From: Spirochaetales bacterium
GTDB lineage: Bacteria; Spirochaetota; Spirochaetia; SZUA-6; RPPD01
Direction of reading: 5' to 3'
Assembly (NCBI GenBank): GCA_016929065.1
Contig: JAFGJO010000018.1
Location: 1 to 58,328 of the forward strand
Length of the DNA stretch: 58,328 nucleotides
Part shown: positions 1 to 58,328 of the stretch, piece after piece
How the letters are laid out: each line of letters opens with the position of its first letter
How positions within the stretch are numbered: the first letter of the stretch is position 1
Notes under the pieces: model-generated
Told to the model about the DNA's origin: nothing
What the model saw: the letters and a program-made list of their open reading frames with translations, nothing else
Database searches by the model: none
Made by a program: the position numbers and the translations under genes

Positions 1-113
1 TAATACTGACTATTCCGTAAAATTAATCATCTTTGAATCAGCGAAATCAGCGGTTATTTTCTCGGAGGTTTTCACACAGTCTGTTCGAGTACTTTGTGTG
101 ATATTTCCTGATC
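1..113. repeat. intergenic repeat-like sequence downstream of rlmB
   Basis: No gene is seen here. Positions 34-64 hold a simple internally repeated phrase, AATCAGCG followed by AAATCAGCGG, then a T-rich stretch. Phrases of this kind (two near copies of an 8-9 base word followed by TTATTTTCTC) behave like dispersed intergenic repeats in many bacterial genomes. No second copy was found in this window, so the repeat call rests on its internal duplication and its position after the rlmB stop codon. Confidence 0.4.
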
Positions 114-845
114 CTAAAATCCCTGCTGGCGGCGGACCTCATACATGAGTATACCGGCCGCCACCGAGACATTAAACGAATCGACATGCCCTTTCGCGGG
201 AATACTGATCAACGAGTCACATGACTTGCTGACAAGATGGTGCAATCCCTTGCCCTCACTCCCCAAAACCAGGGCAACACGTCCCTTTAAATCAACGCTC
301 TGGGCGACAGGACCGTTCATGTCCGCACCATATACCCAAAATTCGTGCTTTTTCAATTCCTCGATTGCGTTATTCAGGTTGGATACAGTGATTATCGAAG
401 TGTAGGAAGAGGCCCCTGCCGAAGTCTTCATCACTGTCTCTGTTTCGTGCACCGACCTTCGCTGCGGAGTGACGATAAATTCAACGTTAAATTGATCTGC
501 AGTGCGCAGGATCGCGCCGAAATTATGCGGATCAGTGATGCTGTCCAGCAATAAGATCAGTGCATTGTTTGATTTGATCTGCTGCAGGGAAAATCCCAGA
601 TCATTTTTATATGCAATGGGGATCTCATCGAGCAAAAGTACTGCACCACGATGCTGTGTGTTGCCCGCAAGCCGGTCAAGCTCCTGTGTATCAGCGATGG
701 CGACCGGAATATTCATACTCTTTGCGAGTTCTCGGAGTCCATCATTTTTCTTTTTCCCCTGGACAAGATACAGCGTCCCCCGCACCAGGCCTTTTTTAAG
801 AATTTCTTCTATGGCGTGAAAACCACATAATGGTATTTTTATCAT
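114..845 (-). CDS. rlmB: 23S rRNA (guanosine-2'-O-)-methyltransferase RlmB, SpoU/TrmH family
   Basis: This is a SPOUT methyltransferase that puts a 2'-O-methyl on a guanosine of 23S rRNA (G2251 in E. coli), using S-adenosylmethionine in the cytosol. All three SpoU motifs are visible: DPHNFGAILRTA at residues 105-116, LGSEGKG at 194-200, and the knot-forming segment around 214-232 with SFNVSVAAGILMYE. The N-terminal 70 residues fit the RNA-binding SpoU substrate-binding domain. The length of 243 aa equals that of E. coli RlmB. The ATG lies 3 nt after the stop of the upstream small gene with only a weak ribosome site, so translation is probably coupled. A TrmH-type tRNA methyltransferase is the main alternative, but the N-terminal domain favours RlmB. 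Confidence 0.93.
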   Translation of the reverse strand: MIKIPLCGFHAIEEILKKGLVRGTLYLVQGKKKNDGLRELAKSMNIPVAIADTQELDRLAGNTQHRGAVLLLDEIPIAYKNDLGFSLQQIKSNNALILLLDSITDPHNFGAILRTADQFNVEFIVTPQRRSVHETETVMKTSAGASSYTSIITVSNLNNAIEELKKHEFWVYGADMNGPVAQSVDLKGRVALVLGSEGKGLHHLVSKSCDSLISIPAKGHVDSFNVSVAAGILMYEVRRQQGF

Positions 846-848
846 TTG

Positions 849-1265
849 TTATAATCCGAATGTCCTGGTTTTGTCGATGACCCCGTCAAAATCAGTGTCC
901 TGCTCGTATTTTTCAATCTGGGACCCTTTCCGGATGTATATCCAGATATCAATTTTCCCGTCATAATTTGAGTCGATTTTTTGGAACGTGAGCCTGCCGT
1001 TGCTGTATTCATATAAATTGTCCATCTCACCGTCATAATTGAAATCGATCTCCTCGGTCAGTTCCTTGCCGTTTGCGTCAAACCGGGTGATATGATCAAT
1101 CTTTCCGTCATAATTTTCATCGCTCTTTTCTGACTCGACAACTCCGGCGGTATACACATACCATTTGTCGTACTTGCCGTCCTTGTTGGTATCCAGCGGA
1201 TATTCATTGGCAAAGACAAAAACGGAAATCATACAGAACAAGACAGTTACCATTAAATATTTCAT
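849..1265 (-). CDS. small exported protein with five DxDxDG calcium-loop repeats
   Basis: The protein is 138 aa from the chosen ATG, which has an AGAGGAA ribosome site 7 nt upstream; an in-frame ATG nine codons earlier overlaps the previous gene and lacks one. Residues 1-20 form a signal peptide ending near FAN. Five acidic loops of the form D-x-N/D-x-DG-x-x-D follow at about residues 25, 49, 74, 98 and 123, spaced 24-25 residues apart, each followed by aromatic beta-strand-like sequence. Such loops resemble EF-hand or thrombospondin type-3 calcium loops, so a calcium-stabilised periplasmic or surface repeat protein is inferred. It lies between a DNA methyltransferase and rlmB with almost no spacing. 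No enzyme motif is seen and the function is unknown. Confidence 0.75.
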   Translation of the reverse strand: MKYLMVTVLFCMISVFVFANEYPLDTNKDGKYDKWYVYTAGVVESEKSDENYDGKIDHITRFDANGKELTEEIDFNYDGEMDNLYEYSNGRLTFQKIDSNYDGKIDIWIYIRKGSQIEKYEQDTDFDGVIDKTRTFGL

Positions 1266-1266
1266 A

Positions 1267-2214
1267 TCAGTTCCTCTCATTGGTTTTAGCATCGACAGGT
1301 CCAGCTCCGTTTTTTAGGGAAATCTCTTTGCGAAAGATCAGAATGTTCTGATGAATCATTGACGGAATATAACTATACTGATACCCGTATAAATGCAGCT
1401 TTTTGGACACATCATACCAGATCAAATTCGCCTTCCAGACCAGATTTTCCCTGTTTTGCAGCCGGTTTGCCAGCAGTGCCGAAAGACAATGATATTCATT
1501 ATTATAGTACATATCCCCGATAAACACGGCCATATACCCATCCGGCTTGAGCATCACTGCGGCAGCCGTTAAAATCTTTTCCATTTCATCAAGCCACTGC
1601 GATTCAGATTCATAATCAATCTCATTGAACACGGAAAGTTTTGATGCAGGCGTCTCCTTTGCCTCTTCATCATGTTTCTTGTACCTGCCGGTTGAACGCC
1701 GCGCCCGGTCCATCCGGTAATACGGGACATCGGTGAAAATCATATCAATAGTTCTGCTGCTCATGGACTGTAATGCGGAAAGGGCATCGGAACAAATTGT
1801 CTCACTGGAGCTGATTTGTTCGTCATGACATACCTCGTGGTAAAGATCTATCCATTTCTGATTAATTTCAATCCCAACCGCATTCCTGTTGCACAGCGAT
1901 GCCCCCAAAAGGGTTCCCCCCACTCCCATCAACGGATCAAGGACAATATCATTTTCTTTTGTAAAAACCGATATAATATCACGGCAAAGTTCCGGCGGTT
2001 TTTGCCCCCCGTGCTGACTTCTCTTTTTATGGCCGATGTTCGGCGGATACGGTTTGGTAATGACGGAACGGGTCCAAAAGACCCACTCTTTCCCGGTGAG
2101 ATCATTGACCCGGTTTTTTGAAGAATAGTAGCCCCGTGATTTCCCCTCTTTATCAAAAAGTTCCTGTTTGTCGTGCATAGCTGACAGGATATCGGTTTGA
2201 TGGTGAAAACGCAA
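1267..2214 (-). CDS. solitary DNA methyltransferase (N6-adenine/N4-cytosine type)
   Basis: This is an S-adenosylmethionine-dependent DNA amino-methyltransferase. The cofactor motif DPLMGVGGT is at residues 93-101 and the catalytic motif at 161-166 reads TDVPYY, a variant of the usual D-P-P-Y. The segment HGGQKPPELCRDII (68-81) is typical of solitary site-specific DNA methyltransferases. The product is 315 aa from a TTG start with no clear ribosome site; an ATG at residue 13 (position 2178) is an alternative. The next gene starts 1 nt past the stop. No endonuclease gene is adjacent, so it is either a regulatory orphan methylase or a relic of a restriction-modification system. The target sequence cannot be read from the protein. 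Confidence 0.82.
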   Translation of the reverse strand: MRFHHQTDILSAMHDKQELFDKEGKSRGYYSSKNRVNDLTGKEWVFWTRSVITKPYPPNIGHKKRSQHGGQKPPELCRDIISVFTKENDIVLDPLMGVGGTLLGASLCNRNAVGIEINQKWIDLYHEVCHDEQISSSETICSDALSALQSMSSRTIDMIFTDVPYYRMDRARRSTGRYKKHDEEAKETPASKLSVFNEIDYESESQWLDEMEKILTAAAVMLKPDGYMAVFIGDMYYNNEYHCLSALLANRLQNRENLVWKANLIWYDVSKKLHLYGYQYSYIPSMIHQNILIFRKEISLKNGAGPVDAKTNERN

Positions 2215-2486
2215 GTATATGTTATTTTATAATTGAAATATTTCTCGCAGAGCCCGCAAAGAGCGCGAAAGGAAGAAAAGAATTTATAAGGAAATTCAGG
2301 AGAAGAGTATCAATAAGAAAACCAGGAAATTCAGGAAAAGAATATCAATAAGGAAATCAGGAAAAGAATAAAACTTGAATTCCATACTTCAACTGGTGGT
2401 TTTCTTTTTCCTGTCTTTCCTTTTTTCCTTATCCTTTTCTTCCTCCTGGTTTCATGTATTCCTAAGGGGATTCTTCAGTGGATTCT
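2215..2486. repeat. intergenic dispersed repeat with mirrored purine and pyrimidine arms
   Basis: No gene lies here. From about 2278 the strand carries purine-rich words (AATAAGGAAATCAGGAAAAG and variants, three times). A short core follows near 2371-2395 (ACTTGAATTCCATACTT), then pyrimidine words (TTTTCCTGTCTTTCC, TTCCTTATCC) up to about 2445, so the halves can fold back on each other. The same layout with a related core recurs at 40110-40216, and half-units occur near 12958-12990 and 58010-58050. At 2240-2270 there is also a CGCAGAGCCCGCAAAGAG phrase of the cgcaaag-type intergenic repeats. Confidence 0.7.
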
Positions 2487-3521
2487 TCATGATTTTCTGC
2501 AATAAAATAAATATTCGATAACAGTCCTTTTCCTGGAAACACCGGCCCCTCCGCCAAATACCGGATACGGTATTTCCCATACCTTCTGCAAGTCATATTC
2601 TTTCAGGATTTCCTCTATTTCTGCAAATGAAAGGATTCCCTCACTGCTGTAGGAAAGATACATATTCCCGCTGTTCATTTTGGAGAAAAGTTCCCTCATT
2701 GCGGTTTTGGCCTGGCGAAGGCTTGAAAACGGACTTTTCAGCCAGTCCAAATCAATTTTTTTTGTTTTTCCGGTCACGGGTTTTTTTTCCCAGCGGGCGA
2801 TATTCTCCAGCAGATGATAATTGGTGGAATACTGCCGGGTATTGTAGGGAGGATCAATATAAATGGTGTCCGCAGTGATTTTGTCTGCTATACAAAGTGC
2901 ATCCGCTGTATATACTTCTGTTTCGACCGGAGGCAGTTGTTCAACCGGAACCAGGGAAAAGGTCTCATAGATTCTTCGGTCACTGACATGACGGCCGTTT
3001 CGGTATTCGCCTTCGCCAAGATGCTTCATGTATGCATCATACTGGCCAAGGGTATTGGCCACTCTGTCTGTCTGGAGCAGAAAACCAGCCAGAAGATAAT
3101 GATATACTGCTTCAGATATATACCCGGAGATATATTGCTCCTCAATTTCATCACGGATGCTGTCCATCTTCATACAGTTTTCTTTTGTAAAATAAGTTCC
3201 CGCAAAATGGCTGCAGAGATATCCGCATTTTCCGTCAAGCGAATTGCAGTACCCGACAAGGCTTTCTGCCTGCTTTATTGCCTTGTCGTCAGACATGACA
3301 CTTCCCCTGAAAATGACAGTATTCGCAAGGAGATTGTCGTTTGCGATTATTTTTTTAACCCCGGCGTTGGCGCAGGCAGCAGAAACCGCCCCTGTCCCCA
3401 GAAACACATCAAAAAAGACCTCCGGAATCCCGGAGGTCTTTTGAATACACTCAATAATTGTATCTGCCAGCTCACGTTTTGAACCCAAATACTTCCGGTT
3501 TTGTAAACGCGCTGTTTTCAA
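2487..3521 (-). CDS. D12-class adenine-specific DNA methyltransferase (Dam-like)
   Basis: The protein methylates adenine N6 in DNA. Family marks are the N-terminal RKYLGSKRELAD (residues 9-20), the cofactor loop DVFLGTGAVS (38-47) and the catalytic DPPYNTRQY with D223-P224-P225-Y226. The length of 344 aa is somewhat above the 270-300 aa of Dam/DpnII enzymes because of a longer middle recognition region. The start is a TTG 3 nt after the stop of the upstream HAMP gene, so the two are probably co-transcribed. The DNA for residues 26-36 forms a strong terminator-like hairpin on the coding strand. No restriction enzyme gene is adjacent. The order of motif I then DPPY fits the alpha-group; the target site is unknown. 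Confidence 0.85.
   Translation of the reverse strand: MKTARLQNRKYLGSKRELADTIIECIQKTSGIPEVFFDVFLGTGAVSAACANAGVKKIIANDNLLANTVIFRGSVMSDDKAIKQAESLVGYCNSLDGKCGYLCSHFAGTYFTKENCMKMDSIRDEIEEQYISGYISEAVYHYLLAGFLLQTDRVANTLGQYDAYMKHLGEGEYRNGRHVSDRRIYETFSLVPVEQLPPVETEVYTADALCIADKITADTIYIDPPYNTRQYSTNYHLLENIARWEKKPVTGKTKKIDLDWLKSPFSSLRQAKTAMRELFSKMNSGNMYLSYSSEGILSFAEIEEILKEYDLQKVWEIPYPVFGGGAGVSRKRTVIEYLFYCRKS
3411..3442 (-). terminator. terminator-like hairpin inside the D12 methyltransferase coding region
   Basis: On the coding strand GACCTCCGG pairs with CCGGAGGTC around a GATT loop. The stem is extended by A-T pairs to 13 bp and followed by six Us. This has the form of an intrinsic terminator about 80-110 nt into the gene. 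It may cause premature termination or attenuation, or be a chance result of the codons for KTSGIPEVFF. Confidence 0.45.
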
Positions 3522-3524
3522 ATA

Positions 3525-4409
3525 TTATTTTCCGCGGCCTTTTTCGACTGCCTTTATCAGCTTGTTGATCTGGTCCGCAAGGCTCTTGAGCTTGTCATTT
3601 TTTCTCAGTTTGATGCTGACATTCTTTTCACCGTCCAGGACCCGTTTGATATCCTCTTCGATGCGGTAGATCGGGCCTGCAATCCGGTGTGAATAAAATA
3701 TCCCCACGATGATGATAATCACCATCAGAAGGAGATTATTGATAATGACCGGGGGAAGCACCAGTTCATACCGTTTTACCGCCGGTTCAACCTTTTGGAA
3801 CTCAAGCGGAAAAAGATCATTTGCATCATTTGAAAGCGTAACGCCGAGCTCTTTGCTGTAGGCAATCCCGAGAAGCTGCAGGTTAAGGTTATACCCTGCC
3901 TGTGTCTGCGGATCGATTTTTGCATCGATCAGGGCCTTGACATTTTCGGGTATGGCAATGCCGGTAAACCGTTCCTCTGAATACAGCCGCACACTCCGCC
4001 GAATCAAATTTTCAAGAAAGATATTCAGGCTTGCTTTGAGTTCACGGCCTGCTTCAAATGCATCTTTGTCTGCAACAAAATTTTCCAGCAGTTTTACATT
4101 ACGGCCGGGAAGATTTTCAAGAATGTATGCGGACAACACATCATCCTTGGCCGGTTTGACGATTTTGGCAGCCAGTTCGAGAGGCGCCTTGATATCCTTG
4201 TCGGTCAAAGGCTGAATTGATATCTGCACCTGGCGTTTGATTTCTATGAATTCATCAAATACACGCTCACCTGCCAGATCCGAAACCAGATAATAAGCCA
4301 CAAATCCGACAGAAAATAAAAGAAGCGAACAAACAACAATAATCAGAAATGTTGCAATAAGCCCATACTGGAATTCTTTGTTAATTACATAGGTTTTCCG
4401 CTTGTACAT
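3525..4409 (-). CDS. membrane protein with large extracytoplasmic domain and terminal HAMP domain, no output domain
   Basis: From the chosen ATG the product is 294 aa; a GGGGGA ribosome site lies 6 nt upstream, while the in-frame ATGs 9 and 12 codons earlier have none. It has a short basic cytoplasmic start, a first membrane helix at about residues 13-40, an extracytoplasmic domain of about 180 residues, and a second helix near 225-245. A HAMP segment beginning HRIAGPIYRIEEDIKR follows. The protein stops about ten residues after HAMP, with no kinase, cyclase or chemotaxis output. It could act as a partner or modulator of a sensor, for example of the histidine kinase encoded just upstream at 4518-5882. 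That link is inference. Confidence 0.75.
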   Translation of the reverse strand: MYKRKTYVINKEFQYGLIATFLIIVVCSLLLFSVGFVAYYLVSDLAGERVFDEFIEIKRQVQISIQPLTDKDIKAPLELAAKIVKPAKDDVLSAYILENLPGRNVKLLENFVADKDAFEAGRELKASLNIFLENLIRRSVRLYSEERFTGIAIPENVKALIDAKIDPQTQAGYNLNLQLLGIAYSKELGVTLSNDANDLFPLEFQKVEPAVKRYELVLPPVIINNLLLMVIIIIVGIFYSHRIAGPIYRIEEDIKRVLDGEKNVSIKLRKNDKLKSLADQINKLIKAVEKGRGK

Positions 4410-4517
4410 AGCTTTTCCCCCGTCTTTTTTACTCATTGGCCACATCAGGAATTGTCGGCCTGAATATATTTTCTACTAATCATCCCTAAAAAGCAAGCAC
4501 TTTTCAGTATTGATCCT

Positions 4518-5882
4518 TCACCGTAATTCCGCGATTTCGGGAAAAGTGATGCAAAACCTGCTTTCATTGTCACAGTGTTCATACATGATCGAAGCATTAT
4601 TCTGTTCTGCAAGAAGTTTTGCAAGATACAGTCCTACACCTGTTGATTCACCCGAGGCTGTATGCTGGTCAAAGAGAAACAAGGCAGTTTCCTCTGGAAC
4701 CCCGCCGGCATTGTCAAATATCTCGATAATCCCGTTTACGCCCGATATATCACTCCGAACCGATATTTTTTTTTCCTCCAATGTGTTTTTTTTCCGGAGT
4801 GCCTCGGCGGCATTACGGATAATAATGAGGAGAATCTGTTCAAGGTCATTTTTTTTGATTAATACAGAGTATTTTCTGCCCTCAACAAGGGAAATGTTGA
4901 TTCCGGTTTTCCGGTAATTTGCTTTCAGCAACCGGATATATTTCTGCAGAAAAGAAAATATTTCGGTTTCTGTTTCCTTCCGGGCAGCGCTGCTTCGAAT
5001 CATATCCAGGATTCCAATGACGGTGGTCATGCTGATATCAGTATTTTCTTTGATCTGTTTTAGACATTCCTCTTTTTCTAAAAAGCTGTCTGCCGCGATT
5101 CCGTAATCTGTCAGGCTTTTTACCAGACCAAGCATGTTTTTGAATTCATGGGTAAGCCCGGCAGAAAGCACCCCCATTGAAACAAAACGGTTCTGGGCAG
5201 CCAGGTGCGCCTCTGTTTCAGAAAGTTTGAAAAACGCCTCCCGAGCCCGATTCTCCTCCTCCTGAAGCCGATGAAAAAGCCCCTCAAAGCCGGTCCGGGA
5301 AAAGTACCCCTCCTCGAAAACAAGAAAAGCTATGGCAATGCCGAGGAGAAGATACAGCACCAAAGAGAAATTGCCGGTCATTCCAAATTGTAAATGCACA
5401 AGCTGTTCGGCTCCTCCGGCGCCCAGCATGACAATAACAATCAGGAAAATGGTCAAAAGCAATTTCTTCCTGATGAGCCGCAAAAATTGTAAAAAATAAA
5501 ACAGGCACACTGCAGCAAAAAAGCCGCATTGCAGAATAAAAAAGAATCCAAACAGGGGTGTTGTGAAAAGACCCGCCGGAATAAGACTGATCAGTACAAG
5601 CAAACCGGCCAGAGAGGAAAATGTATAGAGAGATCTCCGTTTGGAAGGAATGGTCATAAACAACAGCTGGCTGAGAATGATGATTAAGAGGAACGTCGAT
5701 ATGTATTGAAATGTCTGCAATTCCGGAACAATCAGTTTCAGGCAGAGCAGCAGCAGAATTGATGAAAAAAGAAACGCTTCACGTTTGTTGACAAACCGTC
5801 TGCTGCGGAATATCACAATTCCCAGCTCGGCTGAAAACAGGGTGACTGCTGCAATCCGGATCCAATCAAAAACCTCTGTCAT
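4518..5882 (-). CDS. membrane-bound sensor histidine kinase
   Basis: The 454-aa protein begins with about 195 residues of closely packed hydrophobic helices (six or seven spans) and little extracytoplasmic sequence, then a short coiled coil (205-235). The HisKA helix has phospho-acceptor H245 in LTHEFKNM. A GHKL ATPase domain follows with N-box RNAAEA (355-360), DNAGG (390-394) and GVGLYLA (415-421). It autophosphorylates and should pass phosphate to a response regulator, but no regulator gene lies in the window. Helix-packed sensors of this form usually read signals in or at the membrane. It is divergent from cysD, sharing the 5883-6010 intergenic region, and is followed by the HAMP-protein gene. 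Confidence 0.87.
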   Translation of the reverse strand: MTEVFDWIRIAAVTLFSAELGIVIFRSRRFVNKREAFLFSSILLLLCLKLIVPELQTFQYISTFLLIIILSQLLFMTIPSKRRSLYTFSSLAGLLVLISLIPAGLFTTPLFGFFFILQCGFFAAVCLFYFLQFLRLIRKKLLLTIFLIVIVMLGAGGAEQLVHLQFGMTGNFSLVLYLLLGIAIAFLVFEEGYFSRTGFEGLFHRLQEEENRAREAFFKLSETEAHLAAQNRFVSMGVLSAGLTHEFKNMLGLVKSLTDYGIAADSFLEKEECLKQIKENTDISMTTVIGILDMIRSSAARKETETEIFSFLQKYIRLLKANYRKTGINISLVEGRKYSVLIKKNDLEQILLIIIRNAAEALRKKNTLEEKKISVRSDISGVNGIIEIFDNAGGVPEETALFLFDQHTASGESTGVGLYLAKLLAEQNNASIMYEHCDNESRFCITFPEIAELR

Positions 5883-5958
5883 GCAATAGTTATACCATAT
5901 ATGTATTTTTTGTCATATAATCAGCAGGAGAAATATCAGCCATAATCATCACAGGAAA

Positions 5959-5987
5959 TTGACAACAAATTTCACCTGTACTACTAT
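5959..5987 (+). promoter_or_regulatory. sigma70-type promoter of cysD-cysNC
   Basis: A perfect -35 box TTGACA (5959-5964) is followed after exactly 17 nt by TACTAT (5982-5987). Transcription should begin near 5994, just upstream of the CTGGAGG ribosome site at 5994-6000, giving a very short leader before the TTG start at 6011. No riboswitch-sized leader is possible from this promoter. Confidence 0.75.
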
Positions 5988-6010
5988 CAGTACCTGGAGG
6001 AAAACGGCCG

Positions 6011-6916
6011 TTGAACGATTATACTTTAGACCATTTGAAACAACTTGAATCGGAAGCTGTTTTTGTTATCAGGGAAGCTGCCGCCCAGTTCGAGCGTCCG
6101 GCCCTGCTTTTTTCCGGAGGAAAGGACAGTATCTGCCTCTCTCATCTGGCACGAAAGGCCTTTCATCCCGGTGAAATTCCGTTTCCGCTTCTGCACATTG
6201 ATACAGGCCATAATTTTGAAGAGACCCTTGCCTTTCGAAACTCCTTCGCGAAAAAAATGAAAGCAACACTGATTGTGCGGACGGTACAGGAATCCATAGA
6301 CCAGAACCGTGCCGAGGAGGAAAAAACCCACAACCCCAGCCGCAATGCCCTCCAGACAATAACGCTTCTTGACGCAATCAAGGAATTTGAATTCGACTGC
6401 CTGATGGGCGGGGCCCGGAGGGATGAGGAAAAAGCGCGCGCAAAGGAGCGTTTTTTTAGTTTTAGGAACAGTTTTGGACATTGGGATCCAAAAAACCAGC
6501 GGCCTGAGTTATGGAATATTTTCAACGGCCACAAGACAAAGGGAGATCATTTCCGGGTATTCCCCATCTCAAACTGGACAGAGCTGGATGTGTGGCAATA
6601 TATCGCACTTGAGAAAATACCATTGCCTTCACTGTATTTCAGCCATAAACGAAAAGTACTGGTCCGCAACGGAATGATTCTGGCCTGCGGTGAGTATGTG
6701 TATCCTGATCAGAATGAAAAAGCTTTTGAAAAAAAAGTGCGGTTCCGTACAATCGGCGACATGACCTGTACCGGTGCGGTTGAATCGACAGCAGACAGTA
6801 TCGGGGATATCATTGCGGAAATTGCAGGGACCCGCACAACAGAGCGCGGGACCCGGGCGGATGACAGACGGTCGGAGGCTGCCATGGAAGACCGCAAGAA
6901 GCAGGGTTACTTTTAA
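6011..6916 (+). CDS. cysD: sulfate adenylyltransferase subunit 2 (CysD)
   Basis: CysD is the ATP-PPase subunit that adenylylates sulfate to APS, driven by the GTPase subunit CysN. The PP-loop is SGGKDS at residues 35-40, followed by the family's HIDTGHNFEE and GGARRDEEKARAKER segments and a C-terminal MTCTGAV signature. The length of 301 aa matches the family (302 in E. coli). The start is TTG with a GGAGG ribosome site 10 nt upstream, directly behind a near-consensus promoter. The TAA overlaps the cysNC ATG as TAATG, so the subunits are translationally coupled. No APS/PAPS reductase or sulfite reductase gene is in the window, so whether the product serves cysteine synthesis or sulfation is open. 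Confidence 0.95.
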   Translation: MNDYTLDHLKQLESEAVFVIREAAAQFERPALLFSGGKDSICLSHLARKAFHPGEIPFPLLHIDTGHNFEETLAFRNSFAKKMKATLIVRTVQESIDQNRAEEEKTHNPSRNALQTITLLDAIKEFEFDCLMGGARRDEEKARAKERFFSFRNSFGHWDPKNQRPELWNIFNGHKTKGDHFRVFPISNWTELDVWQYIALEKIPLPSLYFSHKRKVLVRNGMILACGEYVYPDQNEKAFEKKVRFRTIGDMTCTGAVESTADSIGDIIAEIAGTRTTERGTRADDRRSEAAMEDRKKQGYF

Positions 6917-8808
6917 TGGCAAAAAAGACACCTTCATTTAATACCAATCAGTATCTGAAAATGGAACTCCTTCGTTTTACAACCGCCGGGAGCGTTGACG
7001 ACGGCAAGAGCACACTCATTGGAAGACTCCTGTTTGACAGTAAAGCCATTTTTCAAGATCAGCTTGAATCATTGGAAAAAGCCAGCAGATTGCGGGGCGA
7101 AGAGGCTATTGATCTGGCATTGATCACCGATGGACTCCGGGCCGAAAGAGAACAGGGGATCACGATTGATGTAGCCTACCGCTATTTCGCCACCCCGAAA
7201 AGAAAATTTATTATTGCCGATACTCCCGGCCATGAACAGTATACCAGGAATATGGTCACCGGTGCATCAACGGCTGATTTGGCTATCATCCTGATCGATG
7301 CCAGAAACGGGGTGCTCACCCAGTCAAAGCGGCACGGATTTATTGCCTCCTTGCTTGGAATTCCGCATTGCATCGTTGCTGTCAATAAAATGGATGCAGT
7401 AAACTGGTCCCACGAGGTGTATGAGCGCATTGTGCAGGAGTATACCGCCTTTTCCAAACGGTTGAATATCCACGATATTTTGTTTATCCCGGTTTCGGCA
7501 TTGCAGGGAGACAATGTAGTTGAAAAAAGTCGCAACATGCCCTGGTATGACGGACCGACGGTCATGCACCATCTGGAAACAACTGTCATCACCTCCGACA
7601 GAAATCTCATCGACTTTCGGTTCCCCATTCAATACGTCATACGGCCGCATCAGGATTTTCGTGGATTCGCAGGCAGGATTGCATCAGGAATCATCAGGAA
7701 GGGAGACGAGATCATGGCTCTCCCCTCCCGCAAGACCTCCAGGGTGAAGGAAATAATCACCTTTGATGACCGTCTTGAAGAGGCTTTTGAGAGCCAGTCG
7801 ATAGTTCTGCGGCTCGAGGATGAAATCGACATCAGCCGGGGGGAAATGATTGTCAAAAAAGGGAATCAGCCGTGGGTGATCACCGGTTTTGAGGCAACAA
7901 TCTGCTGGATGGATGACCAGAATGAATTGAATACAAGAACGCCCTATATTCTGCAGCACACGACAAATACAACACAATCTTATATCCAGAAAATCCGTTA
8001 CAAAATTGATGTCAACACCCTGCACCGTCAGGAAGCCGATTCCCTGAAACTCAACGAAATCGGCAGGGTTATCATCGAAACAGCCCGGCCGGTGTTTGTC
8101 GATTCGTATAAAACAAACCGGCAGACCGGCGCTTTTATTCTGATTGATCCCCACTCCTACCATACAGTTGGAGCCGGGATGATTATCCGGAGTGCGGAAA
8201 ATCATTCAATGGATATATTTTCCCTGCAGAAATCCTCGGATGTTGTTTTTGAAAATCGGACTGTTACACGGATCATGCGGGAGGAAAAATATGGCCATAA
8301 GGGAGCGGTATACTGGCTGACAGGCCTCTCCGGATCGGGAAAATCCACCATCGGCAAACTGCTGGAGAAAAAGCTCTTCGATGAAGGAAAACATGTGTAT
8401 CTGCTCGACGGCGACAATATACGCCACGGCATCAACGGCGACCTCGGGTTCACTGAAAGGGACCGCTATGAAAATATCAGACGTATTGCCCAGATCGCAC
8501 GGCTGTTTTTCGATGCCGGTTTTATCGTGATCTGTACGTTTATAAGCCCCCGCCAGGAAATGAGGAACTTTGCCAAAAGCCTGTTTCCCGAAGGCTCTTT
8601 TTATGAGGTATTTGTAAAATGCTCGATCGACGAGTGCAAGAACCGTGATCCAAAGGGCCTGTATAAAAAAGCACTCGCCGGCGAGATCCATAATTTTACC
8701 GGGATACACCAGGAATACGATGCTCCCCAGAACCCGGATATCCTGATTGATACGGAAAAGCTCTCGGTGGAGGAAGCGGTGGATATGCTATATGGTTCAT
8801 TCATTTAG
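6916..8808 (+). CDS. cysNC: sulfate adenylyltransferase subunit 1 / adenylylsulfate kinase fusion (CysN-CysC, NodQ-like)
   Basis: This bifunctional enzyme (630 aa) makes PAPS from APS. The N-terminal 430 residues are the CysN GTPase: G1 GSVDDGKST (25-33), G3 DTPGH (102-106) and G4 NKMD (157-160), followed by EF-Tu-like beta-barrel domains. The C-terminal 170 residues are APS kinase, with P-loop GLSGSGKS near residue 473 and the substrate segment LLDGDNIRHG. The same fusion occurs in rhizobial NodQ and many free-living bacteria. It is coupled to cysD by a 1-nt overlap. The next gene converges from the minus strand 32 nt downstream, with no clear terminator between. Neighbouring sugar genes make glycan sulfation conceivable, but no sulfotransferase is seen. 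Confidence 0.95.
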   Translation: MAKKTPSFNTNQYLKMELLRFTTAGSVDDGKSTLIGRLLFDSKAIFQDQLESLEKASRLRGEEAIDLALITDGLRAEREQGITIDVAYRYFATPKRKFIIADTPGHEQYTRNMVTGASTADLAIILIDARNGVLTQSKRHGFIASLLGIPHCIVAVNKMDAVNWSHEVYERIVQEYTAFSKRLNIHDILFIPVSALQGDNVVEKSRNMPWYDGPTVMHHLETTVITSDRNLIDFRFPIQYVIRPHQDFRGFAGRIASGIIRKGDEIMALPSRKTSRVKEIITFDDRLEEAFESQSIVLRLEDEIDISRGEMIVKKGNQPWVITGFEATICWMDDQNELNTRTPYILQHTTNTTQSYIQKIRYKIDVNTLHRQEADSLKLNEIGRVIIETARPVFVDSYKTNRQTGAFILIDPHSYHTVGAGMIIRSAENHSMDIFSLQKSSDVVFENRTVTRIMREEKYGHKGAVYWLTGLSGSGKSTIGKLLEKKLFDEGKHVYLLDGDNIRHGINGDLGFTERDRYENIRRIAQIARLFFDAGFIVICTFISPRQEMRNFAKSLFPEGSFYEVFVKCSIDECKNRDPKGLYKKALAGEIHNFTGIHQEYDAPQNPDILIDTEKLSVEEAVDMLYGSFI

Positions 8809-8840
8809 CCCACCTGATTAAGACCTATAATGCGTACTCC

Positions 8841-9971
8841 TTATTTTTGACCTTTACCATCAATCTCATTTTTTTTTCTTCTGAATACGATTTTTTGATA
8901 GCTAATAAAATTTAAAATAATCGCGATCGCAATTCCGATTAAGGTGTTCAATTTATAATCTATTCCGGTCAAGTTAAAATAATAAAAAACAACCTGGCGA
9001 ACAACAAATGAAAAACTTGTTACCAATTGAAATAGGAAAAAACGACCGAGTATGCTTCCGAAAGACCTGAATTTATATCGCCAGGTAATTTTCGCGTGAA
9101 GGATAAATCCGACCAGGATGGAAACCTCGATACTCGCTGCATACGCAATATTTTTATAGAGATCCGAAATTCCGAATCCCGCATATTCTACAAGACTGAA
9201 AATAGTAATGAACTGTGAAAACGCCACGATAAGTCCATTGAAAAAATATTTGACCAGATTTGCGATGTTGGACGTATTGTATTTGAATATGCACCAGAGG
9301 GCTCGGAAAGCGTCCTTTATCCCGATTTTTTTCCCTTCCTCGTATGTCCTGCCGAAATAGGAAATACCCACCTCATAAATGCGAATATTTTCCTTCCGTG
9401 ACTGTTCCGCCAGTTTGGCAGTCACTTCGGGTTCGAATCCGAATCTTTTTTCCTCGATATCGATATTTTGTATGATTTCTCGTCTGAAAACTTTATAACA
9501 GGTTTCCATATCTGTAAGATTCAGATCAGTGAACATGTTCGAAAGCAGAGTCAGAAATTTGTTCATAACCGAATGCCAAAAATAAAGAACGCGATGAGTC
9601 TCACCGCCTGCAAATCGTGAGCCGTATACGACGTCGGCTTTTCCGTCGATAATGGGCTGTATCAATCTGGGATATTCATCCGGATTATATTCCATATCCG
9701 CGTCCTGAATGATAACAATATCGCCTGTACACTTTGTGAATCCTGTTTTTAATGCAGCCCCTTTCCCTTGGTTTTTGTCATGATAGAAAACCTTGATGCT
9801 TTTATCTTTGATTTTTTTAAGCAACTCGCGTGTACCATCAGTTGAATAATCATCAACAACAATCAGCTCCTTTTTCACCCTGGAGGGTACCTTCGCTTTC
9901 TTTACTATCTTAAGTATTTCGATAAGTGTATTCACTTCATTATACACTGGTATCACTATGGATAATATCAT
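8841..9971 (-). CDS. GT2 glycosyltransferase fused to GtrA-like membrane domain
   Basis: The first 230 residues are a GT-A glycosyltransferase of the dolichyl/polyprenyl-phosphate sugar synthase type: IVIPVYNEV at the start, [10 protein letters not shown], and the metal-binding [15 protein letters not shown]. The last 130 residues hold four hydrophobic helices resembling GtrA/DPMS-type flippase domains. The predicted role is transfer of a sugar from a nucleotide donor to a polyprenyl phosphate and help in moving it across the membrane, where a GT-C enzyme (such as the 10927-12339 product) can use it. The start at 9971 is preferred for its AAGGAAC ribosome site; the ATG at 9986 overlaps the previous stop. 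It is the last gene of a three-gene operon. Confidence 0.85.
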
Positions 9972-9985
9972 TGTTGTTCCTTCCA

Positions 9986-10930
9986 TTATTTTATATTCAA
10001 AACATCAGAAAAATATTTGATTGTTTTCTCGATCCCTATTTTTAATTGAATTTCAGGGTTCCAGCCGAGTATTTTTTGAGCTTTTGTTATGTCAGGTTTT
10101 CGCTGTTTTGGATCATCAGCCGGCAGGTCACTGTAAATGATCCTGCTTTTCGATCCGATTAAATCAATCACGGTTTCTGCGAGCTGGAGTATGGTGAATT
10201 CGCCGGGATTTCCCATGTTTATCGGTCCGGTAATTTCATCCCCCGTACCCATCATTGCGACCATCCCCGTCACAAGGTCACTGACATAACAGAAACTTCG
10301 TGTCTGCTGCCCATCACCATAAACAGTTATGTCCTTATTCTGTAATGCCTGGACGATAAAATTACTCACTACTCTTCCATCGTTGGGGTGCATATTGGGT
10401 CCATAGGTATTGAATATTCTGATAAGTTTTATTTTCAAATCATGCTGGCGTTTGTAATCAAAAAAAAGCGTTTCCGCACAACGTTTCCCTTCATCATAAC
10501 ATGCCCGAGGCCCTATTGTATTCACATTTCCCCGGTACTCCTCGGGCTGCGGATGAATTTCAGGATCGCCGTATACTTCGCTCGTGGAGGTTTGTAATAT
10601 TTTAATTCTCAACCGTTTTGCCAATCCCAGCATATTAATCGCCCCGACAATACTGACTTTCGTAGTCTGGACCGGATCAAACTGGTAGTGTACCGGACTT
10701 GCGGGACAAGCAAGGTTGTATATTTCGTCAACCTCCACATACAGGGGAAAACATATGTCATGCCGGATGATTTCAAAATATGGATTTTCAAGAAGATTAA
10801 TAATATTCTGTTTACTCCCGGTATAAAAATTGTCAACACATATCACTTCATTCCCCAGAGAAAGAAGCTTTTCACATAAATGACTGCCGATAAATCCGGC
10901 TCCGCCGGTGACCAGTATTTTCTTTTTCAT
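9986..10930 (-). CDS. UDP-glucuronate decarboxylase (UDP-xylose synthase)
   Basis: An NAD-dependent extended SDR of 314 aa. The Rossmann motif GGAGFIGSH is at residues 9-17, the catalytic Y145-x3-K149 lies in ACYDEGK, and the family-specific [10 protein letters not shown] (75-84) marks UDP-xylose synthases rather than dTDP-glucose dehydratases. It oxidises and decarboxylates UDP-glucuronate to UDP-xylose, or to the 4-keto pentose if the final reduction is incomplete. Its substrate would come from the UDP-glucose dehydrogenase at 13613-14935. It overlaps the upstream GT-C gene by 4 nt (ATGA) and abuts the GT2-GtrA gene, so the three are coupled. The cytosolic product is a donor for xylose or a 4-amino-pentose. 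Confidence 0.9.
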
Positions 10931-12339
10931 TTTATTCCCTTCTTTTCCTTTCTTTTTCTTTGAAAATATTTAGTCAAATAGTCAAATCCAATCGTCGCGT
11001 AAAAAATAAACAAAGGCATTAGTGGTGTCCGGAAGCGGGAATTCGCCTCCGGACCAGCACCCAAGAGAAGAAGAAAAATTATGATCCCTATTATAAATAA
11101 ATGAACAATTGGCATAGTAAGCGACTTACGGTTTCTGATTAAATTAATACATCCTAATACTGAAAAGCCGTAAATAAAAAGATAGAAAAAAAACAAAAAA
11201 ACGAGAAGGCAAAGTTCGATGATTCTTCCTGAAAATACGAAGGTGTTTAAATAATAATCGAGACTTTGCTTATCATAGCCTGTTTTCTTGCTTTCAAAAT
11301 TGATGTCAAAGCCCAACAAATCGAGCAGGGAGCGGTGTCCAGGAGCAATAAGTGTGGAGACAATTCCTTCACCCGCAATTTGGCTGTATTCGAGTGGGTT
11401 ATCGAAGATAATTTTCATTGCAGTGTCATTCACCTGTTTTTCGCGTTCAGCATCTGACAGGTCGGAATTCATATAATATTGTTCAGTGAATTCTTTTTGA
11501 ACTTCACTTAAAGTACGATGTTCTTTTTTAGCAAGAACTCCAGCAGCCCGGAAGAGAAGCATATTTTTTGATTTGATTCCGGAGTACTCGAATGTCCCCA
11601 CAATCACATTATTTCGAACCTGCCACCCGCCGACCAGGATGAAAAAAGGCATCAACATAAAACATGTGCTAAGGAACAGTTCTTTCCATGAGCGGAAACT
11701 AATTTGTTTGTGAAAAATGATCATTCCAATAACAATAGGAAATACAAGATAGTAACTAATCGGCCTTACCAACGTCGCCAGTGCCATGAATAACCCCAAA
11801 AGGAATGCTGATTTCTTCTTGTTTTTTTGTTCAAGACATAACGTTACTCCAAAATATACGCTGAATAACAGCAGAAATGAAAACAGGGATTCAGAGAGCA
11901 CTACCAGGGAGTAATAACACTGTAGTGTGTCCGCAGCCAACAAGATACCGGCGATTACAGCGATATTTTGTATTCCCAATTTCAGCAGTATTCGATATAA
12001 CAGCAATATGGATATTACGCTGAGAATTATCTGAAAAACCAGAATCGCACCCCGGTTTTGCCCAAAAAAGAAGTAGACCAGCGCAATGAAGCCAGGATAT
12101 CCTGGTGTACGTTTGAACATCGGTTTATCCGGATTCTCAAACGATTCTACGAATTTCCCTGAATCCAACAGGGAGATCGCCGGTTCCTCATACGAAGGCG
12201 AATCGGAGAGCATGATTTTTGATGAATCTCCCGTTAATATTAGTATTAATGCAAATAATTTTATAAGCAGAGATATACAAATGACAATTATTATTTTCTT
12301 ATGTAAGTAAAAAACAGATTTTACTTTTTCCAATACCAC
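10927..12339 (-). CDS. membrane GT-C glycosyltransferase (PMT/ArnT-like, GT39 type)
   Basis: The 470-aa polytopic membrane protein has about eleven hydrophobic helices. The first extracytoplasmic loop carries acidic and tyrosine residues ([10 protein letters not shown]) and a following [10 protein letters not shown], as in the dolichyl-phosphate-mannose-protein mannosyltransferase/ArnT group, which use polyprenyl-phosphate sugars on the outer face of the membrane. A soluble loop of about 100 residues precedes the last helices. The start is GTG with GGAG 9 nt upstream. It is the first gene of an operon with UDP-xylose synthase and a GT2-GtrA protein, which could supply its lipid-linked donor. 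The acceptor is unknown; lipid A, a glycan or a protein are all possible. Confidence 0.8.
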
Positions 12340-13070
12340 TTCTTATGACTCCAACACTTAAATATTGTTAAAAGACAATTCTACCCGATCATGTTAATGC
12401 GAATCATAACATACCTATATAGGTTAGACAAGTTATACCCAAAATAATAAGTTTTCCATTATTTTGATAGGATGCTGCTCCATTGAAATTTTCAATATAA
12501 TTTTATGAACTTATTGATTTTCAAACACAAAGATGCTATATTGTTCATAAATTGAACATTATTTAAACCAAAATCTATATTTCGACGAAATGATGATTTT
12601 ATTTTAAAATTGGAGAACAAATAATTTATATATAATTATTACGGCAATTATTCGTTCTCCCTGTGGTCTTTTTTAAAACACCACTACCCCATGAGCCTGT
12701 TTCGGCGGCCGTGACGGCAATGTTCTTTTCTTCCACTTTCCCGGCTGCTCTTTTCTGTGCAGCAATGGATGAGTTTTCTTCCTTAGTTCACTACAAAATT
12801 CACAAACCAGTATAATATTTAATCTGAAAAAACAGGATTTATAAGGAAGCCGGGAAACCATGAGCAGAGTTATTTTCAGAATATTTATTTTAAGTTACAC
12901 CGGACATATAAATATCTGATTGTTTTAAAACTTTTTCAGTTGAGCCTATGGATACCTCCTTTTCCTGTATTCCTGATTTCCTTATAATATTTTAAATAAT
13001 CGGATCCATAGATTATGCATTCAATTCAGATCACTAAAATTGAACCAGAAAAAGTCCTGGATTCCTTATC
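12340..13070. other. 731-nt A+T-rich divergent intergenic region
   Basis: No convincing gene is present: the longest frames are short, antisense to each other and have no ribosome sites. The left half is strongly A+T rich. A 15-nt inverted repeat lies at 12612-12660. From 12700 on there are pyrimidine words (TTTTCTTCCACTTTCCC) and CAGGAAA-type repeat pieces, including TTTATAAGGAAGCC near 12838 and its opposite-strand counterpart ending CTGATTTCCTTATAA near 12958-12988. Promoters for the divergent operons at 12339 and 13071 should be here, but none could be assigned with confidence. Confidence 0.6.
12612..12660. repeat. 15-nt inverted repeat with A+T-rich loop
   Basis: GGAGAACAAATAATT (12612-12626) is inverted as AATTATTCGTTCTCC (12646-12660), 14 of 15 positions pairing around a 19-nt loop. 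The one mismatch is A/C on the plus strand but becomes a G-U pair in a minus-strand transcript, so a minus-strand RNA would pair fully. It lies about 270 nt upstream of the operon starting at 12339 and could be part of its leader, or a relic of mobile-element ends. Confidence 0.45.
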
Positions 13071-13601
13071 ATGACAGACATCGACAAAGAAATTGAAATC
13101 CTCGAAAATATCTACTCACAACCGGAGAAAGTTCGCCAGCGGGATCTTGCCCACATTGCAGGGATATCTCTGGGGATGACAAACTCGATTCTCAAGCGTC
13201 TTATAAAAAAAGGACTGCTGACAACAAAAAAAATAAATCCCCGCAATATCCACTATGCCGTGACGCCGTCTGGGATCAACGAAATAATGCAGCGGTCATA
13301 CCGCTATTTCAAGCGGACAATAAAAAATATTGCAGAATACAAAGAAAAGATTGAACAGCTGATTATTGAAATAAAGGTAAAGGGATTTGATAAAGTAATC
13401 CTTGTCGGAAAAAGCGATTTGGGATTTATCGTCGAACATTGCTGCGAACTTCACCAGATACATTTTTCAACAAAAAAAGATCAATCATCGGTACAGCCGA
13501 ATACAAAAGACCATGTCTTTTATGTATTCAGTGAAAATATTACGCTGAACAGCAGGCCTTTGGTGGAATCATCTATAGGATTATTTGAAAAATTTAAATA
13601 A
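13071..13601 (+). CDS. winged-helix regulator of the MarR/EPS-associated type
   Basis: The 176-aa protein has a helix-turn-helix at about residues 20-55 (RQRDLAHIAGISLGMTNSI followed by LKRLIKKGLL) and a wing ending in NIHYAVTPSG. This fits the small MarR-like regulators found at the head of exopolysaccharide clusters. After a helical linker, residues 100-170 form an alpha/beta segment starting FDKVILVGKSDLGFI, perhaps a ligand or partner domain. The ATG at 13071 follows a T/C-rich leader without a strong ribosome site. It stands 11 nt upstream of the UDP-glucose dehydrogenase gene at the head of the polysaccharide locus and probably controls it. The ligand is unknown. Confidence 0.78.
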   Translation: MTDIDKEIEILENIYSQPEKVRQRDLAHIAGISLGMTNSILKRLIKKGLLTTKKINPRNIHYAVTPSGINEIMQRSYRYFKRTIKNIAEYKEKIEQLIIEIKVKGFDKVILVGKSDLGFIVEHCCELHQIHFSTKKDQSSVQPNTKDHVFYVFSENITLNSRPLVESSIGLFEKFK

Positions 13602-13612
13602 AGAGAGGAATT

Positions 13613-14935
13613 ATGCATAATATTACCGTATTGGGAACCGGGTATGTCGGACTGGTAACCGGATCCTGCCTTTCCGACTTTGGCCTGGAAGTAACCTGCT
13701 GCGACGTTGATCAAACCAAAATTGATACGCTCAATAGTGGAGGAATCCCCATTTATGAGGAAGGACTGGACCTTATTATAAAACGAAACAGGGATACTGG
13801 CCGTTTGACATTTACGTCTGATATCAAAAAAGCAGTGGAAGCCGCAAAAGTGATATTTATTGCAGTAGGAACTCCTGCCCGTGCAGACGGAACCGCGGAT
13901 CTTTCCTATGTTGAAAATGCAGTGAAAGATATTGCAAAATATATAAATAATGAGAAGGTCATTGTTTCAAAGAGCACTGTCCCGATCGGAACAACCAGAA
14001 AAATCAAAAAATGGCTTGAAGAAGATTTAAAACTGCTTAAAAAAAATATTTCTTTTGAAGTAATTTCAAATCCAGAATTTTTGCGCGAGGGGAGCGCTGT
14101 GTATGATTTTATGCATCCCGACCGCGTCATTATCGGATATGAATCTGATGCAGCTTTAGCGGTCATGAAGGATGTATACCGAGTGCTCTACCTGAATGAA
14201 ACACCATTTGTTGAGACCACACTCGAAACAGCGGAAACAATCAAATACGCCTCCAATTCATTCCTTGCCCTGAAAATTTCCTACATCAATCAGATTGCCG
14301 AGCTGTGCGAGAAAACCGGCGCGAATGTTGCCGATGTCGCCAAGGCCATGGGCAAAGACGGACGAATTGGTTCGAAATTTCTTCACCCTGGTCCTGGCTA
14401 CGGCGGCAGCTGTTTTCCAAAGGACACCCATGCGTTTGCCGCTGCAGGCAGAAAATATGGCTCACCACTCACAATCATAGAGACTGTCATCAATTTTAAT
14501 GAAACCCATAAACAATATGTGACCAATAAAATAATAACAAAAATGGGCGCAGTAAAAGACAAAACAATCGGTATTCTGGGACTTGCATTCAAACCGAATA
14601 CCGATGACATGCGTGACGCTTCTTCAATTTTTATTATTCCGGCATTACTCAAAAAGGGCGCAAAAATCAGGGTGTATGATCCCGCGGCGATGAAGGAAGC
14701 CCGGGAAAAATATTTTAAAGGGGAAAAACAGATTGCCTACTGCACCAATGAATATGATACTTTAGCAGAAGCAGACGCACTGGTTATTCTGACTGAATGG
14801 AACCAGTTTCGAAATCTTGATATTAAAAAAATCAAGACAAAGATGACGGGCAATTTTTTCTTTGATTACCGCAATATTTACAAGCGGAAAGAAATCGAGG
14901 CCGCCGGGTTTGTCTACGAAGGGATTGGAGTATAA
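13613..14935 (+). CDS. ugd: UDP-glucose 6-dehydrogenase
   Basis: This enzyme oxidises UDP-glucose twice with NAD to UDP-glucuronate in the cytosol. The Rossmann motif GTGYVGLVTG is at residues 8-17 and the catalytic cysteine is C267 in GGSCFPKD. The central dimerisation helix and the C-terminal UDP-binding domain (LGLAFKPNTDDMRDA) are complete, and 440 aa is the usual length. A GAGAGGAA ribosome site precedes the ATG. It follows the EPS-type regulator by 11 nt and precedes the CMP-sugar synthetase fusion by 7 nt. Its product is the substrate of both the UDP-xylose synthase at 9986-10930 and the UDP-glucuronate 4-epimerase at 27342-28394. Confidence 0.95.
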   Translation: MHNITVLGTGYVGLVTGSCLSDFGLEVTCCDVDQTKIDTLNSGGIPIYEEGLDLIIKRNRDTGRLTFTSDIKKAVEAAKVIFIAVGTPARADGTADLSYVENAVKDIAKYINNEKVIVSKSTVPIGTTRKIKKWLEEDLKLLKKNISFEVISNPEFLREGSAVYDFMHPDRVIIGYESDAALAVMKDVYRVLYLNETPFVETTLETAETIKYASNSFLALKISYINQIAELCEKTGANVADVAKAMGKDGRIGSKFLHPGPGYGGSCFPKDTHAFAAAGRKYGSPLTIIETVINFNETHKQYVTNKIITKMGAVKDKTIGILGLAFKPNTDDMRDASSIFIIPALLKKGAKIRVYDPAAMKEAREKYFKGEKQIAYCTNEYDTLAEADALVILTEWNQFRNLDIKKIKTKMTGNFFFDYRNIYKRKEIEAAGFVYEGIGV

Positions 14936-14942
14936 TATCTGA

Positions 14943-16583
14943 ATGTACAACAATAAAAATATCACCGCAGTAATTCCAGCAAGAAAAAACAGTAAAGGAA
15001 TACCGGGTAAAAATACAAAGTTATTTTCCAATATTCCATTATTTTTTCATGTTGTTCAACGGGCAAAGGCATCAAAGTATATTGACAACATTATTGTCAC
15101 AAGTGATTCCGAAGAAATAATCAATAGTACTCATAAATATGATAAAAGTATTATTGTAATTGATCGCGATCCATCACTGGCAGGCGATTTGATCACACTC
15201 GATGATGTAATTTTTAATGCTATCGAATCTCAACAAAACCTTCAAACCGATTTTGTTATCACCCTCCAGCCCACTTCCCCGCTGATCACTTCCGAATCGA
15301 TTGATGCAAGCATCGAGCATCTGGTTAAAAATGATTACGATACTGTCATATCAGTAATCGATGACAGACATTTACGGTGGACAATTATAAACAAAAAACC
15401 GTTTCCACTATACGAAGCCAGAGTAAACAGACAGCAGCTGCCACCGACCTATAAAGAAACTGGTGCAATAATATCATGCAAAACCGGAATTCTTCTAAAA
15501 AACCGGAGACGGATCGGCAAGAACATCGGATTATTTGAAATCAACGATGAAGAAGGAATAGATATCGACTCGTATAACGATTTGCTTCTTGCAAGTGACC
15601 TCATCGAAAAACCCGAAATCGGGATCATTACCATTGGTGATAAAACCAATGGGATGGGACATGTATTTAGAACACTGACAATTGCCCATGCATTAAAATA
15701 CAAAGTGGTCTTTTTTATTCATAATTCACAGCATGATGGTATTCTCAAAATCCAGCAGTCAAATTATAAGGTGATAATTTACTCATCTTTAAATGAATTA
15801 TTCACCTTATTAAAAGAACACAAAATTTCTCTTCTTTTGAATGATACACTAAATACAACGACCAGATACATTCAAAGCTTGAAGAAATATGTCCCTTTTA
15901 TTGTGACATTCGAGGATTTCGGCGAAGGATCGGATGCTGCAGCCATGACTTTCAATGCATTATATGAAAATTCAAATCCTCCGCTAAATCATTATTACGG
16001 ATATAAATATTTCTGTCTGCGCGACGAATTTCTTTTTTGCAAACGAAAAAAAATAAACAAAACTGTTAAAAATATTCTAATTACATTTGGCGGAACTGAT
16101 CCAAACAATATCACCTGTTTTGCATATAACATATTGAAAAACCTAAAATATAATTTAAAAATTATTCTTGGACCTGGTTTCACGCATCACAGGGAACTTG
16201 ATGCGACATCAAAAAACGACACACGAGTCGAGATTTTACAATCAGTGAATAAGATATCCGAACATATGCTGTGGGCTGATATAATTATCACTAGTAATGG
16301 TCGAACAACATATGAAGCTGCGAGCCTTGGAATTCCTACCATTTCGATTTGCCAGAATGAGCGTGAAATGAAACATCTTTTTGGTGAAGTTACGAAGACA
16401 ATCATCAACCTAGGGTATTTTCCCCAATTAACAGGAAAAATATTTCTTCGTTCTTTTAAAGAACTTGTGTTAAATTATGAAAAGAGAAAAGAGATTAATA
16501 ATAAAATGATTAATTTAGATTTGAGTAAGGGAACCAAGAAAATAATTGATACGATCATCGCGAAATATAGAAAAGAGGCATGA
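14943..16583 (+). CDS. fused CMP-nonulosonate cytidylyltransferase / PseG-SpsG-like protein
   Basis: Residues 1-225 are a NeuA/PseF-type nucleotidyltransferase: the start reads IPARKNSKGIPGKN and the base-binding LQPTSPL is at about 106. It would activate a nonulosonic acid (sialic, legionaminic or pseudaminic type) with CTP. Residues 230-545 are a GT-B-fold module of the PseG/SpsG family. It has GMGHVFR (237-243) with the putative catalytic His240, ITFGGTDPNN, and the nucleotide-binding SNGRTTYEAASLG. PseG removes UDP from a UDP-diacetamido-trideoxy-hexose before condensation. The two activities flank the NeuB step encoded next. Codon use is A+T rich compared with ugd. The pseudaminate assignment is inference, because PseB/C/H-like genes are not in the window. 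Confidence 0.85.
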   Translation: MYNNKNITAVIPARKNSKGIPGKNTKLFSNIPLFFHVVQRAKASKYIDNIIVTSDSEEIINSTHKYDKSIIVIDRDPSLAGDLITLDDVIFNAIESQQNLQTDFVITLQPTSPLITSESIDASIEHLVKNDYDTVISVIDDRHLRWTIINKKPFPLYEARVNRQQLPPTYKETGAIISCKTGILLKNRRRIGKNIGLFEINDEEGIDIDSYNDLLLASDLIEKPEIGIITIGDKTNGMGHVFRTLTIAHALKYKVVFFIHNSQHDGILKIQQSNYKVIIYSSLNELFTLLKEHKISLLLNDTLNTTTRYIQSLKKYVPFIVTFEDFGEGSDAAAMTFNALYENSNPPLNHYYGYKYFCLRDEFLFCKRKKINKTVKNILITFGGTDPNNITCFAYNILKNLKYNLKIILGPGFTHHRELDATSKNDTRVEILQSVNKISEHMLWADIIITSNGRTTYEAASLGIPTISICQNEREMKHLFGEVTKTIINLGYFPQLTGKIFLRSFKELVLNYEKRKEINNKMINLDLSKGTKKIIDTIIAKYRKEA

Positions 16584-16584
16584 T

Positions 16585-17631
16585 ATGGGAAGCAACGCAT
16601 ATATTATTGCTGAAATAGGCGTAAATCATTTTGATATCGCGGTAGACCGTAACATAAGCCCGATGGAAGCAGCTAAATTGATGATAAGAGAAGCTTTTAA
16701 AGCAGGAGCACATGCCGCTAAATTCCAGTCATACAAGGCGGAAACACTGGTTATCAAAAAATCGCCGGCATACTGGGATACGAGTGAGGAAAAAGCAACA
16801 AGTCAATATGATCTCTTCAAGAAATATGACCACTTCTCAAAAGATAATTTTCGGGAACTGGCAAATTACTGTAAAGAAATTGGGATAGACTTTCTTTCCA
16901 CCCCCTTCGATTTCCATGCAGTTGATTATCTAGATAAATTAATGACAAAATACAAAATCGCATCCGCAGATATTACAAATATACCTTTGCTGGAAAAAGT
17001 GTGCTCGAAAAAAAAACCAATGTTATTATCAACCGGGGCGTCGACTTTAAATGAAATTAGGTACACTGTAGATAAAATAAAACAGTTTAATCGGGATATC
17101 GAGGTCACCCTTCTCCATTGCATACTTTCCTATCCTACGAACTATGAGGACGCAAATCTGAATAGGATACTGCATCTCAAGAAGGCTTTTCCAGAGTGCA
17201 GTATTGGATATTCTGACCACACACCACCTGATAAAAATATGCTCGTAACAACAGTAGCATATTCCTTTGGTGCAACAATAATTGAAAAGCACTTTACCCT
17301 GAACAAAAATATTCCGGGAAACGATCATTATCATGCCATGGATTCAGATGATTTGCGTTGTCTATGTAAAAACATTTCATTCCTCAGCAAGATTCTATCC
17401 AAAAACGAAAAAAATTTTCTAAAATGCGAGGAAATACCTCGAAGATTTGCCAGAAGGAGTATAGTTGCAAAAAGAGATTTGTCCTCCGGTACGATTATTT
17501 CCTTTGATGATCTTGATTTTAAAAGACCCGGCACGGGGATATCACCAGTTGAATCCGAGAATATTATCGGAAAACGAGTTAAAAAAGATATTTTAGAAGA
17601 TAGCCAATTGGATTTTGATTCAATCGAATAA
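16585..17631 (+). CDS. nonulosonic acid synthase (NeuB/PseI/SpsE family)
   Basis: The 348-aa enzyme condenses phosphoenolpyruvate with a hexosamine derivative to give a nine-carbon nonulosonic acid. The TIM barrel starts AEIGVNH, continues with AAKFQSYKAE and STPFDF, and holds metal and PEP ligands in GYSDHT and EKHFTLNK. Residues 285-348 are the C-terminal antifreeze-like SAF domain (RRSIVAKRDLSSGTII) that closes the partner active site. The start is the ATG 1 nt after the upstream TGA, with AAAAGAGG 6 nt before it; an upstream in-frame start would lie inside the previous gene. The exact substrate (ManNAc, or a diacetamido sugar as in PseI or LegI) cannot be fixed by eye. Confidence 0.9.
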   Translation: MGSNAYIIAEIGVNHFDIAVDRNISPMEAAKLMIREAFKAGAHAAKFQSYKAETLVIKKSPAYWDTSEEKATSQYDLFKKYDHFSKDNFRELANYCKEIGIDFLSTPFDFHAVDYLDKLMTKYKIASADITNIPLLEKVCSKKKPMLLSTGASTLNEIRYTVDKIKQFNRDIEVTLLHCILSYPTNYEDANLNRILHLKKAFPECSIGYSDHTPPDKNMLVTTVAYSFGATIIEKHFTLNKNIPGNDHYHAMDSDDLRCLCKNISFLSKILSKNEKNFLKCEEIPRRFARRSIVAKRDLSSGTIISFDDLDFKRPGTGISPVESENIIGKRVKKDILEDSQLDFDSIE

Positions 17632-17661
17632 TTTATCGGGTATCAATAGAGGAGCTTTCGC

Positions 17662-19287
17662 ATGGGTGGATTTTTTATCACTAATAATTTATCAGCAAAA
17701 TTGGAATCTGATACACTGGCATATTTTAATAAAAAGGGCTTGACTAAATATAAAATATACAGGATTAACGATCATAAGATCTTTTACTTCAGTAAAAAAT
17801 ATCACAATACCTTACACCATATATATGAGACTAGTAATAAAATACTTATTGGTGTTGGAACTTTCTTTTATAAAAGCAGTGATATACAAAAAACACTTCA
17901 TTCAATCGACACCGAATATGACAGCACCGGAGCGGACTTATTCAATCAGATCCTAGGACATTTTAATTTTATTCTTATTAATAAAGTAAATAAATCTGTA
18001 AGTCTTTTTACTGATAAAACCGGCACCTACCATTCATTTTGTTTCCAAGATAAAAATGAATATTATATTTCAAATTCTTTCCTTTTACTTTCTTTAATTG
18101 AAGGCAGACAGGAGATCAACCGACAGGAACAACTTGAATTTATTAATACAGAAAGCTGTTACAGCGGGAAAACCATTAATAAAAATATTGATTATCTTGA
18201 TTTCGGCTGCTTGTATTCCCTTGATGACGATTTGAAAAAAACAAAATATTTCCGAGTGAATCGCAATAAAATGAATATTAGCGAATATCAGGACTTTGTG
18301 ATCAATCATTTAAAGTTATTCAAGGATGAAATCATTCCAATAGACATAGATCTCTCAGGCGGTTATGACAGCAGACTTGTATTATCATTTTTTTATAAAG
18401 CTGGAATCAGGATCAAGGCGAATACAAATGAAAATTCCGATGATCCCACTGACGTAATTATTGCAAAAAAAATTGCGAAGAAGATGAACATTAAGCATAA
18501 AGTTTACCGCAAAGCCAGTCCAAATTCAGATCTCCATTCATTAACTGATGATAATTTTCTCATTATGGAAATTGCAAGGGATGTTTACAGGTCATTTCAA
18601 ACATATTTTTTGTACAAGCATAAGGCAAAAGATTCTAAAATCGTGATTGGTGGATACGGGGGAGAACTTTTCCGCGATGTGAAATTTCATAACATACACA
18701 ACGTTGATGAAATAATCCAAAAGAAATATACTGACCGTAGCTTTAATGCAAATTGGGCAGAATCCGAAAGAAATAGTTATTTTCATAATATTAGGAATAA
18801 ATATACGTCAACAATAAATGAATATCATGCTCTTACGAGCAAGGACCAGTGCGAAGTCGTATATTATTTTCAACGCATGATGTATTGGGGAGGATCAAGA
18901 ATAACCAACTTGAATCAAATATGTTATAGGTATCACCCCTTGCTTGATTATGCCTTGTTATACCCTATCCTCGCCATGCAAGCGTCAGTAAAAAAAAATG
19001 CTAAGCTACAAATGATGTTGATTGAATTGAATGATAAAAAATTGGCCAAGATTCGTTCTTCATATCGGTTTAATTTTAAGTATCATGCTCTTAAACCAAT
19101 TGTGATGTTTTTTTTCAAAAATATTGCCAAATTAATAAGCGGCATTAATATCCTATTTAAAGGTTCATCAAGAAAAACAATGATAACCGGTCAACAAAAA
19201 AATAATAATTTCAATTTATTTGTCAATGGTCGTTTGCAGACAATAAATTACTATAAAGATTTTTGCAATAAAAATAAATTCAATTGA
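17662..19287 (+). CDS. asparagine-synthetase-like protein lacking the glutaminase cysteine
   Basis: The 541-aa protein has the two-domain layout of AsnB-type enzymes. The first 200 residues resemble the Ntn-glutaminase fold, but the chain starts MGGFF where active enzymes start MCG, so the nucleophile is missing. The ATP-pyrophosphatase loop SGGYDS (232-237) is intact, so adenylation of a carboxylate is plausible, perhaps with free ammonia or another amine. Homologues near sugar-acid genes are thought to make uronamides, and the locus makes uronic and nonulosonic acids. The start has a GAGGAG ribosome site. The gene is very A+T rich. A role in amidating or otherwise modifying a sugar acid is inference. 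Confidence 0.75.
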   Translation: MGGFFITNNLSAKLESDTLAYFNKKGLTKYKIYRINDHKIFYFSKKYHNTLHHIYETSNKILIGVGTFFYKSSDIQKTLHSIDTEYDSTGADLFNQILGHFNFILINKVNKSVSLFTDKTGTYHSFCFQDKNEYYISNSFLLLSLIEGRQEINRQEQLEFINTESCYSGKTINKNIDYLDFGCLYSLDDDLKKTKYFRVNRNKMNISEYQDFVINHLKLFKDEIIPIDIDLSGGYDSRLVLSFFYKAGIRIKANTNENSDDPTDVIIAKKIAKKMNIKHKVYRKASPNSDLHSLTDDNFLIMEIARDVYRSFQTYFLYKHKAKDSKIVIGGYGGELFRDVKFHNIHNVDEIIQKKYTDRSFNANWAESERNSYFHNIRNKYTSTINEYHALTSKDQCEVVYYFQRMMYWGGSRITNLNQICYRYHPLLDYALLYPILAMQASVKKNAKLQMMLIELNDKKLAKIRSSYRFNFKYHALKPIVMFFFKNIAKLISGINILFKGSSRKTMITGQQKNNNFNLFVNGRLQTINYYKDFCNKNKFN

Positions 19288-19336
19288 GCAGACCTTATTT
19301 TGCGTGATAATAAAAAAGAAAACTCTGGAGAACCAT

Positions 19337-20476
19337 ATGCGCAAATCATATTATATCGGACTAACCGGCGCAAAGAAAAATATCGGGGATTTTTTAATAA
19401 CCCAACGCTGTATTGAATTATTAACCAAATTCAAACCTGATTACGATATAAAAATATTTAATCATTGGGAAACATTAGAGAACAACCTTGATATTGTGAA
19501 TAACAGTAAAGCCATAATCATTTTTGGCGGCCCCGGGTATCAATACAACATGTATCCTAACATCTACAAACTATTACACAATCTTGACAATATATCCGTA
19601 CCAATTATCCCGCTCGGACTCGGATGGAAAGGAGTTCCCGGAGATTACCAAACCTTATCACATTATAATTTTTCATATTTGTCAAAGAAATTATTGAATA
19701 AAATGAGCAAAGAACATAGAGCATTGAGTTGCAGAGATTATTATACACATTCGGTTCTAAACAGAAACGGTATACAGAATGTGATAATGACCGGATGTCC
19801 GGTCTGGTATGATTTAAAGTCCATTGGGACTAAAATTACTATTCCAAAAAAGTTTAATAAAATTGTTTTCACTCCTGCACAAAATAAAATCTTCAGAAAT
19901 CAGTCAATAGCAATTATCAAACTTCTCAAACGGATTTTTCCTGATGCTCAATTGTATTGTTCCTTTCATCGAGGAATAAATACAACAGACAATTTTACAA
20001 CAAGAAGCGATATAAAAAACAATCATATCATTATGCACACCGCTGAAAAAATCGGGTATAGTATTGTCGATGCAGCGTATAATTTAAAAAATATCGCTTT
20101 TTATGATGAATGCGAACTTCATGTCGGATATCGTGTTCATGGTCATCTTTATTTTTTAAGTAAACGAAAACCCTCGTTTTTGATTCATGAGGACGGCAGA
20201 GGAAGAGGGGTTTCAGAATCTTTGAATTTATTTGGTATTGATGCATTTCGAAGAACTTGCACAAGCCTGTTTTTTGAAATTCCAGCATTATCAGTAATTT
20301 CTCGACAGATCGATCGATTTATCAATAAAATAAAACCTAATCAATATGCTGTTTCACAATTAGAGGATACTATACTTCAGGAACTCGAAAATAACTTCTG
20401 TAGATTTCATGGCCTGCACAATGTTATTGATTCACATTTTAAAATTATGAAAGAATTCATAAAAAATCTCCCTTAG
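19337..20476 (+). CDS. polysaccharide pyruvyltransferase-like protein (CsaB family)
   Basis: About 379 aa. The N-terminus (GAKKNIGDFLI), IIFGGPGYQYN and GLGWKGVPGD, and later ELHVGYRVHGHLYFL are the marks of the polysaccharide pyruvyltransferase family, which use phosphoenolpyruvate to put ketal pyruvate on glycan residues and adopt a GT-B-like fold. Some members act as sugar transferases instead. The ATG at 19337 has CTGGAG 6 nt upstream; a GTG eleven codons earlier lacks a site. It lies in the A+T-rich part of the locus, between the AsnB-like gene and wzx. The acceptor sugar is unknown. Confidence 0.75.
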   Translation: MRKSYYIGLTGAKKNIGDFLITQRCIELLTKFKPDYDIKIFNHWETLENNLDIVNNSKAIIIFGGPGYQYNMYPNIYKLLHNLDNISVPIIPLGLGWKGVPGDYQTLSHYNFSYLSKKLLNKMSKEHRALSCRDYYTHSVLNRNGIQNVIMTGCPVWYDLKSIGTKITIPKKFNKIVFTPAQNKIFRNQSIAIIKLLKRIFPDAQLYCSFHRGINTTDNFTTRSDIKNNHIIMHTAEKIGYSIVDAAYNLKNIAFYDECELHVGYRVHGHLYFLSKRKPSFLIHEDGRGRGVSESLNLFGIDAFRRTCTSLFFEIPALSVISRQIDRFINKIKPNQYAVSQLEDTILQELENNFCRFHGLHNVIDSHFKIMKEFIKNLP

Positions 20477-20492
20477 CACACAGGTAACAAAG

Positions 20493-21920
20493 GTGGCAAG
20501 AAATATTCTAAACAGACTCATAAATAATCCATTTATTGGGCATTCAAAAAACTATTTAATAGGTGAAATATTTAATAACGCTATTGTTTTTATGACAATT
20601 CCGATATTCACCAGGCTTCTTGTTCCTGATGACTACGGGCTCCTTTCAGTTTTTACTTCATTAATCAGTATTTTTTCTGTTATTTTTGGATTAAATATTC
20701 ATAGTTCCGCAGCAAGAAAATACTATGAAAAAGACGGTGAGTTTAAAAATTTCCTTGGAACAAATCTAATTTTCTTAGTTATTTTCAATATTATACTTAT
20801 AACCATACTGTTTTTTTTAAAGGACTCTATTGCAGTATTTTTTTCAGTTGACAGTAACTTATTCTTTATTGCTGTTATAGTAAGCAGTTTTACATTTTTT
20901 ACCCTACTCCAATTGTCATATTTCCGTGCGAGTCAGAAAAGTTTATCTTACGCTATCCTTTCAATCATTAAAAATCTGGCTATCACTGTGATTGCAATAG
21001 CATGGATTTACTATCTTCCCGAGAATAAATATCTCGGGAAGATATATGCACAATTAATTGTAACAGCTGTTTTTTTTATTATTTTCATAGTTAATTTATT
21101 TCGTTTATCTTCACTTTCATTCAATGTAAAACATTTGAAATATTCGCTTCTCTTCGGCATCCCACTGATTCCGCACACTCTTTCCGGTTATATATTGGCT
21201 CATTTTGACAAAATCATAATCAACCAGATTTCGGGTAGTCATGATACCGGTCTATATTCTTTTGCATATAATATTGGCATGCTGTTAAATGTTGTCATAA
21301 TCGCAACTTCGAAAGCCTGGTCACCAATATTTTTTCAACAATTGCGCAGCAATAAATATGATAAAATCCAATCGATGTCAGATAAATATTCAAAAGTTAT
21401 TTTTGCTATTGCGCTTTTATTAGTATTATTTAGTAACGAAGCAGTTAAAATAATGGCAGATGAAAAATATTATTCTGCTTTTGGAATAATACCAATTATT
21501 ATCCTTGGATATGTTTTTACGTTTTTATATACTTTATTTTTTCAATATGCAGCATGTAGAAAAAAAACATGGCTGATTTCAATTTTTACTTTCATTGCCG
21601 GTGGTACCAACATTAGTCTGAATTATATTTTCATACCATATTTCGGTTATGTCGCTGCAGCATGGACTACATTAGCCTCATATATTTTGCTTTTCATACT
21701 TCATTATATAAACAGTAAATTTATTTTAAAAGAAAAAGTAATAACAATGAAACACATATTTATTGATTTAGCAATCTTGATTTCTTGCGTTATTTTATAT
21801 TTTTATATTCCAATAGAAATATCTTTCATTCAAATATCAATAAAAGTATTCTTGTTTTTAGGTTATTGCATTATTATTTTTCGTAAATATTTATTAAAAA
21901 TAATAATGCGAAAATCATAG
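20493..21920 (+). CDS. wzx: Wzx-type polysaccharide flippase (oligosaccharide flippase family)
   Basis: The 475-aa membrane protein has about twelve to fourteen hydrophobic helices and the family start YLIGEIFNNAIVFMTIPIFTRLL, here read as residues 19-41, followed by DDYGLLSVF. It belongs to the MOP superfamily and should flip an undecaprenyl-diphosphate-linked repeat unit to the periplasmic face. The start is GTG at 20493. Codon use is among the most A+T rich of the window. A Wzx normally works with a Wzy polymerase, but none is recognised here; the polymerase may lie elsewhere, or the product may be a non-polymerised glycan. Confidence 0.88.
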   Translation: MARNILNRLINNPFIGHSKNYLIGEIFNNAIVFMTIPIFTRLLVPDDYGLLSVFTSLISIFSVIFGLNIHSSAARKYYEKDGEFKNFLGTNLIFLVIFNIILITILFFLKDSIAVFFSVDSNLFFIAVIVSSFTFFTLLQLSYFRASQKSLSYAILSIIKNLAITVIAIAWIYYLPENKYLGKIYAQLIVTAVFFIIFIVNLFRLSSLSFNVKHLKYSLLFGIPLIPHTLSGYILAHFDKIIINQISGSHDTGLYSFAYNIGMLLNVVIIATSKAWSPIFFQQLRSNKYDKIQSMSDKYSKVIFAIALLLVLFSNEAVKIMADEKYYSAFGIIPIIILGYVFTFLYTLFFQYAACRKKTWLISIFTFIAGGTNISLNYIFIPYFGYVAAAWTTLASYILLFILHYINSKFILKEKVITMKHIFIDLAILISCVILYFYIPIEISFIQISIKVFLFLGYCIIIFRKYLLKIIMRKS

Positions 21921-21944
21921 CAATTGCACAGGAGAGATAATATC

Positions 21945-23075
21945 GTGTCAATGCCCAAACGAGTTATTCATATTTTTGGATGGTTAAATAAATGTGGTGC
22001 TGAAACACGTATCATGGATGTTTATCGGAATATAGATAGAAAAAAAGTGCAATTTGATTTCATCTCTATGACAAAAGGACCCCAGTATTTTGACAATGAA
22101 ATTGAATCTCTCGGTGGCAAATTATTTAAAATAGAGAATCCTCGGGTCACGGGCATTGTAAATAATTATTCCATTATTAAAAACATATTAAAAATGCACG
22201 GCCCCTATGATGCACTACACGCGCATACGGCACATCACGAAGGTATTGCTCTGATGGCGGCTAAGGCTGCGGGTATTCCTGTTCGAATTGCTCATGCACG
22301 GACAACTGGTACTCAACGAGGCACTCTTTTCAGAAGTTTTCAGTTTTTTTTAGGGAGAACACTAATCAACCGATATGCGACGCACCGAATAGGAATCAGC
22401 CAGAATGCATGTGATTACTTATTCGGAACCCAATCGAACTCATCTGTTAAAACAAAAGTTATTCCCAATGCTATAGATCTGAACAATTTTCTTGATGTTT
22501 CTGCGTTGAAAATAACAAAATTAAAAAAGGAATTATCTATTCCCGATAATTCCTTTGTTATAGGACACATTGGTCGATTTCAAAAAGTTAAAAATCATTC
22601 TTTTCTCATTCGCTTGTTCAAACATATTACAGTGGTACATCCGGAATCGAGACTCCTGCTCGTTGGTGACGGTGAATTGCGTGAATCAATAGAAAATCTG
22701 GCGAGTTCCCTGGGAATTCATGAGCATGTCATTTTCACCGGAGTCCGGGATGACATACCTGAACTGTTGAACTGTATGGATATTTGTGTCATTCCATCGT
22801 TCTATGAAGGACTTTGCACCGTCGCAATTGAAGCCCAGGCCGCCGGAATACCCTGTCTGGTATCTGACCGATTGCCGAAAGAGATCAATATGGAACTTGA
22901 TCTTGTTACCTATTTTCCCCTTGAAAAAACAATTGACGAGTGGCTTGAGAAAGTAATTTCCCTTACGAATACAAAACGCCCTGGCCGGAATGAGATATTC
23001 GCTGCATTCTCGTCAAAAGGCTTTTTACTTGAAAATGAGATAGATGAATTATTCAGCATGTATGGCGTAACATGA
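21945..23075 (+). CDS. glycosyltransferase family 4 (GT-B)
   Basis: About 376 aa from the GTG at 21945, which has GGAGAG 8 nt upstream; the ATG two codons later and a TTG at 21924 are alternatives. The N-terminal domain starts RVIHIFGWLNKCGAETR, a donor/acceptor loop of GT4 enzymes. The C-terminal domain has GHIGRFQKVKNH, LLLVGDGELR, FTGVRDDIPELL, and the nucleotide-sugar EX7E region in PSFYEGLCTVAIEAQAAG. It is a retaining cytosolic glycosyltransferase that probably extends the lipid-linked repeat unit. The sugar is unknown. Confidence 0.87.
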   Translation: MSMPKRVIHIFGWLNKCGAETRIMDVYRNIDRKKVQFDFISMTKGPQYFDNEIESLGGKLFKIENPRVTGIVNNYSIIKNILKMHGPYDALHAHTAHHEGIALMAAKAAGIPVRIAHARTTGTQRGTLFRSFQFFLGRTLINRYATHRIGISQNACDYLFGTQSNSSVKTKVIPNAIDLNNFLDVSALKITKLKKELSIPDNSFVIGHIGRFQKVKNHSFLIRLFKHITVVHPESRLLLVGDGELRESIENLASSLGIHEHVIFTGVRDDIPELLNCMDICVIPSFYEGLCTVAIEAQAAGIPCLVSDRLPKEINMELDLVTYFPLEKTIDEWLEKVISLTNTKRPGRNEIFAAFSSKGFLLENEIDELFSMYGVT

Positions 23076-23094
23076 TTATTGATCAGAAGACAAC

Positions 23095-24492
23095 ATGAAT
23101 ACAATAAAATCTGTATGTGAAACCTTTTTTTTAATTGAAAAAACCCTCAATCTCTTCGAGCAAAGAATTAACGATATATATTTTTGGAAATTGATCCGGT
23201 TTCCTTTATTTAATAAAATAACACATTTGCTCAAATTGTATGGGCTCGCACATACAAAAGCCCGACCGAATATATTCTCCACGCTTTTTGTATTGCCAAG
23301 ATATTTATATCACAGTTATTTTCACGGTGTTTTTGCGAGGAAATCTCCGGTAGACATACTCATTTTTGAGCACGGCCGCAAAATACCTTTCGATTCAACT
23401 TACATCGATATTTACACTGAACCGCTGCGGCTTCAGATGGAGAAAAACAGCGAGTTTTTCGAAATAGTAGATCGACATTTTCTCAACAGACATTACAATA
23501 AAACAGACAAAAATAGAAGTTACGCTGAACACCAGACTGTCTCGCATTTGCTGAAAAGGGCTTTTTTCAGGATCAATCTAAAGACCTCCGAATCTGAAAT
23601 AATTAATATAATCAGTAAATTGTTTTATCAATATCTTGGAATCAACCTGCCCCTTGAGAAAATGATCCGGGACACGGTTTCCGCATTTATCGTTGAACGG
23701 GATTTTTACTCCCGACTACTTCGAAAGCGCAAAGTCAAAAAGGTATATCTTGTCTGTTCCTATGGGATCGAGGCTCTTATTTCAGCCTGTACTCTGAATC
23801 ATGTCGAGTGTCTTGAACTTCAACATGGAACGATGAGCAGATACCACCTAGGCTACAGTTTCCCGAATTCATCGAGTATTCCATACTTCCCTGATATACT
23901 CTTTCTCTTTGGTGACTATTGGAGAGACAACACACCGATTCCGTTATCAAAGACCAGACTGATCTCCATTGGCTATCATTATCTGGAAACCCAATTGAAG
24001 CAATACATTGTTTGTAAAAAAAAGAAAAACCAAATCATCATCATTTCGCAGGGCACCATCGGCAAGGACTTAACGAGAATTATTTCTGTTTTTGCAAAAA
24101 ACAATCCGAAATATGCAATCGTCTATAAACTTCACCCTGGGGAGTGTCCCCGCTGGAAAACGGAATACCAGGAATTAGCCGAAGCAGCCAGGTTGAGCAA
24201 TTTTTCCATTGTTGATAATTCCGAAGTAAGTTTATATCAATTACTCGGGGAATCTGAATATGCTGTTGGTGTCTATTCAACAGCTATTTATGAGGCGTTG
24301 GTCCTTAATTGCAAAATAATTTTGGTTGACCTTCCCGGTGTCGAATATATGGATTATCTGATAACGAATAACTATGCAAAACTGGCACAGACATCCGATC
24401 AAATAAAAAAATGTCTCCTTGAAGGGAATTTTAAAACTGCAGAAAGGGAGTATTTTTTTAAACCATTTGGTTTCTCGTCAGAAATCAATTGA
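23095..24492 (+). CDS. putative GT-B-like surface polysaccharide transferase with HP and ST motifs
   Basis: The 465-aa soluble protein has a helical first half with no recognised domain and a second half with a GT-B look. Visible are QHG (243-245), YKLHPG around H347-P348, and VYSTAIYEAL around S395-T396. An HP motif followed by an S/T pair is a feature shared by bacterial sialyltransferase families, capsule KpsC/KpsS-like and CDP-glycerol transferase-like proteins. It is therefore the best candidate in the locus to use the CMP-activated nonulosonic acid, though this is inference. The ATG has only a weak ribosome site. It is the last gene before a 647-nt gap. Confidence 0.6.
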   Translation: MNTIKSVCETFFLIEKTLNLFEQRINDIYFWKLIRFPLFNKITHLLKLYGLAHTKARPNIFSTLFVLPRYLYHSYFHGVFARKSPVDILIFEHGRKIPFDSTYIDIYTEPLRLQMEKNSEFFEIVDRHFLNRHYNKTDKNRSYAEHQTVSHLLKRAFFRINLKTSESEIINIISKLFYQYLGINLPLEKMIRDTVSAFIVERDFYSRLLRKRKVKKVYLVCSYGIEALISACTLNHVECLELQHGTMSRYHLGYSFPNSSSIPYFPDILFLFGDYWRDNTPIPLSKTRLISIGYHYLETQLKQYIVCKKKKNQIIIISQGTIGKDLTRIISVFAKNNPKYAIVYKLHPGECPRWKTEYQELAEAARLSNFSIVDNSEVSLYQLLGESEYAVGVYSTAIYEALVLNCKIILVDLPGVEYMDYLITNNYAKLAQTSDQIKKCLLEGNFKTAEREYFFKPFGFSSEIN

Positions 24493-25139
24493 ATTTGAAT
24501 AGATGATAAAAAGAATATTGGGAATGTCTGTCTGCCAACAATTGTGTAATAAGGTATAGAACACCTTTTCATCTGCAGGGAGAAGTATAATGGATCCCAT
24601 AAACTGGACAAGACATCAAGTTTGATGTTCAATGGTTATGAGGCCCACTATGAGCAAACGCTGACATTCAAAGAATTGAATCGCTAAAGTTTAAAAGTGT
24701 TTCATGTCTATTAATTAATTGCAAAAATAATCAATAAATATTTCTATGATATATGTACTTTCATGATACACAAGGTCACCAATTCTTTTTCAGAGGGTGT
24801 AAATTGTAAAATTTACTTTTTTATACACAAAGCGTATGGTTTTCGAAAGATAAAAACATTAATAAATATAATATATCTTGGTTGCGGCTGTTTGGAATTA
24901 CCCACTCAATTACTATAAAAGCCTAAAAACCATAGATCAAAACTTCAATTGCTTTATGTGTTGTTAATTTTGAAATTCAGGTACATGTTTTGATATTTTC
25001 TGAATTAATGGTTTCGGCAGAGTAATATATTAAGTATATTTGTTTTGAAAAAGGAATAATAATAACACCAAGATGAGAAAAAATAATATATTATTCACGC
25101 TTAACAATTATATTACAGACAAATCAAAAGGATTGTAAT
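24493..25139. other. 647-nt A+T-rich gap inside the polysaccharide locus
   Basis: No intact gene is present. Positions 24590-24690 resemble the end of an IS3-type element. The rest is A+T-rich DNA with short frames only. Near the right end a 21-codon frame (25073-25138) stops one base before the next ATG, but it has no good ribosome site. The epimerase gene at 25140 has AAAAGGA 7 nt upstream. A promoter for the second half of the locus may lie here, but no convincing box pair was found. Confidence 0.55.
24590..24690 (+). mobile_element. possible degenerate end of an IS3-family insertion sequence
   Basis: TGGATCCCATAAACTGGACA (24591-24610) resembles the TGGACCCCA...CTGGACA style of IS3-family terminal repeats. 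About 40 nt later, ATGAGCAAACGC (24650-24661) matches the usual MSKR start of an OrfA transposase but is followed at once by a stop. No further transposase sequence is seen. It would be a decayed fragment only; the match is by eye. Confidence 0.35.
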
Positions 25140-26123
25140 ATGAACATTATTGTCATCGGCGGCTCTGGATTTGTCGGTTCACTGCTGGTGCAGCGCCTGC
25201 TTGATTTGAAACACACAGTAACCATTATCGATAAACGAAAAAGCGAACTCTTCCCAAAACTCTGGAAGTTCGGGGACATCCGCGATCTTGAAGGATTTCA
25301 GGCTCTCTGTAAAGGCGGCGAAGTAATTATCAACCTTGCTGCTGAACACCGCGATGATGTCACCCCGATTTCACTCTACTATGATGTGAATGTCGGCGGT
25401 TCCAGAAATGTCTGTATTGCTGCATCGAAAAACAAGATAAACAGGATCATCTTTACCAGCAGCGTCGCGATATACGGAGTCGCGTCCGGCGCAGGTGATG
25501 AAGACGCCCCTCGTCATCCCTTTAATCATTACGGGAAATCAAAGCTCGAAGCTGAATCGGTCTACAACGAATGGCAGGCGAAAAGCAAAAACCATACATT
25601 ATCGATTATCCGTCCTACGGTGATTTTCGGAGAAAACAACCGGGGGAATGTGTATAACCTTCTGAAACAGATGGCATCGAACAAATTCCTGATGGTTGGA
25701 AACGGAAAAAATGTCAAATCCATGGCATATATAAAGAATATCGTTGAGTTTATAATTTATAATGTAAATAATCCAAAACCGTATCTCTGCGCCAACTATA
25801 CCGATAAACCGGATTTTTCAATGAACGAACTCGTCGGCACGGTAATGGACACGCTTGGAAAAAAATTGTTCCCCTTCAGAGCTCCCTTTTTTCTTGCTCT
25901 ACTCGGCGGTTATGTTTTTGATTTTGCCGCATTCATTACAAGGAAAAAACTTCCAATCAGCTCGATCCGGATCAAAAAATTCTGCATGAACACCCGGTTT
26001 TCATCAAAATATACCCACACAGGCTTTGCCCCTCCGTATACACTCCGGGAAGGATTAATACAGACCATTACGTATGAGTTTATCAATCCGCCCTTGTCGC
26101 GTATTACTTTTACAACTGAATAG
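25140..26123 (+). CDS. NAD-dependent sugar epimerase/reductase (extended SDR)
   Basis: The 327-aa enzyme has the Rossmann motif GGSGFVGS (7-14), the structural NLAAEHRD (66-73) and the catalytic Y131-x3-K135 in HYGKSK, with S107/S108 upstream. It belongs with the GalE/WbpV-like enzymes that epimerise or reduce nucleotide-bound sugars in cell-surface glycan loci. The C-terminal third contains a hydrophobic stretch (FFLALLGGYVFDFAAF) often seen in the subgroup that reduces 4-keto-6-deoxy-HexNAc. The substrate cannot be fixed. Base composition here returns to the level of the flanking genome, unlike the genes just upstream. It is followed closely by a GT4 gene that probably uses its product. Confidence 0.8.
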   Translation: MNIIVIGGSGFVGSLLVQRLLDLKHTVTIIDKRKSELFPKLWKFGDIRDLEGFQALCKGGEVIINLAAEHRDDVTPISLYYDVNVGGSRNVCIAASKNKINRIIFTSSVAIYGVASGAGDEDAPRHPFNHYGKSKLEAESVYNEWQAKSKNHTLSIIRPTVIFGENNRGNVYNLLKQMASNKFLMVGNGKNVKSMAYIKNIVEFIIYNVNNPKPYLCANYTDKPDFSMNELVGTVMDTLGKKLFPFRAPFFLALLGGYVFDFAAFITRKKLPISSIRIKKFCMNTRFSSKYTHTGFAPPYTLREGLIQTITYEFINPPLSRITFTTE

Positions 26124-26141
26124 CAGATACAGGAGCATCGA

Positions 26142-27272
26142 ATGAAATCAAAATCTGTCTGCATTGTGTATAATACAATGTGGTATATCAACAATTTCAG
26201 AAAAAACCTGATCCTGCAATTGATAAAAAACGGGTATACTGTTTCTGCTGTCGCGCCCTACGACGGGTATGAAAAAAAACTTCAGGAAATAGGGGTGACC
26301 ACCTACAATATTTTAATGCAGGGCAATTCGGCAAATCCGTTAAAGGATATGATTCTGTTTATCAAATTATTTCTGCGATTAAAGAACCTTAAACCAGGCT
26401 GTGTTCTCAATTATACGATAAAACCGAATATTTACGGAAGTATCGTCTGCACGCTCCTTGGTATTCCCTATATAAACAATATTACCGGGCTTGGTGCGGT
26501 TTTTTTAAACAACGGCATTCTCACACAGATTGTGTATCTCCTCTACCGGATTGCCTTTGCCCGTTCCTCGATGGTCTTTTTCCAGAATGAAACCGACCGG
26601 GAACAACTTTTAAAGAGACGTCTGGTCAATAAACAACATACACACCGGCTCCCCGGCTCCGGAGTGAGCCTGGAACAGTTTTCTCCTGCACACAAGATAA
26701 CTGGGTCCCCCTTCACATTTTTACTGTTCACCCGGATTCTCTGGGAAAAAGGCATTAAGGAATATTATGAGGCATCCCGGATGATCAAACCGGATTATCC
26801 AAAGACAGTCTTCCAACTTATTGGACCAATCGATCCAAACAATCCCGCTTGTATCCCGGCAGCGATTATTCAGGAATGGAACAACTCCGGTTTTATCTCC
26901 TACCTTGGACCGACAGACAACATCCGTGAATTTATTGCCGAAGCCGATTGTATTGTGCTTCCCTCGTATTACCGTGAAGGAGTGCCCCGCTCGATGCTGG
27001 AATCGGCAGCCATGGCAAAACCCATTATCACCACAGACTGGCCCGGCTGCAGGGATGCAGTGGACGACGGAATAACCGGTTTTCTCTGTGAGGTCCGGAG
27101 TGCCGAAGATCTTGCAGACAAAATGAAAAAAATACTCTTGATGACATCGGAACAACGGCGTACAATGGGGCTGAAGGGCCGTAAAAAAATGGAAAAAGAG
27201 TATGATGAAAAGATTGTGATCGACGCGTATATAAATATTATAAATAAGATATTTTACCACAAAAAGCACTAA
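26142..27272 (+). CDS. glycosyltransferase family 4 (PglA/WbpY-like)
   Basis: The 376-aa GT-B enzyme starts with an acceptor-binding domain (NNFRKNLILQLIKNGYTVS) and NYTIKPNIYG and NNITGLGAVF, segments common in enzymes that add HexNAc to a polyprenyl-diphosphate sugar. The donor domain has RILWEKGIKEYYEA and the EX7E region in PSYYREGVPRSMLESAAMA. The ATG has a CAGGAG ribosome site. The last codons (YHKKH, stop) come from the beginning of an intergenic CACAAA-type repeat, so the native C-terminus may have been altered by it. The function of adding the second sugar of the repeat unit is inference. Confidence 0.87.
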   Translation: MKSKSVCIVYNTMWYINNFRKNLILQLIKNGYTVSAVAPYDGYEKKLQEIGVTTYNILMQGNSANPLKDMILFIKLFLRLKNLKPGCVLNYTIKPNIYGSIVCTLLGIPYINNITGLGAVFLNNGILTQIVYLLYRIAFARSSMVFFQNETDREQLLKRRLVNKQHTHRLPGSGVSLEQFSPAHKITGSPFTFLLFTRILWEKGIKEYYEASRMIKPDYPKTVFQLIGPIDPNNPACIPAAIIQEWNNSGFISYLGPTDNIREFIAEADCIVLPSYYREGVPRSMLESAAMAKPIITTDWPGCRDAVDDGITGFLCEVRSAEDLADKMKKILLMTSEQRRTMGLKGRKKMEKEYDEKIVIDAYINIINKIFYHKKH

Positions 27273-27325
27273 AATCACGAAAGGCACAACATAATTTTTT
27301 TGTGTTTTTTGTGTATTTCTTGGTT
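27255..27325. repeat. CACAAA/GCAC-type intergenic repeat hairpin
   Basis: The left half reads ACCACAAAAAGCACTAAAAT then CACGAAAGGCACAA. The right half mirrors it on the other strand as TTGTGTTTTTTGTG then TATTTCTTGGTT. The two can fold into an imperfect hairpin with an ATAATT-like loop. It fills the whole space between the GT4 and the epimerase gene and supplies the GT4 stop codon. Confidence 0.7.
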
Positions 27326-27341
27326 ATTTATAGGAGATTAA

Positions 27342-28394
27342 ATGAAAATACTGATCACCGGTACTGCCGGATTTATCGGCTTTCATTTGGCTGATTACCT
27401 GATCAAACGCGGTGATGACGTGATCGGACTGGACAACATAAACGATTATTATGATCAACAATTGAAATACGGCAGGCTTGCCGAACACGGTATCAGGAAG
27501 GAAAACATTCAGGAGTACCGTCCTGTCCAAAGCAAAACACACAACAATTACCAATTCATCAAAGCTGATCTCACACAAAAAACTGAATTAAACACAATTT
27601 TTAAAACAGAAAAATTCGATATTGTCTGCAACCTCGCAGCACAGGCAGGCGTCCGGTACAGCCTGACACATCCTGAATCCTATATAAAAAACAACATTGA
27701 CGGGTTTCTCAATATTTTGGAGGCAAGCCGGCACCATACAGTAAAACACCTGGTGTATGCCTCAAGCTCATCGGTATACGGCCTGAATGAAACGATGCCC
27801 TTTTCAACTCACGACAATGTTGACCACCCGATCAGTCTGTATGCGGCAAGTAAAAAAAGCAATGAACTTATGGCTCATTGCTACAGCCACCTGTATGGAT
27901 TGCCCACAACGGGGCTGCGTTTTTTCACGGTCTACGGCCCTTGGGGCCGGCCAGATATGGCATTATTTATTTTTACAAAAGCCATCCTTGAGGGAAAGCC
28001 GATCGATGTTTTCAATAACGGCGATATGAAACGAGACTTTACCTTTATTGATGATATCATCGAAGGAGTGGTGCGAAGTATTGATACTATTCCCTCTGGA
28101 AACCCGCAGTGGTCAGGGAAAAAACCGGATCCGTCTTCATCCCCGGCACCATACAGCGTCTATAACATTGGCAACTCATCTCCAGTCCAGCTGATGGATT
28201 ATATTTTAGCACTTGAATCTGCGCTTGAGAAAAAAGCTGTTAAGAACTTTCTGCCCATACAGCCGGGAGATGTGCCTGCAACATGGGCGGATACAACAGA
28301 TATGGAAACAGATCTTGGATACAAACCGAATACAGATATTAAAACCGGTATACAAAAGTTTGTAGACTGGTATACCTCATTTTACGGAGAATAA
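27342..28394 (+). CDS. UDP-glucuronate 4-epimerase
   Basis: The 350-aa extended SDR interconverts UDP-glucuronate and UDP-galacturonate. It has the Rossmann motif GTAGFIGFH (7-15), the family segment LDNINDYYD followed by [17 protein letters not shown] near 98, catalytic Y167-x3-K171 in YAASKK, and [15 protein letters not shown]. The NDYYD and AGVRYS motifs separate this group from UDP-glucose 4-epimerases. The ATG has a TAGGAG ribosome site. Its substrate is made by the Ugd encoded at 13613-14935. It is followed after 2 nt by the TviB-type dehydrogenase gene, so both uronic-acid enzymes are co-translated. Confidence 0.92.
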
Positions 28395-28396
28395 TT

Positions 28397-29653
28397 TTGA
28401 ACAATTTTAAAATAGCAGTAATCGGAATGGGCTATGTAGGACTTCCGCTTGCTGTTGCATTCGCAGAAAAATATGAAGTTGCAGGATTTGATATAAAAGA
28501 AAGCAGAATTTCAGAATTAAAACAGGGAAATGATTCCACATTGGAAGTCGATTCTGATATTTTACAAAAAACATCCCGTCTTTCCTTCACAACCTTCGCA
28601 TCAGACATAAAAGACTGCAATGTATATATTATTACCGTCCCGACCCCGATCGACAAATACAACCGGCCAAACCTCGCCCCGCTTCTCTCGGCGAGTGAGA
28701 CCGTCGGGAAAGTGTTGAAGAAAGGCGATATCGTCATCTATGAAAGCACGGTCTACCCCGGCTGTACCGAGGAAGACTGCGTACCGGTGCTTGAAAACCA
28801 TTCCGGGCTTGTCTACAACCGGGATTTTTTCTGCGGCTACAGCCCGGAACGGATAAATCCAGGAGATAAAGAACATACAGTCACAAAAATCAGAAAGGTC
28901 GTCTCCGGGTCAACACCCGAAGTCTGCGATACCATCGACCGGCTGTATTCGGGCATTATTACGGCGGGCACTTTCAAGGCGGCATCGATAAAAGTAGCGG
29001 AAGCGGCCAAAGTAATCGAGAACTCCCAGCGGGATATCAACATCGCCTTTGTGAATGAATTAGCGCTTATCTTTCACAGAATGGGAATAGACACACTCCA
29101 GGTGCTTGAAGCAGCCGCGACAAAATGGAATTTTCTGCCCTTTAAACCGGGACTTGTCGGTGGCCATTGTATCGGCGTTGATCCGTTCTACCTGACTTTC
29201 AAGGCCGAAAGCCTTGGCTATCATCCGCAGGTGATACTGGCAGGACGACGAATAAACGACACTATGGGTATTTTTGTGGCAAACGAAATTATTAAATTAA
29301 TGATAAAAAACGGACATAATATTGAAAAATCTAATGTGCTCGTGCTTGGAATCACTTTCAAGGAAAACTGTCCAGATATCAGAAATAGCAAGGTCATTGA
29401 TATTATCCGTGAATTATCTGATTTTGGCTGTGGCATTGATGTCCATGATCCATGGGCTTCTCCGGATGAAGTCAAACAAGAATACAGCATATCATTACTT
29501 AAAAATATTTCAAAAAAATATGAAGCAATAATTTTCGCTGTTGCGCATGACCAATATCGTCAATTGTCATTTAATAATTTTATCTTCGGAAATTCGATAA
29601 TCTACGACATTAAAGGCATGCTCCCGCTTGAAAAAGTGACAGGTCGATTATAA
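28397..29653 (+). CDS. tviB: UDP-N-acetylhexosamine 6-dehydrogenase (TviB/WbpO-like)
   Basis: A nucleotide-sugar dehydrogenase of 418 aa that oxidises C6 of a UDP-HexNAc, giving UDP-GalNAcA or UDP-GlcNAcA. The Rossmann motif GMGYVGLP is at 10-17, VPTPID at 81-86, and the catalytic C258 lies in GGHCIGVDPFYL, the form typical of the TviB/VipA branch rather than of UDP-glucose dehydrogenases (which have GSCFPKD). The start is TTG with GGAG 7 nt upstream. It is the last gene of the polysaccharide locus, 2 nt after the UDP-glucuronate epimerase. The gene symbol names the nearest known type; the stereochemistry of the substrate is not certain. Confidence 0.88.
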   Translation: MNNFKIAVIGMGYVGLPLAVAFAEKYEVAGFDIKESRISELKQGNDSTLEVDSDILQKTSRLSFTTFASDIKDCNVYIITVPTPIDKYNRPNLAPLLSASETVGKVLKKGDIVIYESTVYPGCTEEDCVPVLENHSGLVYNRDFFCGYSPERINPGDKEHTVTKIRKVVSGSTPEVCDTIDRLYSGIITAGTFKAASIKVAEAAKVIENSQRDINIAFVNELALIFHRMGIDTLQVLEAAATKWNFLPFKPGLVGGHCIGVDPFYLTFKAESLGYHPQVILAGRRINDTMGIFVANEIIKLMIKNGHNIEKSNVLVLGITFKENCPDIRNSKVIDIIRELSDFGCGIDVHDPWASPDEVKQEYSISLLKNISKKYEAIIFAVAHDQYRQLSFNNFIFGNSIIYDIKGMLPLEKVTGRL

Positions 29654-29694
29654 CCAGAGAAACATTACAGTATGGTCAATAAAAAAGGAATTCT

Positions 29695-30990
29695 ATGAAA
29701 ATCGGATATAAAATACTATTATCAATCAAATATCTTGCCGGTCATTTTCGAAGATATATTTTTCTCCTTGTTGTATTGTGTTTCAGCTTTGCAGTTATTA
29801 CCGCGACAACAACGATCGTTGAGGGGATGACGGAAAATGTTTTTCTTGCAGCAGAAAATCATTATGCAGGGCATGTATTTGTTTTGGGATATGAAAAAGA
29901 CAAACGAAGTGTCCTGCGGATTACCGATTCGGATACTATTCTGAATGTGGTAAAAAATGCCGGATTCAAGCCGGCTAAAACTGTATTACGGACGCTCTCA
30001 TACAATGATGCATCATTATATTTTTCCGGTGTTTCGGTAAAACAAAAATATGTCTATGGAATAGACTGGCAAGTTGAACAGGATGATTTTAAAAAATTGA
30101 CTTTTATCGATGGAGAGGCCTCAGATGACTTTAACAATAACGGCATTTTCATTTCTGAACCAGTCGCACATAATCTTCAAGCACGCGTAAATGACGATGT
30201 ATTATTGGAAGTTCAGACAAAAACAGGTCAAAAAAATACACTAAAATTTATTGTGAGAGGCATTATTCGGGATTCAAGCATTTTTGGCTTTTTTAAATGT
30301 TTTGTCAGCAGAACCAGTCTTAATATGCTGTTGGGATACGATGAATCTGATTGCTCTTCAATTGGACTTTTTTTCAAAAAGAATGATGATCTGTTTGAAA
30401 AAACAGATATACTTTACACCGCGTTGGAAAATATTTTCAGCCTCGGAGATCCAATAAAAAACCGGGAAGATTTTACAGAGCAGATCCGTGCAGATTTTTC
30501 GGGATTCCGTTATTTTGTATTTCCACTGTCGGTCTATATTTCGCAGGTCTCCGATCTTTTGACAGCAATGAAATTTATTTCATATTTTCTTTATGTTTTG
30601 ATGATCATTATTGCCATATCCAGTTTGACGGTAACCTACCGACTGATACTTTATGAACGTTCCAGAGAAATTGGTACCGTCAGGGTACTGGGAATGCAAT
30701 CCTGGAATACACAGATTGTCCTTGTTTTTGAGTCTGTTTTCCTGTTTCTTGTCGCTGTCATTGCCGGTCTGTTTTTATCTCTGCTCTTTACCTGGATACT
30801 TTCGATGTTTTCTTACGAATCCATTCCCGGATTTGATCTTTTTCTGAGAAAGGGAAAACTTACGGCATCCTATACACCGGGAATTATATTCACCAATATT
30901 CTCATCCTTTTATTAACCGTATTACCTGTTGTATGGATTCCGATGTTCAATATTTCACGAGCAGATATTGTTAATACATTACGAAAATAA
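29695..30990 (+). CDS. FtsX/LolC-type ABC transporter permease without partner ATPase
   Basis: The 431-aa protein has one membrane helix near residues 18-40, an extracytoplasmic domain of about 230 residues (MacB-type periplasmic core), and three helices near 285, 335 and 390 with the cytoplasmic coupling segment YERSREIGTVRVLGMQ between them. This is the layout of MacB, LolC/E and FtsX permeases, which move lipoproteins, peptides or signals using a separate ATPase. No ATPase gene is adjacent, so it must pair with one encoded elsewhere. It sits 42 nt after the polysaccharide locus in the same direction. A link to glycan export is not established. Its substrate is unknown. Confidence 0.83.
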   Translation: MKIGYKILLSIKYLAGHFRRYIFLLVVLCFSFAVITATTTIVEGMTENVFLAAENHYAGHVFVLGYEKDKRSVLRITDSDTILNVVKNAGFKPAKTVLRTLSYNDASLYFSGVSVKQKYVYGIDWQVEQDDFKKLTFIDGEASDDFNNNGIFISEPVAHNLQARVNDDVLLEVQTKTGQKNTLKFIVRGIIRDSSIFGFFKCFVSRTSLNMLLGYDESDCSSIGLFFKKNDDLFEKTDILYTALENIFSLGDPIKNREDFTEQIRADFSGFRYFVFPLSVYISQVSDLLTAMKFISYFLYVLMIIIAISSLTVTYRLILYERSREIGTVRVLGMQSWNTQIVLVFESVFLFLVAVIAGLFLSLLFTWILSMFSYESIPGFDLFLRKGKLTASYTPGIIFTNILILLLTVLPVVWIPMFNISRADIVNTLRK

Positions 30991-31006
30991 CCCCTGATAC
31001 TGTAGA

Positions 31007-31097
31007 ATCGAGTAGGAGGCTGATGAAATAATTCATCAGCCGACCTCTCACACCACCGAGGGGTCACCTCCGAATGGGTGCACCCTGCCGGGCGCAC
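31007..31097 (-). mobile_element. internally deleted class C group II intron (91-nt remnant)
   Basis: On the minus strand the segment begins GTGCGCCCGGCAGGGTGCAC, which fits the 5' GUGYG consensus and the first domain I helix of bacterial class C group II introns. After a short GAGGTGA...CCCCTC hairpin it jumps to GGTGGTGTGAGAGG, the end of domain V. A domain VI hairpin GGCTGATGAA/TTCATCAGCC and the typical 3' end CTCCTACTCGAT follow. The intron starts 2 nt after the T-run of the dnaJ terminator, the insertion site preferred by class C introns. Ribozyme core and reverse transcriptase are gone. Confidence 0.68.
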
Positions 31098-31100
31098 TAA

Positions 31101-31138
31101 AAAAAAGCCCTTGAAAACAACTTCAAGGGCTTTTTTTT
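31101..31138. terminator. bidirectional intrinsic terminator of dnaJ and the permease gene
   Basis: A perfect 9-bp stem GCCCTTGAA/TTCAAGGGC (31107-31130) with a 6-nt loop is flanked by an A-run on the left and T8 on the right, so it works on both strands. On the minus strand it follows the dnaJ stop directly; on the plus strand it ends transcription from 29695-30990. Confidence 0.9.
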
Positions 31139-31139
31139 A

Positions 31140-32264
31140 TTACAAATCTTTCAATTTGACCGGCTGCGGCGAATTGTTGCCGTCGATCTGGTCGGCCAGT
31201 TCCTTTAACAGCTCTTTGGCGCGTGTGCTCAGTTTTTCCGGCACCACCACATCGATCTGAATATATAAATCGCCCCTGCGCGAAGTCGAGTTGATAAAAG
31301 GAATCCCCTCATTTTTCAGCCGCAGTATTTTTCCGTTTTGTGTTCCGGCCGGTATTTTTACCTTGACCTTTTTATTGTCAATAGTCGGAACAAGTATTTC
31401 GCTGCCGAGCGCTGCCTGGATGATATTTACGGGGATGACACAATAGACGTCATTTCCTTCCCGTTTGAAATACTCATGCGGTTCAACATGAATGTATACA
31501 TACAAATCGCCCGAAGGTCCGCCGAACTGGCCTGCATCCCCCTGTTCCGGAATGTGTATCCTCCTGCCGTTTTCAATACCCGCGGGAATTGATACTTTCA
31601 ATACACGCTTTTTCTCGACAACGCCGCTCCCGTGGCATTCCTTGCAGGGATCCTTTATGACATAGCCGTCGCCGTTACATTGCGGACAGGTGGTGGCAAT
31701 GGAGAAAAATCCCGAGCTGCGCCGCACCTGCCCCGAACCTGAACAGGCCGGACACATTGTCCTGCCGGCTCCCGATGATGCACCGGAGCCTTTACAGGTT
31801 TTACAGGAATCATGCCTTCCAAATGCAATTTCCTTCGAAGTTCCAAAAACAGAATCACTAAAGCTGATCTGCAGGTCATACCGAAGGTCAGCTCCCCGCC
31901 GGACATTCGACCGTGACTGACTGCGTCTTCTTCCGCCGCTCCCGCCGAAAAAAGAATCGAATATCCCGGAAAAATCTCCAAAGATATCCTCAAAATCACG
32001 GAAAACTGATGAATAATCATGCGCACCCGCGCCCATTCCCTCTATGCCTGCAAAACCGAACTGATCATAGGTCTGGCGTTTTTTGTCATCGCTCAGCACT
32101 TCATAGGCTTCCGTGGCTTCCTTGAAGCGTTCTTCAGCCGCCTTGTCGCCGGGATTTTTATCGGGATGATTCTTTATTGCCAGCTGCCGGTATGACTTTT
32201 TAATGTCATCTTTCGATGCATTTTTGGGTACACCCAGCACTTCATAGTAATCTCGTTTTGCCAA
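31140..32264 (-). CDS. dnaJ: chaperone protein DnaJ
   Basis: DnaJ delivers unfolded substrates to DnaK and stimulates its ATPase. The 374-aa protein starts with the J domain (residues 1-70, with HPDKNPGD at 33-40). A glycine-rich linker, the four zinc repeats ([32 protein letters not shown]), and the substrate-binding C-terminal beta domains follow. All family parts are present. It is the last gene of a grpE-dnaK-dnaJ run and is followed by a strong terminator. The gap to dnaK is 32 nt. Confidence 0.97.
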
Positions 32265-32296
32265 AATATTATCTCTATGCTACTCTTTCATGTCTT

Positions 32297-34237
32297 TTAT
32301 TCTTCTTTTTTCTCGTCATCTACAACTTCGTAGTCAACATCCTGTGCAGTGCCCTTTGCTGAATCAGATGCCTTTTCCTGCTGGCCTTCACCCGCGCCTT
32401 CTGCTCCGGCACCCTGCGCGTCCTGATTCTGGTTCGCTGCTGTGTTTTTATACACTTCCTCACCGATCTTGTATGAAGCCTGCCGCAATTCCTCTATCTT
32501 TGTCTTGATAAGCGGAATGTCTTTTGCGTTCAAGGCAGTCCGCAGTTCCTCGATTGCCTTCTGGATCTTGTCTTTTTCATCAGCCGGCAGTTTTTCGCCG
32601 TATTCACGAAGGGCTTTTTCTGTGGCATAAATCATTGAATCGCCTTCGTTAAGAGTTTCTGCCTTCTCTTTTTCCTTTTTGTCTTCCTCGGCATGTATTT
32701 CTGCGTCTTTTACCATATTCTTGATTTCATCTTCTGACAGACCAGATGATGATTCGATTCGGATTTTCTGTTCTTTTCCGGTCCCAAGGTCCTTCGCAGA
32801 TACATGGACTATCCCGTTTGCATCGATATCAAACGTCACTTCGATCTGCGGAACACCGCGCGGTGCCGGCGGAATGCCGACAAGGTCAAAACGTCCGAGA
32901 GTCCGGTTTTGCGTCGCCATTTCCCGTTCACCCTGAAGCACATGAATCGAGACTGCTGTCTGATTGTCCGCTGCAGTTGAAAAAGTCTGGCTCTTTCGGG
33001 TCGGAATAGTCGTATTTCGTTCAATCAATTTTGTAAATACAGCGCCGAGGGTTTCAATACCAAGGGAAAGCGGCGTCACATCAAGGAGGAGAACATCCTT
33101 TACATCGCCGCCAAGAATACCGCCCTGAATCGCAGCACCCATAGCCACCACTTCATCGGGATTCACACCCTTGTTTGGTTCTTTCTGAAAAAGTTCCTTG
33201 ACGAGTTTTTGTACTGCGGGGATCCGGGTGGAACCACCGACAAGAATGACTTCGTCAATATCTGCCGCGGTGAGTCCTGCATCCTTGATCGCCTTGATAC
33301 ACGGATCCTTTGTCTTCTGGATCAGATCGTCCACCAGCTGTTCGAACTTCGCCCGTGTCAGGCTGTACTGGAGATGTTTCGGACCGGATGAATCTGCGGT
33401 AATAAATGGAAGATTGATATCGGTAGTCTGATTTCCGGACAGTTCGATCTTGGCCTTTTCAGCGCCTTCTTTGAGCCGCTGCAGGGCCATTCTGTCCTTG
33501 GAGAGGTCAATGCCGTAATCCTTCTTGAAGTTTTCAACAAGCCATTCGATAATGCGCTGGTCAAAATTGTCGCCGCCGAGGTGAGTATCTCCATTTGTGG
33601 ATTTTACTTCAAATACGCCGTCGCCGAGTTCAAGAATGGAAACGTCAAATGTTCCGCCACCCAGATCATACACAGCAATCTTTTCATCTTTACCGTTTTT
33701 TCCCAGGCCGTACGCAAGCGCTGCTGCGGTTGGTTCGTTGACAATACGTTTTACATCGAGGCCTGCAATTCTTCCCGCGTCTTTTGTCGCCTGACGCTGC
33801 GCATCATTAAAATATGCGGGAACAGTAACGACTGCTTCGTTTACTGTTTCTCCAAGGTAATCTTCTGCGGTTTTTCTCATTTTTTGAAGGATAAGCGCAG
33901 ATATTTCGGGGGGAGAATAGAGTTTACCGGATATTTCCACGCGTGCATCAGAACTTGAATCGACAATCTTGTATGGTACAATTCTGGTTTCTTCCGGAAC
34001 CTCAGTAAAACGGCGGCCCATAAAACGCTTTATTGAATAAATCGTATTCATCGGATTGGTGATCATCTGGTTTTTTGCCGGCTGTCCTACAAGCCGCTCA
34101 CCCTTGTCGGTAAACGCTACGATAGACGGTGTCGTCCTCTGTCCTTCAGAATTTTGGATTACATGCGGTTCACCGCCTTCCATAATCGCGACACATGAGT
34201 TTGTTGTTCCCAGGTCAATTCCAATAATTCTGCCCAT
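32297..34237 (-). CDS. dnaK: chaperone protein DnaK (Hsp70)
   Basis: The 646-aa ATP-driven chaperone starts with the actin-like ATPase domain: [10 protein letters not shown] at 5-14, the [15 protein letters not shown] segment, [11 protein letters not shown] near 193, and VGGSTRIP near 335. The linker [15 protein letters not shown], the substrate-binding beta sandwich and the helical lid follow. The C-terminal tail is rich in Ala, Gln, Gly and Glu and ends [13 protein letters not shown], the DnaK-typical DxEVVDD signature. The ATG has an AAAGGAGAA ribosome site. It lies between grpE and dnaJ; no CIRCE operator was found upstream of either grpE or dnaK, and no hrcA gene is adjacent. Confidence 0.98.
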
Positions 34238-34375
34238 AACTCTATTCTCCTTTAAAAATCTTTATCCATTACACCTTTAAAATAACCTTTTTTGGGTGCA
34301 TCGTGCATCCTGTTAATTTTTTTATCTGCACGCTGTTATTTGCATTGTAAAAGCACAAAGTGCTGTTTTTCATCT

Positions 34376-35014
34376 TTACCCTGCAGGCTGCCCAACTTTC
34401 ACCTTGGCCGGACGCAGTACCCTGCCATGAAGGGTGTAACCGCTTTGAAAATCTTCAAGAACCGTCGGTTCTTTAATTTCTTTTGATTCTTCAGACATCA
34501 ACGCTTCATGCTTCTGCGGGTCATATACAGAGCCCTTTGCATTGAAGCGCAAAAGCCCGTATTTTGTCTCGAGCATGGTCGTCATTTCTTTTTCAATCAA
34601 TGCCACTCCCGAATGGAATGCTGCGAAGTCGTTTGATTCTTCTGCAGACTTCAGTGCCCGTTCAAAATTATCTATCACATTGGCAATATCAAGAAGGAGC
34701 ATACTGTTTGCGTATTTGATTGACTCTTCTTTTTCGCGGGTTACCCTTTTTTTAAAATTTTCAAATTCTGCAAGAGTCCGCAGAAGACGGTCTTTCATCT
34801 CGGCATTCTCTTTTATCAATTCCGCTGATTTGTCTGTTTCATTTTCCTGAATGTTTCCGGCTTGCTCCTGACCCTGCATCCCTGCCTGATTTTCGGGCGG
34901 AATCCCGGCTGTATCCACCGTTTCATGAGTGTTCTTCATGTTTTCCTGATCGTTTGCCGGTGATTCCGGCTGACCATTTTTCTGATCATTCATCCCCTTT
35001 TCTGTTCCAGACAT
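34376..35014 (-). CDS. grpE: nucleotide exchange factor GrpE
   Basis: GrpE is the ADP-release factor for DnaK. The 212-aa protein has a long acidic, glutamine-rich disordered N-terminus (residues 1-65). A coiled-coil helix and the family core (RLLRTLAEFENFKKRVTRE, then NVIDNFERAL) follow. The C-terminal beta wing ends LHGRVLRPAKVKVG, the usual signature. A GAGGGGAAG ribosome site precedes the ATG. It is the first gene of the chaperone run; 138 nt separate it from dnaK. Neither a CIRCE element nor a clear sigma32-like promoter was seen in the 220 nt upstream. Confidence 0.95.
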   Translation of the reverse strand: MSGTEKGMNDQKNGQPESPANDQENMKNTHETVDTAGIPPENQAGMQGQEQAGNIQENETDKSAELIKENAEMKDRLLRTLAEFENFKKRVTREKEESIKYANSMLLLDIANVIDNFERALKSAEESNDFAAFHSGVALIEKEMTTMLETKYGLLRFNAKGSVYDPQKHEALMSEESKEIKEPTVLEDFQSGYTLHGRVLRPAKVKVGQPAG

Positions 35015-35232
35015 TTCTTCCCCTCGGTATCAATATAATAAAAAACAATCCGGTCCATCACCGGGTATTTTGCTTGATATACGTATACACAGTCTCTAAA
35101 AAAATTGCTGCTACTCTAACTTCAACATCATATAATTCGCAAGCAGGTGAGCAGCAGGCACTTTAAGTAGTATTAAGATAATATCCCTGCTATCGTCCGT
35201 CAAGAATTTTCAGTTCATTGCACTATAAAAAT

Positions 35233-36387
35233 TCAAAATCTGGACCCAAAACCGTGAAAAATGACCCCTAATGGGGGCACTTTTATTGAAATTGCACCAT
35301 CCGGACATACTTCCTGGCAGCAATAGCACCGAATGCAGATATTGTAATCAAATTCAGGCTGTTTTCCTTTCATTTGCGTAAGTGCTTTCGGGGAAACAGG
35401 GCAGATTTTGACACACACACCGCATTTTGTGCACATTGATTTTTTAATGACAGGACGGGGGATGATCAGCCGTTTGATATGTTTCTGTATCGGCGAATTT
35501 CCGAATGTTTTAGTGCTCGGCGGGTGAACTTTGTAGGGCTTGCCCCGGCATTCTTCCAGAGGACAACCCAGCAGTTGAATTTCCTCGGACTGCCAGTGTC
35601 CCAGCCCGCTGTCGGCTGCTCTCTGCAGTAACGGAACCTTCCCGGGAGAAATTCCCATAATCCTGCAGGCCGTTGCATCAATCGCCACGGAATCTGCAGA
35701 AAACAGCAGCAGTCCGGTATGTCTCGGGACCCCGTTTCGGGGACCGTTCCCCTCCATGCCGAATATTGCATCCATGATGTTCAGCACCGGTTTTACAGAC
35801 AGATGCAGGTCAACAATCATCTGGGAAAACTTTTCCGGGTCAGGGATACGCGCATGAAACCAGGCCTTTTTCAATCCCGGAATCACCCCGAACATGTTTT
35901 TTATTGCACCGGTCATACGGGTCAACCCATGGGTCTTCATTTTCGGCAGATTGATAATTGCATCGCACTCCAGAACACTTTTTGCGATATTGAATACTTT
36001 GTTCTGTTTTGCATCCGGATTTTTCACCTCAACACCCGTAGAAAAATCTGCAAGCTCAATACCCAGCTCGTCGGCAATTTCGGCAAACCCGCCCCTGCGT
36101 ACTGCCCACTCCGTTTTGTCAACAGCAGGTGAATCCCCATACACGACAGAAAATCCGTTTTCTTTCAATACCCTGCCGATTCCATACAAAATATACGGAT
36201 GAGTTGCAGAACAGCGCTCTGGGGCATCTCCATGGAGAATATTGGGTTTCAGCAGTATTTTTTTCTTCTTCCCCAATATTTTTTTTATCCCGCCGAGCAA
36301 TTTCAGGCCCGCTTTGACCGCTTCGTATACCGCAGTTTTTTCATATTCACGGCACTGAACAATGGCAACAGTTGCTTTATTTTCCAT
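35233..36387 (-). CDS. DUF362 protein with two 4Fe-4S ferredoxin clusters
   Basis: The 384-aa protein has an N-terminal DUF362 domain (residues 5-290: ILLKPNIL near 45, INLPKMKTHGLTRMTGAIKN near 145, and SADSVAIDATACRIMG near 230). The C-terminal ferredoxin domain has the two cluster motifs CTKCGVCVKICP and CIRCYCCQEVCP. Such proteins are common in anaerobes, and their reaction is not settled; an electron-transfer or ATP-linked redox role is usually assumed. The ATG has an AGGTAAGG ribosome site. It stands alone between the chaperone genes and a kinase-like gene. The eight cluster cysteines are all present. Confidence 0.88.
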   Translation of the reverse strand: MENKATVAIVQCREYEKTAVYEAVKAGLKLLGGIKKILGKKKKILLKPNILHGDAPERCSATHPYILYGIGRVLKENGFSVVYGDSPAVDKTEWAVRRGGFAEIADELGIELADFSTGVEVKNPDAKQNKVFNIAKSVLECDAIINLPKMKTHGLTRMTGAIKNMFGVIPGLKKAWFHARIPDPEKFSQMIVDLHLSVKPVLNIMDAIFGMEGNGPRNGVPRHTGLLLFSADSVAIDATACRIMGISPGKVPLLQRAADSGLGHWQSEEIQLLGCPLEECRGKPYKVHPPSTKTFGNSPIQKHIKRLIIPRPVIKKSMCTKCGVCVKICPVSPKALTQMKGKQPEFDYNICIRCYCCQEVCPDGAISIKVPPLGVIFHGFGSRF

Positions 36388-36468
36388 TTGTAAACCTTAC
36401 CTGTTCGTTGTTGTGTTTCAAATACGGAAGATTATATAAAAAATCAAAGAAATAAAGTCAATATCGGG

Positions 36469-38529
36469 CTATTTCCCTTTTCCCAGATCGAGAGTGACTG
36501 TTGCACCGATATCGTCGTTATTTTCAAAATAGAGTTCACCATTATTCCTGTTCAGAATTATTTTTGCGGTAAACAGCCCCAGCCCCTCATGCCCGTTCTT
36601 TGTGCTGAAAAATGGCTGCCCAACCAGATTTTTATTGCGTTCGGCAATTCCGGCACCAGAATCCGAAATATGAATACGAACCCTTTTTTCGTTTGAGGAA
36701 AGCCGAACATTAATTGGAGCCGATTGATTAATACTGGACTCGATTGCGTTCTGGAATACAACACAGCAGCAATAAATAATATCCTCGGGACAACAAAACA
36801 TCCGGAGTCTCTGCTGATACTCCGGTTCAACGATGACCATCTCCGGGAATTGTGCACAAATTTCCCGTATTGCATTGTGTACCACCAGTTTTGCATCGAC
36901 AGGAATGCAGGCAAGAACTTTTTTCTCTTTTACCGGTTGAAGCAGACTGAATATTTTGCCTAATTGCCCGACCGAGGCCTGTACCTGATTCCATGCATCC
37001 CTGCTTTTCTGGAGTGCTTTCGTACTCAAGGTTATCTCTACAGCCTCATCGGCATTGTCTGCTTCTAACAGCCGGTAGATTTTCTGCGCGCTGTAGAATG
37101 ATTTATTCACGGTGCTGATATACTGTTCCATGCGTGAAGCAAGAGCCGAGACAAACAAGGCCAAATCTGACGGGCTTTCTGCAATTCCTGTTTCGTGATT
37201 ATCTGCACCGGAAAGACTTTTCACAAGCTGTGTTCCGGACTGGAAACGCTGTCTGATCAAATAACGCTCGGCGATCATAAAGAGCATGAACTGAACGTAT
37301 AATGTTGCCAAAAACAGCAGCAGGGCAATAATAAACCCCGCCGATTCTGCGGGGATATTCAGAATATGAAGAAAGAAATCCTGAAACGGAAAAAACATCA
37401 CAGAATAAAATGCCAGTGAAATAATAATGATGAGGATATAAAAAACAGTCCGTGTCGTAAAAACAAACAGCCTGTTTCCTCTGGATTTCACCAGGCCGAC
37501 AATATAAAACAACGGCAGGAATGATAAAAAGAGATATGACGTGTTGCCGATTGAAAGCTGATCGGCTGCAAAGGCTGGAAACAGATAAGGCAGCTGGTTG
37601 AAAATAAAATGCGGCGGAAATGACAACAGCGTTCCGGCGATAATCCATTCAATATGCTTTTTGATATGCGGCTGTGCGGTTTTGATAAAGTTGACAATTA
37701 AAAGCAGAATCACAAGAGTGTATGCACAGATGTCAATGACACCCTGGACCTGATTCAACCAGACAAGGCTGGTGAAATAAGCATTATCACCCTGATAATT
37801 CCATAATGCAAATATACCGTACCGGATCGAAAACAGAACAATGGTGAATACAAAGACCACAATATACATTGCCTTCCACAAGGCATGTTTTTTTCGGGAA
37901 GGGTCAAAGAACAAAAAAAACGGAATAAACAGAAGAGCAGAGACTTCCCCGATATTCACGATGAAACAGGAAAACATGTCCTGAAATCCGAATGAGAGAG
38001 CACATATATACATAAGAAAAAACTGGCACAGGAATGCAATAATCAGGTGTGATTTTTCTGTGTAAAAATTAAAGATCAGGAAAAATGAGGTGACCCCCAG
38101 AATAACAAGAAACACAAGGAAAAAAAACCAGTCATATCGGGAAACCATGTGTTCCGGATGCACCACAAATGTCATAAGCTTCCCGGAACGCTCAATGGTA
38201 ATATTAATATCGGAAAAAGAAAATGAGTCGTAATCCCTGTTCACGATATCACGGACAGTTGCTATTTCCTGATTATCGATCATGACCAGAACATCTCCGG
38301 CCAGCAATCCGGCTTTGATTGCCGGACTGATCTGTTCACGGGGCTGAAAGACAATCCGGTTATCTGAAAGAGCAACATTCGGATAATACGAAACAAGTCC
38401 GCTTGATGGTTTTACCAGTGATTTAAAAAAGAAAAAGAGCGCAATACAGGTACAAAGCACTGCAAACAACATCAGGATATACAGGCGTTTCCGGGAAAGT
38501 ATTTTTGTTTTTAATGAAATCTTGTGCAT
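36469..38529 (-). CDS. membrane PDZ-domain histidine-kinase-like protein lacking a phospho-acceptor histidine
   Basis: The 686-aa protein has a first helix (17-38). An extracytoplasmic PDZ-like domain follows at about 45-125 (AIKAGLLAGDVLVMIDNQEI), then eight or so membrane helices (133-430), a cytoplasmic helical region and a C-terminal GHKL ATPase. The ATPase boxes are QNAIES, DSGAGI and GHEGLGLFTAKIIL. In the helix where HisKA normally has H-E/D, the sequence reads SALASRMEQYIS, with no histidine. It may therefore phosphorylate nothing, act with a partner, or use an unrecognised residue. The PDZ plus multi-helix arrangement suggests sensing of envelope peptides or lipids. No response regulator is nearby. 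Confidence 0.8.
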   Translation of the reverse strand: MHKISLKTKILSRKRLYILMLFAVLCTCIALFFFFKSLVKPSSGLVSYYPNVALSDNRIVFQPREQISPAIKAGLLAGDVLVMIDNQEIATVRDIVNRDYDSFSFSDINITIERSGKLMTFVVHPEHMVSRYDWFFFLVFLVILGVTSFFLIFNFYTEKSHLIIAFLCQFFLMYICALSFGFQDMFSCFIVNIGEVSALLFIPFFLFFDPSRKKHALWKAMYIVVFVFTIVLFSIRYGIFALWNYQGDNAYFTSLVWLNQVQGVIDICAYTLVILLLIVNFIKTAQPHIKKHIEWIIAGTLLSFPPHFIFNQLPYLFPAFAADQLSIGNTSYLFLSFLPLFYIVGLVKSRGNRLFVFTTRTVFYILIIIISLAFYSVMFFPFQDFFLHILNIPAESAGFIIALLLFLATLYVQFMLFMIAERYLIRQRFQSGTQLVKSLSGADNHETGIAESPSDLALFVSALASRMEQYISTVNKSFYSAQKIYRLLEADNADEAVEITLSTKALQKSRDAWNQVQASVGQLGKIFSLLQPVKEKKVLACIPVDAKLVVHNAIREICAQFPEMVIVEPEYQQRLRMFCCPEDIIYCCCVVFQNAIESSINQSAPINVRLSSNEKRVRIHISDSGAGIAERNKNLVGQPFFSTKNGHEGLGLFTAKIILNRNNGELYFENNDDIGATVTLDLGKGK

Positions 38530-38637
38530 ATCACCAGCCGTTTTTTTACATTAGGAGTATAGCATAGTCCGTATATATCGCCTATAGATTGAATTAATAA
38601 ATATTCCCTATAACAAACCATTTGAAGGGGATAATAC

Positions 38638-38666
38638 TTGACACAATTATAGAGAATTGGTAGTGT
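38638..38666 (+). promoter_or_regulatory. promoter of the plus-strand tRNA-Met gene
   Basis: TTGACA (38638-38643), a 17-nt spacer and TAGTGT (38661-38666), with transcription expected near 38673, about 18 nt before the mature tRNA 5' end. The -35 box is perfect and the -10 box weak. Confidence 0.6.
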
Positions 38667-38690
38667 TCTCGAACAATAAATATATTGCAG

Positions 38691-38763
38691 GGCGGCGTAG
38701 CTCAGTCGGTAGAGCAATCGGCTCATATCCGGTGTGTCAGGGGTTCAAGTCCCTTCGCCGCTA
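38691..38763 (+). tRNA. tRNA with CAT anticodon, elongator Met (or Ile2)
   Basis: A 73-nt cloverleaf. Acceptor stem GGCGGCG/CGCCGCT ends in a G-U pair, the D arm is GCTC/GAGC, and the anticodon stem is ATCGG/CCGGT with loop CTCATAT (anticodon CAT). The T arm is AGGGG/CCCTT with TTCAAGT, and the discriminator is A. The anticodon stem lacks the three G-C pairs of an initiator. A lysidine-modified isoleucine tRNA cannot be excluded. CCA is not encoded. Confidence 0.9.
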
Positions 38764-38771
38764 TCAAAAAA

Positions 38772-38803
38772 GGGGCTGTTCTTTCGAACAGCCCCTTTTT
38801 TTT
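38772..38803 (+). terminator. intrinsic terminator after tRNA-Met
   Basis: A perfect 10-bp stem GGGGCTGTTC/GAACAGCCCC with loop TTTC is followed by T8, beginning 9 nt after the tRNA 3' end. Confidence 0.93.
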
Positions 38804-38821
38804 GATAAAAAATTAACAAAC

Positions 38822-38890
38822 GGCGTAATATTTTTTTTATCCCCGGTGTTCGAAGATGATTCCTACAGGGGACAAAAAAAATATTACACC
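38822..38890 (-). repeat. 23-nt-armed inverted repeat between convergent tRNA genes
   Basis: Two 23-nt arms (38822-38844 and 38868-38890) flank a 23-nt loop. Each arm contains an eight-base A or T run bordered by a GGGG/CCCC block. In a plus-strand RNA there are two A-C mismatches. In a minus-strand RNA both become G-U pairs, so all 23 positions pair. This points to a minus-strand structured RNA or a small repeat element rather than a simple terminator. Confidence 0.65.
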
Positions 38891-38941
38891 ATTAATTTAT
38901 TAGCAGGATATACTGAAGAACGTAAAGATATTTTTTTAGGC

Positions 38942-38975
38942 CAAAAAAAACCGACCATTATTTGAAAATGATCGG
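38942..38975 (-). terminator. intrinsic terminator after initiator tRNA
   Basis: On the minus strand CCGATCATT pairs with AATGGTCGG around a TTCAAAT loop and is followed by a run of about nine Ts. It begins 5 nt after the initiator tRNA 3' end. Confidence 0.85.
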
Positions 38976-38979
38976 TAAA

Positions 38980-39052
<73 letters not shown>

Positions 39053-39062
39053 GTGAAATGTT

Positions 39063-39091
39063 AATATACACATTCAACCTGAAAAGGTCAA
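39063..39091 (-). promoter_or_regulatory. promoter of the initiator tRNA gene
   Basis: On the minus strand TTGACC (39086-39091), a 17-nt spacer and TATATT (39063-39068) lie just upstream of the tRNA, placing the start of transcription within about 5 nt of the mature 5' end. Confidence 0.65.
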
Positions 39092-39227
39092 GGAATAAAT
39101 CCTGGATATCCCCTTTTATTCCACAAAACATTTTATCGAGTTTTTTTATCATATTGTCATTCCATCACAAATAGTTGCATACTATAAATTTCAAAAGATC
39201 CCCGCTTCATTAATAAAAGGAGAGCAC

Positions 39228-40022
39228 ATGCAAATAATAGATTTTCATACGCATGCATTTCCCGATGCAGTTGCAGAAAAAGCAGTGCCCGCACTTGAGG
39301 CTGCAGCTGAGGTAAACGCATTTCATGATGGTACCATTGCCGGACTTCTTGAATCGATGGATACAGCATCGATAGAAAAAGCTGTTGTCTGTTCGATTGC
39401 GACAAAACCTTCCCAGTTTTCTCCAATTCTGGAATGGTCAACATCAATCAGATCAGAAAGACTTTTTCCGCTCGCGTCGGTTCACCCCGAAGATGAGCAG
39501 CTGGAAGAGCACGTTCACGAAGTAAAAAAAGCCGGGCTTTCCGGGATAAAAATGCATCCGTATTACCAAAACTACTCAATAGATGAAGAGCGGATGTTTC
39601 CTTTCTATGAAGCCCTGATCGAAAACGAACTTTTTCTGGTATGCCACACAGGGTTTGACATTGCCTATCCAAGGGACCGAATAGCCGATCCCGAAAAAAT
39701 CAAATTTATTGCAGAAAAATATCCATCACTCTGTTTTATCACCACACATTTGGGGGCATGGGAAGACTGGAAGGAAGTTGAAAAACACCTTATGGGCAAA
39801 CCTGTCTATATCGAGATTTCATATACACTCGGAATTCTTGAAGATGATGAGTTTGTCCGGCTGGTAAACAAACACCCGGCTGACTACCTGCTATTTGGAA
39901 CCGACAGCCCCTGGGATGACCAAAAACGGGCAAAAGAGCATCTGCTTTCTTTGCCGCTCTCTGAAAGCCTCAAGGAAAAAATGCTGCATACAAATGCCGC
40001 GAGACTGTTGAAACTGCAATAA
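39228..40022 (+). CDS. metal-dependent hydrolase, amidohydrolase family 2
   Basis: The 264-aa TIM-barrel protein has metal ligands H7 and H9 in DFHTHAF, further histidines in VCHTG and TTHLGAW, and the catalytic aspartate in FGTDSPWDD near the C-terminus. The IKMHPYYQ segment after strand four is typical of the group that includes decarboxylases and lactone hydrolases. The substrate is not known. The ATG has a strong AAGGAGAG ribosome site. It stands alone between the tRNA genes and argS. The length and motif order match complete family members. Confidence 0.88.
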   Translation: MQIIDFHTHAFPDAVAEKAVPALEAAAEVNAFHDGTIAGLLESMDTASIEKAVVCSIATKPSQFSPILEWSTSIRSERLFPLASVHPEDEQLEEHVHEVKKAGLSGIKMHPYYQNYSIDEERMFPFYEALIENELFLVCHTGFDIAYPRDRIADPEKIKFIAEKYPSLCFITTHLGAWEDWKEVEKHLMGKPVYIEISYTLGILEDDEFVRLVNKHPADYLLFGTDSPWDDQKRAKEHLLSLPLSESLKEKMLHTNAARLLKLQ

Positions 40023-40216
40023 GGAAGTGAAGAAAAAGAATTATTAAGGAGGTGACGCAACAGACTATTTCCCTTTGCGCCCGGTGATTGGCTGCGCAAA
40101 AACATCCACACCAGGAATTCAGGAAAGGTTTTGACTTGTTTCCATATCTGTATTATTTTCCTGTCGTTCCTGGCTTTCCTGGCTTCCTTATCAATATTCT
40201 TTTCCTGTGTTCCTTG
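40023..40216. repeat. intergenic dispersed repeat, second copy of the CAGGAAA type
   Basis: No gene lies here. From 40110 the words ACCAGGAATTCAGGAAAG, the core ACTTGTTTCCATATCTG, and the mirrored TTTTCCTGTCGTTCCTGG, CTTTCCTGG and TTCCTTATCAATATTC reproduce the layout of the repeat at 2278-2445, where the core reads ACTTGAATTCCATACTT. Confidence 0.7.
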
Positions 40217-41983
40217 TCACATCCGTTCCAAAAAAGGAATCCCCACCAGTTGAAATCCGCTTTTTAATACCGGCAGAATCGCCTTCAAGAGAGCGATTCG
40301 TGTCATCACAAGGTTCTGATCTTCGTTTTTAAGCACTGGATTGTCATGGTAGTATTTTGCGAAGAGCTTCGCCAGTTCGAAAAGAAAAGCGGTAACAAGA
40401 GACGGGTTATACTCGTCTGCAGCTTTTGCAACCAGGTCCGGAAAACCGGCGATCAGCTTGATAATATCCCACTCTTCCTGAACAGTTAAAAGGGAGGGGT
40501 CATATTTTCCATTTTGATATTGGTCTTTTCTTTCTTCGTATTTTCGGAGAATACTGGAAATTCGTGCGCTGGTATACTGCAGATACGGGCCGGTGTCTCC
40601 ATTAAACGAGATGGATTTTTCAGGATCAAAGATAATATCCTTGTGCGGTGAGGCAGACAGTAGATAATAATTCAGTGCGCCAAGCGCGATCGCATTTGAA
40701 ATTGTTTTGATATCTTGGGCATCGTCATCGCGTTCGCGGCTTTCAATTTCCTTGACTGCGTAATCGATGAGTTCAGCAAGCAGATCGTCAGCATCAACCA
40801 CTGTCCCCTCACGCGATTTCATTTTTCCCTCGGGGAGGTTCACCATCCCGTACGAGAGGTGATAGCAGTTCTTTGCCCATTCATATCCAAGCATGCCGAG
40901 CACTAGGAAGAGCACTTTAAAGTGGTAATTCTGCTCGGAAGCAACCACATAGATCATGCGTTCAAAGGGCCAGTCTTTTGACCTGCTGATTGCCGTTCCG
41001 ATATCCTGTGTCAGATACAAACTTGTGCCATCGCTTCTGAGCAGCACCTTTTCATCAAGATCATATGCTTTTAAATCTACCCAGATAGACCCGTCATCTT
41101 TTTTAAAGAAAACTCCTTTTTCCAGGCCTTTGAGCACCTCATCTCTGCCGAGTTCGTAGGTTTCGCTTTCAAAATAATATTTGTCAAATTCGATCCCTGT
41201 CGCTTCATAGGTCTGTTTTACTCCGTCTATTGCCCATTTGTTCATTGTTTTCCAAAGGAGGCGAACTTGTTCATCTCCTGATTCCCAGTCTATGAGCATT
41301 TTTCTGGCCTGTTCGATAATTTCCGGTTCCTTTTTTTCCCATTCCGCATATTTCACGTAATAGTTACCGACGAAATGATCGCTTTTCATACCTTCAGACT
41401 CAGGTGTGGTGTTGTTCCCAAACTTTTGATAGGCAAGCATCGATTTACAGATATGAATTCCCCGGTCATTGATCAAATCAACTTTAAGTACCTCGGCACC
41501 GCTTTTTTTGAGGATTTTGCCGACGCTCTCGCCAAGAGAATCATTTCGCAGGTGTCCCAGATGCAATGGTTTATTGGTATTCGGACACGAAAACTCAAGC
41601 ATAATTTTCGTACCTCTCAAATGATTATTTGTCCCGTACCGTTCCTGCTCTTTTTCAACAGATTCAATCACCGAAGTGCAGATAGCGGCACGTAAAAGCG
41701 TGACATTAATATACGGCCCTGCGGCCTGTGCTTTTTCGATGAGAGGGTTTTTTACTTCAGCAAGTTTTCCTGCGACTGCTGCTGCGATTTTCGGCGGAGC
41801 ATCCTTAAACGATTTTGCGAAGGGAAACAGGGGAAAAGCAATATCGCCGTATTCCGGCTTGGGCGGGTTTTCTGCGGCGAGCTGATCAAAAGAGAGTTCC
41901 TTTTCAGAAATACCCTTTTCTTTCGCCATATCGGTGATGATATTAATAATAATGTTGCGGCATTCCTGCCTGTATTGTTCCAT
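40217..41983 (-). CDS. argS: arginyl-tRNA synthetase
   Basis: ArgRS charges tRNA-Arg with arginine using ATP. The 588-aa class I enzyme has the N-terminal additional domain (1-115), the HIGH motif as HLGH (141-144) in NKPLHLGHLRND, and GKMKSREGTVVDADDL in place of KMSKS, as in many ArgRS. The C-terminal DALR anticodon-binding domain ends LVGIPFLERM. The ATG has a CAGGAG ribosome site 7 nt upstream. The gene is monocistronic. A run of nine cytosines lies about 85 nt upstream of the start on the coding strand. All catalytic parts are intact. Confidence 0.96.
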   Translation of the reverse strand: MEQYRQECRNIIINIITDMAKEKGISEKELSFDQLAAENPPKPEYGDIAFPLFPFAKSFKDAPPKIAAAVAGKLAEVKNPLIEKAQAAGPYINVTLLRAAICTSVIESVEKEQERYGTNNHLRGTKIMLEFSCPNTNKPLHLGHLRNDSLGESVGKILKKSGAEVLKVDLINDRGIHICKSMLAYQKFGNNTTPESEGMKSDHFVGNYYVKYAEWEKKEPEIIEQARKMLIDWESGDEQVRLLWKTMNKWAIDGVKQTYEATGIEFDKYYFESETYELGRDEVLKGLEKGVFFKKDDGSIWVDLKAYDLDEKVLLRSDGTSLYLTQDIGTAISRSKDWPFERMIYVVASEQNYHFKVLFLVLGMLGYEWAKNCYHLSYGMVNLPEGKMKSREGTVVDADDLLAELIDYAVKEIESRERDDDAQDIKTISNAIALGALNYYLLSASPHKDIIFDPEKSISFNGDTGPYLQYTSARISSILRKYEERKDQYQNGKYDPSLLTVQEEWDIIKLIAGFPDLVAKAADEYNPSLVTAFLFELAKLFAKYYHDNPVLKNEDQNLVMTRIALLKAILPVLKSGFQLVGIPFLERM

Positions 41984-42065
41984 TGGGAAACTCCTGAAAT
42001 ATTAATCATCTATCAGATAGAAATGAGAATGAGAGTACTATATACATTTCATGACATATTGTTAA

Positions 42066-42074
42066 GGGGGGGGG
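42066..42074. repeat. G9 homopolymer upstream of argS
   Basis: Nine consecutive guanines on the plus strand (cytosines in the argS sense strand) lie 83-91 nt before the argS start codon. Tracts of this length are prone to slipped-strand length change. Whether it lies in the argS promoter or leader is not known. Confidence 0.5.
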
Positions 42075-42164
42075 ATTACACCTGCTGAGTGAAAACGTAT
42101 TAAAATAACCACGCAAAGCGGGTCCGGGATGCAAAGCAGGATTTACAGTCGATAATACTTGTAA

Positions 42165-42232
42165 TGTCATTCCCGCGAAAGCGGGAATCTGTTACTACAA
42201 ATAAAATTGCCCGGTCAAGCCGGGCAATGACA
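42165..42232. repeat. REP-like palindromic repeat unit
   Basis: The unit begins TGTCATTCCCGC and ends GGGCAATGACA. Inside are two hairpins, CCCGC-GAAA-GCGGG and GCCCGG-TCAA-CCGGGC, joined by an A+T-rich spacer. The ends are inverted (TGTCATT against AATGACA). Units of this wording are widely dispersed in bacterial genomes. It sits with other repeat debris between argS and a lipoprotein gene. Confidence 0.75.
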
Positions 42233-42278
42233 GTTTCGACAAATAATATCCCGGGCCTACCCGGTCTTTGCGGGAAAT

Positions 42279-42866
42279 TCATCTTCCAAAAATCTTCATC
42301 CCGTCTGCCTTCAGCTGATCAGTCACAATTGCAAACAAATTATCAGCAATGGATTTTCCATCAGCCTTGACGGCTCCCGTGTCAGGATCAGCAGTAGTGA
42401 AAATCCAGTTGGCTTTCCATATTCGTTTCTGGGATTTTTCATCAAAAATTGAAACATCAAAAATAATTTCATGAAGCAGATTGGCTTTTGTATTATATGA
42501 TACTGCATGGATGGTATACACTGCATCCCCATTGAATTCAGCTATTTTTTGTTTCAGCAAAAAGTCATTTGGTTCCCGGCCGGTAATGATTTCACTTTCT
42601 GTTTCGATATTCAGTTCTTCAAAACGGCCGGTTATTGTATGCCTGAATAATTCCTGATTCGCGATGCTTCTCTCTTCCTCTTGTTGGCCGGGAGCCGTCT
42701 GTTCCCAGCCAATTGGGGGCAGATTGATTACAATAAACAATTTTTTAACCGCTCCGGTGTAAGAGGTATCTGCGACGGACTTTATTTTTAAAGCCGGTTT
42801 GGCTGTTTCACAGCCGGCGAACAAAATACAACAGAGTGCCATTGCCATAATCGCTTTTATTGTCAT
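42279..42866 (-). CDS. hypothetical lipoprotein
   Basis: The 195-aa precursor has a lipoprotein signal peptide with lipobox FAGC, so the mature chain begins at C19 and is anchored in a membrane facing the periplasm. The rest is a mixed alpha/beta domain of about 165 residues. A conserved-looking N-terminal strand (KKLFIVINLPPIG) and a middle section read as loss-of-charge beta hairpins, resembling small envelope proteins that bind outer-membrane material, but no family was recognised. The ATG has an AAAGGAG ribosome site. It lies between argS and pgeF on the same strand but is separated from both by more than 100 nt. Confidence 0.8.
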   Translation of the reverse strand: MTIKAIMAMALCCILFAGCETAKPALKIKSVADTSYTGAVKKLFIVINLPPIGWEQTAPGQQEEERSIANQELFRHTITGRFEELNIETESEIITGREPNDFLLKQKIAEFNGDAVYTIHAVSYNTKANLLHEIIFDVSIFDEKSQKRIWKANWIFTTADPDTGAVKADGKSIADNLFAIVTDQLKADGMKIFGR

Positions 42867-42980
42867 AAATTGAACAACTCCTTTACATTAATTAATGCAC
42901 ACAATGTACCATTATTTACCTGTGGGTACAATTATGTTCACTTCATTCCTCTGCGTTCTTGTGCGTGATACTCTTTTCTC

Positions 42981-43739
42981 TCAAAACCTTCCAAAAAGAG
43001 CCATCATGTTATGAAATCCTTCTTTTCCATCCCTGCGGTATGATCCCAGTTGCGGTGAACAGCAGGTACAGTTATTGACTATCTGTAATGAAGCAATCCC
43101 GGCAGTTTCCAGCAGCAGACGATTTGCTTCGCGAAGGTTCAGGCAAAAATGACTGTCATGCATTGATACTGCCGTATCACCATACTCTTTGCGGAACAGG
43201 TCATACCGTTCTTTCGGTACTGCATAACAGCAGTCACCGATTCCCGGCCCGATAAAGCAGTGGATATCCGAAGCCTCAATCCCGAATTTCTGCCGGATTT
43301 TCCTCAGTGCGGCGATGACTATGCCGGTTCCCTTCCAGCCGGAATGCAGGAGCGCAAAAACCGAATAGTCACTGCTCCACATAAATATGGGCAAACAGTC
43401 GGCTACCGTAACGCTCAAAACAGCATTTGCCTCTGCTGTTATCAATCCGTCCGCACCTTTGTTATTCCCGTGATCGTCTCCGCATACATCGGTAAAAACG
43501 ACATCCCGGGAATGCACCTGCGTCAGGGAAAAAATCCGGCGATTACCAATCGCCAGGGAATTAAACAAATTCTGTCTGTCGGAAAGATCTTTTTCCCGTG
43601 CCAGGGTCATATGTCCTGCTTTGTGCAGGGAAAGGATCATCCGGAAGGGGAATTCCGGTGCATACAGCGCGGGAAAAGAAGTAAATTCAATATGGTTTTC
43701 TCCGGAATGAAATTTTATAACGTGGCATGATGTATTCAT
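42981..43739 (-). CDS. pgeF: purine nucleoside phosphorylase / laccase-domain protein PgeF (YfiH/YlmD family)
   Basis: The 252-aa protein belongs to the LACC1-like family, now known to act on purine nucleosides (adenosine deaminase and nucleoside phosphorylase activities), and linked to peptidoglycan editing in E. coli. The metal site is complete: H76 in TQVHS, C115 in VADCLP, and H132 in LLHSGWKGT. The GPGIGDCCYAV segment is also typical. The length is normal. The ribosome site is weak. It may be transcribed separately from the lipoprotein gene downstream. Older annotation as multicopper polyphenol oxidase is less likely to reflect the true role. Confidence 0.9.
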   Translation of the reverse strand: MNTSCHVIKFHSGENHIEFTSFPALYAPEFPFRMILSLHKAGHMTLAREKDLSDRQNLFNSLAIGNRRIFSLTQVHSRDVVFTDVCGDDHGNNKGADGLITAEANAVLSVTVADCLPIFMWSSDYSVFALLHSGWKGTGIVIAALRKIRQKFGIEASDIHCFIGPGIGDCCYAVPKERYDLFRKEYGDTAVSMHDSHFCLNLREANRLLLETAGIASLQIVNNCTCCSPQLGSYRRDGKEGFHNMMALFGRF

Positions 43740-43864
43740 TTTTCACTTTCATTTAACCAAACCCCGTGTGTCTGGTCAAGGGAAAAAAGAACTTGACGTT
43801 TTTAAAGCAACATACTACCCTGATTTGGTACTGAAATATCGCACCAGCAGAAATAAAATGGCAC

Positions 43865-45856
43865 ATGAGCATGGATAATAAAATAATCGATCTTCTTACG
43901 ACATATGCTGCAATGAACAAGGCGCCTCTGGTGAATTATCAGGAATTTCTGAAATACGCCGAGAATTATGCCTACAACAATAATCTCACCGACGTCATTA
44001 ACAATATCCGTGACCACAAACTCGAAATCATTCCGACTCTCATGCAATGGGAATACAAGGGGTATTGCACCATCGTTCGAAAAGAGGGCGTTGTTGAATC
44101 CATTCTGATTCACTCCATCATAGAAGACATGGTCAGAACACAGTACACCCAAATCGAAAATTATCCTGAACTGCCATATCCAGACGAAGCCTTTTTTGGG
44201 GTGAGTATTCCAGATAAAATACACCGTTCCATTGAAATTCGTAATGATTTTGTCAACTTTCTTGAATCAATTGATACCTGCAAGCAGCCGATCATCAAAA
44301 TCACCTTTCCAGGCGGGCTCCGCTCTCTCCTGGTCACAAAAGACATTGTCAAAACCTGGCTGATTGAATGTTCGCTCCTCAAGCTGTCGCGATATCTGCA
44401 GTACAAGATGAATGCGGGGTATATTCATTCACGGCTTGAAACGCTGCTTTCGGGCAGTCTGGAAGCCCTGCGCATTATCATGAGTGAAATCGTGACAAAA
44501 CCAAAAAAAGCCCTGAACTCCATCTTTGAAGCTGATGATTTTGCCTTCAAATTCTGGTCACAGTTTTCCAATATTATCATCAAGGATTATCGTGATAAAA
44601 AAGAAAAGACCGATGAAGAGCACGGTTTCTGCCAGTCTGCCCACATTCTGGGTTTGTTTATCGGGTATCAAAAAAGCATCACCCAGCGCGAAAATCAAAA
44701 GGAACTTGATTTCTCCCATATTGAAAAGCTCATGAAAAAACCGCCCTATGCTTTTACCATCAGGGACATGTACAATTTGAAGGATTCCCACGGCGTTAAA
44801 TATATAGACAAGTATTCCCGTGATTTTATTCACGAGTTTATCCGCCGTACTACAAAAATTGAGGATGCCTCCCGGCTTCCTTTTTTAATCCGCGTGAAAG
44901 TCGACACCCATGGTGATTTTTTTATCCAGAAGGATATTATCCTGCCCATCTTTATTACAAGCCTGACCGATGCACGCCGGCTTATGGAACAGGAATACAA
45001 GGATGAATGGCAAACCCTGCTGCGGAACAACACGCAGCTCCCCACAATGCTGAACGATTCGGACTTCTGCCATGACGTCGGCAACAAAGTCAAAGGCCGT
45101 TTTCCCATCATACGGGCGTTGCTGAATCCGCATCTGCTGTATGTCATCAAAGAAGAACCGGGTGTGTCGGCCGACCAGAAAACCCAGATTGAACAGTGTT
45201 TCTCGAAAAAAAATACCCTCAAACCGATTGATGAACTTTTGGAACTTTCCCGAACACGGCTGCTGCATGAGGTAAAGATGCTCCTGCCGATCTGGTTTAC
45301 GGTCCCGGTTGTAAAACATATCTATTTCTTTTTCCGATGGCTTGCCGGAAAAGGCAACAAGGGTTTTCGGGCGAAAGCCAAGCGTTTGTGGCTTGAGGTA
45401 AAAACAGAACTGAAGAGGGGAGCTGACAAAGATTATGCATCACTTATTTCAATGAAAAAAGAAGAAGCAGAAGAAGAAACCCAAAAAATAATCTCAAGCA
45501 AGGCACAGAAGCAAAAATACAGGGATGCGATCAACGCCATCAAGGTAAATTTAATCGGAAAAGATATCAATCTTGATGAGCTGATAGAGGATCTCTCGGA
45601 TAAATGGAATCCGCTGTATGAACAAACAGCCAAGGCCAATCTTGTCGAGGATGTCAATTGTTTTATCCGCGATTATCTCCGGCAGATAAAAAAGACCTTC
45701 CGGGTCCGTCCCCCCACCGCAGAACAGGTTCGGAATCTTGCCGCCCATCTCTGCCAGAATAAAAACCTCAAGGACATCAAAAAGCGGGAAACACTGCGCA
45801 CTTACATCGAAGTCTATATGATCCGTTTACTCGAAGAGCTGTTCCAAATCCGTTAA
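43865..45856 (+). CDS. large conserved-type hypothetical protein
   Basis: The product is 663 aa, with no signal peptide, so probably cytosolic or membrane-associated. The N-terminal 130 residues are helical and resemble a small nucleic-acid or protein-binding module. The middle (210-400) is rich in aromatic and charged helices. A single hydrophobic stretch, LLPIWFTVPVVKHIYFFFRW, occurs near 475-495 and could be an amphipathic or membrane-touching helix. The last 150 residues are a lysine/glutamate-rich coiled coil. No enzyme motif was found and no family recognised. The start ATG AGC ATG has a poor ribosome site; either ATG could be used. It is followed after 68 nt by the PEGA lipoprotein gene. 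Confidence 0.75.
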   Translation: MSMDNKIIDLLTTYAAMNKAPLVNYQEFLKYAENYAYNNNLTDVINNIRDHKLEIIPTLMQWEYKGYCTIVRKEGVVESILIHSIIEDMVRTQYTQIENYPELPYPDEAFFGVSIPDKIHRSIEIRNDFVNFLESIDTCKQPIIKITFPGGLRSLLVTKDIVKTWLIECSLLKLSRYLQYKMNAGYIHSRLETLLSGSLEALRIIMSEIVTKPKKALNSIFEADDFAFKFWSQFSNIIIKDYRDKKEKTDEEHGFCQSAHILGLFIGYQKSITQRENQKELDFSHIEKLMKKPPYAFTIRDMYNLKDSHGVKYIDKYSRDFIHEFIRRTTKIEDASRLPFLIRVKVDTHGDFFIQKDIILPIFITSLTDARRLMEQEYKDEWQTLLRNNTQLPTMLNDSDFCHDVGNKVKGRFPIIRALLNPHLLYVIKEEPGVSADQKTQIEQCFSKKNTLKPIDELLELSRTRLLHEVKMLLPIWFTVPVVKHIYFFFRWLAGKGNKGFRAKAKRLWLEVKTELKRGADKDYASLISMKKEEAEEETQKIISSKAQKQKYRDAINAIKVNLIGKDINLDELIEDLSDKWNPLYEQTAKANLVEDVNCFIRDYLRQIKKTFRVRPPTAEQVRNLAAHLCQNKNLKDIKKRETLRTYIEVYMIRLLEELFQIR

Positions 45857-45924
45857 GGTTTTCCGTATTCCCGGTCGTGGTGAGGGATTGATTTTTTCTC
45901 TCTGAATGATACACTGAAACAGAT

Positions 45925-47580
45925 ATGAACCATATTTCCAAAACAGCCGCGTTCACCGTGATGTGTCTCTGTTCCGGTCTCATTGTAACCGGCTGCATGA
46001 CCACCCCGTCCCTGAAACAGGGTCAGCAGGAAATTCCTGAAATCGTATACCCTGCCCCGCCCGCATTCCCTGATGAGGTAAAGCCGGCCGCAACTGAATA
46101 TGACCCTGAAAAAAAAGATTATCTGGTCATCACATCTTCACCGCCGGATGCACAGATTTTTCTTGATGACCGTTTTGCCGGGACGACTCCCCTGGAATTG
46201 CGCATTCCCGATGCAGGGTTTTACACATTACGGTGTGTGAAACCAGGCTATAAAGAAGTCAATGAGACATTTTATTTTTTAAAAAACGAGAATTCCCGGC
46301 ATATCATTCTGGAAAAAGTTACCGGCACTCTTGAAGTGATCACCACATTGCAGGAAGTACAAGTGATCATCAATAATCAAATCATTACCGAAATGCCCGT
46401 TCTTCTTCCTGCGGGCAGATATTCTGCCCGGGTTGTTAAATTCGGCTATGAACCAAAAACTGTCCAGGTTACGATCAGAGAAAATGAGGTCACCGTAGTA
46501 AAAGCAGACCTGGATCCAACCCCCTGTACCATCACCGCCATATCAGTTTCCCGCACCCGGGTTAATCCGGCAACAAAAAATACCGAAGGTTTGCTGTTTG
46601 TGCATTTTATGGTCACCGGTCCAGGAACAGGGCGAATCGCGGTTTTTGATAATCAGGGAAAACAGGTGTTTGCTGTACCACTGAATATGTTTTCCCTTCC
46701 CCATCAGGTCTATGGCTGGGATCTGAAAGCTTCGGACGGCTCAGTATGTGAAGACGGTGATTACCGTATTGTGGTATCAGTGAGCGATACCGATTCCGGG
46801 AAAACCTCCTCTGCTGACATATATTTTACAATTGATTCTTCGTTTTTTGTTTCTGTCCGCCAAAGCGTGCAGGGTGTTCCCGGCCTTTTATACGGTGCAA
46901 CGCCTGATATTCTGCCGCCGTTTTCCATGCAGCTGGATACAAATATTTTTACAGAATTGCCGGTGAACACCGATCTGCAGATACCTGTCATGATCGGATA
47001 TACTGCTGGTATTTTCGACAATTTTGAAGTACATGGTTCGGCCGGGACATCGGCATCAACAGCAGAAGATATTAATATATCCACGAGTGTTGCCGCCAAA
47101 TACAGGTGGCTGGATATCGGGGATGCATTGAAGATGCAGGCAGGGGTATTTTCGCGCCTCACCCTGTATTCGGCAGCCAATACCATGCTCTCGGGCAATC
47201 CAACTGGATTTTCGATCGGGGCTCCATTATCATTCAGCCTGGGCGACTTCTCAATTGTCATTGACCCCGAAGGCATATTCTCCATGACTCCATTTCCCTG
47301 TTCTGCTGATGTCAGTTTATCGCAGGGATATTACTTCGGGGTCTTTGCAAAAGCAGGCCTTTATTTTGACAACAGGATCATACGAACCGGTGTTTCCGGC
47401 AGTATGTTTTTCACACAGGATAATGATCAGTTCCTGCCGGTTTACCCGATTCACGCTGCGTACGAGATTACCTTTCTATTCCCCGGTTCAGGTTTTTTCC
47501 TGACGGGGAATATCATCAGCCAGTTTACAGAATCTGACATGCAGTTTGTAACTGGGATACGGCTGGGATTATTTTGGTAA
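45925..47580 (+). CDS. PEGA-domain lipoprotein with barrel-like C-terminus
   Basis: The 551-aa precursor has a lipobox (VTGC at about 21-24). Two PEGA domains follow: residues 68-133 (LVITSSPPDAQIFLDDRFAG, then TTPLELRIPDAGFYTL) and about 135-195. An Ig-like domain of the FlgD type lies near 200-305 (YGWDLKASDGSVCEDGDYRI). The final 230 residues are alternating beta strands ending in IRLGLFW, with the terminal aromatic typical of outer-membrane barrels. A lipoprotein carrying such a tail is unusual. It may be an outer-membrane anchor that binds glycan or peptidoglycan through PEGA. The 3' end overlaps the convergent 47569-47892 gene by 12 nt. Confidence 0.8.
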   Translation: MNHISKTAAFTVMCLCSGLIVTGCMTTPSLKQGQQEIPEIVYPAPPAFPDEVKPAATEYDPEKKDYLVITSSPPDAQIFLDDRFAGTTPLELRIPDAGFYTLRCVKPGYKEVNETFYFLKNENSRHIILEKVTGTLEVITTLQEVQVIINNQIITEMPVLLPAGRYSARVVKFGYEPKTVQVTIRENEVTVVKADLDPTPCTITAISVSRTRVNPATKNTEGLLFVHFMVTGPGTGRIAVFDNQGKQVFAVPLNMFSLPHQVYGWDLKASDGSVCEDGDYRIVVSVSDTDSGKTSSADIYFTIDSSFFVSVRQSVQGVPGLLYGATPDILPPFSMQLDTNIFTELPVNTDLQIPVMIGYTAGIFDNFEVHGSAGTSASTAEDINISTSVAAKYRWLDIGDALKMQAGVFSRLTLYSAANTMLSGNPTGFSIGAPLSFSLGDFSIVIDPEGIFSMTPFPCSADVSLSQGYYFGVFAKAGLYFDNRIIRTGVSGSMFFTQDNDQFLPVYPIHAAYEITFLFPGSGFFLTGNIISQFTESDMQFVTGIRLGLFW

Positions 47581-47892
47581 CAGGTTATTGACAAATATAT
47601 AAATCACCAGAGCGATGACTGCAAGGCTCAAGATAACAGCACCGATCTGGTACACCCAGAGCGGCATTGTTTTCTTCTTTTTTACGACAAGATTTCTGCG
47701 CCGCTTCGCGCGCATGAGCGTTTCCCGCATGTATCCGCATTTTGGACATCCCGATTTGAACTCATGCGGATAGCCCTCCCTGCCGCATCGCGGGCACAAA
47801 ACCGAATAGAATACCTTTCCGCAGCTTGGGCAGCTTTCTGATTCAAGAGGTACTTCGTATTTACAGCTTTCACAAAAAAACTTTACATTCAT
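47569..47892 (-). CDS. small zinc-ribbon membrane protein
   Basis: The 107-aa protein has four CxxC knuckles: C8-C11, C21-C24, C33-C36 and C49-C52. They form two treble zinc ribbons in the first 55 residues. A basic stretch (AKRRRNLVVKKKKTM) and one membrane helix (about 80-102) follow, with a three-residue tail. The ribbons should lie in the cytosol. Proteins of this form often act as adaptors at the membrane; no partner is evident. The coding end overlaps the end of the convergent PEGA gene by 12 nt. The ATG is preceded by AAGG at a somewhat long spacing. Confidence 0.75.
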   Translation of the reverse strand: MNVKFFCESCKYEVPLESESCPSCGKVFYSVLCPRCGREGYPHEFKSGCPKCGYMRETLMRAKRRRNLVVKKKKTMPLWVYQIGAVILSLAVIALVIYIFVNNLLPK

Positions 47893-48020
47893 ACCAGGCC
47901 TTTTTTACAATGTATTATCTTTCCTTTTTGGATTATACAAAATGATGTACCGGCATTTCAAGTAGGTTTTTTGGCATGGGTTAATAAAGGAAGAGAGCCA
48001 GAAGAAAAGAATATAACTCT

Positions 48021-48049
48021 TCACAACAATACAAAAAAGGTGTATATAT
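48021..48049 (+). promoter_or_regulatory. possible promoter of the YchF-like gene
   Basis: TTCACA (48021-48026), a 17-nt spacer and TATATA (48044-48049) precede an AAGGAG ribosome site and the ATG at 48083. The boxes are imperfect and the call is tentative. Confidence 0.4.
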
Positions 48050-48082
48050 TGTTTTTTACATCAGACAATCCAAGGAGCAGTC

Positions 48083-49135
48083 ATGGAAGCAGGAATAGTC
48101 GGATTCCCCTTATCCGGTAAAACAATGATATTCAACGCAATAACAGGCCTCGAGGCAGATACCTCTGCGCACTCTGGCGGCAAGAACAAGGTGAACCTGT
48201 GCGAGGTAAAAGTCCCCGACGACCGCCTCTATAAACTCAAAGAAATATTTTCCCCAAAAAAAGTCGTACACGCAACGATTCTCGTAAAGGATATCCAGCT
48301 TGATATCGATTCTAACGGCCATATCACTCCCTCATCTGTTGCAGAAATGCGAACTCTTGATGCAATTGTCCTTGTACTCCGGGCGTTTAAAAGTGAAGAG
48401 GTCATGCATCATGCGGATGAGATCAATCCTGTAAAAGATCTTGATTCTTTGATTGATTCATTTATTTTCAGCGATTTTGAAGTCTGCGAAAAGCGCATTC
48501 AACGGCTTGAAAAAGAAAGCAACAAAACATCAAGAGAATATCAGCTTTTAACAGAGGCAACCAAGACCCTGAGTGACGGCAAACTTATCGGGCCCAATGC
48601 ATTCGAGCCTGCTGATAAAAAAATCATGAGCGGATTCAGGTTTTTATCAGAGAAGCCAATCATTGTAGTAGCAAATATTGGAAGCGATTCAGTCGATATT
48701 GCACCGCTTAAAGCAAAGTCAGACGAGTATGGACTTGGGTTTTTTGAAATACGGGCTGACATTGAAATGGAAATTTCCCAATTACCCGAAGAAGACCAGA
48801 AGGATTTTCTGGCTGATATCGGAGTAACGGAACCGGCTGTCAAACGCTTTGTAACGAATATTTATTCCAAACTCAATTTACTCAGTTTTCTTACCGCCGG
48901 AGAAGATGAATGCCGCGCGTGGAGTGTAAGAAACGGTGCCGCCGCTCCCGAAGCAGCCGGCAAGATTCATACCGATCTGGAAAAGGGGTTTATTAGAGCC
49001 GAAGTAATAGAATGGGATGCTTTGGTTGAGGCCGGCGGTTTCAGCGAAGCAAAAAAGAACAATAAACTGCGGTTAGAGGGAAAGGGGTATATTGTCAAGG
49101 ACGGCGATGTTCTGAATATCCGGTTTAACGTGTAA
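48083..49135 (+). CDS. divergent YchF/OLA1-type ATPase paralogue
   Basis: The 350-aa protein is clearly of the YchF lineage: the C-terminal TGS domain has FLTAGEDECRAWSVRNG, EAAGKIHTDLEKGFIRAEVI and LEGKGYIVKDGDVLNIRFNV, almost as in canonical YchF. The P-loop is GFPLSGKT (7-14) instead of the usual NVGKS form. Where YchF has the G3 motif D-x-x-G-L-V, this protein has VKDIQLDIDSNG, so the switch II glycine is missing. It may bind nucleotide but hydrolyse it poorly. A second, standard YchF is expected elsewhere in the genome. The ATG has an AAGGAG ribosome site and the gene stands alone. Confidence 0.85.
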   Translation: MEAGIVGFPLSGKTMIFNAITGLEADTSAHSGGKNKVNLCEVKVPDDRLYKLKEIFSPKKVVHATILVKDIQLDIDSNGHITPSSVAEMRTLDAIVLVLRAFKSEEVMHHADEINPVKDLDSLIDSFIFSDFEVCEKRIQRLEKESNKTSREYQLLTEATKTLSDGKLIGPNAFEPADKKIMSGFRFLSEKPIIVVANIGSDSVDIAPLKAKSDEYGLGFFEIRADIEMEISQLPEEDQKDFLADIGVTEPAVKRFVTNIYSKLNLLSFLTAGEDECRAWSVRNGAAAPEAAGKIHTDLEKGFIRAEVIEWDALVEAGGFSEAKKNNKLRLEGKGYIVKDGDVLNIRFNV

Positions 49136-49230
49136 TGAAAAGAAACATTTCACACAAAGCATTATAAGAAGATTTTGGTGTGTGAATGAACATACCTCTT
49201 CTTTGTGGTCTTCGTGAACTTTGTGAGAAA
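49136..49230. repeat. CTTTGTGG-type intergenic repeat phrase
   Basis: Between convergent genes. Positions 49201-49227 read CTTTGTGGTCTTCGTGAACT followed by TTGTGAG. This is another variant of the repeated CACAAA/CACGAA words seen at 27255-27325, here in a single orientation. No terminator is apparent. Confidence 0.45.
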
Positions 49231-50211
49231 TTAATTTTCCTTCCCCACGTCGCGGAGATTTACCATATCGCGAAAGAACAGCGTGGTATAGAAAAACTCT
49301 TCATGAAGGCCCTGACGTTCATCAAAGAAATTGATGGCCAGGTCAAACGAGTAATAGTCAAACAGATACTTCTGGACAATTTCCGGAAGTCTGGCAATCT
49401 CCACTTCCGCTTCTGCAGAAAAACCTGAACTTCTGACTTTTCCGACAACCATGTACTCCTTTATATCGCGTGTCCACAGCAATATTTTTCCCTCTCCGGT
49501 TGTATCGTCCATAACAATTTCAATAGTGTAATAGTTTTTATTCTCAGGATTTCTATTTGCAAAAAGGTACAATATAATTGACAATCCTGATGAAATCCTC
49601 GAGCTCGTTTCAAAATACAGATAAAATGATGTATCACCATAAAAGCCTTTGACCTTTTCGATCGAGGTACCTCCCCGCCCCCAGTATTGCGCGGCGGAAA
49701 GCGGCGCTTCCCTGATACTATCCTTCGTCTGCAATTTGAACCGGGAAGGTGAATAAAATTTCGAGAATGCGGCAAGCAACGGATAGACCTCCCATTCGGT
49801 ATAGGTATTGTCAATTTTTATTTCCCGGTATTCAATCGCATTTGCCGATTTCACGCCCGAGAGGTTTTTCTGCCGGAGAGCGAATGTCTTCGCTTCACCG
49901 TCCCTGATCGAAAAACTCAAAGTCCAGGCGGAATACTCTTTTGTTCCCGGCATGCCCCAGAATCCGATGATATGATGTGTACCGATGGTCAGGTTCATGA
50001 TCCGGACTGATGATCCGGGACTGATTGAGGTGAACTTTGTCATATCAAGCGAGGTAAACGTGTCTCCGTCAGGAGACGAAGAGCCCAGCTGTGGATCAAG
50101 AATATAATAAAAATTGCTGGTCTCACTGTTCGACAAGGTAATTTCGCCGGGTTCTGCAAAAAGCACCCCTGACAAGACCAAAAATATTATAATAAAAGCA
50201 ATTCTGTTCAT
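49231..50211 (-). CDS. exported hypothetical protein
   Basis: The 326-aa precursor has a clean Sec signal peptide (residues 1-19, cleavage after LFA). The mature protein is rich in beta strands: a first domain of about 115 residues (strand-rich, with GTHHIIGFWG) and a second domain near 150-326 with aromatic strands (FYLYFETSSRI) and a carbohydrate-binding look. The latter resembles the sugar-binding modules that follow signal domains in spirochaete exported proteins, but no family was recognised. The ATG has GAGGTG 6 nt upstream. It lies 49 nt downstream of the giant PP2C gene on the same strand and is probably the last gene of that operon. Confidence 0.75.
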   Translation of the reverse strand: MNRIAFIIIFLVLSGVLFAEPGEITLSNSETSNFYYILDPQLGSSSPDGDTFTSLDMTKFTSISPGSSVRIMNLTIGTHHIIGFWGMPGTKEYSAWTLSFSIRDGEAKTFALRQKNLSGVKSANAIEYREIKIDNTYTEWEVYPLLAAFSKFYSPSRFKLQTKDSIREAPLSAAQYWGRGGTSIEKVKGFYGDTSFYLYFETSSRISSGLSIILYLFANRNPENKNYYTIEIVMDDTTGEGKILLWTRDIKEYMVVGKVRSSGFSAEAEVEIARLPEIVQKYLFDYYSFDLAINFFDERQGLHEEFFYTTLFFRDMVNLRDVGKEN

Positions 50212-50260
50212 GTATCCACCTCATTGTAATTTCGGCGATTTTTTCATAATCCTTCAGTTT

Positions 50261-53200
50261 TTACTTTTTTCTCACCGCGATAATCGTCAGATCATCATAT
50301 TGTTCATCTTCTTTCAAGTGCGAAAAATATACATAATCCGTTTCATCTTCACGCTCAATTCTGTTTTTAAAATACTGATTATATTGGCTGAAATATTTTG
50401 AAAGGAATGCATCTATTTTTTTGTCAACCCGGACCAGATCGTCTTTGCCCGCAGCAGGATCCAAAACAAGGCGGAACACTTTCTCCATGGATACAGGAGC
50501 GAGAACCGCTTCATCTATTGAACCCTCACTTGATGCGAAATCAAATGTCAAAACTTCACCGGCAATTGGGTTATGGTATTTTGAAAGCGCATAGGCCGTC
50601 TTTGCAAATAACGCTTCGACCACTCCGTAAAACCGGGGCAGGCCCATCTCTTCGTTGTCGCTTCCTTTTATGTGTGTTCCGCCATGCTCCTTGCCGTCTT
50701 CGACACTCTCCTCCTGACAGGTGATGATATTAAAATCAGCATCCCGAAAATACCGTTTTGCTTCTTCAAGTCCGTCAGTGAACAGAAACAGGGTATCACC
50801 CTTTTGCATTGTATGCACCACCTGTTTGAACCCGGACTGCATCTCCACCAGATCAGACGGGAACACGCCCGCTGCCGGTGCATCGGGCAGTTTTAACGCA
50901 TCCATTTTTTTCTGCGACGCCACATAATGCTGGACAATATTGTCGCCGGCATTACAGAAAATACAGGCTCCCGTCTCGGTATTCAGAAGACACAATGTGA
51001 GCGCGGCGAACCTTCCCTTGAATCCGCGTTCTTCTACAAGATCATTGATACGGTAGGCAAGCGAATCAATTTTTGTCCCGTTTTTCTTCACCGACCAGTC
51101 CCGAAAAAAATTCAGAAAAATGGTCGCAACCTCGACCATAATAAGTGCGGCAGGAACACCTTTTCCCGCGACATCACATTTTATAATGGCGAAGTGCTTG
51201 TCATCGAGCTGTTTAAAATCAAAGTAGTCTCCAGAGACACCCTTTGCCCCTTCATAATACCCGAATATCTCGATAAATTTGTTTTCCGCATGGCCTGTCG
51301 TTCTCTTTGTTCCCGAAGCATCAAGCTCCAGGGGAATAAACATTTTCTGCACTTCCTTGCCAACCGTCAGCTCCTTGCTGGCAACCGCCGCTTTCACCAG
51401 CCCCTGCGTCATCTGGTTGACCGTGTCCGCAAGTTCGCGAATCTCATCCCTGGTTTTTACAGTAATGACATGATCCTTGAGGTCCGCTTTATCGACAGTA
51501 TCACGAATCACCGCGACCCCTGCGCGAAGCCTGCGGATCGGACTGATGGTGATGGATGCGAGGATCAATGCACCTGCAATTCCCAGCCCAATAGCAATAA
51601 AGGCGATAATTCCCACCTGAATCACCAGTGCCTGACGAGATGCGGTTATCTCGGCCCTGATTTTTTCCATGGAAACACCAAGCCGGACCATGCCCCAGTA
51701 ATAATTGTCATACCCGGTAATGATCTGCACAATCGGTTTGTAAAACAGCACTGAAGGCGTGTTGAGATCAACGTTTGCCGGATCAAATGCCGGATAACTT
51801 CCGATAAACCGTGAAAGACTGTCTATCTCCAGCCGGAGTTTTTTATCAAGCTCATCGCGTGTTATAATCAACTCATTTCGCTTTGCCTCGGAATCGACCC
51901 CGCCCCGGATAAATGTCTGGTCAATCTCGGACCTTATTTTTTCAATCTGAATCGACAGTTCCGCAATCCGCTCTTTGCCCTGATCATTGATCTTTGTTTC
52001 AATTTCGTTAATCTGTGGTGTGATATCGTCTTCGATTTCAGACACAAATCGTATGTATTCTCCGCCGCCTTTTATTTTGTCCTTGATATTCGCATCGACA
52101 AATGCCCGTATATTTTCCAGATTCTGCATTGAAAGGTTACCAAATCCCGTGGGATCTTTCTGCCCGGTCTTCGGATTAATAAACGTGGGCCCGGTAACAA
52201 TAGCATACTGGCCAGCGTCTGCCAGGAGAGAAAACTGCCGCTCCAGAATAATATCCATGGCAAAAATACTGTTCCGCTGAAGTTCGTCTTTCACTCCTTC
52301 AGAAATACCGCCAAGGACCAGATCAACTTCCCGTTCCAGTTTTTCGGCGAGGGTTTTCTGCTGAATATTTACCATGGAGACACTGATGGGGAAGGCAACC
52401 ATCAATACAATTAATAATACCAGCGATGAAATCAGAACGGTAAACTTCAGCCGCAGACTGATTCCCTGTCTGGTGAGTTGTTTTATTGCCTTCTTGTCTT
52501 TCATGGTAATCGCTCCTGTTGTAAACAAAGCCTGAACTTCCTGTTTGTACGATGCTGCCTCGCCTGCAAGCAGCATGATTCTTCGTGACGCAATCACAAA
52601 CAGCACTGCAAGAAATCCGAGAATAAGCCACAGAATAATTTCATTCATGGATATATTTATAAAAAAACGTTCCAGCACGCCGACATCCGGCCGGGAGATG
52701 CTGTCGAACTTTCCAAATTTTACCGTCCCCGCAGAATCCACCCGCAGCACATCGTCAGAGGTAAAATACAGGCCACGCACCGGATGATGTACGCCCACAC
52801 GGTAAGTTCCCTCATTGACATCCGGCAAAACCAGGTTTCTGATAAACCGGTCGCTGTCAACAGTAAAGTGTTTGTCACTGCGGCGGAAACTGTAGTCCCA
52901 TGGCTGTTTGGCATCGCGGTCAATAATCACTTCCTCGACCAGTCCGCCGGCGGCAAATCCCCGTCCGAAGAGAGTGGCAGCCAGCTCTCCCAATGGCGAC
53001 GGCTGCACTGTTACACTGGTAATATAGGTAACATCAATATAATTGCGCAATTTGAAAACAATAGAGGCTGATTCACCGCTGTTGCCTGCCTTGTCGACTG
53101 CGCGGACACTGAATACCCAGATCCCGTTATCAATATTGCTGAACTCTTTCTGCGAACTGGTTACCTGTATATTTGAACCCGGCGAGGGGTACAGTTTTTC

Positions 53201-54838
53201 GTCTGCCAGGAAAGAGCTGTAATCACTGCTTAAATATTTGAGAGAATACGCATACCCCGAAATAGGTTCCCCGGAGGGCAGGTCCCATTCAATAGTGAAT
53301 GTGTTGGAAAGCAGGAATCCTTCTGCGTCTTTTTTCGGCTCCCTGAACCGAACCTTCCCTGGCGGTGTTGAATCGCGAGTATAGATAACCCTTGACGGTT
53401 GGGAATAATTGCCGGCGAAATCCTTTGCCCGTACAAAAAAGTACCAGGCTCCCTCGCCGCTTATATCAAAACTGACGGTCCGCGTACTGCGGTCCACCTG
53501 CTGGAAGGCAGAATTATTGAACGAATCGTTTCTTCCATAAGAGTATTCAAACAGGGCAATCCCTGCTGAATCTTTTGGTTCGTTCCAGCTCACAGTCAGG
53601 CTGCCGAGTTTGCCGCGCGCGTCGTCAACAAAATTGACCGGGATTATTTTCGGCGGCGGAACATAAATATCGGGACGGCGGATCATAAGCCGTGAACTCC
53701 CGGAGACCGTGTTTTCCCAGAACACATGGAGATGCCCAGCCCAGAATACCGGCCGGGGAAACTGGGAGACGCCCGAAACAGGGCTGCCGTCATGCACGAT
53801 GAATTTTCCAGCATCGAACCATCCGTAGCGGACATGGTCAAGCCCCTGGCTGTTGTCAAACCACAGATAATAAAGCGTGTTTCGATAGACAACAATCTGC
53901 GGGAAAAAACAACTTGCATTCCCCTGGGTAATTTTTACTGCATTCCCCACTCGGTTTCCCGCATCATTGAGCGTCATGGTGTAAATTTGCGGTGCGTCAT
54001 TCCGCAGATTGCGTTCCCACGCCAGGTACAGCTCATTGTCAAAAACCGAAAGGAACGGCCGCTGGTTGGAAATCCCTGACGGCGGGGTGGGTGTGGTGCC
54101 GGGGATCATCACCTCGGAAAAATCGGTAAGGAGTTTGCCCTGTGTCCAGGATTTTCCTCCGTCACGGGATATTTTCATATACAGTTGATAGTCTTCGATC
54201 GCAGCTGCTTTTTTTGCCTGATAGACGACATAGTCTCTTCCCCGGAACACCGTGTGGTGCTGGACCGCATTCACCCCGATTCCTTCGTTCTGGCCCACGA
54301 GCGGGGTGAATATGCTCCATTCTTTCGCATCCGTTGACCGGGAAAGAAATATTCCCAGGTCATTACCCTGCTTTGAGGTGACGAACAGCAGGAGGTCATT
54401 ATTCGATGCGACAAACAACGTAGGGACTACAACCGTGTTCTCAGAGACTATTTTTGTTTCTTCACGAAATGAATTCCCGTCATCATCCGAGACAAAAATG
54501 GAAATAGTATGCTCACCGGTGATCAGGGCAAAGACCATCCTGCCGCGGGAATCAAAGACAACCGAATACAGCGGTACCTGTTTGCCCCTGTATTCGAACG
54601 GGCCGGCAAAGCGGGAGTTGATGCCGAAGGTTCTGCCGTTGCTGCTGTAGGCAAAAGAGAGATACACGTCCCATAAATCGGGCCCTTTTTCATCGAACTC
54701 CTGCCATGCGGCAAGTCCGACATTGCCGTGTGAGGCAGTCTGGATAAACTTCACCCCCCTGGGAACAACCACCTCGGGATCTTCCCAGAAGATGTCATCG
54801 CCAAAGACGGGAAAAGTCAAAATTAGTAAAATAAACAA
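50261..54838 (-). CDS. giant exported sensor: beta-propeller, Fn3-like domains, HAMP and SpoIIE-type PP2C phosphatase
   Basis: The 1525-aa protein starts with a signal sequence. An Asp-box beta-propeller (residues about 15-395) has SDDGNSF and SRDGGKSW motifs. Two Fn3-like domains (about 400-605, each ending VRAKDFAGN or VRAVDKAGN) and another beta domain follow. A membrane helix near 740 and a second near 815 precede a coiled-coil sensor region, then a third helix near 1120 and a HAMP domain. The last 310 residues are a SpoIIE/RsbU PP2C phosphatase (GVSGDYFDF, CDVAGKGVPA, LFLFTDGLEEA), predicted to dephosphorylate an anti-sigma antagonist. A CTG at 54853 would give a better signal peptide than the TTG used here. 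Confidence 0.85.
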   Translation of the reverse strand: MFILLILTFPVFGDDIFWEDPEVVVPRGVKFIQTASHGNVGLAAWQEFDEKGPDLWDVYLSFAYSSNGRTFGINSRFAGPFEYRGKQVPLYSVVFDSRGRMVFALITGEHTISIFVSDDDGNSFREETKIVSENTVVVPTLFVASNNDLLLFVTSKQGNDLGIFLSRSTDAKEWSIFTPLVGQNEGIGVNAVQHHTVFRGRDYVVYQAKKAAAIEDYQLYMKISRDGGKSWTQGKLLTDFSEVMIPGTTPTPPSGISNQRPFLSVFDNELYLAWERNLRNDAPQIYTMTLNDAGNRVGNAVKITQGNASCFFPQIVVYRNTLYYLWFDNSQGLDHVRYGWFDAGKFIVHDGSPVSGVSQFPRPVFWAGHLHVFWENTVSGSSRLMIRRPDIYVPPPKIIPVNFVDDARGKLGSLTVSWNEPKDSAGIALFEYSYGRNDSFNNSAFQQVDRSTRTVSFDISGEGAWYFFVRAKDFAGNYSQPSRVIYTRDSTPPGKVRFREPKKDAEGFLLSNTFTIEWDLPSGEPISGYAYSLKYLSSDYSSFLADEKLYPSPGSNIQVTSSQKEFSNIDNGIWVFSVRAVDKAGNSGESASIVFKLRNYIDVTYITSVTVQPSPLGELAATLFGRGFAAGGLVEEVIIDRDAKQPWDYSFRRSDKHFTVDSDRFIRNLVLPDVNEGTYRVGVHHPVRGLYFTSDDVLRVDSAGTVKFGKFDSISRPDVGVLERFFINISMNEIILWLILGFLAVLFVIASRRIMLLAGEAASYKQEVQALFTTGAITMKDKKAIKQLTRQGISLRLKFTVLISSLVLLIVLMVAFPISVSMVNIQQKTLAEKLEREVDLVLGGISEGVKDELQRNSIFAMDIILERQFSLLADAGQYAIVTGPTFINPKTGQKDPTGFGNLSMQNLENIRAFVDANIKDKIKGGGEYIRFVSEIEDDITPQINEIETKINDQGKERIAELSIQIEKIRSEIDQTFIRGGVDSEAKRNELIITRDELDKKLRLEIDSLSRFIGSYPAFDPANVDLNTPSVLFYKPIVQIITGYDNYYWGMVRLGVSMEKIRAEITASRQALVIQVGIIAFIAIGLGIAGALILASITISPIRRLRAGVAVIRDTVDKADLKDHVITVKTRDEIRELADTVNQMTQGLVKAAVASKELTVGKEVQKMFIPLELDASGTKRTTGHAENKFIEIFGYYEGAKGVSGDYFDFKQLDDKHFAIIKCDVAGKGVPAALIMVEVATIFLNFFRDWSVKKNGTKIDSLAYRINDLVEERGFKGRFAALTLCLLNTETGACIFCNAGDNIVQHYVASQKKMDALKLPDAPAAGVFPSDLVEMQSGFKQVVHTMQKGDTLFLFTDGLEEAKRYFRDADFNIITCQEESVEDGKEHGGTHIKGSDNEEMGLPRFYGVVEALFAKTAYALSKYHNPIAGEVLTFDFASSEGSIDEAVLAPVSMEKVFRLVLDPAAGKDDLVRVDKKIDAFLSKYFSQYNQYFKNRIEREDETDYVYFSHLKEDEQYDDLTIIAVRKK

Positions 54839-54849
54839 AATAACTTTTT

Positions 54850-57843
54850 TCAGAGTCCCAATAACCCCTTATAACGTAATACTTCAGTGTTCGCCGGATA
54901 TTTAGCAACAAGCGGACGCAGCAACTGTGCAGCCAGAGGCCGGTTTCCGGCTTTATATGCGGCATCGACCTGAACAAGGATTTGCCGGTCGGCGGGCGTA
55001 AGATCCTTCCCATACGGCGTCAGTGCTTTGTTAACCTGGTCGATTAATTGCTGGGCCCGTGTATTTTTCGGATTAATGGTCAGGGCCTGATTAAGCAAAT
55101 TCTGTGCAGTTTTATAGTTGTCCAGAGATGGTGTCCGAATCAAGCCCTGCGCCCTGTCTGTGAGAATATTTGAATTCTGGATTGCTTGCGGTGATACCGC
55201 AGCTACTTTTATTCTGTTTGCAATCAGTGCTTTTTCCCTGGCTGCTTCAAGTCCAGGGTATTTTGGGTTGATCGCGTAAAGGTTTTCAAGCGTCGCGAGT
55301 GCCGGCGCATCGGTTTTCCCGTTCACCCTGTCAAACTCGGTCTTGAAACGAAGATCAAATACCGGTTTTGTTTCGGTCTCCTTGAATATTTTCAATTCCA
55401 GAATACTGCTCTCTTCGTGATACGGGAAATCTTTTCTGATATTCCGGATATTCTCCAAAGCCTGATTGAATTTATCCTTCGCGTCTTCAGTCTTTGATTG
55501 TTTTAACAGGGAAAGGCCTTCATTATAATACTGATTGGCGAGGTTCAGCCAGGAGGTGACATTCCCATACATCGGGTGAGTAGATTCGATAAAGCGTGAA
55601 TTGGTGTATTCTTTTGCGAACCGCACTCTTTCCAGTGCTACCGTGATTTCTGTATTCTCTCCTTCATCGAGCTGTTTCCATGAATTTTCTGCCTGTAATA
55701 AAACCTGTTCGGCCTCATTGAACTGGGTATTATTGGTAAACCGTTCTGACTGATTGATGGCATTACGGACATCATCAATAATTTTATTCCGCCAGGCAAT
55801 GACGCTTTCTGAACTGAATTCGGGCAGTTCTTTTTCAAGAATGCTTCGTATTCCGGCATCTTCTTCATACAGAAGAGAATCCCGTAATGCTACAGTGGCC
55901 TCGTCGGCCCGGCCGCGGGCATTTTTAAAATCATTTCTGGCGGCAAAGGCTTTCGCGCGGTTGTATTCATCCAGCCCCTTGTCCCGGCGCTGCTGCGCAT
56001 CGAGCTGCTGTGCCTGGGTTGCTTTTATCTCGGGACCAAGCTTAGCCTTGAGTGCATCAACCCGTGCCTGCAGCAGCTCAACATCCGAAAGCAGTTTTTG
56101 TATCTCAGGCTGTGACTGGACTGTTTCATCTTCTTTCTCCCAGTTGGTGCGAAAATCAACAAGCTTTTTATCGAAATCACCGATCTCGGTAATCAGCGAT
56201 TTGTACAGCCCGATGGCACGCGTGGGATATTTGAAATTTCCGTTATCCACGCCCGGTATATCGCGGAGGGCAACCCCCTGTTCAAACCGTTTTTCCTTGT
56301 CTTCAAGTTCTGTCAAAAGAGGAGCGTATTCGAGTGAGGCAATTTTGACCGCATTGTCTTTCATCAGTTTGGCATAGTCAGTCAGCAGGGCATTAACATA
56401 GGCAGTCACTTCTTTAGCAGAAACAAGACTTGCCTGCATTAGCACTTCTGTTTCCGGCATCGCTTCAAATATTTTCTCACGCTGCAGCCAGATATTCTTT
56501 TCAGAGAATAGCGCATCAGTCTCTGTTTGAATACTGAGACGAAGAGCTGACAATTTTTTAAGATCTTTTATATCATTAAGTGCATTGAATGTTGTTTTTA
56601 ATGTGTTGAATGTTTCCCTGCGTGCAAACAGCCGGGGGTAGATTTTTGATTCTTCTGCCCTTGAAATATAATAGACATACAGCGGATATTTCAGCTTCAC
56701 GCGTTCATTTTCAGCAGTATTCAAATCCACCGGGGATGGACCATCCACAAGCCGGGCGTACTCAAACACAATGTCTGCACCAGCCGCATACAGTTTTTCC
56801 GCCTGGGAAAAAAGTATTTTTATCCGCTCACCGTTATTTGTGTTCAAAACCTGTTTTGCCTGGACGTATAAAGAATCTGCCGCTTTACGTATATCCGGCT
56901 CTTCCCTGTTCTGCATCTGCTCCCAATGCTTTTCGATCACAAAAAAAAGGCCCTCTTCTGTGTCTTTGTTTATCCGTCCCAGAATGGTCTGATACACATA
57001 AAACAGAAAGTTGTCGCCCCGACCGCTTCCGGTTGTTTTTTTTATCTGCTCGTTCTGCTCGATTATTTTTTGTCCGAGGTCTTTTACCTGAGCACGGTAA
57101 TCCAGCAGGCGCATATATTCGGCATGAACGACAGCAACCTGTTTGAGCGCAGCATCCCAGGCACTGCTTGAAAGCTGTGTTGTCAGTTTCGCAGAAGCTG
57201 TTCCTGCTTTTTCCGCCTGTGCAACATAGGCCGCCATCTGCTGCTGCGTCTGCTGAATGAACAACCGTACAGCGGACTGGATTATATTCCCATACGCACT
57301 ATTTTCATAGAATTCCTCACGGTGAAGCTCGAATGCTTCATAGTACTTTTTCACCGCGTCATCATATTTCCCGGCGGTTAAAAGAACCAAAGCCTCATCC
57401 ATTATTTTATTGAACAGGTTGAAGTTGTACACGACACGGATACCTTTGTCGATTTCTTTGATAAAATCCTCGACATTCGGGTCGATATCGCGCAGTTCAT
57501 CGATCAGCAAAACAGTGGCTTCGATGTTTTTGTTGTCATACAACTCGGTTTTAATTTCTTCCTTAATTTCATTCATCCTGCGTTCACGGCGCATGATCTC
57601 GTCAAGATAGGCCTGGACTTCCTGTTTTTTTTCCGGGTCAGTCCGCCATACCTCGGTAAACACAGCCATGGCTTTGTCGTATTCTTTCTCCAGAAACAGC
57701 TGTTTCGCTTCATCCATGCGTTCTTCCTGCTGGCCGAACCCGAATACAACTGCAGGAACAACACATAAAAAAAGAATGAGAAGAATAACTGTTTTCAACC
57801 GGCCAGTATAATACACCTTAATAAAGGTCTGTTCCTTTCCCAA
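54850..57843 (-). CDS. exported TPR-like helical repeat protein
   Basis: The 997-aa protein has a signal peptide (KTVILLILFLCVVPAVVFGF) preceded by 16 residues in the longest reading; internal starts at 57816 (GTG) or 57798 (TTG) would shorten it. The rest is almost wholly helical: TPR-like pairs near residues 40-75 (AKQLFLEKEYDKAMAVF), 150-180, and at the C-terminus (860-997), with coiled-coil segments between (600-720). Such exported repeat proteins act as scaffolds in the periplasm. It overlaps the start region of the giant PP2C gene and is translated just before it, so the two are coupled. A role in presenting or assembling that sensor is inference. Confidence 0.78.
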   Translation of the reverse strand: MGKEQTFIKVYYTGRLKTVILLILFLCVVPAVVFGFGQQEERMDEAKQLFLEKEYDKAMAVFTEVWRTDPEKKQEVQAYLDEIMRRERRMNEIKEEIKTELYDNKNIEATVLLIDELRDIDPNVEDFIKEIDKGIRVVYNFNLFNKIMDEALVLLTAGKYDDAVKKYYEAFELHREEFYENSAYGNIIQSAVRLFIQQTQQQMAAYVAQAEKAGTASAKLTTQLSSSAWDAALKQVAVVHAEYMRLLDYRAQVKDLGQKIIEQNEQIKKTTGSGRGDNFLFYVYQTILGRINKDTEEGLFFVIEKHWEQMQNREEPDIRKAADSLYVQAKQVLNTNNGERIKILFSQAEKLYAAGADIVFEYARLVDGPSPVDLNTAENERVKLKYPLYVYYISRAEESKIYPRLFARRETFNTLKTTFNALNDIKDLKKLSALRLSIQTETDALFSEKNIWLQREKIFEAMPETEVLMQASLVSAKEVTAYVNALLTDYAKLMKDNAVKIASLEYAPLLTELEDKEKRFEQGVALRDIPGVDNGNFKYPTRAIGLYKSLITEIGDFDKKLVDFRTNWEKEDETVQSQPEIQKLLSDVELLQARVDALKAKLGPEIKATQAQQLDAQQRRDKGLDEYNRAKAFAARNDFKNARGRADEATVALRDSLLYEEDAGIRSILEKELPEFSSESVIAWRNKIIDDVRNAINQSERFTNNTQFNEAEQVLLQAENSWKQLDEGENTEITVALERVRFAKEYTNSRFIESTHPMYGNVTSWLNLANQYYNEGLSLLKQSKTEDAKDKFNQALENIRNIRKDFPYHEESSILELKIFKETETKPVFDLRFKTEFDRVNGKTDAPALATLENLYAINPKYPGLEAAREKALIANRIKVAAVSPQAIQNSNILTDRAQGLIRTPSLDNYKTAQNLLNQALTINPKNTRAQQLIDQVNKALTPYGKDLTPADRQILVQVDAAYKAGNRPLAAQLLRPLVAKYPANTEVLRYKGLLGL

Positions 57844-58078
57844 AATGAGTCCGTACTCTTACACTGAAACATGAAAGATGTTGTTTCTCCCAGTTTCAAT
57901 AGTAATTATACCCTTATTTTATCATATTTTCGACCAATTAGTCCCTTTTCTGGCGGTTATTTTCGTTCTTTTTTACCTCGCATAGAGAAAATAATTGGGA
58001 TAATGAAAAAAAGAATTAATAAGGAATGCAGGAAATCAGGAAAAAGAGAAGGAAAATAGATTTAACTTCTGGAGGGTC
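57844..58078. other. intergenic region with promoter-like box and CAGGAAA repeat piece
   Basis: No gene is seen. A TATAAT box for the minus strand lies at 57905-57910, about 62 nt upstream of the 997-aa gene, but no good -35 partner at normal spacing was found. Positions 58010-58055 carry AATAAGGAATGCAGGAAATC and AGGAAAAAGAGAAGG, a half-unit of the dispersed repeat seen at 2278 and 40110. Confidence 0.55.
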
Positions 58079-58111
58079 TGTGGCCATTAAATCAAAGATT
58101 TAATGGCCACA
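58079..58111. repeat. perfect 15-bp hairpin (first of three)
   Basis: TGTGGCCATTAAATC is followed by AAA and its exact inverse complement. There is no T-run after it on either strand, so it does not look like a standard terminator. Confidence 0.8.
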
Positions 58112-58112
58112 T

Positions 58113-58175
58113 ATCTTGAAGAGAAAAACGCGGACTGGTAACTTGAGTTATCAGTCCGCGTTTTTTCTTCAAGAT
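58113..58175. terminator. long bidirectional terminator-like hairpin (second of three)
   Basis: A stem of about 29 bp with one bulge and two G-U pairs. The G+C-rich core CGCGGACTG/CAGTCCGCG is flanked by A5 on the left and T6 on the right, closed by a TTGA loop, and extended by ATCTTGAAG/CTTCAAGAT. It could end transcription in either direction. Confidence 0.8.
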
Positions 58176-58177
58176 CA

Positions 58178-58206
58178 CCCCGCACTCTGTTCAACAGAGT
58201 GCGGGG
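58178..58206. repeat. perfect 13-bp hairpin (third of three)
   Basis: CCCCGCACTCTGT pairs exactly with ACAGAGTGCGGGG around a 3-nt TCA loop. It is followed by TTCTCC, so it is only weakly terminator-like. It follows the second hairpin after 2 nt. Confidence 0.8.
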
Positions 58207-58328
58207 TTCTCCTCCAATTCCCAACAAATGCCCTCTTTTCCTCTTTTCCTGGTGTTATGATAAAAGAACCCTTGTTGGCGGCCGGATGGCAATCTGATAG
58301 ATTAAGCTGTTATCTTTCTATCGGAAGA
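58207..58328. other. window end without recognisable gene
   Basis: The last 122 nt contain pyrimidine-rich repeat words (CCTCTTTTCCTCTTTTCCTG) and a G+C-rich stretch near 58275-58290. No start codon with a ribosome site was seen. Confidence 0.5.

What the first reader, a model, noticed from the sequence alone, without database searches (positions are those of the whole stretch)
31007..31097. Class C group II intron reduced to 91 nt, sitting directly behind the dnaJ terminator
On the minus strand the segment opens with GTGCGCCCGGCAGGGTGCAC, close to the 5' end of class C introns such as that of Oceanobacillus iheyensis. It closes with a domain V end (GGTGTGAGAGG), a complete domain VI hairpin and CTCCTACTCGAT. 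It lies 2 nt after the T-run of the dnaJ terminator, where class C introns insert. Everything between (ribozyme core, reverse transcriptase) is deleted at a short junction. Keeping both exact ends while losing the middle suggests a single internal deletion or a MITE-like mini-intron mobilised in trans.
Basis: partly seen in the sequence, partly recalled or inferred. Interest (0 to 1): 0.68.

Follow-up and report, generated by a model that had tools for sequence, protein, structure and literature searches.

The report
Gutted group IIC intron behind dnaJ
A 91-base stretch just behind the dnaJ stop signal is the leftover of a self-copying RNA element (a class C group II intron) that lost almost all of its middle; it is a dead relic rather than a new kind of miniature mobile element, though the same genome and its relatives carry many even shorter leftovers at the same kind of site.

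Summary
The 91 nt at 31097-31007 (minus strand) are the first 37 nt of a class C group II intron, two extra bases (CT), and its last 52 nt. Both parts match, at 100%, the ends of apparently full-length introns in the same genome: 5' ends behind terminators at the ends of contigs C28 and C29, 3' ends with complete domain V on C40 and C41. About 1.8 kb is missing, including EBS1, the domain V catalytic strand and the reverse transcriptase.

The deletion reading stands; the MITE-like reading does not. It is the only such element in this genome and among 395 genomes of the class, and too stripped to be mobilised. Two unrelated short relics turned up in about 85,000 genomes, so this decay recurs but is rare.

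The setting is more striking: this genome and its relatives hold many 12-52 nt stubs of the intron 5' end directly behind terminators, outnumbering continuing introns (roughly 28 to 20). How stubs and the 91-mer form (DNA deletion, or a jump during reverse transcription) is open. Ordinary as an object, mildly interesting as a pattern.

The parts
31061..31097 (-). Intron 5' end, 37 nt, starting with the 20-nt hairpin GTGCGCCC-GGCA-GGGTGCAC
   Evidence: 37/37 identical to intron 5' ends at contig ends C28 and C29, which continue into class C domain I sequence; hairpin -14.9 kcal/mol
31059..31060 (-). Two junction bases (CT) present in neither parent side
   Evidence: left over after exact matching of both sides to C28 and C40
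31007..31058 (-). Intron 3' end, 52 nt: last strand of domain V (CGGTGGTGTG) and complete domain VI with bulged branch-point A, ending CCTACTCGAT
   Evidence: 52/52 identical to C40; C41 shows the same 3' end; in both the sequence is preceded by complete domain V; fold with bulged A in CCU-A-CUC, z -6.1
31099..31138 (-). Intrinsic terminator of dnaJ (AAAAAAAAGCCCTTGAA-loop-TTCAAGGGCTTTTTTTT); symmetric, so it could also serve the convergent gene
   Evidence: read directly from the sequence; the simple terminator scan missed it, probably because the stem pairs into the T-run
31140..32264 (-). dnaJ, upstream of the terminator
   Evidence: Pfam DnaJ, DnaJ_CXXCXGXG, DnaJ_C
29695..30990 (+). Convergent gene for an FtsX-like permease; its stop lies 16 nt from the relic's 3' end
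   Evidence: Pfam FtsX E 2.3e-14

Best explanation
It is an inactive relic of a full-length class C (IIC) group II intron that once inserted 1 nt after the T-run of the dnaJ terminator and then lost about 1.8 kb of its middle in one event, leaving 37 nt of the 5' end, two junction bases and 52 nt of the 3' end. It does nothing as an intron now: no EBS1, no domain V active site, no reverse transcriptase. Shown: identity of both ends, position behind the terminator, single copy. Inferred: that the parent at dnaJ was full length, its size (taken from related introns, about 1.9 kb), and that one event made the junction. How the event happened is not settled: a replication-slippage or end-joining type DNA deletion, or a jump of the intron's reverse transcriptase from domain V to the 5' end while it was inserting.
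For: Both halves match separate, apparently full-length introns of the same genome at 100%. Those contigs end 76 nt (5' side) or 84 nt (3' side) inside the intron, as expected when an assembler breaks at a repeat of at least two copies. Insertion context (T-run + A | GTGCG) is the same at dnaJ, C28, C29. A complete related intron runs from GTGCGCC behind a terminator to CTCCTACCCGAT about 1.9 kb later and encodes a reverse transcriptase (L113). Domain VI fold intact. Independent relics of the same build behind terminators: 84 nt in a Bacillota MAG (L039) and about 130 nt in Paucibacter (L038). Truncated introns are the majority in bacteria (PMC4424553, PMC4028801).
Against: No empty or full-length allele of the dnaJ site is available, so the parent at this site is inferred. 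The interior of the intron is missing from the assembly and no reverse transcriptase was found, so full length of the introns at C28/C29/C40/C41 rests on their ends. The two bases CT are unexplained. The 3' breakpoint is shared to the base with an unrelated fragment at C10:57303, which a random deletion would not predict.
Confidence: 0.93

Rival explanations
1. Short-circuited insertion: during retrohoming the reverse transcriptase copied the last 52 nt, stopped in the last strand of domain V, added two untemplated bases and jumped to nt 37 of the same RNA, so the 91-mer was born short and never was full length at dnaJ. The 12-52 nt 5' stubs would be the same event with nothing copied from the 3' end. 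(This is a variant of the best explanation: same identity, different origin of the deletion.)
For: The 3' breakpoint is identical to that of the C10 fragment (52 nt) and about 3 nt from that of L039, all in the last strand of domain V; two extra junction bases; 5' pieces of 12-52 nt are common behind terminators, with none ending between about 52 and 76 nt. Papers report template switching by group II intron reverse transcriptases (PMC5566474, PMC3280974).
Against: Only three shared 3' breakpoints, one of them (L039) found by a pattern that favours this region. DNA palindromes at the same place (CCGTACGTACGG) could attract deletions. No allele series to tell born-short from shrunk.
Confidence: 0.3
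2. MITE-like mini-intron: the 91-mer is itself mobile, moved in trans by the proteins of the full-length introns.
For: It keeps both exact ends and full-length partners are present. ORF-less introns mobilised in trans exist (PMC2882425).
Against: Single copy in the genome, none in 297 relatives, no other among 395 genomes of the class, none in viral contigs. It lacks EBS1 and the domain V catalytic strand, so it should not be able to reverse splice; ORF-less mobile introns keep the ribozyme.
Confidence: 0.02
3. Assembly artefact: the contig skips a full-length intron and joins its two ends.
For: The genome is a draft of 69 contigs and the intron is a collapsed repeat.
Against: The junction holds two bases found in neither side, which a k-mer path through the full intron should not create. 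Independent relics of the same build exist elsewhere.
Confidence: 0.04
4. A trans-spliced minimal intron, like Euglena group III introns (90-120 nt, domain I-like and domain VI-like parts only).
For: Same size, 5' GUGYG and a domain VI with bulged A are kept; group III introns are described this way (PMC4424553, PMC2882425).
Against: It sits between convergent genes behind a terminator, so there is nothing to splice for, and no conservation in relatives.
Confidence: 0.01

Closest known systems
Class C (IIC) group II introns inserted after intrinsic terminators (e.g. those of Oceanobacillus iheyensis, Bacillus halodurans, Thermoanaerobacter italicus Ta.it.I1)
   Same: Both boundary sequences, domain VI, insertion point directly behind the terminator T-run
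   Different: Lacks everything from nt 38 to the last strand of domain V, including EBS1, active site and reverse transcriptase
Truncated group II introns of bacteria; fragmentation with loss of the 3' end (RmInt1 literature, PMC4496777)
   Same: An inactive remnant left in place
   Different: Here both ends remain and the middle is gone; the more common relics in this clade are 12-52 nt 5' stubs
ORF-less T. elongatus introns with one shared ORF deletion (PMC2882425)
   Same: Internal deletion of an intron in a genome with related full-length copies
   Different: Those keep the ribozyme and proliferated; this one lost the ribozyme and is single copy

Membership tests
Class C (IIC) group II intron | 5' boundary consensus GUNYGCCNRGCAUGG | tested here: met
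   14 of 15 positions; 37/37 identical to the genome's own intron 5' ends (consensus from PMC4028801)
Class C (IIC) group II intron | 3' boundary CCUACYCGAU and domain VI with bulged A | tested here: met
   exact ending; fold with unpaired A in CCU-A-CUC
Class C (IIC) group II intron | Insertion directly behind an intrinsic terminator | tested here: met
   1 nt after the T-run of the dnaJ terminator, same as C28, C29
Class C (IIC) group II intron | Complete domain V with catalytic triad and bulge | tested here: not met
   Only the last strand of domain V remains; RF00029 12.3 bits against a gathering score of 40, while complete ends score 45-61
Class C (IIC) group II intron | Domains I-IV with EBS1/EBS3 and a reverse transcriptase ORF | tested here: not met
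   Only 37 nt of domain I remain
MITE-like non-autonomous element | Several dispersed copies sharing the same internal junction | tested here: not met
   Single copy
MITE-like non-autonomous element | Autonomous partner with the same ends | tested here: met
   C28, C29 (5' ends), C40, C41 (3' ends); their interior is not in the assembly

The most novel reading that the evidence does not exclude
The 91-mer and the many 12-52 nt 5' stubs behind terminators are footprints of one process: insertions of class C introns that were cut short (reverse transcriptase jump, or trimming down to the protected 5' hairpin), so that terminators keep a record of failed or erased intron insertions.
Probability: 0.25. 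Interest if true: 0.6.

Novelty: new member of a known kind. Interest (0 to 1): 0.33.

Why it matters
As an object it is one more dead intron, but it shows exactly what is left when a terminator-targeting intron decays. Together with the stubs it suggests that scans based on the reverse transcriptase or on domain V miss most traces of these elements, and that the middle is lost in a non-random way that could reveal how hosts clear them or how insertions abort.

Tried and rejected
MITE-like mobility: rejected by copy number and missing parts. Rfam at gathering threshold: no hit, as expected for a fraction of domain V. RVT_1 in the own assembly: none, the intron interior was not assembled or binned. 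A conserved hairpin unrelated to introns as the source of the stubs: unlikely, because stubs of 26-52 nt continue into intron sequence beyond the hairpin and sit at the intron's insertion point. Comparing sister species to find the origin of stubs gave one useful locus (G185 stub; G247 stub plus 1.5 kb; G292 without stub) and one locus where the flanks were too different (G195). A search around the Bacillota relic's genome was not possible. No paper on miniature class C introns was found.

Full report
What is there. The minus strand 31097..31007 reads GTGCGCCCGGCAGGGTGCACCCATTCGGAGGTGACCCCTCGGTGGTGTGAGAGGTCGGCTGATGAATTATTTCATCAGCCTCCTACTCGAT, 91 nt, starting 1 nt after the eight T of the dnaJ terminator. 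On the other side, 16 nt away, a convergent gene for an FtsX-like permease ends.

Same genome. A search of the whole assembly (69 contigs; the window is contig C38) with this stretch gave itself plus partial matches: the first half at the ends of C28 and C29, the second half at the ends of C40 and C41 and inside C10, and two very short 5' matches on C12 and C51. At C28 and C29 the 5' end follows a terminator T-run and continues GGTAAAACGGGAAGTCCTCTACAGACCCGGCAGGGGGAA, class C domain I sequence, until the contig stops; at C40 and C41 the 3' end is preceded by a complete domain V (GAACCGCCGTATACGGAACCGTACGTACGGTGG) until the contig stops. This is how an assembly looks when at least two full-length copies of a repeat break it; the interior is not in the assembly, and no RVT_1 domain was found. 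Base by base, the relic is 37 nt of the 5' end, CT, and 52 nt of the 3' end.

What is lost and kept. Compared with a related complete intron (L113: 5' end behind a terminator, reverse transcriptase ORF, domain V at 1.84 kb, CTCCTACCCGAT end) about 1.8 kb is missing. The 5' hairpin and domain VI with its bulged A fold well. Domain V keeps only its last strand, and RF00029 drops to 12.3 bits against 45-61 for complete ends.

Is it a family? No second 91-mer in this genome, in 297 relatives by BLAST, or among 395 genomes of the class by pattern; none in viral contigs. A pattern for any class C intron with only 14-44 nt between its 5' motif and the last bases of domain V, run over about 85,000 species genomes, gave two unrelated cases: an 84-nt relic behind a terminator in a Bacillota MAG (L039) and one of about 130 nt with complete domain V behind a terminator in Paucibacter (L038). 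So such relics arise independently and rarely. A mobile mini-intron is not supported.

Surroundings of the same kind. The 5' motif with at most one mismatch occurs eight times in this genome; seven follow a terminator T-run. Two are the presumed full-length copies, one is the dnaJ relic, and four are stubs of about 14-21 nt (C12, C51, C54, C29:74489) followed by unrelated sequence. In 198 genomes of the same group the pattern T-run + GTGCGCCCGGCA hit 24 genomes, with a single control hit. Measured against intron 5' ends, 49 sites (own genome included) fall into two groups: matched prefixes up to about 52 nt (31 sites) and 76 nt or more (18 sites, all running on into intron sequence). Three of the 31 are misfiled by this measure (L131 looks like coding sequence; L137 and L143 look like introns with an altered early part), so the true ratio is near 28 short to 20 continuing, the dnaJ relic counted among the short ones. 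Published work already says that decaying group II introns tend to lose the 3' end (PMC4496777); a limit of about 52 nt is not something I found described, but my literature search was small.

Re-insertion at the same spot. In G154 (L121/L013) a complete 2.6-kb intron is followed directly by a 36-nt 5' stub, and in G185 contigs C179 and C245 look like the same site without and with an intron in front of a 15-nt stub. New insertions therefore seem to land between the T-run and the old stub. At a terminator next to tRNA-Phe, G185 and G247 share the stub while G292 has none.

Mechanism. One internal deletion is the simplest account and needs nothing new. Two details fit it less well: the 3' breakpoint is the same base as in the C10 fragment and about 3 nt from that of L039, and the junction holds two extra bases. 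Both would fit a reverse transcriptase that stops in domain V and jumps to the 5' end, an activity reported for this enzyme family (PMC5566474, PMC3280974), but palindromes in domain V DNA could equally attract deletions. I leave this at about 0.3.

Limits. The dnaJ site has no empty or filled counterpart. Stub counts rest on exact 12-nt matches in draft genomes, and a few stubs may be chance or diverged introns.

Noticed in passing
G000 C12:2274, C51:5122(-), C54:104798(-), C29:74489 (loci L148-L151) and loci L106-L147: Many 12-52 nt stubs of class C intron 5' ends directly behind terminator T-runs, at least as common as continuing introns; the 20-nt hairpin GTGCGCCC-GGCA-GGGCGCAC is a frequent end point.
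   Followed up: partly
L121/L013 (G154:C316) and L123/L160 (G185:C179, C245): A complete intron followed at once by an older 5' stub; in G185 the same site seems to exist with and without the intron, which points to re-insertion or to precise loss between the two 5' ends.
   Followed up: partly
L140 (G003:C57:124047), L112 (G189:C10), L151 (G000:C29:74489): Stubs whose hairpin pairing extends into the flanks (e.g. TTTTTTTATG...CATAAAAAAA), in two cases between convergent terminators.
   Followed up: no
L022 (G127:C16:12279-12323, -): A 5' stub of about 33 nt supplies GGAGGT just before the ATG of a gene that looks like a purine nucleoside phosphorylase, as if reused as a ribosome binding site; L015 may be similar.
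   Followed up: no
L004 (G000:C10:57303-57355): A 52-nt 3' fragment of the intron with the same breakpoint as the dnaJ relic, next to a locally duplicated sequence (L004 1-256 and 1372-1500).
   Followed up: partly
L108 (G085:C143:2810-2830, -): A 13-nt stub with CCGTACGTACGG, the domain V palindrome, about 70 nt downstream; may be another gutted intron.
   Followed up: no
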